46,468 nucleotides of DNA. Source: an uncultured Ruminococcus sp. (lineage in GTDB: Bacteria; Bacillota; Clostridia; Oscillospirales; Acutalibacteraceae). The DNA lies in NCBI GenBank assembly GCA_902802105.1, contig CADCKR010000025.1:1-46468 (forward strand), given 5' to 3'. Below are positions 1 through 46,468 of the stretch, one piece after another (within the stretch, counting starts at the first letter, position 1; every line of letters begins with the position of its first letter). A program made the translations under genes and the position numbers. The notes under the pieces were generated by a model. That model was not told where the DNA came from, made no database searches, and saw only the letters and a list, made by a program, of their open reading frames with translations.

Positions 1-83
1 TTTATCATTTCAAAGCAGCGATGGCAGTCATCCCCCAAAACCCTGCTTATTTCGTCCTTATATTCATCACTTAAAACTATCAT
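1..83 (-). CDS. N-terminal fragment of an unidentified protein, runs off the left edge
   Basis: An open frame starts with ATG at 83 and reads leftward off the window for 27 codons, beginning MIVLSDEYKDEI and containing CHRCFEM. An AAAGAGG ribosome binding site lies about six bases upstream, which supports a real start. It follows cdd on the same strand, separated by about 70 bases that contain a dispersed repeat. Too little is present to assign a family. Confidence 0.5.
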   Translation of the reverse strand, partial: MIVLSDEYKDEISRVLGDDCHRCFEMI

Positions 84-99
84 TTCAATCCTCTTTCCC

Positions 100-176
100 C
101 CGTCTGGCGCTTTGCAAAAACTTTTAACTTTTCGCTTTCCACTATCCACTTTTCACTTGAAAGCCCCGCTGACAAG
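100..176. repeat. Truncated copy E of the mosaic intergenic repeat
   Basis: This stretch matches the inner part of the repeat at 22205-22300 in the same orientation. Shared elements are a GCTTTGCAAA block, the pyrimidine-rich CTTTTAACTTT and CCACTATCCACT tracts, and a terminal TTGAAAGCCCC..CTGACAAG block. Copy E lacks the segment around the CAGACGCTGCGG block. It runs through the stop codon of cdd into its last codons. Confidence 0.6.
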
Positions 177-578
177 GTCAAAAGCAAGAGGAAGAAGATC
201 AGACAGCTTGTAGGTGCGGAAATCGTCCGTGGTGCGGGCAAGTATGACCGGAAAATCTCCGGAGCAGTGCTCGGTCAGCACCTGACGGCAAATGCCGCAC
301 GGTGCACAGAATCCGCCGGGAACATCATCCTCGTAACCTCCGGCAACAGCTATTGCCAGAAAGTCCGGCGCGCCCTCCGAAACTGCCTTTGCCACCGCTG
401 CGCGCTCGGCGCAAAGTCCGGCAGGATATGAGGCGTTCTCAACATTCACGCCGGTAAAAATACGGCCGTCAGAAGCAAGCAGCGCCGCTCCCACTCTGAA
501 ACGAGAATAGGGCGCATAACTGTTTTTCCTTGCTGAAAGCGCGTATTCTATCAGCCGCTTTATCACTTCATTATCCAT
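153..578 (-). CDS. cdd: Cytidine deaminase
   Basis: A 141-residue protein of normal size for the homotetrameric zinc cytidine deaminases, which convert cytidine and deoxycytidine to uridine forms in pyrimidine salvage. The substrate segment YAPYSRFRVGAAL, the zinc and catalytic segment CAERAA (Cys plus catalytic Glu), and PCGICRQVL with two further zinc cysteines are all present. It starts four bases after the cysS stop codon and is therefore probably the last or near-last gene of the cysE-cysS operon. Its last residues (VSGAFK) and stop are encoded by sequence shared with a dispersed repeat, so the C-terminus may have been altered by repeat insertion. Confidence 0.95.
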   Translation of the reverse strand: MDNEVIKRLIEYALSARKNSYAPYSRFRVGAALLASDGRIFTGVNVENASYPAGLCAERAAVAKAVSEGAPDFLAIAVAGGYEDDVPGGFCAPCGICRQVLTEHCSGDFPVILARTTDDFRTYKLSDLLPLAFDLVSGAFK

Positions 579-582
579 AGCA

Positions 583-1983
583 TCACTCGCTTACTACAAT
601 AGTACCCTGCGGCGTATCCTTTATGATAATGCCGCGGGCTTTCAGCTCGTCACGTATCCTGTCGGCCTCAGCCCAGTTCTTGTCCTTTCTTGCCTGAGTG
701 CGCTGTTCAATGAGCGTCTGAACGTCATCGCCTACAGCGTTCTTCTCGGCATAAAGCAGACCGAGCACGTCTGCAAGCTCCTTATAGAGAGCAAGCGCAA
801 AATCACAAAGCTCCTTTGAAGGCGCTGTCTGCGCATTGACATTTGAGTTGATATCACGCGCAAGCTCGAAAAGTGCAGTTATGGCGTCAGCCGTGTTGAA
901 ATCGTCATCCATCGCGCTGATGAAATCGGTCTTGTGAGTAAGAAGCAGCTCCTTTATCTTCTCTTCGCCGTCCTTGAGTACTCCTTCGGAATTTTGGGCA
1001 AGGAATTCAAGATCCTCACGGCAATGATAAAGCCTGTCAAGAGCAGCCTTGCACTGTTCGATGATCTCAACCGAATAATTGATGGGGCTGCGGTAATGTG
1101 ACGATATCATCAGATAGCGGATAGGCTCATAGCCGTATTTTTCAGCGACCTCACGGACGGTAAAGAAGTTGTTGAGCGACTTTGACATTTTTTTGTTGTC
1201 TACATTAATATAGCCGTTGTGCATCCAGTAGTTTGCAAAGGGTACGCCGTTGCAGCATTCGCTCTGGGCGATCTCGTTCTCATGGTGCGGGAAAACAAGA
1301 TCCTGACCGCCGCAGTGAATGTCGATCGTCTCTCCGAGATAGCGCTTTGCCATTGTTGAGCATTCAATATGCCAGCCGGGTCTGCCCTTGCCCCAGGGAG
1401 AATCCCAATAAGGTTCTCCGGGCTTTGCGCCCTTCCACAGTGCGAAATCCATAGGATCCTCCTTGGTTTCGCCTATCTGTATGCGCGCGCCTGCTTCAAG
1501 GTCATCAAGCGGCTGATGCGAAAGCTTGCCGTACTCCTTAAAGCGGTTCGTGCGGAAATATACATCGCCGTACTCGGTGGAATATGCATAGCCCTTTTCC
1601 TCGAGCGTCTTTACCATTTCAATTATCTGAGGGATATTCTCCGTAGCCCTCGGGTGAACTGTAGCCTCACGCACGTTAAGACCCTTTGCATCCTTTTTGT
1701 ACTCGGCGATATACTTTTCCGAAACAGCGGCATAATCACTGTTTTCCTCGTTTGCGCGGCGGATTATCTTATCGTCTATATCGGTGAAATTCTGCACGAA
1801 GGTCACCTTGTAGCCCCTGTATTCAAGATACCTGCGGAAGGTATCAAACACACATATAGGTCTTGCGTTGCCGATGTGGATGTAGTTGTATACAGTCGGC
1901 CCGCAGGCGTATATCTTCACCTCACCGTCAGCAATGGTTTTCAGCTCTTCCTTGGTTTTTGACATTGTGTTATAGATCTTCAT
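583..1983 (-). CDS. cysS: Cysteinyl-tRNA synthetase
   Basis: A class I aminoacyl-tRNA synthetase that charges tRNA-Cys. In the 466-residue product, HIGN lies at about residues 36-39 and KMSKS at 265-269. The zinc ligands are visible as C27 (YACGPT), C208 (HIECST), H233 and E237 (FPHHENE). The frame is open upstream to 2016, but the ATG at 1983 is preceded by AAGGAG at normal spacing and gives the usual N-terminus MKIYNTMSK. The stop of cysE lies 14 bases upstream, so the two genes are co-transcribed under the T-box leader, which ties charging capacity to cysteine supply. Confidence 0.97.
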   Translation of the reverse strand: MKIYNTMSKTKEELKTIADGEVKIYACGPTVYNYIHIGNARPICVFDTFRRYLEYRGYKVTFVQNFTDIDDKIIRRANEENSDYAAVSEKYIAEYKKDAKGLNVREATVHPRATENIPQIIEMVKTLEEKGYAYSTEYGDVYFRTNRFKEYGKLSHQPLDDLEAGARIQIGETKEDPMDFALWKGAKPGEPYWDSPWGKGRPGWHIECSTMAKRYLGETIDIHCGGQDLVFPHHENEIAQSECCNGVPFANYWMHNGYINVDNKKMSKSLNNFFTVREVAEKYGYEPIRYLMISSHYRSPINYSVEIIEQCKAALDRLYHCREDLEFLAQNSEGVLKDGEEKIKELLLTHKTDFISAMDDDFNTADAITALFELARDINSNVNAQTAPSKELCDFALALYKELADVLGLLYAEKNAVGDDVQTLIEQRTQARKDKNWAEADRIRDELKARGIIIKDTPQGTIVVSE

Positions 1984-1996
1984 AGCTTTCTCCTTT

Positions 1997-2647
1997 TCAG
2001 TTTTTATTTTCAGCAAGAGTGAGCACTGTTTTTTTCAGTTCCTCTATCTCGCTTTCCAGCTCCTTTATCTTCTGCGCCACAGGGTCGGTAACGTGTATCT
2101 GGTCAAGCTCACTGCAGGCAGTAGGCTTCACGCCGTTGACTCTTACTATCTTTGCGGGCACACCCACCGCAGTAGAGTTAGGCGGCACCTCAGTCAGCAC
2201 AACGGCTCCGGCGGCTATGCGGGCATTATCTCCTACACGGAACGGCCCCAGCACCTTTGCGCCAGAACCCACAAGCACGTTGTTCCCAAGGGTAGGGTGC
2301 CTTTTGCCGTGATCCTTGCCTGTACCGCCGAGAGTGACATTCTGATAGATCGTACAGTTATCGCCGATCTCGGCTGTTTCTCCGATAACGACGCCCATTC
2401 CGTGGTCGATAAACAGTCCCCTGCCGATCTTAGCCCCGGGATGTATCTCGATTCCGGTCTTATGCCTTGCCCTCTGTGAGATGAACCTTGCTATAAACTT
2501 CATATTATGCCTGTAGAACCAGTTTGCGCGGCGATAAGCCCTGACAGCTTTATAGCCTGAATAAAGCAGACGCACCTCTGCCCTGTTTCTTGCCGCAGGA
2601 TCCCTCTCCATAATAGAATCTATCTCGTCATATTTTTTTCTGCCCAT
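1997..2647 (-). CDS. cysE: Serine O-acetyltransferase
   Basis: Catalyses acetyl-CoA-dependent O-acetylation of serine, the first committed step of cysteine synthesis. The 216-residue protein has a short helical N-terminal region, then a left-handed beta-helix of hexapeptide repeats (IHPGAKIGRGLFIDHG, VVIGETAEIGDN, LGNNVLVGSGAKVLG) carrying the catalytic His in DHG and the TLGGTGKDHGKRHP loop typical of CysE. A short charged C-terminal helix follows. It is the first gene behind the T-box leader and is followed by cysS, the familiar Firmicute pairing. Confidence 0.95.
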   Translation of the reverse strand: MGRKKYDEIDSIMERDPAARNRAEVRLLYSGYKAVRAYRRANWFYRHNMKFIARFISQRARHKTGIEIHPGAKIGRGLFIDHGMGVVIGETAEIGDNCTIYQNVTLGGTGKDHGKRHPTLGNNVLVGSGAKVLGPFRVGDNARIAAGAVVLTEVPPNSTAVGVPAKIVRVNGVKPTACSELDQIHVTDPVAQKIKELESEIEELKKTVLTLAENKN

Positions 2648-2660
2648 AAAAACACCGCCT

Positions 2661-2978
2661 TAAAACAAAAACAAAAACGCCCCGGATGCCTGATAAAAAG
2701 CCTCCGGGGCGCAGGATATCCTGCACGGTCCCACCCGTATTCAACAGCAGCGCTGTCCTCATTTGCCGGTAACGGCGGCCGCCGCACAGCCATACTTCAA
2801 AAAGAACAATAAAGCTGTTCCTTCCGGTTTTCCGGCTGCAAGCTCAAAAGCGCACTTCACGGGCGAATACCGTAACGCTCTTCCACCAGACGAGCATCTC
2901 TCTGTACGGTCTCTTTCCGCTACTCTTCTTTATCACTGCTTTTTAATATTGATATCTGTTCATGCATTTTGCTTATAC
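2661..2978 (-). promoter_or_regulatory. T-box leader of cysE-cysS, cysteine specifier
   Basis: The minus strand carries the T-box core GGGTGGGACCGTG at 2736-2724. It is followed by a strong intrinsic terminator: GCCCCGGA pairs with TCCGGGGC (2679-2686 with 2703-2710), then a T-rich tract at 2677-2661. Upstream lie an AGAGAG-type element and a distal GGTGGAAGAGC loop. A candidate specifier TGC (cysteine) is at 2854-2852, within GAAGTGCGC. A TATAAT -10 lies at 2990-2985. The model is that uncharged tRNA-Cys pairs with the leader and prevents termination. The T-box and terminator are clear; the exact specifier loop is inferred. Confidence 0.9.
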
Positions 2979-3036
2979 ACTAATATTATACACTATCCCG
3001 CAGAGAAATGCCACACCTGAGAGAAATTTTTTCTGC

Positions 3037-3630
3037 TTATTTTGCATTTTTTATAAACTCAAAATTCTGACAGATATATATTACGCCCGAAATCACCGCA
3101 AACAGGACCGATATCCACAGCAATGATTCGCCTATGATGCAGAACCACGCAGAAACTGCGGGTGTATTCTCAAAATGTACTATGCCGAGCGATGAAAGCT
3201 CCATAATATACTGCAAAAGCATTACCGCCAAAACAGCTGCTATCTGACTGACTGTTTTCAGCTTGCCCCAGATATTTGCAGCCACCACCTTGCCCTTATC
3301 GGCAGCCACCAGGCGCACAGACGTTACGGCAAATTCCCTTGCGGCGGTGATTATCAGCACCACAGCGCCTGTCAGCCCAAGCTGTATGAAACAGGCGAGC
3401 GCAGAAAATATCATTATTTTGTCTGCCAGAGGATCGGCAAACTTACCGAAGTCAGTCACCATATTATGCTTTCTTGCGATCTTGCCGTCAAGATGGTCGG
3501 TATAGGCTGCCGCCGCAAAAATTATCAGCGCTATGAGATAATGATGAGGTATTGCCGTCATAAGCAGAAAAAAAACGTAAAACGGCACAAATATCAGCCT
3601 GAGCATTGTAAGCTTGTTTGGCAGGTTCAT
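3037..3630 (-). CDS. pgsA: CDP-diacylglycerol-glycerol-3-phosphate 3-phosphatidyltransferase
   Basis: A 197-residue integral membrane enzyme that makes phosphatidylglycerol phosphate, the precursor of phosphatidylglycerol. The CDP-alcohol phosphotransferase signature is complete: D..DG..AR within TDHLDGKIAR, then G...D...D within FGKFADPLADK. The N-terminus MNLPNKLTMLR is typical. The frame extends to a GTG at 3651, but the ATG at 3630 has AAAGGAAG just upstream and is preferred. Several hydrophobic segments follow. It lies 64 bases after rimO on the same strand, a common Firmicute neighbourhood near recA. Confidence 0.93.
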   Translation of the reverse strand: MNLPNKLTMLRLIFVPFYVFFLLMTAIPHHYLIALIIFAAAAYTDHLDGKIARKHNMVTDFGKFADPLADKIMIFSALACFIQLGLTGAVVLIITAAREFAVTSVRLVAADKGKVVAANIWGKLKTVSQIAAVLAVMLLQYIMELSSLGIVHFENTPAVSAWFCIIGESLLWISVLFAVISGVIYICQNFEFIKNAK

Positions 3631-3694
3631 GTATATCTTCCTTTCGGACACGGGATAAATTTATATATTAAAGTATATTCATCTGTCAGGGCTT

Positions 3695-5023
3695 TTATCT
3701 GCAAAAGCCCATCAGGTCACAGTCAAGCGTATCTGTAATATCTACCCTGACTATTTCGCCGATCTTCGGCTTTTCGCCCTCGGCTACAAAGAACACCTTG
3801 CCGTCCACCTCGGGCGCATCTGCGCTGCTCCTGCCAAAGAAGCAGTCGCCATATCTGTCTAAGCCCTCGCAAAGCACGTTTATGCTCCTGCCTATCATAT
3901 TTTTGGCATAGTCAGCCATAACAAGCTGCTGCTGTTCCATGATAATCTCCTGACGGTGCTTCTTGGTAGCCTCGTCGATCTGATCCTTCATTTTTGCGGC
4001 AGGCGTATCTTCCTCTGCGGAATACGCAAAGCAGCCAAGGCGCTCGAACTTCATTTCCCTGACGAAGGCTGCAAGCTCCTCAAATTCCTCTTTTGTTTCA
4101 GAAGGGAAGCCTGTCATAACGGTAGTGCGCAGTACAACGCCCTTTATCCTCTCACGCAGCTTTTTCACAAGCGCGGTCAGGCTTTCCCTGTCGCCCCTGC
4201 GGTTCATCAGCTTTAATATTCTTCCGTTACAGTGCTGCATAGGAATATCAATGTATTTAAGCAGCTTATCCTCATTTGCAAAGACTTCTATAAGCTCGTC
4301 TGTTATCCTTTCGGGATAGCAGTACAGTACTCTTATATATTTTATCTCGTCAATTCTGCACAGCTTTGTGAGCAGCTCTGCAAGCCGCGGTTCACCGTAA
4401 AGGTCTTCACCGTAGCGTGTAGTATCCTGCGCCACAACGATAAGCTCCTTAACGCCCTTGGCGGCAAGCTCCTTTGCTTCATAGAGTATTTCCTCCTCGC
4501 GTCTGCTGCGGAAGCGTCCTCTTATCATAGGTATTGCGCAGTATGTGCAGTGATTGTCACAGCCCTCAGCTACTTTAAGGTATGCGTAATAATACGGTGT
4601 TGAGCGTATCCTGCTGCCGCTCAGCGGGAGCATTGTTTTTTCGGGGAATATCTCCTGTTTTTTGCCTTCAAGAGTATTCTTCACTATCTCAGCTATATCG
4701 GCATTGCCGCCTATGCCGACCACTGCATCTACCTCATACAGCTCCTTCATTACCTCTTTCTGATACCTTTCCGCAAGGCACCCCGTAACGATTATAGTTT
4801 TTATCCTGCCTTCCTTTTTCATGCTTGCAAGCTCCAGTATCTCGTCAATACTCTCCTGCTTTGCGTCCTCAATAAAGCCGCAGGTATTTACGATAACAAC
4901 ATCGCTGAGCGCAGGGTCAGCCGCTATCTGATATCCTGCCTCCTTTAATTTATAAAGCATCATCTCGGCATCCACTCTGTTTTTGGCGCAGCCAAGACTT
5001 ACCATACCTACCCTTTCTGCCAT
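3695..5023 (-). CDS. rimO: Ribosomal protein S12 methylthiotransferase
   Basis: A 442-residue radical SAM methylthiotransferase that modifies the conserved aspartate of ribosomal protein S12. The N-terminal UPF0004 domain supplies three cluster cysteines (SLGCAKN, NTCGF, TGCLAERY). The radical SAM motif is CDNHCTYC within AEGCDNHCTYCAIP, and a C-terminal TRAM-like segment follows. The start MAERVGMVSLGCAKN is preceded by GGAGGAG. GCAKN rather than GCKVN near the N-terminus favours RimO over MtaB or MiaB; the MtaB-type paralogue is at 18054-19352. Confidence 0.94.
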   Translation of the reverse strand: MAERVGMVSLGCAKNRVDAEMMLYKLKEAGYQIAADPALSDVVIVNTCGFIEDAKQESIDEILELASMKKEGRIKTIIVTGCLAERYQKEVMKELYEVDAVVGIGGNADIAEIVKNTLEGKKQEIFPEKTMLPLSGSRIRSTPYYYAYLKVAEGCDNHCTYCAIPMIRGRFRSRREEEILYEAKELAAKGVKELIVVAQDTTRYGEDLYGEPRLAELLTKLCRIDEIKYIRVLYCYPERITDELIEVFANEDKLLKYIDIPMQHCNGRILKLMNRRGDRESLTALVKKLRERIKGVVLRTTVMTGFPSETKEEFEELAAFVREMKFERLGCFAYSAEEDTPAAKMKDQIDEATKKHRQEIIMEQQQLVMADYAKNMIGRSINVLCEGLDRYGDCFFGRSSADAPEVDGKVFFVAEGEKPKIGEIVRVDITDTLDCDLMGFCR

Positions 5024-5055
5024 TTTTTCTCCTCCATTTTACCCATTTTATTTTT

Positions 5056-5160
5056 ATATGCTCCGGCGCAAAGCCTGCGCTCTCTTTTCCGCTATCGGCG
5101 GCAGCCTGCCGCAAAAACGACAACAAGACGAATAACCCTCGGTTTTCACGGGGTCTATTC
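5056..5160. repeat. Hairpin-module repeat between recX and rimO
   Basis: This gap carries GGCGCAAAGCCTGCGCTC followed by CGGCGGCAGCCTGCCGC. Both are imperfect palindromes of the type clustered at 13733-13828. A further GAATAACCCTCGG..ACGGGGTCTATTCG arrangement overlaps the end of recX and can pair (GAATA with TATTC), so it may also act as a weak terminator. Confidence 0.5.
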
Positions 5161-5775
5161 GTCATCGTCACAATATTCGCTCATGGCCTCTTTTATATCA
5201 TACCACCTGTAGCCCATAGCACGCAGGGAATTTACTGCTCTGTTTCTTCCCTTTTCATCGCCAAGGCAGCGGGAATATTTTGTTTCAAGAAGCGCCCTTA
5301 TCTGAACTCCGGGCTCGGTCTCTGTTTCATCCAGCGCCTCATCGGCAATATCACGGTCAATGCCCTTTTTCATCATTTCAAAAGCAGCGCGTTCCCTCGA
5401 AAAGTGCTTTTTCAGTATAAGCTGCTCCGCATATTCCCTGGCATATTTTCTGTCATCAATAAGTCCGAGCCGGCTCAGCCGCTCAATGGCGGCATCCGCC
5501 GCAGCCTCTCCGAAAAGCGGGACAAGCTTGTCCCTTAGCTCCTTTTCGGTCCGGCTGCGGTATTCGATAAGATAAAGCGCCTTTTCCTTGGCGCGGCTTA
5601 TCTTTGAAGCTTCAAGAAGCTCATACAGCTCATCGTCTGTTATTTCGCTGCCTGTCTTAAAGCCGCTTGACGCAAATGTCAGGGTATCCACGCTTACAGC
5701 GTATTCGCCGTCGATATACAGCGCGGTCATACCCTTTTTTCTTTCTTCCGCCGCAGTTATCAGCATATCACTCAT
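5155..5775 (-). CDS. recX: Regulatory protein RecX
   Basis: A RecX-family protein of about 206 residues that binds and modulates RecA filaments. It is built from repeated three-helix modules, visible as [37 protein letters not shown] and [11 protein letters not shown]. Its start overlaps the recA stop (ATGAGTGA, start at 5775, recA stop at 5768-5770), which implies translational coupling. A second ATG at 5766 (MLITAAEER) is possible. The acidic C-terminus ends SEYCDDDE. The position directly downstream of recA on the same strand confirms the assignment. Confidence 0.9.
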
Positions 5776-6916
5776 CCACAAGTATGTCAAGCTTTGCGTC
5801 TGATGTTCTCGGCTCTATGGGTTCCTCCTGAACAGGCTCCTGTGCAGGCTCCTCTGCCGGCTCATCAGCATCATCCTTTGCAGCCTTGGCGCTCTTTGTC
5901 TTTGAGGTCTTGGAAGCCTTTGCAAAGGTAAGCTTATCCTTGTTTGCAAGCACCTCTTCCTCTATCTTCTTTGCTATTTCCGGATTATCCTTCAGGAATA
6001 TCTTTGCATTATCACGTCCCTGAGCGATCCTGTTGCCGTCGTATGAGAACCATGCGCCGCTTTTCTTTATTATGTCTATGCTCACCGCAAGGTCAAGAAG
6101 CTCTCCTATCCTTGAAATGCCCTGTCCGTACATTATATCAAATTCCGCTTCACGGAAGGGCGGCGATATCTTGTTCTTGACTACCTTGGCTTTTGTTCTC
6201 GAACCCACGACCTCGCCGCCGACCTTTATCGAATCTATGCGGCGTATATCAAGGCGCACCGAGGAATAGAATTTCAGGGCGCGTCCGCCGGGAGTCGTTT
6301 CTGGATTGCCGAACATTATGCCGACCTTTTCACGAAGCTGATTTATAAAAATAGCAACGCAGTTGACCTTTGAAATAGAGCCTGCCAGCTTTCTGAGAGC
6401 CTGCGACATCAGCCTTGCCTGGAGTCCGACGTGTGAAGCGCCCATCTCGCCCTCTATTTCGGCCTTTGGCGCAAGAGCCGCTACAGAGTCAACAACGATA
6501 ACGTCAATAGCGCCCGAACGCACAAGAGCCTCGGTTATTTCAAGCGCATCCTCACCCGTATCAGGCTGTGAAACGAGCAGTTCATCTATATCAACGCCCA
6601 GAGCCTTTGCATAAACAGGGTCAAGCGCGTGTTCAACGTCAATAAAAGCCGCCATGCCGCCGTTTTTCTGCCCCTCTGCTATGCAGTGAAGCGCAAGCGT
6701 GGTCTTGCCCGAAGATTCGGGGCCGTATATCTCGGTTATCCTTCCCCGCGGAAGTCCTCCTATACCCAGAGCCATATCAAGAGAGAGAGAGCCTGTAGAA
6801 ACAGAATCAACATTCATTGCGGCATTCTGTCCCAGACGCATTACTGCGCCCTTGCCGAACTGCTTTTCTATTTGCGCTATAGCCGTATCCAGCGCCTTCT
6901 GCTTATCTATTGCCAT
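5768..6916 (-). CDS. recA: Recombinase RecA
   Basis: DNA-dependent ATPase that forms filaments on single-stranded DNA for homologous recombination and promotes LexA cleavage. The 382-residue sequence shows Walker [10 protein letters not shown], Walker [11 protein letters not shown], the L1 region [20 protein letters not shown] and the L2 region around [17 protein letters not shown]. The C-terminal tail is longer than usual, rich in Lys and then in Pro and Glu ([15 protein letters not shown]). The ATG at 6916 is preceded by AAAGGATGGGG. A consensus promoter lies 47 bases upstream. I saw no clear LexA operator in the short upstream gap. Confidence 0.98.
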
Positions 6917-6962
6917 TCGATCCCCATCCTTTCACATACAGACCAATTTCTGTGATGGTCTT

Positions 6963-6991
6963 ATTATACGATAAATTCCCGTAAATTGCAA
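6963..6991 (-). promoter_or_regulatory. Sigma-A promoter of recA
   Basis: On the minus strand TTGCAA (6991-6986) and TATAAT (6968-6963) are separated by exactly 17 bases, upstream of the recA start at 6916. Confidence 0.8.
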
Positions 6992-7011
6992 TACATAATG
7001 AAAGACTGAGC

Positions 7012-7860
7012 CTACTTCCTTGTCCCATATATTACCCTGTCAAGCTCCTGTATATCCTTTATAACAATGATATTTTCAAAGCCGTTTGCTTCAAGCAGCT
7101 CTGTGACTGCCTGAGCCTGCGTTTCGCCTATTTCAAGCGTTATGCTGCCGCCGCGGCGCAGCTTGACGCTCCACCTTTCTGCAATGCAGCGGTAAAAATC
7201 CAGACCGTCAGCGCCGCCGTCAAGTGCTGTTTCCGGCTCATAATGCACCTCACGCATCAGGGCAGGTATCACGTCCGTTTCAATATAGGGCGGGTTTGAA
7301 ACGAGCGCGTCAAAGCTTTCGTCCTCAAATTCATCGCAGCACAGAAAAATATCGCCGAAAACAGCCCTGACATTATCAGCGCCGTGATAAGCGATATTTT
7401 TTTTCAGATACTCAAAAGCCGCAGCTTCCTTTTCAACGGCGTAAACAGCGCAGCCCTCCGCCTGCTTTGCAATAGTCACGGCGATTATGCCTGTTCCGGA
7501 GCAAAGCTCCAGCACCCTCGGAGACCTGCGTTTTTTCAGGTCATCAATGCAGGTGCGCACACACACCTCGGTATCATCACGCGGTATCAGCACGCCGGGA
7601 CCGACAAAATATTCCCTGTCCATAAATTCCCATTTGCCGAGTATATATTGCAGCGGTTCTCCGGCGCAGCGCCTTTCTACAGCAACAGACAGAGAGCCTT
7701 CCTCATCCGCTGAAAGCTCTCTGTCACGTTCATCCGTCATACTAAGCCTTGTCATGCCGAAAAGCCCCTCAAACATAAGCCTTGCTTCATATCCGGAAGG
7801 ATCGGCGCCGGTCTCCCTCAGCCGCTGCACAGTCATTACAAAAGCGCTCCCGACTGTCAT
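7012..7860 (-). CDS. prmC: Release factor glutamine N5-methyltransferase PrmC/HemK
   Basis: Methylates the glutamine of the GGQ motif in peptide chain release factors. The 282-residue protein has the N-terminal helical domain and then a Rossmann methyltransferase with LELCSGTGIIAVTIA (SAM binding) and the diagnostic SNPPYIE motif that holds the substrate glutamine. The start ATG overlaps the stop of the DUF1385 gene as ATGA, so the two are translationally coupled. A second in-frame ATG at 7836 is an alternative. It is the last gene of the trmB operon. Confidence 0.93.
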   Translation of the reverse strand: MTVGSAFVMTVQRLRETGADPSGYEARLMFEGLFGMTRLSMTDERDRELSADEEGSLSVAVERRCAGEPLQYILGKWEFMDREYFVGPGVLIPRDDTEVCVRTCIDDLKKRRSPRVLELCSGTGIIAVTIAKQAEGCAVYAVEKEAAAFEYLKKNIAYHGADNVRAVFGDIFLCCDEFEDESFDALVSNPPYIETDVIPALMREVHYEPETALDGGADGLDFYRCIAERWSVKLRRGGSITLEIGETQAQAVTELLEANGFENIIVIKDIQELDRVIYGTRK

Positions 7861-8831
7861 TTTATCAGATCCTCTCCGTTTTCGGGGATAACATCCTCCA
7901 TCGCCTTTATAGCCACCTCGATCATATCATCCTTCGGCTCCTTTGTGGTGAGGTGCTGCATCCACATTCCGGGCGCCGCTATTATTCTTGTCAGCGCATT
8001 GTCGTGCCTGCCGCATACCCTTATCAGCTCGTAGCCTATGCCGATAGTAAGCGGCAGCAGCGCAAACTTGACAGACGACCTGAGCCAGACGTCGGTAAAC
8101 GGTATAAACAGTCCGATAAGTATGCCGACAATAAGCATAAGAACAATGAAGCTTGTGCCGCATCTCGGATGAAAGCGGCTCTGCTTCCTTACGTTTTCAA
8201 CTGTAAGCTCAAGCTCGTGCTCATAGCAGAATATCGTCTTATGCTCTGCGCCGTGATACTGAAAAACTCTCTTGATATCCTTATTGAGTGTTACAAGCGC
8301 CATATAAATAAGGAAGAGGATTATTCTAAGTATGCCCTCAAAGGCCGAGCGCCAGATAATATGGTCATTGAGGAAAGGAAACGCCGATGCAAGCAGGTTG
8401 AACAGCAGTGTAGGAACAAAGAAAAACACCGCTATGCAGAATACGACCGCAATGACCGTAGCCGCGCCCATAACAAAGCCGACCGCCTTCTCTCCCAGGT
8501 GTTCATCGAGCCACTTGTCAAACTTGCTCATTTCCTCTTCGGGGACCTCTTCGGTGCCCTCCATAGCCTTATCCGCAGACATAAGCAGAGCCTTGTTTCC
8601 CGTTACCAGAGAGTCTATCATGCCCGCAACTCCTCTGAGTATCGGAAGCCTGAGCAGCTTATACTTTTTGGTAAGGTTCAGCGGTTCTATCTCTTCAAGC
8701 TCAATAGTTCCGTCACCTTTTCTTATGCCGACCGTTGTTTTCAGCGGCCCTCTCATCATTATTCCTTCCATAAGCGCCTGTCCGCCTATTGAAGTTATCT
8801 TTTTTGTTTTCTTTTGCTTTTCCTTTTTCAT
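7857..8831 (-). CDS. DUF1385 family membrane protein
   Basis: A 324-residue member of the DUF1385 (YqhQ-like) family, whose function is not established. Family features are the N-terminal ITSIGGQALMEGIMMRGP and the central YHGAEHKTIFCYE and RFHPRCGTSFI segments. Several hydrophobic segments lie around residues 100-250. In Firmicutes this family is often found beside prmC, and here the two overlap by four bases. The start follows AAGGAGTGG at normal spacing. His and Cys residues in HGAEHK and HPRCG hint at metal binding, which is only inference. Confidence 0.87.
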   Translation of the reverse strand: MKKEKQKKTKKITSIGGQALMEGIMMRGPLKTTVGIRKGDGTIELEEIEPLNLTKKYKLLRLPILRGVAGMIDSLVTGNKALLMSADKAMEGTEEVPEEEMSKFDKWLDEHLGEKAVGFVMGAATVIAVVFCIAVFFFVPTLLFNLLASAFPFLNDHIIWRSAFEGILRIILFLIYMALVTLNKDIKRVFQYHGAEHKTIFCYEHELELTVENVRKQSRFHPRCGTSFIVLMLIVGILIGLFIPFTDVWLRSSVKFALLPLTIGIGYELIRVCGRHDNALTRIIAAPGMWMQHLTTKEPKDDMIEVAIKAMEDVIPENGEDLIK

Positions 8832-8855
8832 CTTTCCACTCCTTACTGCAAATGC

Positions 8856-10286
8856 TCATTCACCGGCGCCTTTTTCCGACTGAGGAAGTGCATCCTTCTT
8901 CGGCGGCATTATCGGTATTTTTATAGTAACTGTAGTTCCCTCGTTTTCCACACTGTCAATATCAAGCGTTCCCTTATGGAGCTTTACTATCTCGTCAGCT
9001 ACAGCAAGGCCGATGCCTGAGCCTCTGACAGTCTGGTTTGCCTTATAGAATTTCTGCTTTATCTTTGGCAGGTGCTCGGCAGGTATGCCGCAGCCGTTAT
9101 CGGCGATCACGATAACGATATTATCATCAGCCTGCTCGATGCTGACGTTTACCACGCCGCCCTCGGAAGAATATTTCAGGGCATTGTCGATAATATTGAT
9201 AAACACCTGTCTCAGCCTGTTCCTGTCACCGATAACAGGCGGCAGCATCTCAGGCTCATCATATACAATGTGCTTGTTCTCGGCGTTCGCCCTCTCCCTC
9301 TGCATATAGATGGACTCATCAAGCTCTGCAAGTATATCTATCTTGTCCATGATAAGCACCATGCGGTCCTGCTGTATCCTTGAAAAGTCGAGCACCTCTT
9401 CAACAATGCCGTTGAGCCTTTCGGTTTCCTTTATGATTATGCTTATGCCCTTCTGCACGGTTTTAAGGTCACGGCAGCCGTCAAGCTGCATAGTCTCGGC
9501 CCAGCCCTTGATAGCGGTGAGCGGAGTCCTCAGCTCGTGCGACACAGAGGATATAAAGTCGTTTTTGAGCTTGTCGGCAGTACCCAGCTCACCCGCCATA
9601 TAGTTTATCGTGTCGCAAAGGTCGCCTATCTCATCATCGTAGAATTTATTTATCCGCGCCTCAAAGTCGCCCTGAGCAATGCGCTTGGCTGTCGTGCTTA
9701 TCTCCTGCACCGGCCGGACGATAGACCGCAGGAAGTATGTGCTCGAAAGGAAAATAAAGAACAGTATCACCACACCGATAAGGCAGACAAACGATATGGA
9801 AATAAATATTTTTCTGTCGGCCTCTTCAAGCGATACAACATATCTTATCGCACCGACCTGTTCGTTGTTATCATCATAAATAACTCTGGTCACGGCCATG
9901 ACATTTTCGCCGGAGCTGAGACTGCCGTGCCAGTCGGCGTATTCATCCTCGGATTTCAGCGCCGCCGTATAGTCGGGCATATTCTGCTGGTTATCAGGTG
10001 CAAAGCCCGTAGAGGTTATGACAACCCTGCCCTCCTCGTTTATGACCATCAGCTCCATAAGCTCCTTGTCAGGGAAATTCTCAACATAGACTCTTGCAGT
10101 GCTTATGAAGTCATCCTTTGAATTGAAGATATTTACCAGCTCGGAAGCACGTCCGTTCAGCACCTGGAATATTCCCCTGTAATATGAATTCTGTATCACG
10201 ATAGCAAACGCCACGACCAGAACAAAGAGGATGATCAGTATTACTCCAAAGGTATTGATCAGCCATCTTTTTGTTATACCTCTCAT
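8856..10286 (-). CDS. Membrane sensor histidine kinase
   Basis: A 476-residue two-component sensor. One transmembrane helix spans about 8-31 and a second about 160-184, flanking an extracellular domain of about 125 residues. A HAMP linker (185-235) follows, then the dimerisation and phosphoacceptor domain with SSVSHELRTPL (His250). The ATP-binding domain has DNALKY, DNGCGIP and GSGIGLAV. It lies 58 bases downstream of its OmpR-type response regulator and downstream of a lipoprotein gene, so all three are likely one signalling operon. The ligand is not predictable. Confidence 0.93.
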   Translation of the reverse strand: MRGITKRWLINTFGVILIILFVLVVAFAIVIQNSYYRGIFQVLNGRASELVNIFNSKDDFISTARVYVENFPDKELMELMVINEEGRVVITSTGFAPDNQQNMPDYTAALKSEDEYADWHGSLSSGENVMAVTRVIYDDNNEQVGAIRYVVSLEEADRKIFISISFVCLIGVVILFFIFLSSTYFLRSIVRPVQEISTTAKRIAQGDFEARINKFYDDEIGDLCDTINYMAGELGTADKLKNDFISSVSHELRTPLTAIKGWAETMQLDGCRDLKTVQKGISIIIKETERLNGIVEEVLDFSRIQQDRMVLIMDKIDILAELDESIYMQRERANAENKHIVYDEPEMLPPVIGDRNRLRQVFINIIDNALKYSSEGGVVNVSIEQADDNIVIVIADNGCGIPAEHLPKIKQKFYKANQTVRGSGIGLAVADEIVKLHKGTLDIDSVENEGTTVTIKIPIMPPKKDALPQSEKGAGE

Positions 10287-10344
10287 AAATTATCCCCCTT
10301 AACAGGCGGAAAGCTTTCTCAGATAAAATATCAATGCAGCCGCA

Positions 10345-11055
10345 TCAGCTCTCTCCTGCTTCCCACTTATATCCCAGTCCCCATACGGTGACGATATATT
10401 TCGGTGATGACGGCGTATCCTCTATCTTCATGCGCAGACGCCTGATATTTACGTCAACGATCTTTTCCTCGCCGACATAAGCCTCGCCCCATACATATTT
10501 GAGGATGGCGCTTCTGTCAAGTGCCTTTCCGGGATTTGAGAAAAAGTGCTCCATGATCTGGAACTCTACCTGGGTAAGCTCTATGAGACGGCCGTTCTTT
10601 TTAAGCGAATGGTTTTTCAGGTTCAGCACGAAAATGCCCGACTGTATTTCCTCCTTGAAATTATTTTCCATGCGCATCTCGGCAATAGCAAGCCGCCTGT
10701 AGAGCGCGTCCACTCTTGCTACAAGCTCTGTCGGGCTGAACGGCTTTGTTATGTAGTCATCAGCTCCAAGCATAAGGCCGGAGACCTTATCCATCTCCTG
10801 AGTACGCGCCGAAAGCATTATTATGCCCAGATTGCCGTTGCGCTTGCGAAGCTCCTTGCACACCTGTAGCCCGTCCTTGCCGGGCATCATTATGTCAAGT
10901 ATAGCAATATCAAAATTGCCGTTTGCCGCCTCATATTTTTCAAGTGCGTCAATGCCGTTTTCGGCTTCCGTCACTGTATAGCCGCCGCGTTCAAGATTGA
11001 TAACTACAAATTCCCTGATGGCGGTCTCGTCCTCTGCTACAAGTATCTTTTTCAT
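10345..11055 (-). CDS. OmpR/PhoB-type response regulator
   Basis: A 236-residue DNA-binding regulator. The receiver domain has the acidic pair at 8-10 (AEDET), the phosphoacceptor Asp54 in AILDIMMPGKDG and the conserved Lys in DYITKPFSP. The C-terminal winged helix ends with VNIRRLRMKIE and TVWGLGYKWEA, typical of the OmpR family. It sits between the lipoprotein gene and the histidine kinase, in the same direction, and is the obvious partner of that kinase. Its targets are not visible here. Confidence 0.95.
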   Translation of the reverse strand: MKKILVAEDETAIREFVVINLERGGYTVTEAENGIDALEKYEAANGNFDIAILDIMMPGKDGLQVCKELRKRNGNLGIIMLSARTQEMDKVSGLMLGADDYITKPFSPTELVARVDALYRRLAIAEMRMENNFKEEIQSGIFVLNLKNHSLKKNGRLIELTQVEFQIMEHFFSNPGKALDRSAILKYVWGEAYVGEEKIVDVNIRRLRMKIEDTPSSPKYIVTVWGLGYKWEAGES

Positions 11056-11083
11056 ATATTTACCTCTCTTTATCAGTTCAGTG

Positions 11084-12874
11084 TCAGATAAGAAGCACAG
11101 CTTCCTGCAATTCCTTTTCGGTAATGTTCAGCTTTTCGTCCGCGCTTGTAAGATAAATGACCGCCGCATACACCGCATTGCTTTTTTCGGAATAAATATC
11201 AAGCAGTATCCTGCCGCTGTGGTCGGTCTCCTTCCACTGCTGCTCATTATAGCGGCTTATCAGCAGCAGCTTGTCGCCAAGCGAAGAGGTCTTTGAGTTC
11301 CACAGATAGAAAGTCATTTCTCTTGTTTCGGCGTCGCTTCTTGCCGTCACGGTGTTAAGCCATCTGTCCGGCATTACAAAATAGTAGCCGTCCTTCATAT
11401 TCATTACGGTATTCAGCGCAACATTCGACTTTCTTTCTCTTGCGTTGTAATTGCACCATACCGTAAGGTTGCATACATACGCACCGTTTTCATCCGTCGA
11501 TGCATTCATAGGAGCAGAAACAGGCACCTCAATAATCTCATCACCGTTGATGTCACGTGAGAATATCGCTTCCGTCCTCATCGTGGGATTGACGTATGCG
11601 CCGCCTTCACTTCTTTTTACTATCGGGTCGATAAGTTCATCACTAAGGTTATCGTAATAGACCATCTGAGTACAGAAGGTATTATCACTTCGCTTACAGT
11701 CGATAACAACGCCCTTTTTGCTGAGTATTGCATTTGCATCAAACTTTTTCGGGATATTCTTCCTTTCTGTACCGCTCTCTTCCGCGGACTGCTCGTCAAC
11801 AGAGCCTGCGTCCTCATGCGTTTCCGTTGATGCATCATCGGAAGTCATGCTTACTTCCGGATCATCGCCTTCATCTGCGCTTTCATCCTTGGACGCATCA
11901 CCTTCGGCAGCACTTTCATCCTTGGATGCATCGCTTTCATCTGCACTTTCATCTTTGGATGCATCGCCTTCGGCAGCACTTTCATCTTTGGATGCATCAC
12001 CTTCGGCAGAGCTTTCATCCTTGGACGCATCGCTTTCATCTGCACTTTCATCTTTGGATGCATCACCTTCGGCAGAGCTTTCGTCGGTGCTTTCCGTTCC
12101 GGATGTATCCGATCTTGCGCCGCTTGCCGTCAGCTTTATCTCAGAGGGCTTTATCTCAGTATTTATAGCCACATCTCCGACAATAATATTGGAGAAGGCT
12201 ATGACCTCAGAATCAAGCTCAAGGGAATACTTGCCCACCGGACGCTTATCAGGATCAGAATATTGCAGCAGCGTTGCCGCTGAGGGCGTATCCTGAGTGC
12301 TGAGAGAGAGCAGGAGGATATCGTCTGTTGCATCGTTTGTCATATCAACGATCGCAAGATCATCGTAGGTCTCGTCGATGCTCATTTCATAGACCTCATC
12401 CTTATCAAACGAATAAGCAGTAAGAGACTTATGCGCCGAGTTGTAGCTTGTCCAGCCGATAACTATTTCCTCGCGCTTGTCTGCATTGATGTCACAGAAA
12501 AGCACCCTGTCAACGCCGGAGCTGTTGTTCGTATATGTACCGAGGCACTTCCACTGTTCATTTGAATAAGAGATTATCGAAACATTCAGCTTTGAATCGT
12601 TCTCGGTAGAATAAAGCGCAAGCGCGTATTCATTGTCGGTATTTTCATTTCTTAAAATTATCGCAGAACGGTTCACGCCCTTTTGCGGGTATTTAAGGTT
12701 ATAAGTTCCGCCTGCTTCACGTGAGATTATATCCTGTATGGCCGCCTTGTCTCCTGTCGGCCTCGGCGGATGCAGCAGCGAATCGCCGTCAGCCGCAAAT
12801 CCGGAACAGCCGCTCAGCGCAAGCAGTCCTGCCGCCATCAGCAGGGCTCCTGTTTTTTTAGCTTTCTTCAACAA
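11084..12874 (-). CDS. Repeat-containing lipoprotein of the two-component operon
   Basis: A protein of about 596 residues with a lipoprotein signal peptide (LLALSGCSG lipobox). An N-terminal half contains a beta-propeller-like [16 protein letters not shown] segment, a Ser/Asp/Glu-rich linker holds six 11-residue units (pattern [10 protein letters not shown]), and a C-terminal half contains [15 protein letters not shown], reminiscent of FG-GAP or VCBS repeats. The frame opens with ATG at 12883, but that ATG touches GGAGG directly; a TTG at 12874 lies nine bases from GGAGG and is preferred. It overlaps the 3' end of trmB and precedes the response regulator and kinase, so it may be an extracytoplasmic accessory of that system. 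No family is recognised with confidence. Confidence 0.8.
11870..12083. repeat. 33-bp coding tandem repeat in the lipoprotein gene
   Basis: About six in-frame copies of a 33-base unit encode 11-residue blocks alternating between [10 protein letters not shown] and [11 protein letters not shown] types. The copies are near-identical at DNA level, so the array could expand or contract without a frameshift. Confidence 0.85.
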
Positions 12875-13553
12875 TTTGATCATCCTCCGTAGGAAGGTCA
12901 GTTTTGACTGCTATCAGAAATTTTATCTTTATTCCCTCGTCAGAAAACATTTTTTCATGCTCTGTAACTATATTGTGCTCATATCCCGAACCGTGAAGGT
13001 CGTAAGTCTTATATACTACGGCAAAGCCGCACTGAGCAAAATATTCAAGGCTTTCTGCAAACAATTCATCATCATCTGTCTTGAAGTGTATCTCGCCGCC
13101 GTCCTTCAGAAACGTGCGGTATTTCATAAGCTGACGGGTATGTGTAAGACGGCGTTTTTTGTGCTTAGGGCGCGGCCACGGATTGCAGAAGTTTATGTAT
13201 ATCCTGTCCGCCACATCGTCCTCTCCGAGCATCATGTCGATCCTTTCTATGTTGTGGGCGGTCAGCAGGACATTATCCGGCTCTCTTTTTCCCTCTGCAT
13301 AGACTTTTTCAACATTGCGCTTTGCAAGGCCAAGCATTTCATATTTGATATCCACTGCAAGATAGTTATGTTCAGGGTCGCCGAATGCCGCCTTCGACAC
13401 AAAGCCGCCCTTGCCGCAGCCAAGCTCGATATAAAGCGGCTGCTGTTTTGGGAAGCGCTGCTTCCATTTGTTTTTGAGAAGGTCAGGCTCTTTTACAAAA
13501 AAGCTGCTTGCCTCCAGTTCGGGCTTTGCCCAAGGTTTATGCCTTATCCTCAT
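12858..13553 (-). CDS. trmB: tRNA (guanine-N7)-methyltransferase
   Basis: Forms 7-methylguanosine at position 46 of tRNAs. The 231-residue protein begins [13 protein letters not shown], shows the SAM-binding segment [12 protein letters not shown] and the family-defining [19 protein letters not shown] motif, followed by FKTDDDELF. The start ATG is preceded by GAGGAAAA. It is the first gene of the leftward operon that continues with the lipoprotein and two-component genes. Upstream is the repeat-filled divergent intergenic region. Confidence 0.96.
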
Positions 13554-13732
13554 TTTTCCTCATTCCTGTCATAATGCCGTTTGCCTCCGATGCGGAATTT
13601 TATTTCCTTCCGGAGAAAATAACAGCTTTAATTTTTCGTTATCCTTCATTGTATCAGATTATATTCAATATTATTTTCTTTATTAGAATTATCGCCCCTA
13701 TATTATAAAAATTTTCCCTCCCCGCCGACGGG

Positions 13733-13828
13733 CGGCAGCGCAGAGCCTGCGCTCCCGATTCGGCGCAGAGCCTGCGCTCCCAATTCGGCGGCAAGCTGCC
13801 GCTCCCGATTCGGCGCAGAGCCTGCGCA
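13733..13828. repeat. Cluster of short palindromic hairpin modules
   Basis: Four consecutive modules have the form GGCGCAGAGCCTGCGC or GGCGGCAAGCTGCCG, each followed by TCCC or ACCC and (G/A)ATTCG. Each is a perfect small hairpin: GCGCAG pairs with CTGCGC around AGC, and CGGCA pairs with TGCCG around AGC or AG. The stem sequence differs between module types but pairing is kept. The region between trmB and the SPOCS gene (13554-14210) holds no credible gene; the small minus-strand frames here are repeat shadows. Confidence 0.7.
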
Positions 13829-13941
13829 CCCGATTCGCTTCTTGTTCAACACATACTGTAGTCCGTGCCGCCGCGGAAAGTAAATCAGCGTCTGTAAATA
13901 AAGTTTTTGCAAAGCACCGCGAATGCACCTGCTTCTACGGG
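13829..13941. repeat. Mosaic intergenic repeat, copy A
   Basis: A 113-base unit running from CCCGATTCGCTTCTTG to CTTCTACGGG. It recurs as copy B with exactly the same length 128 bases downstream, as copy C at 35387-35501 and, inverted, as copy D at 22098-22300. Shared blocks are TTCAACACATAC, CAGCGTCTGT, TTTGCAAAGCACCGCGAATG and CACCTGCTTCTACGGG. Confidence 0.8.
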
Positions 13942-13956
13942 CGGCAAGCTGCCGCT

Positions 13957-14152
13957 CCCGATTCGCTTCTTGTTCAACACATACTGTAGTTCGTGCCGCC
14001 GCGGCAAGTAAATCAGCGTCTGTGAAAGAATGTTCGTCAAAAGACCGCAAATATACCTGCTTCTACGGGACTATCTAACGAATGAGCAGAACAAAGCGAG
14101 TGTAAACGAGCGGAGCGGAAAGGGCACCGGCAGCTTGCCGGCGGAGCCGGAA
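13957..14152. repeat. Mosaic intergenic repeat, copy B with 3' extension
   Basis: The first 113 bases (13957-14069) repeat copy A. They continue into a segment shared with copy C: 14055-14119 is identical to 35487-35551 over 65 bases, including the AACGAATGAGCAGAACAAAG block. The unit ends in a GC-rich hairpin (CACCGGCAGCTTGCCGGCG). Confidence 0.85.
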
Positions 14153-14210
14153 TAAATGCATCGGCGGGTGAATATAAATACATAGAAAAAACTGTGAGAG
14201 GATGCGTAAC

Positions 14211-15749
14211 ATGGAATATCAGCTTACCAGAGAAGTGTGCAAAACCCCGGAAACCATCTTTGAGGGCGCCAAGGAAATGCCTGTTGATCTTGACCTGAGC
14301 CTGCCCGATTACTGCCCCGATATAGAAAAGATACTTAAATGCCGTATCAGTCCGGGCATAACCTCAAGAAATATATCAGGCGATATGCTTGAAGTCGAGG
14401 GCAATGTGCTGATAAGCCTTTATTATCTTGACTCAAAAAAGCAGGCGGTAAGGCTTTGCGAGCATTCAAGTCCGTTTTCGTGCAGCTTTGCATTGAAGCC
14501 CGGCTCTGATGACGCTGTGGCTATGCTCAGGCTTAAAACGGAGTATCTTAATTGCCGCGCGGTGAGTCCGAGAAGAGTTGATATACACGGGGCTTTTTCG
14601 ATACTTGCCAATGTTCAGGCGGCCGCCGACCAGGAGTATTACAGCAGCATCCAGGGGGATGATATTCAGCAAAGAAAGACTGTCCAGACCGTCAGCAGGC
14701 TTTGCGCTACAGGTCAGCAGCAGTTCTCCATTACCGAGGTGCTTGATATCGGTCAGGGAAAGGGCTTCCCCGAAAGCATACTCCGCAGCGAGCTTTCTGT
14801 AAGCTGTGACAGCGTGAAGGCGCTGACAGACAAGCTTATGATCAGCGGTGAGGCGGTTTTAAGGATATTGTACGTCACTGATATCGAAAGCGGCTCACAG
14901 GATGTTATGACATTCAATATCCCGTTCTCTCAGGTGCTTGACGCCAAGGGCATAACCGACACGACCACAAATGATGTTACTATAGAGGTAATGAATTATG
15001 ATACGGCGCTGAAATCCGAATATGACGAGAACAGTACGCTTGTTACTCTTGACGCCAAGCTTTGCGCTTCTGTTATTGCAGCCGAGGATGTACCTGTAGA
15101 GCTTGTTGAGGATGCGTATTCGACCGACTACGAGCTTGAGATCGAAAAAAAGCAGTATAAATTCACGCACCTCATATCACTTCTGAATGAGGATGTTTCG
15201 GTAAAGAGCGAGGTAAGCACCGGCGACTGCGGTCTGAGCAGGGTAATAGACCTCTGGTGCGACAATGTAAGCAGTATGTGGGTGTATGAGAATGAGCAGT
15301 TTACGGTAAAGGGCAAGGCAGGGTGCTGTATTCTGGCGCTTGACAGCGACGGAGTGCCGTTTTATGTGGAAAGACCGCTTGATTTTACGGTAACTCCGGA
15401 GTTTGCAGGAGAAGTTCAGTCGCCGTCCGGCAGGGTAGATGTAAGGCCTATGGGGATCTCGTTCCGCATAACCGGCGACAACAGCGTTGAGATCAAGCTG
15501 GACATGAAGCTTACCGGCAGCATTACCGAACAGAAGACCATGCGCGGGATAGTAAGCGTACACAGCAATGATGACCGCTGCCGCATGAAGGACAAGGCCG
15601 CAGCCCTGACGCTTTATTTTGCTGAAAAGGGTGAATCTCTCTGGGACATAGCCTGCGCCTACTGCACCTCTGTTGAGGCCATAAAGCTTGAAAATGAAAT
15701 GACCGAGGATCTTATCACTGCCGACGGCATGATACTGATCCCGATGTGA
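14211..15749 (+). CDS. SPOCS (DUF3794) and LysM domain protein, probable spore coat/cortex protein
   Basis: A 512-residue protein with repeated SPOCS/DUF3794-type segments, including an N-terminal LDLSLPDYCPDIEKILKC block, and a C-terminal LysM module (EKGESLWDIACAYCTSVE). Families with this architecture occur in spore-forming Firmicutes and bind spore peptidoglycan or coat layers; that role is inferred here. The ATG at 14202 abuts the GAGAGG ribosome binding site, so the ATG at 14211 (MEYQLTREV) is chosen. spoIVA follows 19 bases after the stop, which strongly supports a sporulation role. Confidence 0.9.
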   Translation: MEYQLTREVCKTPETIFEGAKEMPVDLDLSLPDYCPDIEKILKCRISPGITSRNISGDMLEVEGNVLISLYYLDSKKQAVRLCEHSSPFSCSFALKPGSDDAVAMLRLKTEYLNCRAVSPRRVDIHGAFSILANVQAAADQEYYSSIQGDDIQQRKTVQTVSRLCATGQQQFSITEVLDIGQGKGFPESILRSELSVSCDSVKALTDKLMISGEAVLRILYVTDIESGSQDVMTFNIPFSQVLDAKGITDTTTNDVTIEVMNYDTALKSEYDENSTLVTLDAKLCASVIAAEDVPVELVEDAYSTDYELEIEKKQYKFTHLISLLNEDVSVKSEVSTGDCGLSRVIDLWCDNVSSMWVYENEQFTVKGKAGCCILALDSDGVPFYVERPLDFTVTPEFAGEVQSPSGRVDVRPMGISFRITGDNSVEIKLDMKLTGSITEQKTMRGIVSVHSNDDRCRMKDKAAALTLYFAEKGESLWDIACAYCTSVEAIKLENEMTEDLITADGMILIPM

Positions 15750-15768
15750 TAAAGGGAGGAGAGCGTAT

Positions 15769-17247
15769 ATGGAAGAGATGAACGTGTACAAGGATATCTC
15801 AAAAAGAACAAACGGTGATATTTATCTCGGCATCGTGGGACCCGTCCGTACAGGAAAATCCACCTTTATAAAGCGGTTCATGGATACTCTTGTTATACCG
15901 AATATCGCAGACGGCGAGCAGCGAGGCAGAGCTACCGATGAGCTTCCGCAGTCGGCTGCCGGCAAGACTATAATGACCACCGAGCCTAAGTTTATTCCCG
16001 AAAACGCCGTTGAGGTAACACTTGAAGGCAATGCAAGTTTCCGTGTAAGGATGATCGACTGTGTAGGATATATCGTACCGAGCGCTTTGGGCTACATAGA
16101 GGACGAAGCGCCTCGTATGGTAAAAACGCCCTGGTTTGAAGATGCGATACCCTTTGACATGGCAGCAGAGATAGGCACCAAAAAGGTAATTACCGATCAT
16201 TCGACTATAGGTCTGGTAATAACCACCGACGGAAGCATAAGCGACATTGACCGCGAGGAATATGAGGAAGCCGAGGAAAGAGTCATAAACGAACTAAAGG
16301 AAATAAACAAGCCCTTTATCGTGCTGCTGAATGCCGTTGAGCCGCATTCAAGGGAGGTGATCGGGCTTTCGTCAAGGCTGAGTGAAAAATACGGCGTTCC
16401 GGTAGAGCCGGTGAGCTGCATGGATCTGGACGAAAACGAGATAAAGCGCATACTTGCAAGAGTTTTGTTTGAATTTCCCGTCAAGGAGATCAAAGTGGAT
16501 ATGCCGCGCTGGATAAGCGGGCTTGAAAAGGATCACTGGCTGCGCAGCAGGCTGTTTTCGGTGATACAGGGCAGCGCGCAGAATATACGCAGGCTGCGTG
16601 AGGTAAGCGATGCGGCAGTGAATATATCCGGCTGTGAATATGTTGTCCGCGCAGAAACGAGCTCTGTTGACCTTGGTTCCGGCAGAGCGCGGCTGAGGGT
16701 AGATCTGGACGGTTCGCTTTTCTACAAGGTGCTTGGCGAAAAAACAGGATTTGATATCCATGACGAGGGCGGACTTCTGGATGTTATGCTGGAGCTTTCC
16801 GGCGTCAAGAAAAAATTTGAGCGCCTGCGTCAGGCATACGATGATGTAAATGAAACAGGCTACGGGATAGTTATGCCGACCATGGATGAGCTTACGCTTG
16901 AAGACCCGGAGATAATCAAGCAGGGCGGCAGATACGGAGTACGTCTGAGAGCGAATGCGCCGTCTATCCACCTGATGAAGACCACCATAAAAACGGAGAT
17001 AACTCCGATAGTAGGTTCGGAGCAGCAGTCCGAGGAGCTTGTGGGCTATCTTCTCAAGGAATTTGAGGAGGAACCGTCAAAGCTCTGGGAGTCAAATATT
17101 TTCGGCAAGTCGCTGCACGAGCTTGTCAACGAGGGATTGCAGAACAAGCTTTATCGTATGCCTGCCGATGCCCGCAAGAAGATGAAGGAAACTATCGAGC
17201 GCATCATAAACGACGGCTGCAACGGCCTTATCTGCATTATCCTGTAA
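15769..17247 (+). CDS. spoIVA: Stage IV sporulation protein A, spore coat scaffold ATPase
   Basis: A 492-residue protein matching SpoIVA across its length. The N-terminus (VYKDISKRTNGDIYLGIVG) carries a Walker A motif GPVRTGKST at about 24-32. Further family segments are MTTEPKFIPE, RMIDCVGY and the C-terminal NDGCNGLICIIL. In Bacillus, SpoIVA hydrolyses ATP to polymerise on the forespore surface as the basement of the coat. The start has GGAGGAGAG upstream. It follows the SPOCS/LysM gene closely, so the two are probably one mother-cell transcript. I could not identify a convincing sigma-E promoter. Confidence 0.97.
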   Translation: MEEMNVYKDISKRTNGDIYLGIVGPVRTGKSTFIKRFMDTLVIPNIADGEQRGRATDELPQSAAGKTIMTTEPKFIPENAVEVTLEGNASFRVRMIDCVGYIVPSALGYIEDEAPRMVKTPWFEDAIPFDMAAEIGTKKVITDHSTIGLVITTDGSISDIDREEYEEAEERVINELKEINKPFIVLLNAVEPHSREVIGLSSRLSEKYGVPVEPVSCMDLDENEIKRILARVLFEFPVKEIKVDMPRWISGLEKDHWLRSRLFSVIQGSAQNIRRLREVSDAAVNISGCEYVVRAETSSVDLGSGRARLRVDLDGSLFYKVLGEKTGFDIHDEGGLLDVMLELSGVKKKFERLRQAYDDVNETGYGIVMPTMDELTLEDPEIIKQGGRYGVRLRANAPSIHLMKTTIKTEITPIVGSEQQSEELVGYLLKEFEEEPSKLWESNIFGKSLHELVNEGLQNKLYRMPADARKKMKETIERIINDGCNGLICIIL

Positions 17248-17264
17248 CCATTGCGCAGCATTGA

Positions 17265-17368
17265 TTTCCGCGCTTGCTCTGCGCCGAATCGGCACCGGCA
17301 GATCAAATTCAGCGGTTTTAGGAAGGGTTTCCCCCGTGTACCTCGCCGGCGCGAATTTGATTTCCGTG
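17265..17368. repeat. Intergenic repeats between spoIVA and the cyclophilin gene
   Basis: The left part contains TCTGCGCCGAATCGG, an inverted fragment of the hairpin modules at 13733. The right part, read on the minus strand, carries CACGGAAATCAAATTCGCGC, then GGGGGAAAC and CTTCCTAAAACCGCTGAA. These blocks match 35331-35364 and 28436-28531, defining a second dispersed repeat family. Confidence 0.7.
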
Positions 17369-17386
17369 CGCTTGCTGTTAATTGAC

Positions 17387-17415
17387 TTGATTATTTTCAA
17401 AAAATAGGGTAAAAT
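17387..17415 (+). promoter_or_regulatory. Sigma-A promoter of the cyclophilin gene
   Basis: TTGATT (17387-17392) and TAAAAT (17410-17415) are spaced by 17 bases, 38 bases ahead of the start codon. Confidence 0.65.
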
Positions 17416-17452
17416 AGAAGATACTATAAAAACAAAAAAGGAAGGCGATATC

Positions 17453-17974
17453 ATGGCACAGAATCCTGTCGTGACCATCAAAATGCAGAACGGAAAGACC
17501 ATAAGGGCGGAGCTTTATCCAGATTCAGCGCCCAACACGGTAAATAATTTCATCAGCCTTGTAAATTCGGGCTACTACAACGGACTGACCTTTCACAGAG
17601 TTATCTATAACTTTATGATACAGGGCGGCTGTCCGGAGGGCACAGGCAGAGGCGGCCCCGGCTATCACATCAAGGGCGAGTTTGCGCAGAACGGCTTCAG
17701 GAATGACATTAAACACACTGCGGGAGTTCTTTCAATGGCAAGGGCTATGTTCCCGGATTCGGCCGGCTCACAGTTCTTTATCATGCACAAGGATGCGCCG
17801 CACCTTGACGGAGCCTATGCTGCTTTCGGCAAGGTGATCGAGGGCATGGACGTTGTAAACGAGATAGCAGCCTGCGATACGGATTTTTCCGACAAGCCGC
17901 TTGATCCTCAGATAATGCAGAGCGTTACTGTAGATACCTTCGGCGTCACATATCCGGAGCCTGAGAAGGTCTGA
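17453..17974 (+). CDS. Cyclophilin-type peptidyl-prolyl cis-trans isomerase
   Basis: A 173-residue cytoplasmic cyclophilin with no signal peptide. Catalytic-site segments are [47 protein letters not shown] and [13 protein letters not shown]. These enzymes speed proline isomerisation during folding. The start is preceded by AAGGAAGGCG. It has its own promoter and a strong terminator, so it is a single-gene transcript. Confidence 0.95.
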
Positions 17975-17990
17975 TATTATATATAACCGC

Positions 17991-18030
17991 AAAACCGGCA
18001 CAGCAGCCTTGTTAATGTTGTGCCGGTTTT
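17991..18030. terminator. Intrinsic terminator between convergent cyclophilin and mtaB genes
   Basis: AAAACCGGCACA (17991-18002) pairs with TGTGCCGGTTTT (18019-18030). A and T tracts on both sides suggest bidirectional use. Confidence 0.85.
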
Positions 18031-18053
18031 TGTTATCCTGCAGCTGCCGATCA

Positions 18054-19352
18054 TCAAAGATCAGCGGATATAAGCTCACCAAAACAGCTTTCATCTTTTG
18101 CAGAGGTTATCCTTACGGGTACGACAAGACCGGAGATGTTTTCCTCCGACCTTACATGAACATGAGTGTAGTTCATGGTGTAGCCCTCATAAAAGCCGTC
18201 TTTGTTAAGCGTTTCTATAAGTACGCTTTCTGTGCGCCCGATCTGCGAGGCAAGAAATTCAGACATTCCCTGCTTTGCCGCCTGTGCCATGAGAGCGGCG
18301 CGTTCCTTCTTGACCTCCGGACTTATCTGACCGGGCGCTCTGTCTGCGACAGTTCCCGCGCGTCTGGAATACGGAAAAATATGTACCCTTGCAAAGCCGA
18401 TCTTGCGGACGAATTCCATTGACCTGCGGAATTCCTCCTCTGTTTCGCCCGGAAAGCCTACCATCACATCTGTAGTGACAGACGGATTGTCAAACACGCT
18501 GCGAATATTGCAGACGATCTCTTCGTATTCCTCTGTCGTGTAGTGCCTGTTCATGCGGCGAAGAGTTTCATTGCAGCCGCTTTGAAGCGCAAGATGGAAC
18601 TGAGGGCAGAAGTTTTTATAGCCGGAAAGCTTTTTCAGGGTGCCGATATCCATAGCTTCCGGTTCAAGCGAGCCAAGGCGTATGCGTATGTCTGCGCTTT
18701 CGCAGGCGGCCGATACGGCGTCGGAAAAAGTCAGCCCGTTGTCGCTGCCGTATGACGAAAGGTTTATGCCGATGATGACTACCTCCCTGTAGCCGTTGCC
18801 TGCAAATGCGGCGATCTCTTTGCGGATATAGTCGAGCGAGCAGGAGCGCACACGTCCCCTTGCGTATGGGATTATGCAGTAGGAGCAAAAGCGGTTGCAG
18901 CCGTCCTCGATTTTCAGATAGGCTCTTGTGCGGTTCAGAAAATCATCAACGAACAGTGACTCATAAGGGTCGTTTTTGCCGTAGCCTTCTACCATAGTAA
19001 GCTTAGTCTGTCCGGCAAGATATCCGTTCAGCACAGGTATGAGATCGCTGCGGCGCTTGTTTCCGAGGACGATATCTACCTCCGGAAGCTCGTTGCCGCA
19101 TTCCGGAAATGCCTGCGCCATGCAGCCGGTAAGGACGATCACCGAGGACGGATTCTCACGCCGGAGCCTGTGTATCATTTTTACGGCCTTCTGCTCGCTT
19201 GCCTTTGTAACAGCGCAGGAATTTATAACGGAAACATCGGCGGCGTCATCCTCTCCGACTATTTCATAGCCGTTTTCGCTCAGCTCCCTGAGCATTGCCT
19301 GAGATTCAAACTGATTGACCTTGCAGCCTAAGGTCAGAACTTTTACTTTCAT
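18054..19352 (-). CDS. mtaB: tRNA t6A37 methylthiotransferase MtaB
   Basis: A 432-residue radical SAM methylthiotransferase. The N-terminal LGCKVNQFESQAM is typical of MtaB, which converts t6A37 to ms2t6A37 in tRNAs. Further cluster cysteines are in NSCAV and TGCMAQAF, and the radical SAM motif is CNRFCSYC within EDGCNRFCSYCIIPYARGRV. The frame is open to 19490, but the ATG at 19352 has AAAGGGG eight bases upstream and gives the normal N-terminus MKVKVLTLG. It has its own promoter. Confidence 0.92.
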   Translation of the reverse strand: MKVKVLTLGCKVNQFESQAMLRELSENGYEIVGEDDAADVSVINSCAVTKASEQKAVKMIHRLRRENPSSVIVLTGCMAQAFPECGNELPEVDIVLGNKRRSDLIPVLNGYLAGQTKLTMVEGYGKNDPYESLFVDDFLNRTRAYLKIEDGCNRFCSYCIIPYARGRVRSCSLDYIRKEIAAFAGNGYREVVIIGINLSSYGSDNGLTFSDAVSAACESADIRIRLGSLEPEAMDIGTLKKLSGYKNFCPQFHLALQSGCNETLRRMNRHYTTEEYEEIVCNIRSVFDNPSVTTDVMVGFPGETEEEFRRSMEFVRKIGFARVHIFPYSRRAGTVADRAPGQISPEVKKERAALMAQAAKQGMSEFLASQIGRTESVLIETLNKDGFYEGYTMNYTHVHVRSEENISGLVVPVRITSAKDESCFGELISADL

Positions 19353-19400
19353 AACGAAACCCCTTTTTACATAATCATTATAATGCAGGAACAGAACCAA

Positions 19401-19429
19401 ATTATACGCATAACTCTTTTCCGGCGCAA
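19401..19429 (-). promoter_or_regulatory. Sigma-A promoter of mtaB
   Basis: On the minus strand TTGCGC (19429-19424) and TATAAT (19406-19401) are spaced by 17 bases, 48 bases ahead of the start. Confidence 0.7.
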
Positions 19430-19587
19430 GGGCGCATCTGACAGGCAATCGCCGGAGAATGTGACTGAAACACTTCAGAATCAATGTCATAAAGGACTAA
19501 AAATTTGAAACAGTTTTACCAAAATATAGTTTATGATACGAAATTGTGCAAAAGCTGTTACTAAATGTAATTTTTTTTAATTTTTTG

Positions 19588-19616
19588 TTGACCTGAGTGC
19601 AGTTTGCTGATAAAAT
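19588..19616 (+). promoter_or_regulatory. Sigma-A promoter of the HPr-like gene, with a leader of about 100 bases
   Basis: TTGACC (19588-19593) and TAAAAT (19611-19616) are spaced by 17 bases. The leader to 19724 holds a 21-codon frame starting at ATG 19637 (MLKKSRREGS..) that overlaps an 8-codon frame (MNKSERTG) ending just before the HPr-like start. A small TTCCC/GGGAG hairpin is also present. Confidence 0.7.
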
Positions 19617-19724
19617 TATAGCATGAACTAAAGAGAAATGCTTAAAAAAAGCCGAAGAGAAGGTTCCCTATGCGGGAGAAGAGATCATCCGAAAAATGAA
19701 TAAATCCGAAAGGACGGGTTAAAA

Positions 19725-20000
19725 ATGTACACAACAAGAATCTTTTTGCACGACCTTACAAACGTTAAGAAGTTTGCAGCTATGACAGCTAAGTATGATA
19801 AGCTGAGGATAAACCTTATTTCAGATATCTACACAATTGACGCGCATTCCCTGATCGGTATAGTCAGCCTTGATATCACAAGCCCTCTGGTGCTTGAAGT
19901 GCCTGACGAGGAGCCTACTGAAGAATTTCTTTCAGATATTGCACCCTTCCTTTATGACGAAAGTGCAGAAAACGAATTTGCCGAGGCTGTTGCACAGTAA
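19725..20000 (+). CDS. HPr-like protein lacking the active-site histidine
   Basis: A 91-residue protein whose middle (VKKFAAMTAKYDKLRINL, then DAHSLIGIVSLDI) follows the HPr fold of PTS phosphocarriers. The serine corresponding to the regulatory Ser46 of HPr is kept (Ser42 in AHSLIG). The GIHARPA segment with the phosphorylated histidine is replaced by FLHDLTNVKKF. The C-terminus is an acidic extension. It therefore resembles Crh-type or otherwise non-PTS HPr paralogues that could be regulatory; this is inference. A strong promoter precedes it and a terminator follows, so it is monocistronic. Confidence 0.75.
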   Translation: MYTTRIFLHDLTNVKKFAAMTAKYDKLRINLISDIYTIDAHSLIGIVSLDITSPLVLEVPDEEPTEEFLSDIAPFLYDESAENEFAEAVAQ

Positions 20001-20031
20001 TACAGCCGGCATATAAGACAGCTATCATCAG

Positions 20032-20058
20032 CGGCACGGAATACCCGTGCCGTTTTTT
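20032..20058. terminator. Intrinsic terminator after the HPr-like gene
   Basis: CGGCACGG (20032-20039) pairs with CCGTGCCG (20045-20052) around AATAC, followed by six T residues. It lies between convergent genes. Confidence 0.9.
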
Positions 20059-20066
20059 ATGCGTTT

Positions 20067-21980
20067 TTATGAGTTTTCGTCAAGCTCCAGACTGAGAGCT
20101 TCCCATTCTTCGTACATGGCGTCAAGCTCACAGCGGGTCTTGTCGATATCAGATGTTATTTCGAGTATTTTTTCGTAGCTTGATGAATTCTCCGGAAGCT
20201 CAAGGTCTGAATTGAGCCTTGAAAGCTTGTCCTCAGCATCGGAGATAAGCGTTTCAAGCTTTGCGAGCCTGACCTTTGAGCGCCTGCGCTGAGCATCGCG
20301 CTCTTTTTTGTTTTTGTATTCCGTTTGCTTTTCGGCGGCAGGCTCAGCGGGCTTCTTTTCTTCCTTGTCGAACGGCTGGAACTTCTGCAGGAAGGCCTCG
20401 TAGTTGCCCTCAAAGACAAGTATGCCGTCCGGAGTAAGGTAGAATATCTTATCCGCAAGACTGTTTATAAGGTATCTGTCGTGCGAAACGACCAGGAGTG
20501 TGCCCTCATATTCAAGCAGGGCATTTTGCAGGGCTTCGCAGGAGTTTATGTCAAGATGGTTGGTAGGCTCGTCAAGCATGAGAAAATTTGCTCTTGAAAG
20601 CATAAGCTCTGTCAGCAGGACCTTTGCGCGTTCACCGCCGCTGAGTGTTGAAAGCGGCTTGAACACATCGTCATTTTTGAAAAGCAGTCTTGCGAGTGTA
20701 CTTCTTATTTCGGTGTTGGTCATAGACGGGAAGCAGTCGGATATTTCCTCAAATACGGTCTTGCTGCTGTCCATGCCGCTTTGTATCTGGTCATAATAGC
20801 CCTTTTTCACTCCGACGCCGTAGCGTATCCTGCCGCTTTCCGGCGTATACTGCCCTAAGAGCGTTTTGATGAGCGAGGTCTTTCCGCAGCCGTTAGGTCC
20901 CAGAATGAATATCTTTTCGCCTCGGTGTATCTCCATGTTTACATTTTTAAATATACGGTGCTCTCCGAAGCTCAGTCCGAGCGAGGTCACTTCAAGCACA
21001 TCATCGCCGCTTTGCTCATTTATTCCAAGCCGGAAGGTCATGCTTTCGGGGGCGCTTTCGGGTCTTTCAAGATTTTTTTCCAGGCGGTCTATCACCTTTT
21101 GTTTGCTTTCGGCAGTTTTGATGTTCTTTTCACGGTTCCATCTGCGCTGCTGTTCAATGATCCCCTCAAGACGGCCGATCTCCTTCATGGTATTGTCATA
21201 CACACGCTGAGCGGAAAGGCGTCTTTCGTCACGCTGAGGCAGGTATGAGGAGTAGCTGCCTTTGTAGGGCGTCATTTTCCTGTTTTCAAGCTCAAAGGTA
21301 CGGTTTGTTACCTTATCGAGAAAATAGCGGTCATGGGATATCACCATAAATGCGCAGCGGGAGTTTATGAGGTATTCTTCGAGCCACTCTACAGAGTGAG
21401 TATCAAGATGGTTGGTAGGTTCGTCAAGCAGCAAAAAGTTTGCATCGCACAAAAGCAGCTTTGCAAGCTGGAGCTTTGCCCTTTGTCCGCCGCTGAGCGA
21501 GCGTATCAGGAGCTGCATCTGCTTGTCATCAAAGCCCAGGCCGAGGAGTGCCGACCTTGTGCGGGCGCGGTAGGTAAGACCGTCTCTGCGGGTAAACTCA
21601 TCGTGCAGAAACGCCTGACGCTCAACAAGCTGTTCTGTATTGCCGCTTTTGGAGGCTATTTTTTCACTGAGTATTTCAAGCTCTGTTTCGTATGACATAA
21701 GGTCGCTGAACACTGTCAGCACCTCGTCATAAGCAGGCACGTCAAGATTTCTGCAAACGTGCTGTTCCATATAGCCGATACGGGTATTTTTGTTTATGAT
21801 GATTTCTCCGCCCGCAGGCTCCATAGCCCCGGTCATAAGCTTGAACAGGGTAGTTTTGCCGCAGCCGTTCACGCCGATAAGGCCTATCCTGTCGCCCGGC
21901 TGCACTTCAAAAAACATATTATCAAAAAGCTTTTGCTCACCAAATTCCATTGAAAGTCCGCTGACTGTTAAAATTGCCAT
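20067..21980 (-). CDS. ABC-F family ATPase
   Basis: A 637-residue soluble protein with two ABC domains and no membrane segments. Each domain has a Walker A (GVNGCGKTT and GPNGCGKTS), a signature (LSGGQRAKLQLA and LSGGERAKVLL) and DEPTNHLD. The interdomain linker and a C-terminal coiled coil rich in Lys and Glu are typical of ABC-F translation factors, which act on ribosomes and sometimes give antibiotic protection. The exact subfamily is not certain. The frame is open to 22121, but the ATG at 21980 gives the normal start MAILTVSGLSMEFG and has GGTGAT upstream. Confidence 0.93.
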   Translation of the reverse strand: MAILTVSGLSMEFGEQKLFDNMFFEVQPGDRIGLIGVNGCGKTTLFKLMTGAMEPAGGEIIINKNTRIGYMEQHVCRNLDVPAYDEVLTVFSDLMSYETELEILSEKIASKSGNTEQLVERQAFLHDEFTRRDGLTYRARTRSALLGLGFDDKQMQLLIRSLSGGQRAKLQLAKLLLCDANFLLLDEPTNHLDTHSVEWLEEYLINSRCAFMVISHDRYFLDKVTNRTFELENRKMTPYKGSYSSYLPQRDERRLSAQRVYDNTMKEIGRLEGIIEQQRRWNREKNIKTAESKQKVIDRLEKNLERPESAPESMTFRLGINEQSGDDVLEVTSLGLSFGEHRIFKNVNMEIHRGEKIFILGPNGCGKTSLIKTLLGQYTPESGRIRYGVGVKKGYYDQIQSGMDSSKTVFEEISDCFPSMTNTEIRSTLARLLFKNDDVFKPLSTLSGGERAKVLLTELMLSRANFLMLDEPTNHLDINSCEALQNALLEYEGTLLVVSHDRYLINSLADKIFYLTPDGILVFEGNYEAFLQKFQPFDKEEKKPAEPAAEKQTEYKNKKERDAQRRRSKVRLAKLETLISDAEDKLSRLNSDLELPENSSSYEKILEITSDIDKTRCELDAMYEEWEALSLELDENS

Positions 21981-22067
21981 TTTTATCACCATTCCGGCTC
22001 TGTGCTGTGCGGCAGTTCTTACCGCCGTTTCCGCACTTTTATTAATACTGTATACGATCACTATATT

Positions 22068-22096
22068 ACTATAACATATCTTCTTCAATAATTCAA
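22068..22096 (-). promoter_or_regulatory. Probable promoter of the ABC-F gene
   Basis: On the minus strand TTGAAT (22096-22091) and TATAGT (22073-22068) are spaced by 17 bases, close to the edge of repeat copy D. Confidence 0.55.
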
Positions 22097-22097
22097 C

Positions 22098-22300
22098 CGC
22101 CTGCGCCGGCGGCCTGCGCACCCTTGTCCGCTCCGCTCGTTTACACTCGCTTTGTTCTGCTCATTCCTTAGTCATCCCCGTAGAAGTTGGTGCATTCCCG
22201 GTGCTTTGCAAAGACTTATTTTACAGACGCTGCGGACAACTTTTAACTTTCCACTATCCACTATCCGCTTTCCGCTTTTAATTGAAAGCCCCCTGACAAG
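22098..22300. repeat. Mosaic intergenic repeat, inverted copy D
   Basis: Read on the minus strand, this carries the same blocks as copies A-C: CAGCGTCTGTAAAATAAG, TTTGCAAAGCACCGGGAATG, CTTCTACGGG, AATGAGCAGAACAAAGCGAG and AAACGAGCGGAGCGG, then a GC-rich end. On the plus strand it extends through CTTTCCACTATCCACTATCC into the TTGAAAGCCCCCTGACAAG block shared with copy E. It fills the divergent gap between the ABC-F gene and the transglutaminase/Big_2 gene. Confidence 0.8.
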
Positions 22301-22343
22301 CCCCACGAAAAAAATGATTTTTGTGATGACGATTAAGTTTTGA

Positions 22344-22372
22344 TTGACTTTGGAAAACGTACTGTGTATAAT
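22344..22372 (+). promoter_or_regulatory. Sigma-A promoter of the transglutaminase/Big_2 gene
   Basis: TTGACT (22344-22349) and TATAAT (22367-22372) are spaced by exactly 17 bases, 39 bases ahead of the start codon. Confidence 0.85.
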
Positions 22373-22411
22373 ATATACAATATTAATTTAATGTATAGCA
22401 GGTGAATAATA

Positions 22412-25400
22412 ATGAAAAAGAATGTTTTGTTCAGACGGCTTATTGCGCTTTCGGGGCTGTCTGTCTGTGCTTCTGCCGCAGGCAATACAGATTATGACAT
22501 GGTAGACTATGTATTCGACTTTAAGTATCTTAAATCAGGCTATACTGATGATCCTGATTATACTTCTACACAGAAGGACGCCGGGCTCCTTAAAACTATC
22601 ATAAAAGGTATAAGGAACTTTGAACAAAAAATTGACGTTTCAAAGTTCAGACTTAACGAGGAACAGCTCACTTCTGCGCTTCTCGCCGTAAGGGATATCG
22701 TTCCTGAACTGTTTTATGCATATACGTTCAAAATCGGAAAAACCTCTGATAACAGCAGCTTTTATTCTTACGTGTACCCTGTATATTTATATACGAACAG
22801 TGACGGAAGTCCGGATATTGCAAGAATGAAAGCTGAACTTGATGAATTCTACAGGGAAGCTGATCGTTATCTTGATCTGGTGAACGGCAGGCTCAGCAAG
22901 TATAAGGACGATTTTTCCAAGGTGATGTTCCTTCATGACGAAATAGCTCTCGACTGCCGGTATTATTATGAGAAGATGGACAGCAGCGACATGGAGGGAT
23001 ATAATAATCACGAGATGATGGTAAACAAAAGGGGAGTTTGCCGGCATTATAGTCAGATATATGTATATCTTCTTGCTCAGCTCGGCATACATACGGAAAT
23101 GATAACCACCCCTGATGAAACAAAACTCAATAACGGCCAATACGGAATAAATCACCGCTGGATAAAGGTGCTGCTTGACGGCAGCTGGTACAATATTGAT
23201 GTCACATGGGATGATGTCAGTCTTAACCAAAAGCCGGTAAACGGCAGAGTGGAGCACAGCTCTTTTCTGTTCAGTGACAACATAGCGCCTTCAATGGGTT
23301 ATTACGGCTACAAGACCATTAACCGTGCAGATAACACCAGATATGACAATGCGCCTTTCCATAATTATATCAGCAGGATGTGCAAGACGAATGCGGATAA
23401 TACGTTCGTTTATGCTATAAAGTATATGAACAAAAAGCTCCATCTTGTAAGATATGATTACAGATCCGGCGATGAAACAGTACTGCTTGACCTTACCAAA
23501 AGCAATGCATGGTATCTTGATTATGATAATATCAAGGGCAAACCTCAGATATCGCTTGAAGCTTACGGAGATATGCTCTTTTATAACACGCCTTATGAGC
23601 TTTGGCGCTATGATACGAAAACAGGCAAGAATATAAAGATAAGGAAATTCACTGATTCGGATAATCAGTATTTCGGCTTGAGAAATAAAAACGGATGGCT
23701 GTATTATTACTGTAATGATGCAGGAAAGCCGGAAGAAGCATATGAGGGCTGTATATCGGAGCTTTCAAAGCTGTCGTCAGTAATGAAAAGCATAAGCTTC
23801 CGCAAAAAGAATATGACGGTCCTGAAAGGCTCTGTAAATGATGTTTTGTATAATGTTACGCCTGCTGATTCGGCTGATTCGGAATTTAAAACTTGGGATT
23901 TTGACGATAATGCTTTTGATTATTCTTTTATTAACAGCGGTGTACGTCTTACGGCAAAGCAGAAGGGAAATTTTGATGTTTCGATCGAAACTTCCGGAGG
24001 TCTTAAAACAAGCTGTAAAATAACAGTAGCTGAGCCGGCATCAAAGGTCACGCTTAACAAAACAGCCATTAATATGGCTGTAGGAGAAAAGGCAGTGCTG
24101 AAAGCTTCAGTAGCTCCTGCGGGCTGCGGCGACATTGTAACATGGACGACGTCGGACAAGAGTGTAGCGTCAGTCAGCAACGGAGCAGTTACAGCAAAAA
24201 AAGCCGGTAAGGCTGTCATAAGAGCCACGACGCTTAGCGGAAAAAGAGTGAGCTGTACAGTCACTGTCAATAACGGTCCGACAGGGATCAAGCTTAACAG
24301 GACAAGCGCCGGCATATTAAAGGGCGGCACTGTCAGGCTGAGTGCGACTGTCGTTCCCGATACGGCGAGCAGCAAAAGGGTAATATGGTCATCGTCAGAC
24401 AAGAATGTTGCGGTTGTTGACAGCAGCGGGCTTGTCAGGGGCGTTGGAAAAGGCAGCGCTGTAATAACGGCAAAGACTGCTGTAAACGGCAAGACAGCAA
24501 GCTGTAAGATCACTGTAGGTACACGCATAACTGGCGTGACCCTCAGCAAAACGAAGCTCAATATAAAAAAAGGAAATAAATTTACACTGAAAGCCTATGT
24601 ATCTCCTTCTGACGCCTATGACAAGACGGTAACATGGAGCTCATCCAATAAAGCTGTAGCATCGGTTGACAGCAAGGGCACAGTAACTGCCGTGTCGAAG
24701 GGTACGGCACGCATAACCGCAAAAACCAAAAACGGAAAGACCGCAGTGTGTGTGGTAAATGTGGTAGTGCCTGTTACCAAGGTGGTGCTTAGCAAGTCGT
24801 CTGTATCAATATGGAAGGGCGCATCGGTCACACTCACATCAAAGGTGTATCCGGCATCGGCGAACCACAAGACGCTTACCTGGTCATCATCGGATAATTC
24901 TGTCGCAGTGGTTGACAAGACAGGAAAGATAACCGCCAAGGGAGCAGGCAAGGCTGTTATTACAGCTAAAGCTGCAAGCGGAGTCTATGCAAGATGTACA
25001 GTCAATGTGGTCATTCCGTCAAGAGGAGTGAATATCAGCAAAACGAGCATTGAGCTTAGTGAGGGCGAGTCGTTTACGCTTGAAGCTGCTCTTGTTCCGT
25101 CAAATTCAACCGACAGCGTTACATGGAGCAGTTCTGATACGAGCGTTGCCACGGTAAGCGGCGGTGTGGTAACTGCTGTTTCTCAGGGAACTGCCGCTAT
25201 AACGGTAAAGACATCGAGAGGCAAGACCGCCCAATGTACAGTTACCGTTGCAAAGCCGTTTGTTCCTGTCACAAGCGTAACAATTTACCCGTCATCATAT
25301 AATCTCTACAGAAATGAAACGATCGAGCTCAAGGCGGAGCGCAGACCATCGGATTCGACAGACAAAAATATCATTTGGTCATCAAGTGACCCTGAAACAG

Positions 25401-25756
25401 TAAAAATAAAGATAGAAAACAACAGGGTCTATATCATTGCGCTGAAAACAGGAACAGCCGTAATAAAAGCGCAGTCTCCCAACGGCGTTTACGGTACCTG
25501 TTCGGTAACGGTTGAAGAACCTTTGAGCGGGACCTTCAGCTTTTCAACGAACGCAGGACAGATGACGATAAAAACCTCCGGCGGCGCATTTGATATCAGA
25601 ATAGGCGATGTTTACAGAAGTCTGAACGGCGGCGAAAATACATCGTTTTACGTTGGCGACTATACATTCAATATAGCAGTATATCCTGACGGCAGCGCTT
25701 CTGTGACTGAGATCTCTGCGGACGGCTCAAAACTTATATATAACTGCAGAGGTTAA
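22412..25756 (+). CDS. Secreted transglutaminase-like protein with Big_2 repeats
   Basis: A 1114-residue exported protein. A signal peptide (MKKNVLFRR, then a hydrophobic stretch ending CASAAG) precedes a transglutaminase/protease-like domain whose predicted triad is Cys210 (NKRGVCRHYSQIY), His248 (NHRWIKV) and Asp263 (NIDVTWDD). A region of about 270 residues with Trp/Tyr-rich, DUF5050-like repeats follows. Next come six clear Big_2 immunoglobulin-like domains (each with an ITAKT or VTWSSS type core) plus one degenerate one, and a short beta-rich C-terminus. No LPxTG-type tail or membrane anchor is seen. It is probably a cell-envelope or adhesion protein; whether the triad is active is unknown. 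Confidence 0.88.
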   Translation: MKKNVLFRRLIALSGLSVCASAAGNTDYDMVDYVFDFKYLKSGYTDDPDYTSTQKDAGLLKTIIKGIRNFEQKIDVSKFRLNEEQLTSALLAVRDIVPELFYAYTFKIGKTSDNSSFYSYVYPVYLYTNSDGSPDIARMKAELDEFYREADRYLDLVNGRLSKYKDDFSKVMFLHDEIALDCRYYYEKMDSSDMEGYNNHEMMVNKRGVCRHYSQIYVYLLAQLGIHTEMITTPDETKLNNGQYGINHRWIKVLLDGSWYNIDVTWDDVSLNQKPVNGRVEHSSFLFSDNIAPSMGYYGYKTINRADNTRYDNAPFHNYISRMCKTNADNTFVYAIKYMNKKLHLVRYDYRSGDETVLLDLTKSNAWYLDYDNIKGKPQISLEAYGDMLFYNTPYELWRYDTKTGKNIKIRKFTDSDNQYFGLRNKNGWLYYYCNDAGKPEEAYEGCISELSKLSSVMKSISFRKKNMTVLKGSVNDVLYNVTPADSADSEFKTWDFDDNAFDYSFINSGVRLTAKQKGNFDVSIETSGGLKTSCKITVAEPASKVTLNKTAINMAVGEKAVLKASVAPAGCGDIVTWTTSDKSVASVSNGAVTAKKAGKAVIRATTLSGKRVSCTVTVNNGPTGIKLNRTSAGILKGGTVRLSATVVPDTASSKRVIWSSSDKNVAVVDSSGLVRGVGKGSAVITAKTAVNGKTASCKITVGTRITGVTLSKTKLNIKKGNKFTLKAYVSPSDAYDKTVTWSSSNKAVASVDSKGTVTAVSKGTARITAKTKNGKTAVCVVNVVVPVTKVVLSKSSVSIWKGASVTLTSKVYPASANHKTLTWSSSDNSVAVVDKTGKITAKGAGKAVITAKAASGVYARCTVNVVIPSRGVNISKTSIELSEGESFTLEAALVPSNSTDSVTWSSSDTSVATVSGGVVTAVSQGTAAITVKTSRGKTAQCTVTVAKPFVPVTSVTIYPSSYNLYRNETIELKAERRPSDSTDKNIIWSSSDPETVKIKIENNRVYIIALKTGTAVIKAQSPNGVYGTCSVTVEEPLSGTFSFSTNAGQMTIKTSGGAFDIRIGDVYRSLNGGENTSFYVGDYTFNIAVYPDGSASVTEISADGSKLIYNCRG

Positions 25757-25775
25757 GGCTCTGTATAACATATCA

Positions 25776-25812
25776 AAAACTCCGGAGTGATAAAATAAAG
25801 CTTCGGAGTTTT
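25776..25812 (+). terminator. Intrinsic terminator after the Big_2 gene
   Basis: AAAACTCCG (25776-25784) pairs with CGGAGTTTT (25804-25812). Confidence 0.8.
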
Positions 25813-25972
25813 GTGCATTAATATAAATATAATAATAAAATCATGTAGATTTTGTATGTATCTACAAAAAATTGCACAAAAATTCAAGCAAAATACACCT
25901 ATACTTTAGGTATTAACAGGAGTATAATAATTGTGTAATCTGAAAGATCATCTGTCGAAGGGAGAATTATCA

Positions 25973-26716
25973 ATGGAAATTATCACAAAAAGAGCTGAAA
26001 AGATCATTTATCGTGACGGCGACAACGCTGTAAAGCTGTTCTCCGCAAAATATCCGAAATCAGATATACTTAATGAAGCGCTCAATCAGGCAAGAGTGGA
26101 GGAGACCGGCCTGCCCATTCCGGCACTCAAATCAGTTTCCGTCATTGACGGCGAATGGGCTATTACGATGGAATACGTTGAGGGCAAGACTCTTGCTCAG
26201 ATAATGCAGGAGGATCCGGATAATCTGGATAAATATATGGATCAGTTTGTTGATCTGCAGCTCCTTGTACAGAGCAAAAAGTCGCCTCTTCTCAACAAGC
26301 TCAAGGATAAAATGAACCGGAAGATATCAAGCCTGAGCAATCAGGTGGACGCAACTACCCGCTATGAGCTGCACACAAGGCTTGAAAGTATGCCCAAGCA
26401 TAATAAGGTCTGCCACGGCGATTTTAACCCCAGCAACATTATTATTGATCCTCAGGGCAACCCGCATATAATCGACTGGTCCCATGTTACCCAGGGCAAC
26501 GGCGCCGCTGATGCTGCAAGAACATACCTTCTGTTTGCGCTTAAGGATAAGGAGCTTGCAGACAAATATATGGATCTCTTCTGCAAAAAGACCGACACGG
26601 CAAAGCAGTACATACAGCAGTGGCTGCCCATTGTTGCCGCTTCACAGCTTGTAAAGCGCATTCCCGGCGAGGAAGACTTCCTCAAGCGCTGGGTAGATGT
26701 CGTAGACTATTCATGA
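25973..26716 (+). CDS. APH-superfamily phosphotransferase of unknown substrate
   Basis: A 247-residue protein with the aminoglycoside phosphotransferase/choline kinase fold. The catalytic loop is HGDFNPSNII (from about residue 148) and the metal-binding segment is HIIDWSH. The N-lobe contains AVKLF and EYVEGKTL. The substrate is not predictable; such proteins in gut Firmicutes are seldom true resistance enzymes. The frame opens at a TTG at 25931, but the ATG at 25973 follows AAGGGAG at proper spacing and is preferred. A terminator follows. Confidence 0.82.
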   Translation: MEIITKRAEKIIYRDGDNAVKLFSAKYPKSDILNEALNQARVEETGLPIPALKSVSVIDGEWAITMEYVEGKTLAQIMQEDPDNLDKYMDQFVDLQLLVQSKKSPLLNKLKDKMNRKISSLSNQVDATTRYELHTRLESMPKHNKVCHGDFNPSNIIIDPQGNPHIIDWSHVTQGNGAADAARTYLLFALKDKELADKYMDLFCKKTDTAKQYIQQWLPIVAASQLVKRIPGEEDFLKRWVDVVDYS

Positions 26717-26738
26717 CGGTTTAAAAATAAACAGCAAA

Positions 26739-26784
26739 AAGGCGCGGATGACCTTTCATGGCCGTCCGTGCCTTGTGTTTTTTT
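26739..26784 (+). terminator. Intrinsic terminator after the phosphotransferase gene
   Basis: AAGGCGCGGA (26739-26748) pairs with TCCGTGCCTT (26765-26774) with one GU pair, followed by GTG and seven T residues. Confidence 0.85.
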
Positions 26785-26813
26785 ATGAAAATGTTTATGC
26801 GGAACGTATTGTC

Positions 26814-26876
26814 ATACTAATTCCTGATAAAAATAATACCGCAAAAATTATCTGCTTTTTTGTCAGGTATTAGTAT
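26814..26876 (-). terminator. Long inverted repeat at the end of map, possible terminator
   Basis: ATACTAATTCCTGA (26814-26827) is the near-perfect reverse complement of TCAGGTATTAGTAT (26863-26876), with 13 of 14 positions matching around a 35-base AT-rich loop. The right arm touches the map stop codon. Confidence 0.45.
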
Positions 26877-27751
26877 CAGTATGCAAGGACCTCGTGACCG
26901 TCTTCTGTGACAAGCACCATGATCTCCCATTGTGCCGAGGGCTTTTTGTCGGCAGTGTAGATCGTCCAGTCGTCATCCTTATCGACAAATACACGGTGAG
27001 TGCCCATGTTTACCATCGGCTCGATAGTGAATATCATTCCCGGCACAAGAAGCATCTCCGTTCCGGCCTTTGACACATAGCTGACCCACGGGTCTTCATG
27101 GAATTCAAGCCCGACGCCGTGCCCGCCTATCTCTCTGACGACACTGTATCCGTTTGCTTTTGCGTGGTCGTTTACAGCCTGTCCCATATCGCCGAGGAAC
27201 GCCCAGGGCTGCACCTTTTCAAGACCAAGCTCAACGCATTCCTTTACTACATCGACAAGCTTTTTCTTTTCGGGGCTTACGTTTCCGATGCAGAACATAC
27301 GTGAGGAATCCGAAAAATAGCCGTTATATATAGTAGAAACATCTACGTTTACAATGTCGCCGTCCTTCAGGACTGTCTTGTCAGACGGTATGCCGTGACA
27401 CACTACCTCGTTGATCGAGGTGCATACGCTTTTGGGATAGCCCTCATAGTTGAGCGGCGCAGGAATACCGCCAAGCTCCGCTGTCTTCTGCGAAACAAGG
27501 TCGTCTATCTCCTGAGTGGTCATTCCCACGCGGATATTTTCAGCCACATAGTCAAGCACCGCTATGTTTATCCTGCAGCTCTCGCGTATCTTTTCGATCT
27601 GCTCCGGTGTTTTTATCATGCTGTGATCCGGAACAATGTGTCCCTCTGATTTATACCACGCTATTTTGTTGTCAAATTCCTCGTGGCATTTCTTATACTT
27701 CTTTCCGCTGCCGCACCAGCAGGGGTCATTTCTGCCAAGCTTGTTTGCCAT
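26876..27751 (-). CDS. map: Methionine aminopeptidase with N-terminal SEC-C zinc motif
   Basis: A 291-residue type I methionine aminopeptidase that removes the initiator methionine from nascent proteins. The N-terminal extension GRNDPCWCGSGKKYKKCH is a SEC-C zinc-binding motif, known in some clostridial MetAPs and associated with ribosome or protein binding. Catalytic metal ligands are seen in NVDVSTIYNGYFSDSS (two Asp), GHGVGLEFHE (His), TIEPMVNMG (Glu) and SAQWEIMVLVT (Glu). The start is 55 bases after a good promoter. Confidence 0.95.
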   Translation of the reverse strand: MANKLGRNDPCWCGSGKKYKKCHEEFDNKIAWYKSEGHIVPDHSMIKTPEQIEKIRESCRINIAVLDYVAENIRVGMTTQEIDDLVSQKTAELGGIPAPLNYEGYPKSVCTSINEVVCHGIPSDKTVLKDGDIVNVDVSTIYNGYFSDSSRMFCIGNVSPEKKKLVDVVKECVELGLEKVQPWAFLGDMGQAVNDHAKANGYSVVREIGGHGVGLEFHEDPWVSYVSKAGTEMLLVPGMIFTIEPMVNMGTHRVFVDKDDDWTIYTADKKPSAQWEIMVLVTEDGHEVLAY

Positions 27752-27805
27752 TCTTCAAAACCCTTTTCTTTTTCATATTTTGCAGGAAATTCCCTGAACA
27801 TATCT

Positions 27806-27834
27806 ATTATACTCGTTTGTTTTCAAAAAGTAAA
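27806..27834 (-). promoter_or_regulatory. Sigma-A promoter of map
   Basis: On the minus strand TTTACT (27834-27829) and TATAAT (27811-27806) are spaced by 17 bases. Confidence 0.75.
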
Positions 27835-27938
27835 CACACTTGAACCGTCTTTTCATATTATATATTGAAAGGAATGTTAATAATAATTCTCTTTCGGAAC
27901 TAAACAAAATTTCATTTGATAAAACGGAGATGAAAAAT

Positions 27939-28424
27939 ATGATGTGTGACTATGAGTATAACGGACAGTATGTGCAGACAAGCTGCAATCAGAGCAGCTG
28001 TATCCGCAGCGAAAGCGATGATCTTTGCTCCGGATGCAGCAAGGGTATGATGATACTTGTCGGCATTATCTCAGGTCTTGTTTTTGCGGCGCTAACAGTG
28101 CTGCTGTTTATCAACTCTCTGCTCACAGCGCTGTTCCCGGCTATGCTGACAAGCCTTATCGCAGGTCTTGCGGCTTTGGGCGTCGTGCTTTCGGCAGCGC
28201 TGTTTCCGCGTGACGATACCGCAGGCAAAAAGTGCATCAGGTGTCACCTTGGCGGCTTGTTCTTCGGCATTTTCGGAACGATAGCTTCCTCGCTGCTTGC
28301 TGTTTCCACCGATCTTGCGGCGGGTTCGGTCATTGCTTATGTTACAGTGGGACTTACAGCCTTTTTCCTCGCCTTTCTTCTGGTGAGCCTTCTTTTCCTT
28401 GTTAAGTGCGCAGTAAAGAAATGA
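27939..28424 (+). CDS. Small four-helix membrane protein with Cys-rich N-terminus
   Basis: A protein of about 162 residues. The N-terminal 35 residues hold five cysteines (CDYEYN, TSCNQSSC, LCSGC), followed by four hydrophobic segments. A CIRCHLGG loop lies between the second and third. No family is recognised. The frame is open from 27840; the ATG at 27930 abuts GGAG, while the ATG at 27939 lies nine bases from it and is chosen. The cysteines could bind a metal or form disulfides, which is inference. Confidence 0.65.
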   Translation: MMCDYEYNGQYVQTSCNQSSCIRSESDDLCSGCSKGMMILVGIISGLVFAALTVLLFINSLLTALFPAMLTSLIAGLAALGVVLSAALFPRDDTAGKKCIRCHLGGLFFGIFGTIASSLLAVSTDLAAGSVIAYVTVGLTAFFLAFLLVSLLFLVKCAVKK

Positions 28425-28435
28425 TCTGACTTTTC

Positions 28436-28531
28436 GGCGCCGGTGAGTTATACGGGGGAAACTATTTTCTGGCGGAAAAGGGTTTCCCCCGAACCACTTC
28501 CTAAGACCGCTGAATCCTGAGCGGTTTCAGG
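28436..28531. repeat. Second-family intergenic repeat between the membrane protein gene and spoIIAA
   Basis: GCGCCGGTGAGTTATACGGG and CACTTCCTAAGACCGCTGAA match the reverse complement of 17309-17368. Here an extra segment is inserted, creating a long inverted repeat: CGGGGGAAAC (28453-28462) with GTTTCCCCCG (28482-28491). A second small hairpin (CCGCTGAATCCTGAGCGG) follows. Confidence 0.65.
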
Positions 28532-28604
28532 ATATGCCTGACGTAAAATTCATAAACAATAAAAAGTCAGATATCTATATATGACAAATTCCACAGTAAG
28601 ACTA

Positions 28605-28613
28605 TGATACAAT
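28605..28613 (+). promoter_or_regulatory. Candidate extended -10 promoter of the spoIIA operon
   Basis: TGATACAAT is a good extended -10 element (TG, one base, TACAAT). No -35 at standard spacing is obvious, and I could not match a sigma-H promoter. If used, the mRNA would have a leader of about 235 bases. Confidence 0.4.
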
Positions 28614-28645
28614 TTATATCGCAGAATATATAAACTATTATCCTG

Positions 28646-28765
28646 TAGCAGTCCGGAAAAACGCGAACTCTTTCCGGGAGCGCTATATAAAAGACAGATA
28701 AAAGCCGATCACGGAATGAGCAGTCATGTTTCCGAAGACGGTGAAACACCATGTGTCTGCCTTTT
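28646..28765 (+). ncRNA. Candidate structured leader RNA of the spoIIA operon
   Basis: The first hairpin has TAGC and CCGGAAA (28646-28659) pairing with TTTCCGG and GCTA (28671-28685). Next, a closing stem AAAAG-A-CAGA (28689-28698) pairs with TCTG-C-CTTTT (28756-28765). It encloses two hairpins: CGGAA-TGA with TCA-TTCCG (28712-28734) and GGTG-AAA-CACC (28740-28750). Together they form a plausible three-way junction. No known riboswitch class was recognised. The structure was drawn by eye, and no alignment supports it yet. Confidence 0.45.
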
Positions 28766-28855
28766 AAAAAGATATATAGTATAACACTGCATGAAGAACT
28801 GTCCGGTATTTTCTTTGTTGCTAAAAGCCTGCTGCTTAAAGGAGAGTGATCAGCA

Positions 28856-29188
28856 TTGAAAACCAGCGTCACACTTGATGACGGCGTCCTGACCGTAAAA
28901 ATATGCGGAGAGATAGACCATCACACCGCAGCGCTTGTGAGAAAGGAAACAGACACCCTGATACAGCAGAAGCGTCCCCGTGAGCTGATACTTGATTTTT
29001 CCTCCGTGACCTTCATGGACAGCTCCGGAATAGGGCTTATCATGGGCAGATACCGCATTATGGGGCTTTTCGGCGGATATCTGCGGGTGGTAAATGTTCC
29101 TGAAAACCTTGAAAAGCTGATGATACTTTCGGGTCTTGGTGCATTGAAGGTAATAGAAAGACGAGGTGAAATGCGTGAAAGTGCTTAA
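28856..29188 (+). CDS. spoIIAA: Anti-sigma F factor antagonist SpoIIAA
   Basis: A 110-residue STAS-domain protein that releases sigma-F from SpoIIAB when dephosphorylated. Matching segments are GEIDHHTAALVRKETD and the phosphorylation region FMDSSGIGLIMGRY with adjacent serines at 56-57. The first possible start in frame is TTG at 28856, since a stop lies at 28847; AAAGGAG is 11 bases upstream. A weak start and long leader could limit its synthesis. It overlaps spoIIAB. Confidence 0.94.
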   Translation: MKTSVTLDDGVLTVKICGEIDHHTAALVRKETDTLIQQKRPRELILDFSSVTFMDSSGIGLIMGRYRIMGLFGGYLRVVNVPENLEKLMILSGLGALKVIERRGEMRESA

Positions 29189-29618
29189 CGAAATGGAGTT
29201 CAGCTTTGAGAGCCGCTCTTCAAACGAAAGCTTTGCCAGGTCGGCAGTTTCTTCATTTGTCGCTCAGCTTGACCCTACCATCAGCGAGCTTAATGAGATA
29301 CGCACCGCCGTTTCGGAAGCGGTAACAAACTGCATCGTCCATGCATACAAAAACGAGATCGGCAGGATATCCGTGACAGTAAAGATCGTGCCGGAAAACA
29401 CTGTCGTAATAAAGGTCCGTGACAGCGGCTGCGGCATAGAGAACATACAGCAGGCTATGGAGCCGCTCTTTACGACCGCACCCGGAGAGGAACGCGCAGG
29501 GCTGGGCTTTGCTGTCATGCAGAGCTTTACCGACAGGATAAGCGTCCGCTCAAAGCCGGGCAAGGGTACGTCCGTCACAATGAGAAAAGCCCTCAGCCGG
29601 AGGGTGTCAAATGGATGA
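29175..29618 (+). CDS. spoIIAB: Anti-sigma F factor SpoIIAB, serine kinase
   Basis: A 147-residue GHKL-family kinase that binds sigma-F and phosphorylates SpoIIAA. ATP-site motifs are EAVTNCIVHAY (N box), VRDSGCGI (G1) and ERAGLGFAVM (G2). The segment NESFARSAVSSFVAQLDPT closely follows Bacillus SpoIIAB. The frame opens with GTG at 29166, but the GTG at 29175 lies five bases after GAGGTGA and gives the family N-terminus MKVLNEMEF. It overlaps the end of spoIIAA by 14 bases and the start of sigF by 8. Confidence 0.95.
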   Translation: MKVLNEMEFSFESRSSNESFARSAVSSFVAQLDPTISELNEIRTAVSEAVTNCIVHAYKNEIGRISVTVKIVPENTVVIKVRDSGCGIENIQQAMEPLFTTAPGEERAGLGFAVMQSFTDRISVRSKPGKGTSVTMRKALSRRVSNG

Positions 29619-30258
29619 AAACCGGGAGATCATCAATGATAATCTTGGGCTTGTACATTCCTGCGCAAAGCGCTTCCGCGGCCGCGGAATAGAATATGAC
29701 GACCTGTTTCAGGCGGGCTGTGTCGGGCTTGTAAAGGCTGCCGATAATTTTGACCCGACACTCGGATACAGATTTTCCACCTATGCTGTGCCGGTGATAC
29801 TCGGCGAGATAAGGCGGCTTTTCCGTGACGGAGGCTCGGTAAAGATATCGCGCAGCCTGAAAGAGCTTTCTGTACGGGTGAGCCGGGCAGCCGAGGAGCT
29901 TGCGCTTTTTTCCGGACGTGAACCGACCGTTTCGGAGCTTTCCGAAAAATTGAATATCACCCCCGAACAGACCGCCGAAGCCCTGAACGCCTTGCAGCGT
30001 CCGCTTTCACTAACAATGACCGAGGACGATTCTCAGGCGGATATCCCGACCGAACCTCCTGACGAAAAAATAACAGAAAGGCTTGCGCTCTATTCAGAGC
30101 TGCAAAAGCTGCCGGAGCCCGACCGGGAGCTGATAAAGCTCAGATATTTCCGCGGCTTTACACAGTCAAAGACAGCCTCTCTCCTTGGCATGACTCAGGT
30201 ACAGGTATCACGCCGCGAAAAGAAGCTCCTGCTGCTTCTTCGCCAAAGGCTTTTGTAA
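29611..30258 (+). CDS. sigF: Forespore RNA polymerase sigma factor SigF
   Basis: A 215-residue sigma-70 family factor, somewhat shorter than the Bacillus protein. Region 2 contains GIEYDDLFQAGCVGLVKAA and RFSTYAVPVILGEIRR. Region 3 includes REPTVSELSEKLNI, and region 4 contains LRYFRGFTQSKTASLLGMTQ. It directs early forespore transcription. The start overlaps the spoIIAB end, as in the classical spoIIA operon. A strong terminator follows 35 bases after the stop. Confidence 0.96.
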   Translation: MDENREIINDNLGLVHSCAKRFRGRGIEYDDLFQAGCVGLVKAADNFDPTLGYRFSTYAVPVILGEIRRLFRDGGSVKISRSLKELSVRVSRAAEELALFSGREPTVSELSEKLNITPEQTAEALNALQRPLSLTMTEDDSQADIPTEPPDEKITERLALYSELQKLPEPDRELIKLRYFRGFTQSKTASLLGMTQVQVSRREKKLLLLLRQRLL

Positions 30259-30293
30259 AAGCATCCGTCTTGTCGGCCGTTGTTTATGCACAA

Positions 30294-30325
30294 AAAAAGC
30301 ACCGCAGCTTTTTGCGGTGCTTTTT
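30294..30325. terminator. Bidirectional terminator between sigF and the surface protein gene
   Basis: AAAAAGCACCGCA (30294-30306) pairs with TGCGGTGCTTTTT (30313-30325), a 13-base stem with A and T tracts on both sides. Confidence 0.9.
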
Positions 30326-30346
30326 GATATATTTTCTTATTCCGTA

Positions 30347-31144
30347 TTACTCAGCAGACTTCTTTGTCTTTGAAGCTGCCAGCGCGATGCCGAGAGCTGC
30401 TGCGCTCATTACTGCGAACACAATAGCTGTTGCATTGCTGTTTTCACCTGTTTTGTAGCCGTCTTTATCGTCTCTGTTGGGGCGTACATCATTGCTTGCC
30501 TCAGACTCCGAACCGGTGCTGCTGTTATCATCAACAGGATCGCTTACATCCTCCGGCTTGCTTGACTCCTCAACAGGAGCATCGCTTTCTTCACGTGCAA
30601 TATATGCAAAAACGAATCTTGAAAGGTGAGGCACCTCTGCTGAAACTGTCTTGCCGTCTACAACGACATCATCACCCTTTGCAACATAGACAAGCTTGTC
30701 GCCCTCAAAAACCAAAATCGCATTATAGCCTGTTTCTTCGGCAGTATTGAGAGTCAGCACGGGCTTCACATCATGGATAGCAACACCGTCTGCCGTATAG
30801 AGCTCAATATCGACTGCCTGATAGCTTACGATGGAAAGACCGCTGTTGTCAAGCTCCAAAAAGCTTTTCTCAATACTACTATCCAATACAGATCTTGTCT
30901 TGAGCCTATAATCGCCCTCGGGAAGCATATCAGCAGGAAAATCAACTGTGATGGTGTCCTTAGCCGGATAGGAATTGCTGTCTATCTCTGCGCTGATGCT
31001 TACAGGCAAACCTGCTTCTGCGCTGAAATCAATGATGTTTTCACCTGAATCTCCAAGAGGCGCAGCGCTTACTGCCGCAGCACCTATTGTGACCGCAGCC
31101 GTTGCTATAGCAAGAGCAGAAAAAACTTTATGTTCAATTTTCAT
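30347..31144 (-). CDS. Secreted surface protein with KTGE-type C-terminal sorting-like tail
   Basis: A 265-residue protein. A signal peptide (MKIEHKVFSALAIATAAV, cleavage near VSAAP) is followed by about 180 residues of beta-rich domain, an acidic Ser/Asp-rich linker, and a tail with YKTGENS, a hydrophobic stretch and KTKKSAE. The tail has the layout of a sortase signal, but the motif is KTGE without the usual LPx. Three other proteins in this window share the tail type. The frame opens at ATG 31153, which abuts GGAGG; ATG 31144 lies nine bases from it and is preferred. The function of the middle domain is unknown. Confidence 0.75.
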   Translation of the reverse strand: MKIEHKVFSALAIATAAVTIGAAAVSAAPLGDSGENIIDFSAEAGLPVSISAEIDSNSYPAKDTITVDFPADMLPEGDYRLKTRSVLDSSIEKSFLELDNSGLSIVSYQAVDIELYTADGVAIHDVKPVLTLNTAEETGYNAILVFEGDKLVYVAKGDDVVVDGKTVSAEVPHLSRFVFAYIAREESDAPVEESSKPEDVSDPVDDNSSTGSESEASNDVRPNRDDKDGYKTGENSNATAIVFAVMSAAALGIALAASKTKKSAE

Positions 31145-31192
31145 TTCACTCATCCTCCAAAAAATCTTAGAACGATACTATCAACTGCGAAC

Positions 31193-31221
31193 ATAATATC
31201 ATACTATCTTTTTATAGTCAA
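31193..31221 (-). promoter_or_regulatory. Sigma-A promoter of the KTGE surface protein gene
   Basis: On the minus strand TTGACT (31221-31216) and TATTAT (31198-31193) are spaced by 17 bases. Confidence 0.8.
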
Positions 31222-31450
31222 GTGAGCCGATTCATTTTTTAACTTACTCACAAATCAGACGAATAGCCATTCAGATATTTATTGATTTTGCCAATGCGGT
31301 GCAGGTGTTTTACGCACACAAATATTCCTGCATCGGGCAAAAAACAGACACAAAGTCCTCTTTCTTACGGAGATCAGCTTTCAGAAATTTACGGCAGTCA
31401 GAATCACAAAGCCTGCGGTTTAAGGAATAAAAGAGTTCCTCTTTTAAGGA
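31222..31450. other. Gene-free gap between a surface gene and the IS605-type element
   Basis: No credible coding frame was found. The only structures seen are small hairpins near the right end (GGAA..TTCC and AAAGAGTTCCTCTTT around 31421-31446), just outside the transposon end. Confidence 0.5.
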
Positions 31451-32670
31451 TAGTGACATCCTCCCCCGCCTATAGAGGCGGGGGCTTCCCCTGTCTCAGA
31501 CGAGTTTGGTTCTCGTTCGATAGTACTGATGCACTAAGCATAAGCGAGCTAACCCCGTGTGTCCCACGGTTCTTATTTTGTTTTTATGCCAATGCTATTC
31601 TCATACCTTCGTTTCGTATGTTTACAGCAGCATTGGTATCTCTGTCGTGATGTGTATGACAGCAGGGGCAATCCCACTCTCTTACAGACAAGTCTTTTGT
31701 TTCGGGATTTTGGTATCCGCAAATACTGCATACCTGTGAGCTTGCAAAGAACTTATCTACCTTTCACACACAATCATAAGCATTGGCTATCTGCCTTGAC
31801 TGTTTATGAAGAAAATCTTTTCTTTGATTGGCAATCTTTTCATGCAGTTTTGCCACTCTGACACGCTGTTTTTCTCTGTTGATTGAACCTCTCACCATTT
31901 TTGACAGCTTTCTTTGTTCTTTTTTGAGTTTCTTTTCGGATAATCTGTAATATCTCGGAAATGCGGGACAATTTCCATTACTGTCAATGTATAATTCGTG
32001 CATCGAAAAATCCAGACCGATAAAACTCTCAAGTTCCTTTTCAGCAATTTCTTCTTCATACTCAAAAAGAACACTTGCAAAATATTTACCGCCTGCATTT
32101 TTACTTACGGTAACAGCTTTCAGTTTGTAATCATCAGGTATGTTTCTATGCTGTTTCATTTTTACAAAACCTAATTTCGGAAGTCTTATCATTCCATCAC
32201 GAACAATAATATTTCCGTTTACATAATTCGTTGTATAACTTCTTTTACTGCTCTTTTTTGACTTGAACTTAGGGAAACCCACTTTCTTATCTCTGAAAAA
32301 GTTATTATAAGCATCCTGCAAATTCATTTGTGCATTAGCAAGAGCAAGACTGTCTACTTCTTTCAGCCACTCAAATTCAGTTTTGTACTGTGCAGGAGTA
32401 TTGTTCAGCTTTTCTTTTGTTTGATTATAGTACTCTATTTTATCACCAAGCATTTTATTATAGATAAATCTGACACACCCAAATGTTTTGGCAAACAATA
32501 TTTTTTGTTCTTCATTAGGGTATATCCTGAATTGATAGGCTTTGTTCATGATGCTTCACCTCTTTATCTCAACAATAGCATAAACAGAACAGTCAGTCAA
32601 TAAAAAGTCAGCCTTACGGCTGACGGGCCATTCATCCCACCGCCTTAGAGGCGGGGGACTTCTTGCCCAT
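31451..32670. mobile_element. Decayed IS605/IS1341-type element without tnpA
   Basis: A tnpB pseudogene is flanked by GC-rich hairpins typical of IS200/IS605 ends. On the left is CCCCCGCCT-ATAG-AGGCGGGGG (31463-31484). On the right are CCGCCTTAGAGGCGG (32640-32654) and GTCAGCC-TTAC-GGCTGAC (32607-32624). There are no terminal inverted repeats or target duplications, as expected for this family. It sits about a dozen bases past the stop of the EpsG-type gene. Exact borders are not certain. Confidence 0.7.
31584..32549 (-). pseudogene. tnpB: tnpB (IS605 OrfB) with internal deletion and stop
   Basis: The N-terminal half is normal: MNKAYQFRIYPNEEQKI, GCVRFIYNKML, FPKFKSKK and the RuvC-I Asp in IGLDFSMHELYI. 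After QIANAYDCV a TGA (31766-31764) interrupts. The same frame then continues with KVDKFFASS, the zinc finger [15 protein letters not shown] and the RuvC-III segment [12 protein letters not shown], ending at 31584. The normally intervening part with the RuvC-II Glu (EDL motif) is missing, so the TGA sits at a deletion junction. The product would lack nuclease activity. The start is preceded by GAGGTGA. Confidence 0.85.
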
Positions 32671-32683
32671 TTAGGTTAAAAAT

Positions 32684-33817
32684 TCAGAATCTCAGCCATG
32701 TAATATAGTTGGCTGCGCCATGCGCATTGTCTGCAAGACCGTAGTAGAAATGCAGGTATGACAGTGCAAGGACAAGGATCAGGAAAATGCATGATGTCAC
32801 CTTCCTGCTTGCAGGAGAGGTAAGGTCTATTGTTTTTTCACCTGATGTTGTATATTTTATGCCCTTTGTTTTCAGCGACTGGTAGATAACAGGCACAAGC
32901 AGCAGCATAAAAATAATGAAGTAATATGACAGTCTTTCAATAATGCTGTGCTTCGACATAGTTACCATCATCAGTGTACCGATAAAGGTCAGGTTTGTAA
33001 GATATTTGTTTTCATTGGTAAGGTTTATCGTTTCTGTCTTTATCAGTACGAACGCCGTCACCGTTATAAACACCGGAAGTATCGCATAAACAAATGATAC
33101 GCCCTGCTGTATGAACACAGAGTCCCTGTATTCCTCATGGAACATGGTAGTGATAAGGTCAAACAGATTTGTCGATGCCGTGTAGAACCAGAGAAGAATA
33201 AATCCGTAGATAAGCAGTTCACGCATTGCCGGCTTCATCTTTACAAGGAAGTAAACAGGGATCAGTATCAGCACTGTCTGATGGAAGAACGAAGCAAATA
33301 CGATAAGAAGCGCATAGGGTATGAATTTGTTGTGCTTCATAAAATGCCATGCAAGCATTACGATCGAAACCGCTATCATCTGACGAAGGAAATTCATCGT
33401 CATAAAGAACATGAACATATTTATATACAGAACGGTCGAGATCCAGGGGATCTCGGTATTCTTGTATATGAATATTGCCGCAGGCAGGATAGCTATCAAT
33501 GACAGGATAATGAAATACCACTGATAATCCATGCCGGGAATAAATCCAAGCAGCTTGGTAAACAGGATAAAGCCTGTCTCCCAGTCAAGATAGGTCAGTG
33601 TCTCAAAGCCTGACGAGGTCATATTCCTGTAGCCTATCGCATACATCTGGTAGTCAAAGCCGATATCCATTCTGAATGCGGAAAGCAGGAACAGCTGGCT
33701 GAACGCTAAAAGGACAAATATCAGGTTTTTCGATCTGGACGGATTGCGAAAGCACAGAATAGCTGCCCACAATAGGATAAGTGCGTTGCTTATGGTATAA
33801 AATAACAAATACAACAT
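32684..33817 (-). CDS. EpsG-type polysaccharide polymerase-like membrane protein
   Basis: A 377-residue protein with about ten hydrophobic segments. FRMDIGFDYQMYAIGY and the later NFLRQMIAVSI and SFFHQTVLILIP segments are typical of the EpsG family, thought to polymerise exopolysaccharide repeat units. It follows the polyprenyl sugar transferase gene by 15 bases on the same strand, so both act in surface polysaccharide synthesis. The decayed IS element lies immediately downstream and may have displaced the native terminator. Confidence 0.82.
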   Translation of the reverse strand: MLYLLFYTISNALILLWAAILCFRNPSRSKNLIFVLLAFSQLFLLSAFRMDIGFDYQMYAIGYRNMTSSGFETLTYLDWETGFILFTKLLGFIPGMDYQWYFIILSLIAILPAAIFIYKNTEIPWISTVLYINMFMFFMTMNFLRQMIAVSIVMLAWHFMKHNKFIPYALLIVFASFFHQTVLILIPVYFLVKMKPAMRELLIYGFILLWFYTASTNLFDLITTMFHEEYRDSVFIQQGVSFVYAILPVFITVTAFVLIKTETINLTNENKYLTNLTFIGTLMMVTMSKHSIIERLSYYFIIFMLLLVPVIYQSLKTKGIKYTTSGEKTIDLTSPASRKVTSCIFLILVLALSYLHFYYGLADNAHGAANYITWLRF

Positions 33818-33832
33818 CTCCTGTCAAAAAAG

Positions 33833-35230
33833 CTATCGGGCATTCTTTGAAAAAATACCCTTTGTCAGTGTCTTGAACAGTATCTTTATATCAAATATAA
33901 CAGACCAGTGCTCAATGTAATAGATATCATACTTGATGCGTTCCTCGATGGATGTATCGCTTCCTCTGAGGTCGTTCACCTGCGCCCAGCCGGTTATACC
34001 GGGCTTGACATAATGCTTCAGCATATACAGCGGCACAGATTTACGATATTCCCTTACATAATAAGGTATCTCCGGCCTTGGCCCTACAAGGCTCATATTG
34101 CCCTTCAAAACATTGAAAAGCTGCGGCAGCTCATCAATGCTGAATTTCCGGATAAACCTGCCGAACCTCGTACACCTCGGGTCATTCTTCGCAGTGGAAG
34201 AAATATCGGATTCCGTTTCCTCTCTCATAGACCTGAATTTATACATCATGAACGGTTTTTGCCCAAGCCCAACTCTCTTCTGGCGGAAAATTATCTTTCC
34301 GGGTGAAGTGAGCTTTATGATAACAGCCGTAACGATCATCAGCGGCGAAAGCACTATTATCATCAGCAGTGATACCACGATGTCCATAGTCCGCTTGATG
34401 AATTTATTTATTGTCCGGTCAAGCGGAACATTTCTCAGACTCATTATAGGCATACCGTCAAAGCTTGAAATATATATTCTCGATGAAAAGCTCGAAAACA
34501 TATTCGGCATGATCGAATATTTAACGCCCCATCGCTCACATATTGAAATAAGACGCTCTATATAAAGCTGAGTTCTGTTGGAAAGCATTATAAGTACCTC
34601 ATCGGGAATAAAGCCGCTGAAATATTTATAAATATCCCTGAATCTGCCAAGATAATTGATTTTAAGATGTGAGCTTGGCGCAATATCGAAATAACCTGAT
34701 ATCTCATAGCCAAGGTCCGGCGATGACTCTATCTTTTTGATGAAATTTTCCGTACAATTATTTACGCCCAGAAGGACTATATACTTTTTGTTGTAGCCCT
34801 TTTTTCTCATCAGCCTGAGGAAAAGTCTCAGGAAAAAGCGGTACAACACAGCGAGCATACATTCTATGAAGAAGTAAAGCGTAAGTGCGACCTGATATTG
34901 ATAGAGCCTTGACAGCATCATGGATAAAAATATTGATACCACAAAAACAGCCAGACTTGCTTTCATTATGTTGACTGATTCCCGCATGAAGCTTGTGTAG
35001 CGGTAAGAGCGGTACAGATCACAAATATGGTTACAGACAAGCTGTATTGCTGCCAAAAAAACAGGCAGCCCGACAATGAACCGGATATCGTGATCATCGT
35101 TGAGAAAAATGTCAGTATTTAAAAAGTAATATAAAAAATAATACGACAGCATGAAGCTTAAAACACTGATAACAATGTCCATAATGACATGAACAGCATT
35201 CAGTTTGCTTTGATTCTGCTTTATCAACAA
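33833..35230 (-). CDS. Polyprenyl-phosphate sugar-1-phosphate transferase (WbaP/CpsE type)
   Basis: A 465-residue initiating transferase that moves a sugar phosphate from a nucleotide sugar to undecaprenyl phosphate at the membrane. Four N-terminal hydrophobic segments and a CoA-binding-like central domain (YIVLLGVNNCTENF) precede the catalytic domain. That domain has KRTMDIVVSLLMI, FRQKRVGLGQKPFMMYKFRS, FIRKFSIDELPQLFNVLKG, MSLVGPRPE and KPGITGWAQVN. The start is a TTG (35230, or the next TTG at 35227) after GGTGGTGAG. The promoter is upstream. The sugar specificity is unknown. Confidence 0.9.
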   Translation of the reverse strand: MLIKQNQSKLNAVHVIMDIVISVLSFMLSYYFLYYFLNTDIFLNDDHDIRFIVGLPVFLAAIQLVCNHICDLYRSYRYTSFMRESVNIMKASLAVFVVSIFLSMMLSRLYQYQVALTLYFFIECMLAVLYRFFLRLFLRLMRKKGYNKKYIVLLGVNNCTENFIKKIESSPDLGYEISGYFDIAPSSHLKINYLGRFRDIYKYFSGFIPDEVLIMLSNRTQLYIERLISICERWGVKYSIMPNMFSSFSSRIYISSFDGMPIMSLRNVPLDRTINKFIKRTMDIVVSLLMIIVLSPLMIVTAVIIKLTSPGKIIFRQKRVGLGQKPFMMYKFRSMREETESDISSTAKNDPRCTRFGRFIRKFSIDELPQLFNVLKGNMSLVGPRPEIPYYVREYRKSVPLYMLKHYVKPGITGWAQVNDLRGSDTSIEERIKYDIYYIEHWSVIFDIKILFKTLTKGIFSKNAR

Positions 35231-35283
35231 TTCTCACCACCCTGCCGATTGTTTTAAAAAACACAAAAGTAGCCATAATATAT

Positions 35284-35312
35284 ATTTTAATATATTGATG
35301 ACTTATAGTCAA
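35284..35312 (-). promoter_or_regulatory. Promoter of the leftward polysaccharide genes
   Basis: On the minus strand TTGACT (35312-35307) and TAAAAT (35289-35284) are spaced by 17 bases. Confidence 0.75.
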
Positions 35313-35330
35313 TATATTTTTTTAATTACC

Positions 35331-35576
35331 CACGGAAATCAATTTCGCGCCGGCGAGTTACACGGGCGGCAAGCTGCCGCTCCCAATTTCGCTTTCTGTT
35401 CAACACATACAGAAAATTAGTTAGGAGTGTGGAGTTAAAATAAACTATCGTCTGCTAAAAAAGTCTTTGCAAAGCACTGCGGATGCACCTGCTTCTACGG
35501 GACTATCTAACGAATGAGCAGAACAAAGCGAGTGTAAACGAGCGGAGCGGACACGGCACCGGCGGCTCGCCGGCGC
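35331..35576. repeat. Composite repeat: second-family block joined to mosaic copy C
   Basis: The first 34 bases (from CACGGAAATCAATTTCGCGC) belong to the second dispersed family. A hairpin module (GGCGGCAAGCTGCCGCTCCC) joins them to copy C of the first family: TTCAACACATAC, TTTGCAAAGCACTGCGGATG, CTTCTACGGG, and 65 bases (35487-35551) identical to copy B. It ends CACCGGCGGCTCGCCGGCGC. The block fills the divergent gap of the polysaccharide locus. Confidence 0.85.
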
Positions 35577-35622
35577 AGAAAAATTTACATTTATATATAC
35601 AAACAAATATTTAAAAATCTCA

Positions 35623-35651
35623 TAGACAATTTGTCAAAGCAGTGCTATAAT
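35623..35651 (+). promoter_or_regulatory. Promoter of the rightward polysaccharide export operon
   Basis: TAGACA (35623-35628) and TATAAT (35646-35651) are spaced by 17 bases, 56 bases ahead of the permease start. Confidence 0.7.
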
Positions 35652-35706
35652 GTTATTACTAATGTTTATTTACTGATATTCCCTCACAGTTCAAAGGAGA
35701 GATATA

Positions 35707-36483
35707 ATGAAAAAGGCCTTATATGAGTTTTATAACTATTTCCCGTTTCTGAAGGAAATAATCAAAAGGGATTTCAAGAGAAAATATTATAAGTCTATCC
35801 TCGGCGTTGCATGGTCAATGCTCAGCCCGCTGCTGATAATGATCGTTATGACCATCGTTTTCTCTACTCTCTTCAACCGAAGCATTCCTCACTATCCTAT
35901 ATATCTCTTCACGGGAAGCCTTATATTCAATTTCGTTTTTGACGGCGCTACCATCTGCATGGGCTGTATCCTTGGCAATGCAGGACTGATAAACAAAATG
36001 AAGATACCCAACTACTTCTTCTGTATCTCATCGGTCACTCAGAGCTTTATAACGCTCCTTCTCTCGTTTGTGCCGTTTTTTGGCGTGTGCGCCGTTACAG
36101 GAGTACCGCTGAATATGTATATGCTCCTGCTGCCGCTGCTGTTGGTGCTTGTTTACATATTCACTCTCGGCCTGGGTATGCTGCTCTGCGCTTATGCTAC
36201 CTTCCTGAGAGACCTTAATTATGTTGTTCAGGTGCTGAGAAGAGCGTGTATGTATATCACCCCTATCTTCTATCCCATAGATATCATTCCCGAACAGTTC
36301 CGCTTCTTATGGGAGCTGAACCCGATATATGTTTACATCAAGATCGCCCGTGACATGTGCATAGACGCTACACTGCCTTCTGAAAAAATGCTCATCGTAG
36401 GCACCTGTTATTCACTGCTCATGCTCGGTCTCGGAGTAGTCACATTCAAGGAAAAGCAGGATCGTTTCTTCCTTTATATCTGA
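35707..36483 (+). CDS. ABC-2 type polysaccharide export permease (TagG/Wzm-like)
   Basis: A 258-residue membrane protein with six hydrophobic segments. The N-terminus FLKEIIKRDFKRKYYKSILGVAW and the later LNYVVQVLRRACMYITPIFY, then NPIYVYIKIAR, are typical of permeases that export undecaprenyl-linked teichoic acids or O-antigen-like glycans. AAAGGAGAG precedes the start. The ATPase gene follows 45 bases downstream. Confidence 0.92.
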   Translation: MKKALYEFYNYFPFLKEIIKRDFKRKYYKSILGVAWSMLSPLLIMIVMTIVFSTLFNRSIPHYPIYLFTGSLIFNFVFDGATICMGCILGNAGLINKMKIPNYFFCISSVTQSFITLLLSFVPFFGVCAVTGVPLNMYMLLLPLLLVLVYIFTLGLGMLLCAYATFLRDLNYVVQVLRRACMYITPIFYPIDIIPEQFRFLWELNPIYVYIKIARDMCIDATLPSEKMLIVGTCYSLLMLGLGVVTFKEKQDRFFLYI

Positions 36484-36528
36484 TCTATAACGTATGCAGC
36501 CAACCGGACAATATAAAGAGGTGTTTAA

Positions 36529-37458
36529 ATGTCTGAAAAAAAAGTCACGCCTGTTTTCTATGATGAATCAGGCAATATCATATCATCATCCGAAACACTG
36601 CTCAGGATCAATCCTGAAAATTCTTCTCACGGCAGTTCAAAGCGCATTATTACACCTCCGCGTCAGATCAGCGAGGATGTCAGCGTTGATGTCAATGATG
36701 TTTCTGTTATGTTCAACCTCAGCAAAAACCGCGAAGAGGGCGTAAAGGAATACTTTATCAATTTTGTCAAGGGCAAGCTCAGCTATGACGAATTCTGGGC
36801 GCTCAGAAATATAAACCTGCAGGTAAAAAAAGGCGACTCTCTTGCCCTTATAGGCAGGAACGGCTCCGGTAAATCTACCCTGCTCAAAACTATCGCAGGC
36901 ATAATCAGACCCACGCGAGGCACTGTCAAGGTAAGGGGCACTATCGCACCGCTTATCGAGATAAGCGGCGGCTTCGACAGAACTCTTTCCGCAAGGGAAA
37001 ATGTTTTTCTTTCGGGGGCTATGCACGGCCACACAAGAAAATATATGAAATCAAAATTTGATGAGATCATCGAATTTGCAGAAATAGAAAAATTCGTAGA
37101 CGTACCGCTGAAAAATTTTTCCTCCGGTATGATATCAAGGCTCGGCTTCGCTATCGCCACCTGCGTCAGCGCAGATGTTGTTATCGCCGATGAGGTGCTT
37201 GCAGTCGGCGATGCGCGCTTCCGCATGAAGTGCGAGGAGCGCATCAAAAAGCTTCTCAGCGGCGGCACTACCTTCCTGCTTGTTTCCCACAACAACGCCT
37301 CTGTAAAAAAGCTTTGCAGAAAAGCTGCCTGGATAGAAAAAGGTCAGCTCCGTGAGGTCGGTCCTTCTTCTATCGTATGCGACAATTACGCCAAATTCAT
37401 AACCGGTCTGTCCGCCGCTCCCAAGGAGCCTAAAAAAAGCCGTACTGCGATCGAGTGA
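36529..37458 (+). CDS. Polysaccharide export ABC ATPase (TagH/Wzt-like)
   Basis: A 309-residue ATP-binding subunit. Walker A is GRNGSGKST (about 109-117), the signature is FSSGMISRLGFAIA and Walker B is VVIADEVLAVGD, with LVSHN after it. The typical family insert KEYFINFVKGKLSYDEFWAL lies before Walker A. The first 50 residues are an unusual polar extension. There is no long C-terminal glycan-binding domain, so it resembles the short TagH/RfbB type. It pairs with the preceding permease. Confidence 0.93.
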   Translation: MSEKKVTPVFYDESGNIISSSETLLRINPENSSHGSSKRIITPPRQISEDVSVDVNDVSVMFNLSKNREEGVKEYFINFVKGKLSYDEFWALRNINLQVKKGDSLALIGRNGSGKSTLLKTIAGIIRPTRGTVKVRGTIAPLIEISGGFDRTLSARENVFLSGAMHGHTRKYMKSKFDEIIEFAEIEKFVDVPLKNFSSGMISRLGFAIATCVSADVVIADEVLAVGDARFRMKCEERIKKLLSGGTTFLLVSHNNASVKKLCRKAAWIEKGQLREVGPSSIVCDNYAKFITGLSAAPKEPKKSRTAIE

Positions 37459-37476
37459 GCCTCCGAGGTGTTTGCC

Positions 37477-38631
37477 GTGAAAAAAATACTGATATGCGCC
37501 TCCCGTATGTCACATATCATAAACTTTCATCTGCCTTATATAGAATATTTCAGAAGCAGGGGCTATGAGATCCACGCAGCTGCCGAGGGCGCAGAAGCTC
37601 ATCCGCTTATCGACAAATGCTTCGACATGAGGTTCGTCAAAAACCCACTCTCCCCTGCCAACCTGAAAACCGTCAGCAAGCTGAAAAAGCTGATATCCGA
37701 AAACAAATACATAATGGTCTGCTCCAATTCCACCTTAGCCGGCGCGGCGCTCAGGCTTGCAGTTAAACGCATAAGGAAAAACAGGCCGTACTGTGTACAT
37801 ATCTCTCACGGATATATGTTTGACGGCGGCAGGAGCATCCGCTCTGTGATCTACCGTTCCGCCGAAAGGCTCACTGCCGGAGTGACTGATTCACTTATTG
37901 TGATGAACAGCGAAGACCTTGAGCTTGCCAAAAGGTACAGGCTTGGCAAGGATATACGTTTTACCTATGGCATGGGGCTTCGAGGCGATCGCTTTCCTGA
38001 GATCAGCAGCAGCGAAAGGTCGGCCTTCCGCAAAAGCCTTGCTCTTCCCGATGACAGCGTGATATTCCTGTGTGTAGGCGAATTTTCCGGAAGAAAGAAC
38101 CAGACCATGCTTATAGAGGCTCTTGAAATGCTGCACCTTAAATACAAAAGCATCTCGCTCGTATTTGCAGGCGAGGGCAGCACTCTTGAGGAATGCCGCA
38201 GACTTGCCGCAAGGCTTGAGCTTGGCTCAAGGGTGCGCTTTCTCGGGCAGGTGAGCAATGTTGATCTGCTTTACCGAAGCTGTGACGTGCTGATATCGGG
38301 CGCACGTATGGAGGGGCTGCCGTTCAACGTAATGGAAGCGCTGCACTGCAATATGCCTGTGATAGCAACACGCATAAAGGGTCACACCGACCTTATAAAA
38401 GACGGCAAAAACGGCTTGCTCTTTGATCTGAAAAGCAACAATGCCGCTCATGAGCTTGCTTTGACGGTAAGCAAATATATGGACGATCCCGATCTGCAAA
38501 AAAAGCTCAGGGAAAATGCATCCTTAGACAAAAAGTATTATATTGAAAATGTGGAGCCAAAGCTGCTGAGCATTCTCGACAAAGGCTTTGACGAAACGGA
38601 AATCAAATCTCCGGAGGTATCCTACTTATGA
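37477..38631 (+). CDS. Glycosyltransferase family 4 protein
   Basis: A 384-residue GT-B enzyme. The N-terminal half begins KKILICASRMSHIINFHLPY. The C-terminal donor-binding half has FLCVGEFSGRKNQTMLIEAL, FAGEGSTLEECRRLA, VRFLGQVSNVDLLYRSCDV and the EGLPFNVMEAL motif, followed by ATRIKGHTDLI. It resembles capsule or EPS transferases. The GTG at 37477 is six bases after GAGGTG and is preferred to the GTG at 37468. The 3' end overlaps the next gene by four bases (ATGA). Confidence 0.9.
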   Translation: MKKILICASRMSHIINFHLPYIEYFRSRGYEIHAAAEGAEAHPLIDKCFDMRFVKNPLSPANLKTVSKLKKLISENKYIMVCSNSTLAGAALRLAVKRIRKNRPYCVHISHGYMFDGGRSIRSVIYRSAERLTAGVTDSLIVMNSEDLELAKRYRLGKDIRFTYGMGLRGDRFPEISSSERSAFRKSLALPDDSVIFLCVGEFSGRKNQTMLIEALEMLHLKYKSISLVFAGEGSTLEECRRLAARLELGSRVRFLGQVSNVDLLYRSCDVLISGARMEGLPFNVMEALHCNMPVIATRIKGHTDLIKDGKNGLLFDLKSNNAAHELALTVSKYMDDPDLQKKLRENASLDKKYYIENVEPKLLSILDKGFDETEIKSPEVSYL

Positions 38632-39914
38632 AGAAGCGAATAATCTGTTTTCTCACGGTGACGATAATGCTGATCTGCGCATTGCCCTCAGTGTCATTTG
38701 CTGTGGGCGACGTCATAGACTTCACACGGGACAGCATAAACCTTTTCCCTGACGAGAAATATCAGCTTACGCTCAAAAGCGTAGTCGATAATGCCCAGTA
38801 CAGATCATCAGACCCGAACATAGCCGCTGTAAGCGAAACAGGTATGGTCAGCGCTCTGAAAGCAGGTTCCTCAATAATTACCGTTACAGACACAAAGGGC
38901 AATCAGGCCGCCTGTACAGTCACAGTCCGCAGCGGAACGGCTCCTAAAACGATCTCACTTGAAACACAGAGCCTTGAAATGACTGTCGGCGATGTGCACG
39001 AGCTGAAAGCAAGCGTTGTACCGGAGGATATCGAGGACACAAGGCTCTTCTTTTCGAGTACGGATACGACTATCGCAAAGGTCGATGACAACGGCGTTAT
39101 CAAAGCATTAAGCCCCGGCGTTGCAGTTATCAATATAGAATCCGCAAGCACAGCCGTGACAAGGAGATGTATGGTCAAGGTAAGTGCTCAGCAGGGACAC
39201 GGCACCTTCAATATTGCGATAAACGGCGTCCTCTACACTATTGCCGGAGATAAAAAGGCAAATATGGTAGTCGAGCTTAAAAATGATGTCACCGAGCTTC
39301 GCACGACAACCAACAAGACCGGTCAGTTCTATTTTGAAAGCGTTGTGCAGGGCAGCTACACCATGAACATATATAAGAGTCAGACCTCAAAAGCCGCTGC
39401 TGCGACCGGAAAACTTACCGTTGACGCTCACGATATGAATATGTCATGCATAATCAACGGAAAAGAGCTGGTGATCCTTTACCAGAATGACGTTGCAGGC
39501 ACAGGCTCCATAAAAGATATAACTCTCGAAAAAAACAACATAAATATTGAGGTTGGCAGCTCCTACGATATGAGCTTCCGGTTAAACCCTTCAAATGCGG
39601 CTCTGCCTGTTATGAAGGGCGTCTCCAGAGATCCGGATATCGCGACTGTAGATATTGACGGCAGGATCACAGGTATAAGCGAAGGAACCACCAAGATAAC
39701 CTTCACGACCTCTGACGGCAAATTCTCAAAGACCTGCAAGGTAAACGTTATTTCATCCTCACGCAGCACATACAGCTGGATAATTATTTTTATAGAAACA
39801 ACAATAATCGTATTTATAGTAATTTTCTTCATTATTTCATACAGAAGGTTCCGCATAAACAAGGAACGTGAGGAAGGCGTGCTTCCTCCGGTCAAAAAGA
39901 GGGATTCAAAATGA
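38628..39914 (+). CDS. Membrane-anchored extracellular Big_2 domain protein of the polysaccharide operon
   Basis: A 428-residue protein. A signal peptide (MKKRIICFLTVTIMLICALP) precedes two Big_2 domains (about 30-195), a carboxypeptidase-regulatory-like beta domain (TTNKTGQFYFESVVQGSY), and a third Big_2 domain. A transmembrane helix near residues 383-404 and a basic cytoplasmic tail (RRFRINKERE, KKRDSK) end the protein. It overlaps the upstream glycosyltransferase and the downstream cytidylyltransferase by four bases each, so it is co-translated with glycan enzymes. It may guide or hold the glycan outside the cell; that is inference. Confidence 0.82.
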   Translation: MKKRIICFLTVTIMLICALPSVSFAVGDVIDFTRDSINLFPDEKYQLTLKSVVDNAQYRSSDPNIAAVSETGMVSALKAGSSIITVTDTKGNQAACTVTVRSGTAPKTISLETQSLEMTVGDVHELKASVVPEDIEDTRLFFSSTDTTIAKVDDNGVIKALSPGVAVINIESASTAVTRRCMVKVSAQQGHGTFNIAINGVLYTIAGDKKANMVVELKNDVTELRTTTNKTGQFYFESVVQGSYTMNIYKSQTSKAAAATGKLTVDAHDMNMSCIINGKELVILYQNDVAGTGSIKDITLEKNNINIEVGSSYDMSFRLNPSNAALPVMKGVSRDPDIATVDIDGRITGISEGTTKITFTTSDGKFSKTCKVNVISSSRSTYSWIIIFIETTIIVFIVIFFIISYRRFRINKEREEGVLPPVKKRDSK

Positions 39915-40612
39915 TCATTGCAGCAATCGTAGCAGGCGGCAGCGGCTCACGTATGGGCGGTGGGCTGCCCAAGCAGTTCATGGAGCTTGAAGGCGTGCCG
40001 GTAATAGTAAGGACCGTCAGAGCCTTCCTTATGCACAGCTCTGTTGATGCGGCCGTTATCGGCATTAATCCGTCATTTTATGATTATGCAAAAGCCCTGC
40101 CCGGACTTAACGACCCTTCGGGCAGGATACACATTACAAAAGGCGGTGCTGACCGCAACAGTACGATCGAAAATATTATCAGCTATTCCCTGTCTGAGCT
40201 TAACTGCTCCGACAGGGATATTGTGCTTTCTCACGATGCTGTGCGTCCGTTTGTGTCGCTGAGAATGATAAGCGACAGCATTGATGCTATGGAAAGCTGT
40301 GAGATATGCACAACGGCCATTCCCGAATCCGACACCGTAGCAGCTGCGGACGATAATATGAACGTGTATGACTTTCCTGAGCGCAGCAGACTCTATCGTG
40401 TTCAAACGCCCCAGACCTTCCGCATCGGCACATTCAGGGCAGTATGGTCATCGCTGACTGCCGGAGAAAAAGCCCGTGCTACAGATGTTTGCAGCCTTTA
40501 CAGGCAAAAGGGCTATTGTGTAAAGCTCATAAAAGGCGAGCTGACCAATATCAAGCTCACCTATCCGGAGGATGTATATTTTGCACAATCAATTTTAAGA
40601 AGCTCTACATAA
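39911..40612 (+). CDS. IspD/TarI-family cytidylyltransferase
   Basis: A 233-residue nucleotidyltransferase. The signature AAIVAGGSGSRMGGGLPKQF, then ADRNSTIENII, LSHDAVRPFVS, VQTPQTFR and KLTYPEDV are shared by IspD (isoprenoid pathway) and TarI (CDP-ribitol for teichoic acid). The HDAVRPF and DRN.TI segments and the position as last gene of a TagGH-type export operon favour a TarI-like polyol-phosphate cytidylyltransferase. No tarJ reductase is present, so IspD is not excluded. Confidence 0.85.
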   Translation: MIIAAIVAGGSGSRMGGGLPKQFMELEGVPVIVRTVRAFLMHSSVDAAVIGINPSFYDYAKALPGLNDPSGRIHITKGGADRNSTIENIISYSLSELNCSDRDIVLSHDAVRPFVSLRMISDSIDAMESCEICTTAIPESDTVAAADDNMNVYDFPERSRLYRVQTPQTFRIGTFRAVWSSLTAGEKARATDVCSLYRQKGYCVKLIKGELTNIKLTYPEDVYFAQSILRSST

Positions 40613-40806
40613 TATAAGTAAAATATATTTATGATCTTTCCGTCAGCTTTAAAGCTATGACAAATAATAAATAATTTTAAATTTGTTATAATGTTTTTAT
40701 GAAAACCGCTTTTATTATAGCCTGTTCTATCTGAGCAGATGTAAAATATACACAGTATTTTCCTGAAATTTGATTTTCTTTCTAATCCCGCAGATGCTAT
40801 TTTTTG

Positions 40807-40862
40807 TTGACTAAAGCGCTGCATAATGCTATAATACAGATGTTGAAGGAAAGGCTTTCAAC
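40807..40862 (+). promoter_or_regulatory. Promoter and 5'-end hairpin of tiny surface protein 1
   Basis: TTGACT (40807-40812) and TATAAT (40830-40835) are spaced by 17 bases. The predicted mRNA starts near 40842, where GTTGAA (40842-40847) pairs with TTCAAC (40857-40862). AGGAGG then precedes the start codon. The layout matches the promoters at 41471 and 45206. Confidence 0.85.
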
Positions 40863-40900
40863 ATGAACATGAGTTAATTGATTCAGGAGGATGTATTATT

Positions 40901-41137
40901 ATGAAAAAGTTCAATAAAGTTTTCTTTGCAACACTTACAACTGTTGGTGCAGCTCTTGCACTTTCTCTCTCAGCAAGCGCTTCAGGTCTCGGTCAGACAG
41001 ACCCGATCGATCCTAACGTTGATCCTGTTAAGACAGGCGACAACAGCACAGCAGCTGTTGCAGTTATCGCTACAGCAGGCGTAGCTGCTCTTGGTACAGC
41101 TATCGTTGCTACAAAGATGAAGAAGGCTTCCAAATAA
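40901..41137 (+). CDS. Tiny secreted protein 1 with KTGD-type sorting-like tail
   Basis: A 78-residue protein made almost only of targeting signals. A signal peptide (about 1-27, ending ASA) is followed by about 18 residues (start SGLGQTDPIDPNVDPV), then KTGDNS, a hydrophobic helix (about 50-71) and KMKKASK. If both a signal peptidase and a sortase cut it, only about 18 residues would stay on the cell. A tandem paralogue lies at 41547. From KTGDN onward the two proteins are identical. A consensus promoter and its own terminator suggest high, separate expression. No known family was recognised; a structural wall peptide, signal peptide precursor or phage-receptor decoy are all guesses. Confidence 0.85.
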   Translation: MKKFNKVFFATLTTVGAALALSLSASASGLGQTDPIDPNVDPVKTGDNSTAAVAVIATAGVAALGTAIVATKMKKASK

Positions 41138-41190
41138 TCAGACCAGCTTGTTCTGATGTGTAGGAGCCGTACTTTCAGGTAGGCTTTTGA

Positions 41191-41232
41191 ATATCCCTGT
41201 CAGAGCATCATCTCCGACAGGGATATTTTTTA
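41191..41232 (+). terminator. Intrinsic terminator of tiny surface protein 1; AT-rich gap beyond
   Basis: ATATCCCTGTC (41191-41201) pairs with GACAGGGATAT (41216-41226), followed by six T residues. From 41233 to 41470 the sequence is AT-rich and I see no gene in it. Confidence 0.9.
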
Positions 41233-41470
41233 TCCTGAAAGAGCCGCATTCTTTACAAAATATTCAGGAAATTATATCCATCAGTTATGTTTGTGAAGCA
41301 TTTATATCATACAATTTAAGATAAATATAACATAATTTTAACTTCTATTAGTGTAATTTATATAAAATATGCCGTTATTTCAGCCAAATATTTCCTTGTA
41401 AGATATACATTCTACACAATATTGATGGATAAAATTGCCTTGATTTCTAAGTTTTATTTTCAAATATTCA

Positions 41471-41524
41471 TTGACTTATAAAACTCACTGTGCTATAATA
41501 TAGTTGTTGCAAGGAGATTGCAAT
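41471..41524 (+). promoter_or_regulatory. Promoter and 5'-end hairpin of tiny surface protein 2
   Basis: TTGACT (41471-41476) and TATAAT (41494-41499) are spaced by 17 bases. GTTGCAA (41506-41512) pairs with TTGCAAT (41518-41524) exactly at the predicted mRNA start, and AGGAGG follows. The hairpin sequence differs from that of gene 1, but its position and pairing are the same. Confidence 0.85.
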
Positions 41525-41546
41525 AAATTAAGGAGGATGTATTATT

Positions 41547-41777
41547 ATGAAACTCAAGAAAACTTTCTTTGTAGCTCTTACAACTGTTGGTGCAGCACTT
41601 GCACTTTCTCTCTCAGCAAGCGCTTCCGGTCTTGGCCAGACTGATGGTAAGCCCTCAGAGGATGTTCCTAAGACAGGTGACAACAGCACAGCAGCTGTTG
41701 CAGTTATCGCTACAGCAGGCGTAGCTGCTCTTGGTACAGCTATCGTTGCTACAAAGATGAAGAAGGCTTCTAAGTAA
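41547..41777 (+). CDS. Tiny secreted protein 2 with PKTGD-type sorting-like tail
   Basis: A 76-residue paralogue of the protein at 40901. A signal peptide (cleavage near ASA26) is followed by about 17 residues (start SGLGQTDGKPSEDV), VPKTGDNS, a hydrophobic helix and KMKKASK. The VPKTG motif is closer to a classical xPxTG sortase signal than PVKTG in gene 1. The DNA at 41681-41770 is identical to 41041-41130 over 90 bases, synonymous positions included. That points to recent duplication or gene conversion, while the linker residues and leaders have diverged. Confidence 0.85.
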   Translation: MKLKKTFFVALTTVGAALALSLSASASGLGQTDGKPSEDVPKTGDNSTAAVAVIATAGVAALGTAIVATKMKKASK

Positions 41778-41808
41778 TTTATTACTTAAATCCCTGATCG
41801 GAAATGAG

Positions 41809-41840
41809 GGCGTATTCTTGTGATACGCCTTTATTTTTTT
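41809..41840 (+). terminator. Intrinsic terminator of tiny surface protein 2
   Basis: GGCGTAT (41809-41815) pairs with ATACGCC (41823-41829), followed by a T-rich tract. It lies 28 bases ahead of the lipoprotein start, so that gene may depend on read-through or on a weak TTGTGA/TATATT promoter overlapping the hairpin. Confidence 0.8.
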
Positions 41841-41867
41841 TATATTATTATGACAGGAGCTGAAAGA

Positions 41868-43028
41868 ATGAAAAGAAAACCTATTATTTCCGCTATTATT
41901 GCTTTTATGCTTTTGATCACGCCGGCACTTTCCGGATGCTCAGGCGAAACATCAAAAACCGAACCTATCAACCCGCTTATCCCGGTTGCATCTGATGCAG
42001 ATACCTCTGAACCCTCAGCGCAGACAAGCACCGATACTCCGCAAACAAGCACCGATACTCCGCAGACAAGCACTGATACTCCGCAAACAAGCACCGATAC
42101 TCCGCAGACAAGCACCGATACTCCGCAGACAAGCACCGATACTCCGCAGACAAGCACCGATACTCCGCAGCCTTCAAAACCGGCAGAAGAGATACATCCC
42201 GCCGCATGGAAGGTCGAAGACAGCAACGGAAACTACATATATATGATGGGTTCTATCCATATCGGCGATGATTCTGTCAACTATATGCCTGACTATATTA
42301 TGGATGCATATAACGACAGCGACACCCTTACAGTCGAGCTTGACATCTCCTCTTATCTTAACGATTCATCAAAAGCGACCGAGGTAATGCAATACCTGAT
42401 GTACACCGACGGCTCAACTATAAAAGAGCACATATCGGAGGACACCTACAACAAAGCCGTTGAATATCTCAAAAGCTTTAATATGTATAACGAGGCCTTC
42501 GATAAAATGAGGCCGTATATGTGGGTCTCACTTATATCCAGTACGATACAGAACAACACAGAACTAAGCATCTACAACGGCGTTGATTACAAGTTCCTGC
42601 AAATGGCTCAGGCAGATAACAAGCCTGTGGTCGAGCTGGAAACATTTGCAGGGCAGTTCGATGCTATGAACAGCTTTTCAGACGCGCTTAACGACCTTAT
42701 GATTTCTCAGATGCTTGACGAAAACTACGGAACATCTATTACAGATGCTACTATGCTGCTCTATGAATGCTGGAAAAACGGCACTCTCAGCGATGAGCTG
42801 CTCATAGATACTACCTTTACTCAACAGGCAAACGACGACTATCCGCTTTATGAGGAATATATCGAAAAGCTTATTACCAACCGCAATATTACAATGGCGA
42901 AAGCAGCCGAAGAAAGCATCAATTCCGGCTCAAAAACATTTTTCATGGTCGGTTTTCTGCACTTCTGCGGTGACCAGGGCATTATTTCACTGCTTGAAAA
43001 AGACGGCTATACCGTTACACGCTTATAA
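41868..43028 (+). CDS. TraB/GumN-type lipoprotein
   Basis: A 386-residue lipoprotein with a lipobox (TPALSGCSG, Cys24). A flexible linker holds seven identical TSTDTPQ heptads, then a TraB/GumN-like domain starts with WKVEDSNGNYIYMMGSIHIG and ends with FFMVGFLHFCGDQGIISLL. In this family the GSxH-type and GxxH-type histidine motifs form a putative metal-dependent active site related to Tiki peptidases; here they appear as GSIHIG and GFLHF. Activity is inferred only. The frame opens at 41820, but the ATG at 41868 follows AGGAGC and starts a proper signal peptide. Confidence 0.85.
   Translation: MKRKPIISAIIAFMLLITPALSGCSGETSKTEPINPLIPVASDADTSEPSAQTSTDTPQTSTDTPQTSTDTPQTSTDTPQTSTDTPQTSTDTPQTSTDTPQPSKPAEEIHPAAWKVEDSNGNYIYMMGSIHIGDDSVNYMPDYIMDAYNDSDTLTVELDISSYLNDSSKATEVMQYLMYTDGSTIKEHISEDTYNKAVEYLKSFNMYNEAFDKMRPYMWVSLISSTIQNNTELSIYNGVDYKFLQMAQADNKPVVELETFAGQFDAMNSFSDALNDLMISQMLDENYGTSITDATMLLYECWKNGTLSDELLIDTTFTQQANDDYPLYEEYIEKLITNRNITMAKAAEESINSGSKTFFMVGFLHFCGDQGIISLLEKDGYTVTRL
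42021..42167. repeat. 21-bp coding minisatellite, seven copies
   Basis: Seven head-to-tail copies of a 21-base unit (CAGACAAGCACCGATACTCC plus G) encode the TSTDTPQ linker. Copies differ at only a few positions (CAG/CAA and ACC/ACT), so the array looks young and could vary in number without a frameshift. Confidence 0.9.
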
Positions 43029-43049
43029 TTTTAACGGCTCATACAATTT

Positions 43050-43080
43050 CAGGGGGACTTTCAAATGAAAGCCCCCCTGT
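43050..43080 (+). terminator. Terminator-like hairpin after the TraB/GumN gene
   Basis: CAGGGGG-A-CTTTCA (43050-43063) pairs with TGAAAG-CCCCCCTG (43066-43079). Only a weak T-rich stretch follows. Confidence 0.6.
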
Positions 43081-43145
43081 CTTGCTTTTCGGGTCAGTAT
43101 TCAGCGAAGCTTTACCGTCAAGCTGCTGCCCGTTCCGAACAAAGG

Positions 43146-43180
43146 AAATCTCCCGCAGAATGAACTGCGGGAGATTTTTT
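43146..43180. terminator. Terminator between convergent lipoprotein and starch-binding genes
   Basis: AAATCTCCCGCAG (43146-43158) pairs with CTGCGGGAGATTT (43165-43177), followed by TTT. Confidence 0.8.
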
Positions 43181-43214
43181 AGTTAGTTATCAAAGCGATA
43201 ATCGGATATCCGAA

Positions 43215-45113
43215 TTATCTCTCAGAAGACTTTTTCTTGGAAAGCACAAGAGCTGTACCAAGAGCTGCCATTGCAACTACTGCAAATGCGATAGGCATTG
43301 CACTGTCACCTGTCTTTACAGGATTATCTGTAGGTGTAGGTGTGCCGGACTGCTCACCGCCAGGCTGTGTGCCGGGCTCATTATCAGAAGGCTCATCTGA
43401 AGGCTTGTCTGAAGGCTCGCCCTTGATCTCCTCAGGAACATACTCGCCTGTGTAGTCAACCCATTCGCCCTTGCTGTACTTATACTTTGTCTTCTCAATG
43501 CCCTTGCCCTTCTTAGCTTCAGAACCAACCTCTACAACATAGATCTGGCCAGCGTTAGCTTCTGTGTCGATGTCGAGGTCTGCTGTCTGATAGCCGATCT
43601 CACCAGCGTGGATCTGATCGTCAGACTTACCGCTGCTGAATATGATCTTCTGTGCGCCGAAGGGGATCCTTGCCTGCCATACGTCAGTACCAGGAATCTG
43701 AGTCATCTTTGTGCCCGGGAATGTAACAGGATGATTTGCAGGATTGCCGTCTGCATCAACGTCTGCTACCCAACCGTAATCGTTGCCCTCAAAGTCGTAG
43801 GTTCTGCCGTAGCCGCTCTCCCACCAATATGCATATACTTCGTCCCACTTTGTATAGCTGTTGTCGAAGTAGATGTAATCATCAATAGCTGTTGTAGTTA
43901 CTGTGGGCTCATCTGAAGGCTCCTCACCGGGCTCATCTGAAGGCTCCTCACCGGGCTCATCTGAAGGCTCCTCGCCGGGCTCATCTGAAGGCTCCTCGCC
44001 GGGCTCATCTGAAGGCTCCTCACCGGGCTCATCTGAAGGCTCATCGCTGGGCTCATCTGTAGGCTCATCTGTGGGCTCGTCAGCAAGCTCCTCTGCATTG
44101 TACTCACCGTCATAAGCTGCCCAATCACCGTCTTTGTAGGTGAACTTTGTCTTCTCAATGCCCTTGCCCTTCTTAGCTTCGGAACCATCCGGAACTATGA
44201 AGACCTGACCAGCATTTGTTTCAGCATTAAAAGCAAGATCAGCTGTCTGATAGCCTACTTCGCCTGCATGGATCTCATCATCAGACTTACCGCTGTTGAA
44301 GATGATCTTCTCAGCGCCGAAGGGGATCCTTGCCTGCCATATATCTGTTCCATCAACCTGAGTCATCTCAGTGCCGGGGAATGCAACAGGATGGTTAGTC
44401 GGATTACCGTCTGCATCTGTCTCTGCTACCCAACCATAATCATTATCCTCAAAGTCATAGGTTCTGCCGTAGCCGCTCTCCCACCAGTAAGCGTATACTT
44501 TATCCCACTTTGTATAGCTGTTGTCATAATAGATATAATCTGTTACAGCTGTTGTCTTAGCTGTGGGCTCATCTGTAGGCTCATCTGTAGGCTCATCTGT
44601 AGGCTCATCTGTAGGCTCATCTGTGGGCTCCTCTGCTGCGTCTACAACCTCAAAGCTTACAGCCCAGTAGTCATAGCCGTCTGCTGCAAAGTCGAAGTCA
44701 GCCTCATTAACTGCTGAATCAGCATTATCCTTAGCTGCATCGTCAACCTTTGTTGTGTCGAGCTTAACTACAAGCTTCTGACCCTCTGCTACTGTTGCGC
44801 TGCAGTTGGTCTGGCTGTTCTGTGTACGGTCATAGTCAGCTTCGTATACGCCCCAGCTGTATTCCCAAGCGCCGTCTGCACGGACCTTGAACTCGTATGT
44901 GCCAACTACATCTACTTCTGCCTCATATACGCCGTCGCCGTCTTCATCTGTCATAGCAACGTCGCCGCCCCAACTATTGAAGCCGCCGATCACGCCGAAA
45001 GTATGTCCTGCCGGCTCAAACTCAGCCGCAGAAGCCGGAACCATTGATACTATAGCAGTTGATCCTACAAGAGCAGCTGCAAGTGCGATTCCAAGAATTT
45101 TTCTTATCTGCAT
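43215..45113 (-). CDS. Surface starch-binding protein with two CBM26-like modules and KTGD tail
   Basis: A 632-residue secreted protein with no enzyme domain. A signal peptide (1-30) precedes an N-terminal beta-sandwich resembling SusE/SusF or CBM48-type glycan binders (GGFNSWGGDVAMTDEDGDGV, about 36-157) and an EPTD-rich linker. Two CBM26-like starch-binding modules follow (about 192-338 and 411-560). Both contain YTKWD.VYAYWWESGYGRTY, PGT.MTQ, WQARIPFGA and KIIF.SGKSDD. An EPSDEPGE linker lies between them, and a tail with NPVKTGDSAMP, a hydrophobic helix and KKKSSER ends the protein. It recalls the non-catalytic starch-adherence proteins of Ruminococcus bromii; that parallel is inferred. 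AGGAGGAAG precedes the start. Confidence 0.82.
   Translation of the reverse strand: MQIRKILGIALAAALVGSTAIVSMVPASAAEFEPAGHTFGVIGGFNSWGGDVAMTDEDGDGVYEAEVDVVGTYEFKVRADGAWEYSWGVYEADYDRTQNSQTNCSATVAEGQKLVVKLDTTKVDDAAKDNADSAVNEADFDFAADGYDYWAVSFEVVDAAEEPTDEPTDEPTDEPTDEPTDEPTAKTTAVTDYIYYDNSYTKWDKVYAYWWESGYGRTYDFEDNDYGWVAETDADGNPTNHPVAFPGTEMTQVDGTDIWQARIPFGAEKIIFNSGKSDDEIHAGEVGYQTADLAFNAETNAGQVFIVPDGSEAKKGKGIEKTKFTYKDGDWAAYDGEYNAEELADEPTDEPTDEPSDEPSDEPGEEPSDEPGEEPSDEPGEEPSDEPGEEPSDEPGEEPSDEPTVTTTAIDDYIYFDNSYTKWDEVYAYWWESGYGRTYDFEGNDYGWVADVDADGNPANHPVTFPGTKMTQIPGTDVWQARIPFGAQKIIFSSGKSDDQIHAGEIGYQTADLDIDTEANAGQIYVVEVGSEAKKGKGIEKTKYKYSKGEWVDYTGEYVPEEIKGEPSDKPSDEPSDNEPGTQPGGEQSGTPTPTDNPVKTGDSAMPIAFAVVAMAALGTALVLSKKKSSER
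43907..44080. repeat. 24-bp coding tandem repeat in the starch-binding protein linker
   Basis: Near-identical units encode (G)EEPSDEP between the two CBM26-like modules. A related array encoding EPTD repeats lies near 44563-44628. Confidence 0.8.
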
Positions 45114-45142
45114 GGAAATCTTCCTCCTAACTAAAATATAAT

Positions 45143-45206
45143 AAAGCCATCTGTCAGATAGGCTTTACCTAATGATGATTATATACTAAAACTGTTTAAA
45201 AATCAA
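45143..45206 (-). promoter_or_regulatory. Promoter and 5'-end hairpin of the starch-binding protein gene
   Basis: On the minus strand TTGATT (45206-45201) and TATAAT (45183-45178) are spaced by 17 bases. AAAGCC (45166-45161) pairs with GGCTTT (45148-45143), with an inner ATCT/AGAT pairing, about five bases after the predicted mRNA start. AGGAGG follows before the start codon. Confidence 0.85.
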
Positions 45207-45711
45207 GATGAATTTAAAGGTTTTTAATCCTTTATTTTCCCAAATACAGGCTTTTTTGTATATTCTGACGAAGCATAGCCAAAAATATAGTTCCGTATTA
45301 GAAAAAATGATTTTTAAGTTGTGCACTATAAACATCAAAAATTGTTAATTCTTGTGCAATTATTCGTGATATTTGGTTAAATATTTATTACAATTTTGTT
45401 ATAGTTGTAATTATCCGGAAATTTTTCAAGCCGAAGAGGTCTGCTCAAGGCTTATGCAGAGAACCATATTCACTGCTTCGGATACTGCCTGTAATTTTTA
45501 TAAAAGCTTTGTTACCTGCGGGACCGCACCTGCACTTTAAGCGATATATCCGTTTATTTTCTCCCGTTCATCCACTGCCGGGCAGTATGCCGCAGAATGA
45601 AACAGTATTTTGGTGCGGGCTTTTGATATTAAGAATACTTAATGACAACCCGGCTGTCGGTTGTGAGCGCTATGAAGAAGCCTGCACAGAGGGTACATAT
45701 CGGAAAATGAG
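45207..45711. other. Gene-free stretch with one orphan hairpin structure
   Basis: The stretch is AT-rich to about 45420. At 45431-45481 CCGAAG pairs with CTTCGG and encloses an inner TCTGC/GCAGA hairpin (45440-45460). No T tract follows, so it is not a standard terminator. The plus-strand frame at 45509-45808 runs through the next terminator and into the HD gene and looks spurious. Confidence 0.4.
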
Positions 45712-45745
45712 CAAAGCCGCTCGGATGGTGAGTCCGGGCGGCTTT
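45712..45745 (-). terminator. Intrinsic terminator of the HD-domain gene
   Basis: AAAGCCGCTCGGA (45713-45725) pairs with TCCGGGCGGCTTT (45732-45744), just downstream of the HD gene stop. Confidence 0.8.
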
Positions 45746-45768
45746 GACTGGTATGTTTTTTATCGGTT

Positions 45769-46335
45769 TTATGAATCTGTTCCGAGTAATCCGATATCAT
45801 CAGCATAAGGCTTCATTCCGCTAATGCAGATATCGGCAACCTCGTTTACAGTCATATTGAGCATTTCACAGCCCTTTTTGATAAGCTCTCTGTCACATTT
45901 TGCGGCAAACTTCTTGTCCTTGAATTTTTTCATAAAGCTTTTCAGCTCAAGATCGGTAATACCATTGGGTCTCATACGGGCACACGCCTGAATGATGCCT
46001 GTCAGCTCATCAACAGTAAACAGACTCTTTTCCATATTTGTTTCCGGCTTTATGTCTGTACAGATACCGTAACCGTGGCTGAGTATCGCTCTTACAGCTT
46101 CCGGTTCAACGCCGGCATCAAGCAGGGGCTGTTCCGTATGTTTAAGATGCTCGTCCGGATACTTCTCATAGTCATAATCGTGCAGGTAGCCGACAGCCAT
46201 CCAGTAATCACGGTCTTCTCCGAAATGATCCGCCATTGCTCCCATGGCATACATAACATTTTTGGCATGAAGGCGAAGATGTTCTTCCGTTACCATTGAA
46301 TCATTGAGTTCCTTTGCTCTTTCAAGTGTAAGCAT
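45769..46335 (-). CDS. HD-domain hydrolase-like protein
   Basis: A 188-residue protein. LRLHAKNVMYAM, AVGYLHDYDYEKYP, HTEQ and AILSHGY supply the His and Asp residues expected of an HD-superfamily metal-binding site. The substrate is unknown; many relatives are annotated as hydrolases or nucleotide phosphohydrolases. The start at 46335 follows GGAGGTAA with 12 bases between, somewhat long. It lies 31 bases after the stop of the probable aminotransferase, on the same strand. Confidence 0.85.
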   Translation of the reverse strand: MLTLERAKELNDSMVTEEHLRLHAKNVMYAMGAMADHFGEDRDYWMAVGYLHDYDYEKYPDEHLKHTEQPLLDAGVEPEAVRAILSHGYGICTDIKPETNMEKSLFTVDELTGIIQACARMRPNGITDLELKSFMKKFKDKKFAAKCDRELIKKGCEMLNMTVNEVADICISGMKPYADDIGLLGTDS

Positions 46336-46366
46336 AGATTTGTATTACCTCCTGAGATGTATTTTA

Positions 46367-46468
46367 TCACAGTATAGTTTTTCTGTATGGTATTTTTTTC
46401 CTGATATCCTTTAGTCTGTTCAGAGCTTCATACAGTGTTTCATTTTTCTTTGCAAAATGCAGTCTTAT
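46367..46468 (-). CDS. C-terminal fragment of a probable PLP-dependent aminotransferase
   Basis: The last 33 codons of a gene that enters from the right edge. The segment IRLHFAKKNETLYEALNRL matches the usual C-terminus of class I/II aminotransferases (pattern R..FAK..ETL.EA..RL). The catalytic part is outside the window. It is followed at short distance by the HD-domain gene. Confidence 0.6.
   Translation of the reverse strand: MRLHFAKKNETLYEALNRLKDIRKKIPYRKTIL

Follow-up and report, generated by a model that had tools for sequence, protein, structure and literature searches.

Minimal predicted surface proteins made almost entirely of export and sorting signals, encoded beside a TraB/PrgY-family gene in Ruminococcus

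Two tandem genes of an uncultured Ruminococcus encode products of 78 and 76 residues that contain little besides a predicted signal peptide, a short segment and a sorting-signal-like tail. Comparison with related genomes strongly indicates that purifying selection maintains these small genes (minis, for short), that each is served by a conserved promoter of its own, and that their codon bias is like that of ribosomal protein genes. Our reading, to which we give a probability of about 0.45, is that they specify a cargo-less surface peptide processed by sortase. If this is true, the sorting signal would be not a mere label but nearly the whole product in these bacteria, and such a product looks highly expressed in one lineage, selected in the genus and recurrent in several others. 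The minis would also offer a clean test bed for the roles of the helix-tail and of a bare wall peptide, and a first candidate substrate for a chromosomal TraB/PrgY-like protease.

The window (the whole 46,468-nucleotide stretch analysed) is one contig of a 2.0 Mb genome that is 89.5% complete. The rumen is the probable source of this genome. Relatives at ten loci belong to MAGs of uncultured Ruminococcus, Clostridiales, Clostridia or Ruminococcaceae; goat rumen is named in one record, and the RUG isolate names presumably denote rumen MAGs. Upstream of the minis lie an ABC-transporter and glycosyltransferase cluster, a Big_2 protein gene and an ispD-like gene. Downstream lie the gene of a TraB-family lipoprotein and then that of a 632-aa surface protein with an X25-like domain. 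The labels ABC transporter, glycosyltransferase and ispD come from reading the translations by eye, and TraB, Big_2 and X25-like from Pfam.

A sequence-only reading had claimed two tandem frames with the parts described above, and rereading the forward strand returned both, at 40901-41137 (mini gene 1, ORF1, 78 aa) and 41547-41777 (mini gene 2, ORF2, 76 aa). The first product divides as MKKFNKVFFATLTTVGAALALSLSASA / SGLGQTDPIDPNVDPVKT / GDNSTAAVAVIATAGVAALGTAIVATKMKKASK, where the divisions are the expected signal peptidase and sortase cuts, placed by rule. That is, a signal peptide of residues 1-27 (40901-40981) is followed by the 18-residue mature segment SGLGQTDPIDPNVDPVKT (40982-41035) and a GD-helix-Lys tail (41036-41134). 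The second product follows the same plan around a different middle segment, with a signal peptide of residues 1-26 (41547-41624), the 17-residue mature segment SGLGQTDGKPSEDVPKT (41625-41675) and its own GD-helix-Lys tail (41676-41774). Signal peptidase cleavage sites follow the AxA rule, by which both predicted signal peptide ends were placed.

Each gene comes with control signals of its own, all on the forward strand, as had been proposed. Both have a predicted TTGACT-17-TATAAT promoter with an extended -10 (TG) and 11 of 12 matches (40807..40835 and 41471..41499), a hairpin in the predicted 5' UTR (40841..40863 and 41505..41525) and an AGGAGG ahead of the ATG. Mini gene 2 is separated from the TraB gene by a terminator that the terminator scan listed (41800..41838). 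The terminator-like hairpin of mini gene 1 (41190..41227) was unlisted by that scan and was found, and folded, as a 94% inverted repeat (41190-41205/41212-41227) with a T-run at 41226-41231. The identical stretch of about 90 bases noted earlier measures 92 nt (41039-41130 vs 41679-41770), and a 110-nt alignment of the two minis has 97% identity. In a scan for the architecture, with thresholds set after the genes had been seen, the window gave just these two ORFs and its 40 first-order resamplings (1.86 Mb) gave none; chance ORFs were rejected on this ground.

Two profiles, type A (window-like) and type B, were run against 64 genomes of the genus and returned the homologues expected in Ruminococcus genomes. 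Type A is present at full length in 10/64, to which G035 adds a 21-residue final fragment at a contig end. Type B, present in 11/64, is shorter, with about 8 residues from the signal peptide to TGDNS. Only G079 (4% contamination) has both types. The tandem type A pair is confined to the window genome, the other nine full-length type A genomes having one copy each; the synonymous difference between the tandem copies is 0.12 in the tail vs 0.76 across all type A pairs. Overall, the minis measure 43-95 aa with linkers of about 8-36 residues (almost none in the 43-aa one). By eye, all 11 type A genes have a Lys/Arg-containing start, a hydrophobic core and AxA. TGD is retained in 10/11 type A and 11/11 type B genes. 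The KTGD motif that had been described is present in both window minis as KTGD, and only its K varies among relatives (VTGD, DTGD and ATGD occur), apart from KTAD in one genome (G034), where the type A gene reads KTADNS; the change is one base, and the MAG has 8% contamination. Most sortases would not be expected to cut KTAD. In G028 the type B product is the 43-aa one; its ribosome site is present and its TGDNS-helix-tail is kept, and it has no signal peptide.

The control signals of type A are conserved as well. The TTGACT-17-TATAAT promoter with TG stands 75-94 nt ahead of the ATG in 11/11 genes, a 5' hairpin opens the predicted UTR in 11/11, and a stem-loop with a T-run follows each gene (related among the 10 aligned). 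The same scan found no strong promoter for type B, with 9-of-12 sites in 4/11 genes and none in seven. Common descent of the two types was sought by profile comparison, and this line of evidence was rejected: A1 matched A2 at 95.9%, but the control, A2 against five minis of another genus, reached 95.1% (A1 against these five gave 64.9%), so the match could be due to shared architecture alone.

Overall dN/dS is 0.24 for type A and 0.21 for type B. Pooled pairwise over 11 type A genes, it is low at both ends (signal peptide 0.14, TGD to the end 0.15) and highest in the linker (0.67); for type B (9 of 11 genes) signal peptide, linker and tail give 0.21, 0.17 and 0.16. Mean identity in type A (nine genomes) is 0.85 in the signal peptide, 0.40 in the displayed segment and 0.75 in the helix-tail; the displayed segment is the variable part. 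For comparison, in the same nine genomes the TraB lipoprotein scores 0.42 in its signal peptide and 0.49 in its domain, the Big_2 signal peptide 0.46 and the ispD-like product 0.59. Type B averages 0.49 in the signal peptide and 0.79 in the helix-tail. The earlier idea that a displayed or released peptide is the product fares poorly, because the type A linker is the least constrained segment. Its alternative, that the helix-tail is the active part, gains some support from the identity of 0.75 vs 0.40 and from the type B gene without a signal peptide, which keeps the tail. We regard the linker as a spacer, and the head and the helix-tail as the functional candidates. Relatives have been kept by selection beside a likely surface-protease gene, which suggests that anchoring counts for more here than the short segment being anchored.

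High and separate expression had also been proposed. The two genes do form separate units, and codon adaptation, as a proxy, points to high expression: it is 0.81 and 0.79 for the minis, 0.61-0.81 for 15 ribosomal protein genes and 0.55 for the neighbouring TraB gene. Among 2000 random 76-codon stretches of window ORFs, 1.5% and 1.9% score at least as high as the two minis. In the seven other type A genomes with both values computed, the mini reaches 0.64-0.82 and TraB 0.49-0.55; the codon table derives from the 15 ribosomal protein genes of the window genome, so values for other genomes are approximate. By this measure type A is very likely to be highly expressed. With the same table type A spans 0.55-0.82 and type B 0.38-0.48. 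Because of this low codon adaptation and its weak or absent promoters, type B may work differently from type A.

The minis carry xTGD rather than LPXTG, and their sorting signals score on both sides of the model cut-offs. With TIGR01167 (cut-off 15.9 bits) ORF2 scores 16.3 and ORF1 8.7; with PF00746 ORF2 falls below the cut-off and ORF1 is unlisted. Eight relatives were scanned with TIGR01167, of which three score 17.4-22.5, four 13.8-15.3 and one is unlisted. The window genome has three PF04203 sortase matches above the cut-off, two of class C and one class D-like; the genome is incomplete, and neither a class A nor a class B sortase turned up in it. The proposed linkage with sortase genes turned out weak: all three matches lie off this contig, and since all 64 genus genomes have sortases (PF04203), co-occurrence is uninformative. 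Match numbers range from 1 to 8 in 62 of these genomes and reach 13 in G012 and 11 in G024. The layout of the minis is that expected of a sortase substrate stripped of its cargo. On balance, we rate their processing by sortase as somewhat more likely than not.

The gene next door, which the sequence-only reading had left out, encodes a predicted lipoprotein of the TraB/PrgY/GumN family (41868..43028, +) with the lipobox LSGC and the pattern GSIH...E...E...GFLH. PF01963 (run from 41820) matches it with E 6.5e-59 and 200.4 bits vs a cut-off of 26.8, and matches three more orthologues with 176.9-214.7 bits. H137, E163, E264 and H371, which we take to be the catalytic residues of the TIKI/TraB/PrgY family, are unchanged in 56/56 rows, with two GxxH motifs and the conserved Glu present. 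The predicted structure has a mean pLDDT of 78.7 and is confident beyond the linker. A fold search of the model against the PDB gave a best match of E 0.03 and none <0.001, and a sequence search against solved structures returned nothing useful. Much of the lipoprotein linker is a 21-nt tandem repeat (TSTDTPQ) at 42019-42190.

A TraB match occurs in 55/61 genus genomes searched, with one also in G086. At 19/19 checkable loci (9 type A, 10 type B) the mini lies directly upstream of TraB on the same strand. Two loci fall outside this count: the G008 contig stops 229 nt after the mini, and the G031 mini is followed by a resolvase-like ORF, with TraB near the end of another contig. The upstream neighbour differs, being ispD-like in type A and a long surface protein in type B. 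The TraB tree has 56 rows from 55 genomes, excluding G060 (a weak partial match) and the weak second matches of other genomes. Type B forms one clade of 11 and type A 10/13 rows of another (G035 counted as A), each group lying on one side of a branch with support 100/100. In the three type A-clade rows without a mini, the ispD-like gene stands 53-70 nt ahead of TraB. As read from the tree, the adjacency is regular but reflects only one or two evolutionary events. A functional link between mini and TraB in this genus stands, in our estimate, at even odds.

The same position before TraB also points to where type A came from. Four sister-clade genomes (G002, G027, G073 and G082) encode there, 18-280 nt upstream of TraB, a protein of 241-249 aa, a relative likewise missing from the sequence-only reading. 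Its head and tail resemble those of type A, with an ectodomain between them. In G023, a fifth genome of the clade, the contig starts within such a gene, so that just the final part of the protein is present. Because head, tail and place agree, type A is most simply such a protein without its ectodomain, and we think an origin by ectodomain loss fairly probable. Long surface proteins of this sort (about 230-270 aa) share with the minis a signal peptide and a TGD-like helix-Lys tail and, unlike them, carry an ectodomain of about 150 residues; Pfam gave no match above cut-off for four of them. The xLGxS/T head is found alike in the minis and in the long proteins of the window and the sister clade. 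The long proteins of the type B clade stand before both mini and TraB, and their mean identity is 0.76 in the signal peptide, 0.83 in the tail and 0.55 in the ectodomain. Conservation of signal peptide and tail is therefore shared by minis and long proteins.

As the mechanism we favour normal export of a minimal product followed by normal handling by sortase; in type A cells the product would be abundant. The Sec system would export the mini, a step of which we are highly confident. Signal peptidase I would cut after AxA and leave a peptide of about 50 residues, N-out in the membrane. Sortase would then cut between T and G, placing an 18- or 17-residue, xLGxT-headed peptide on the wall and leaving a 33-residue helix-tail in the membrane. 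Most speculatively, the TIKI-like metalloprotease lipoprotein next door would trim or clear the wall peptide or its head; this protease possibly acts on the mini surface peptide. We think it unlikely that the minis make a self-made chromosomal surface peptide with a dedicated TIKI-like protease, TraB trimming or destroying the xLGxT-headed or signal peptide. Given the TraB neighbour, this peptide-and-protease pair is nonetheless the most interesting testable version. If true, it would mean that gut anaerobes control a wall or signal peptide in the manner of PrgY, with cargo-less sorting signals forming a distinct class of genes in the family.

Against sortase processing stand the non-LPXTG motif, the scores below cut-off (PF00746, and TIGR01167 for ORF1), the failure to find a class A or B sortase, KTAD in one type A gene (G034) and the missing signal peptide in one type B gene (G028). 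The last two genes retain the helix-tail, as would be expected of a small membrane protein that, once any signal peptide is removed, is no longer cut and whose whole TGDNS-helix-Lys tail is a partner, anchor or chaperone of TraB or of the sorting machinery; its TGD would be inherited from a sortase substrate. The helix-tail identities in A and B and the constant place beside TraB, despite differing upstream neighbours, fit this explanation too. Yet TGD is kept in all but one of the genes, similar tails occur on large proteins of this genome (for which one would normally assume anchoring), and minis of other genera have no TraB nearby, and we hold an uncut protein to be rather improbable. Less probable still is a sortase decoy or C-peptide device, in which the helix-tail keeps sortase occupied or informs a membrane sensor of sortase activity, and the short linker serves only for cutting off. 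Minimal, variable cargo beside a conserved sorting signal is what such a device would show, and a mechanism of this kind is described for Streptococcus gordonii, where a sortase C-peptide acts via a histidine kinase (Hall 2019, as cited in PMC11326707 and PMC11502775). There too, what a sorting signal leaves in the membrane is given a function, but the remnant comes from adhesins, whereas that of the minis would be a large part of the gene product. However, the histidine-kinase-like ORF of the window (8856-10286, by eye) is some 30 kb off, ribosomal-level codon bias goes far beyond a sensor's need, the conserved xLGxS/T head is left without explanation, and a test of one Streptococcus agalactiae adhesin revealed no C-peptide role (PMC11502775).

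By analogy with what is proposed for PrgY/TraB and enterococcal pheromones, the signal peptide or the mature N-terminal peptide might be a pheromone, with the TraB/PrgY-like lipoprotein degrading the cell's own copy. PrgY, a homologue of plasmid TraB with a resemblance to Tiki, is believed to break down endogenous pheromone extracellularly (PMC7117660). The neighbour's product likewise matches PF01963 with the GxxH-E-GxxH residues intact, the type A signal peptide (0.85) is far above the TraB signal peptide (0.42) and the IspD-like protein (0.59) in identity, and a strong mini promoter and a terminator precede TraB. As proof of a pheromone, signal peptide conservation is weakened because long relatives conserve theirs too (0.76). 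In addition, the variation of the linker suggests little constraint, signal peptides of type B are not conserved (0.49) and G028 lacks one, and minis beyond the genus again lack a nearby TraB. Unlike in PrgY/TraB pheromone shut-off, the neighbour is a predicted lipoprotein, and no pheromone or conjugation system and no receptor genes were noticed among the ORFs read; we consider this reading a long shot. Finally, the minis might be relics, surface protein genes that lost the ectodomain and now drift. The likely origin by ectodomain loss suits this idea, but the dN/dS ratios, the type A promoter and 5' hairpin (11/11 each) and the strong codon bias make it extremely improbable, and drifting relics were rejected on the selection ratios and codon bias.

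For the sortase-processed reading, the closest published precedent is CscD, which also qualifies the earlier statement that sortase substrates normally carry much larger ectodomains. CscD proteins are short LPxTG proteins encoded in the csc (WxL) clusters of bacteria such as lactobacilli, enterococci and listeria; they are called extremely short for LPxTG proteins, and a role in anchoring other surface proteins was suggested for them in 2006 (PMC1534035). Like the minis, they are described there as having only a signal peptide, a short variable segment and a sorting signal, and their gene adjoins genes of other surface proteins. They measure 90-140 aa, with 40-60 residues from signal peptide to LPxTG, vs 43-95 aa and about 8-36 residues in the minis, and their motif is LPxTG, that of the minis xTGD. 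The genes of the EF2685/EF0750 family (NCBIfam NF053819) lie within WxL loci (PMC2530867), and this model matches the minis only below its cut-off. No WxL or DUF916 gene was seen at a mini locus among neighbours identified by Pfam or by eye. We do not file the minis as CscD, because they are shorter, have the motif xTGD and, as far as seen, are not part of WxL loci. That a second and shorter set exists in a different family points to cargo-less anchors as a solution that recurs.

Similar genes exist outside the genus. A mixed profile had matches in 111/398 family genomes; among the matches listed, most lie in long open frames and are tails of large proteins. Twenty loci with short open frames were picked for reading (6 + 14), and 18 hold a mini of 65-90 aa, in 16 genomes and 7 genera; the script listed none at L228 and L235. 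The motif is TGD in 16 of the 18 and TGS or TGQ in two, and several have the xLGxS/T head (ATLGDST, AELGKST, ALGENT). They may be true relatives or look-alikes, which profile comparison does not tell apart. A pattern check found a TraB-like motif ORF near 0/18 in the 2.1-10.5 kb examined. Neighbours read by eye include mfd-like, foldase-like, purine nucleoside phosphorylase-like, EpsG-like and LD-carboxypeptidase-like genes. In six genomes of one other genus, g42 (L197, L220 and L223-L226), the mini comes directly after a gene that reads by eye as mfd-like, which makes a second instance of a constant neighbour.

The window itself encodes larger proteins with tails similar to those of the minis. 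The 632-aa protein beyond TraB (43215..45113, -) combines the X25-like domain with PT repeats and a VKTGDS-helix-tail. Its codon adaptation of 0.80 is the top of the 35 window ORFs of at least 150 aa tested and of ribosomal level, and a similar gene also lies beyond TraB in L039, L041 and L046. A 268-aa relative that does bear cargo (30347..31153, -) has a signal peptide, an APLGDS head and a YKTGEN-helix-tail; between it and the polysaccharide genes lies a TnpB-like ORF (31764-32549, -, by eye). Elsewhere in the window, 22412-25756 (+) encodes an exported 1114-aa protein whose N-terminal region looks by eye like a transglutaminase and which has Ig-like repeats.
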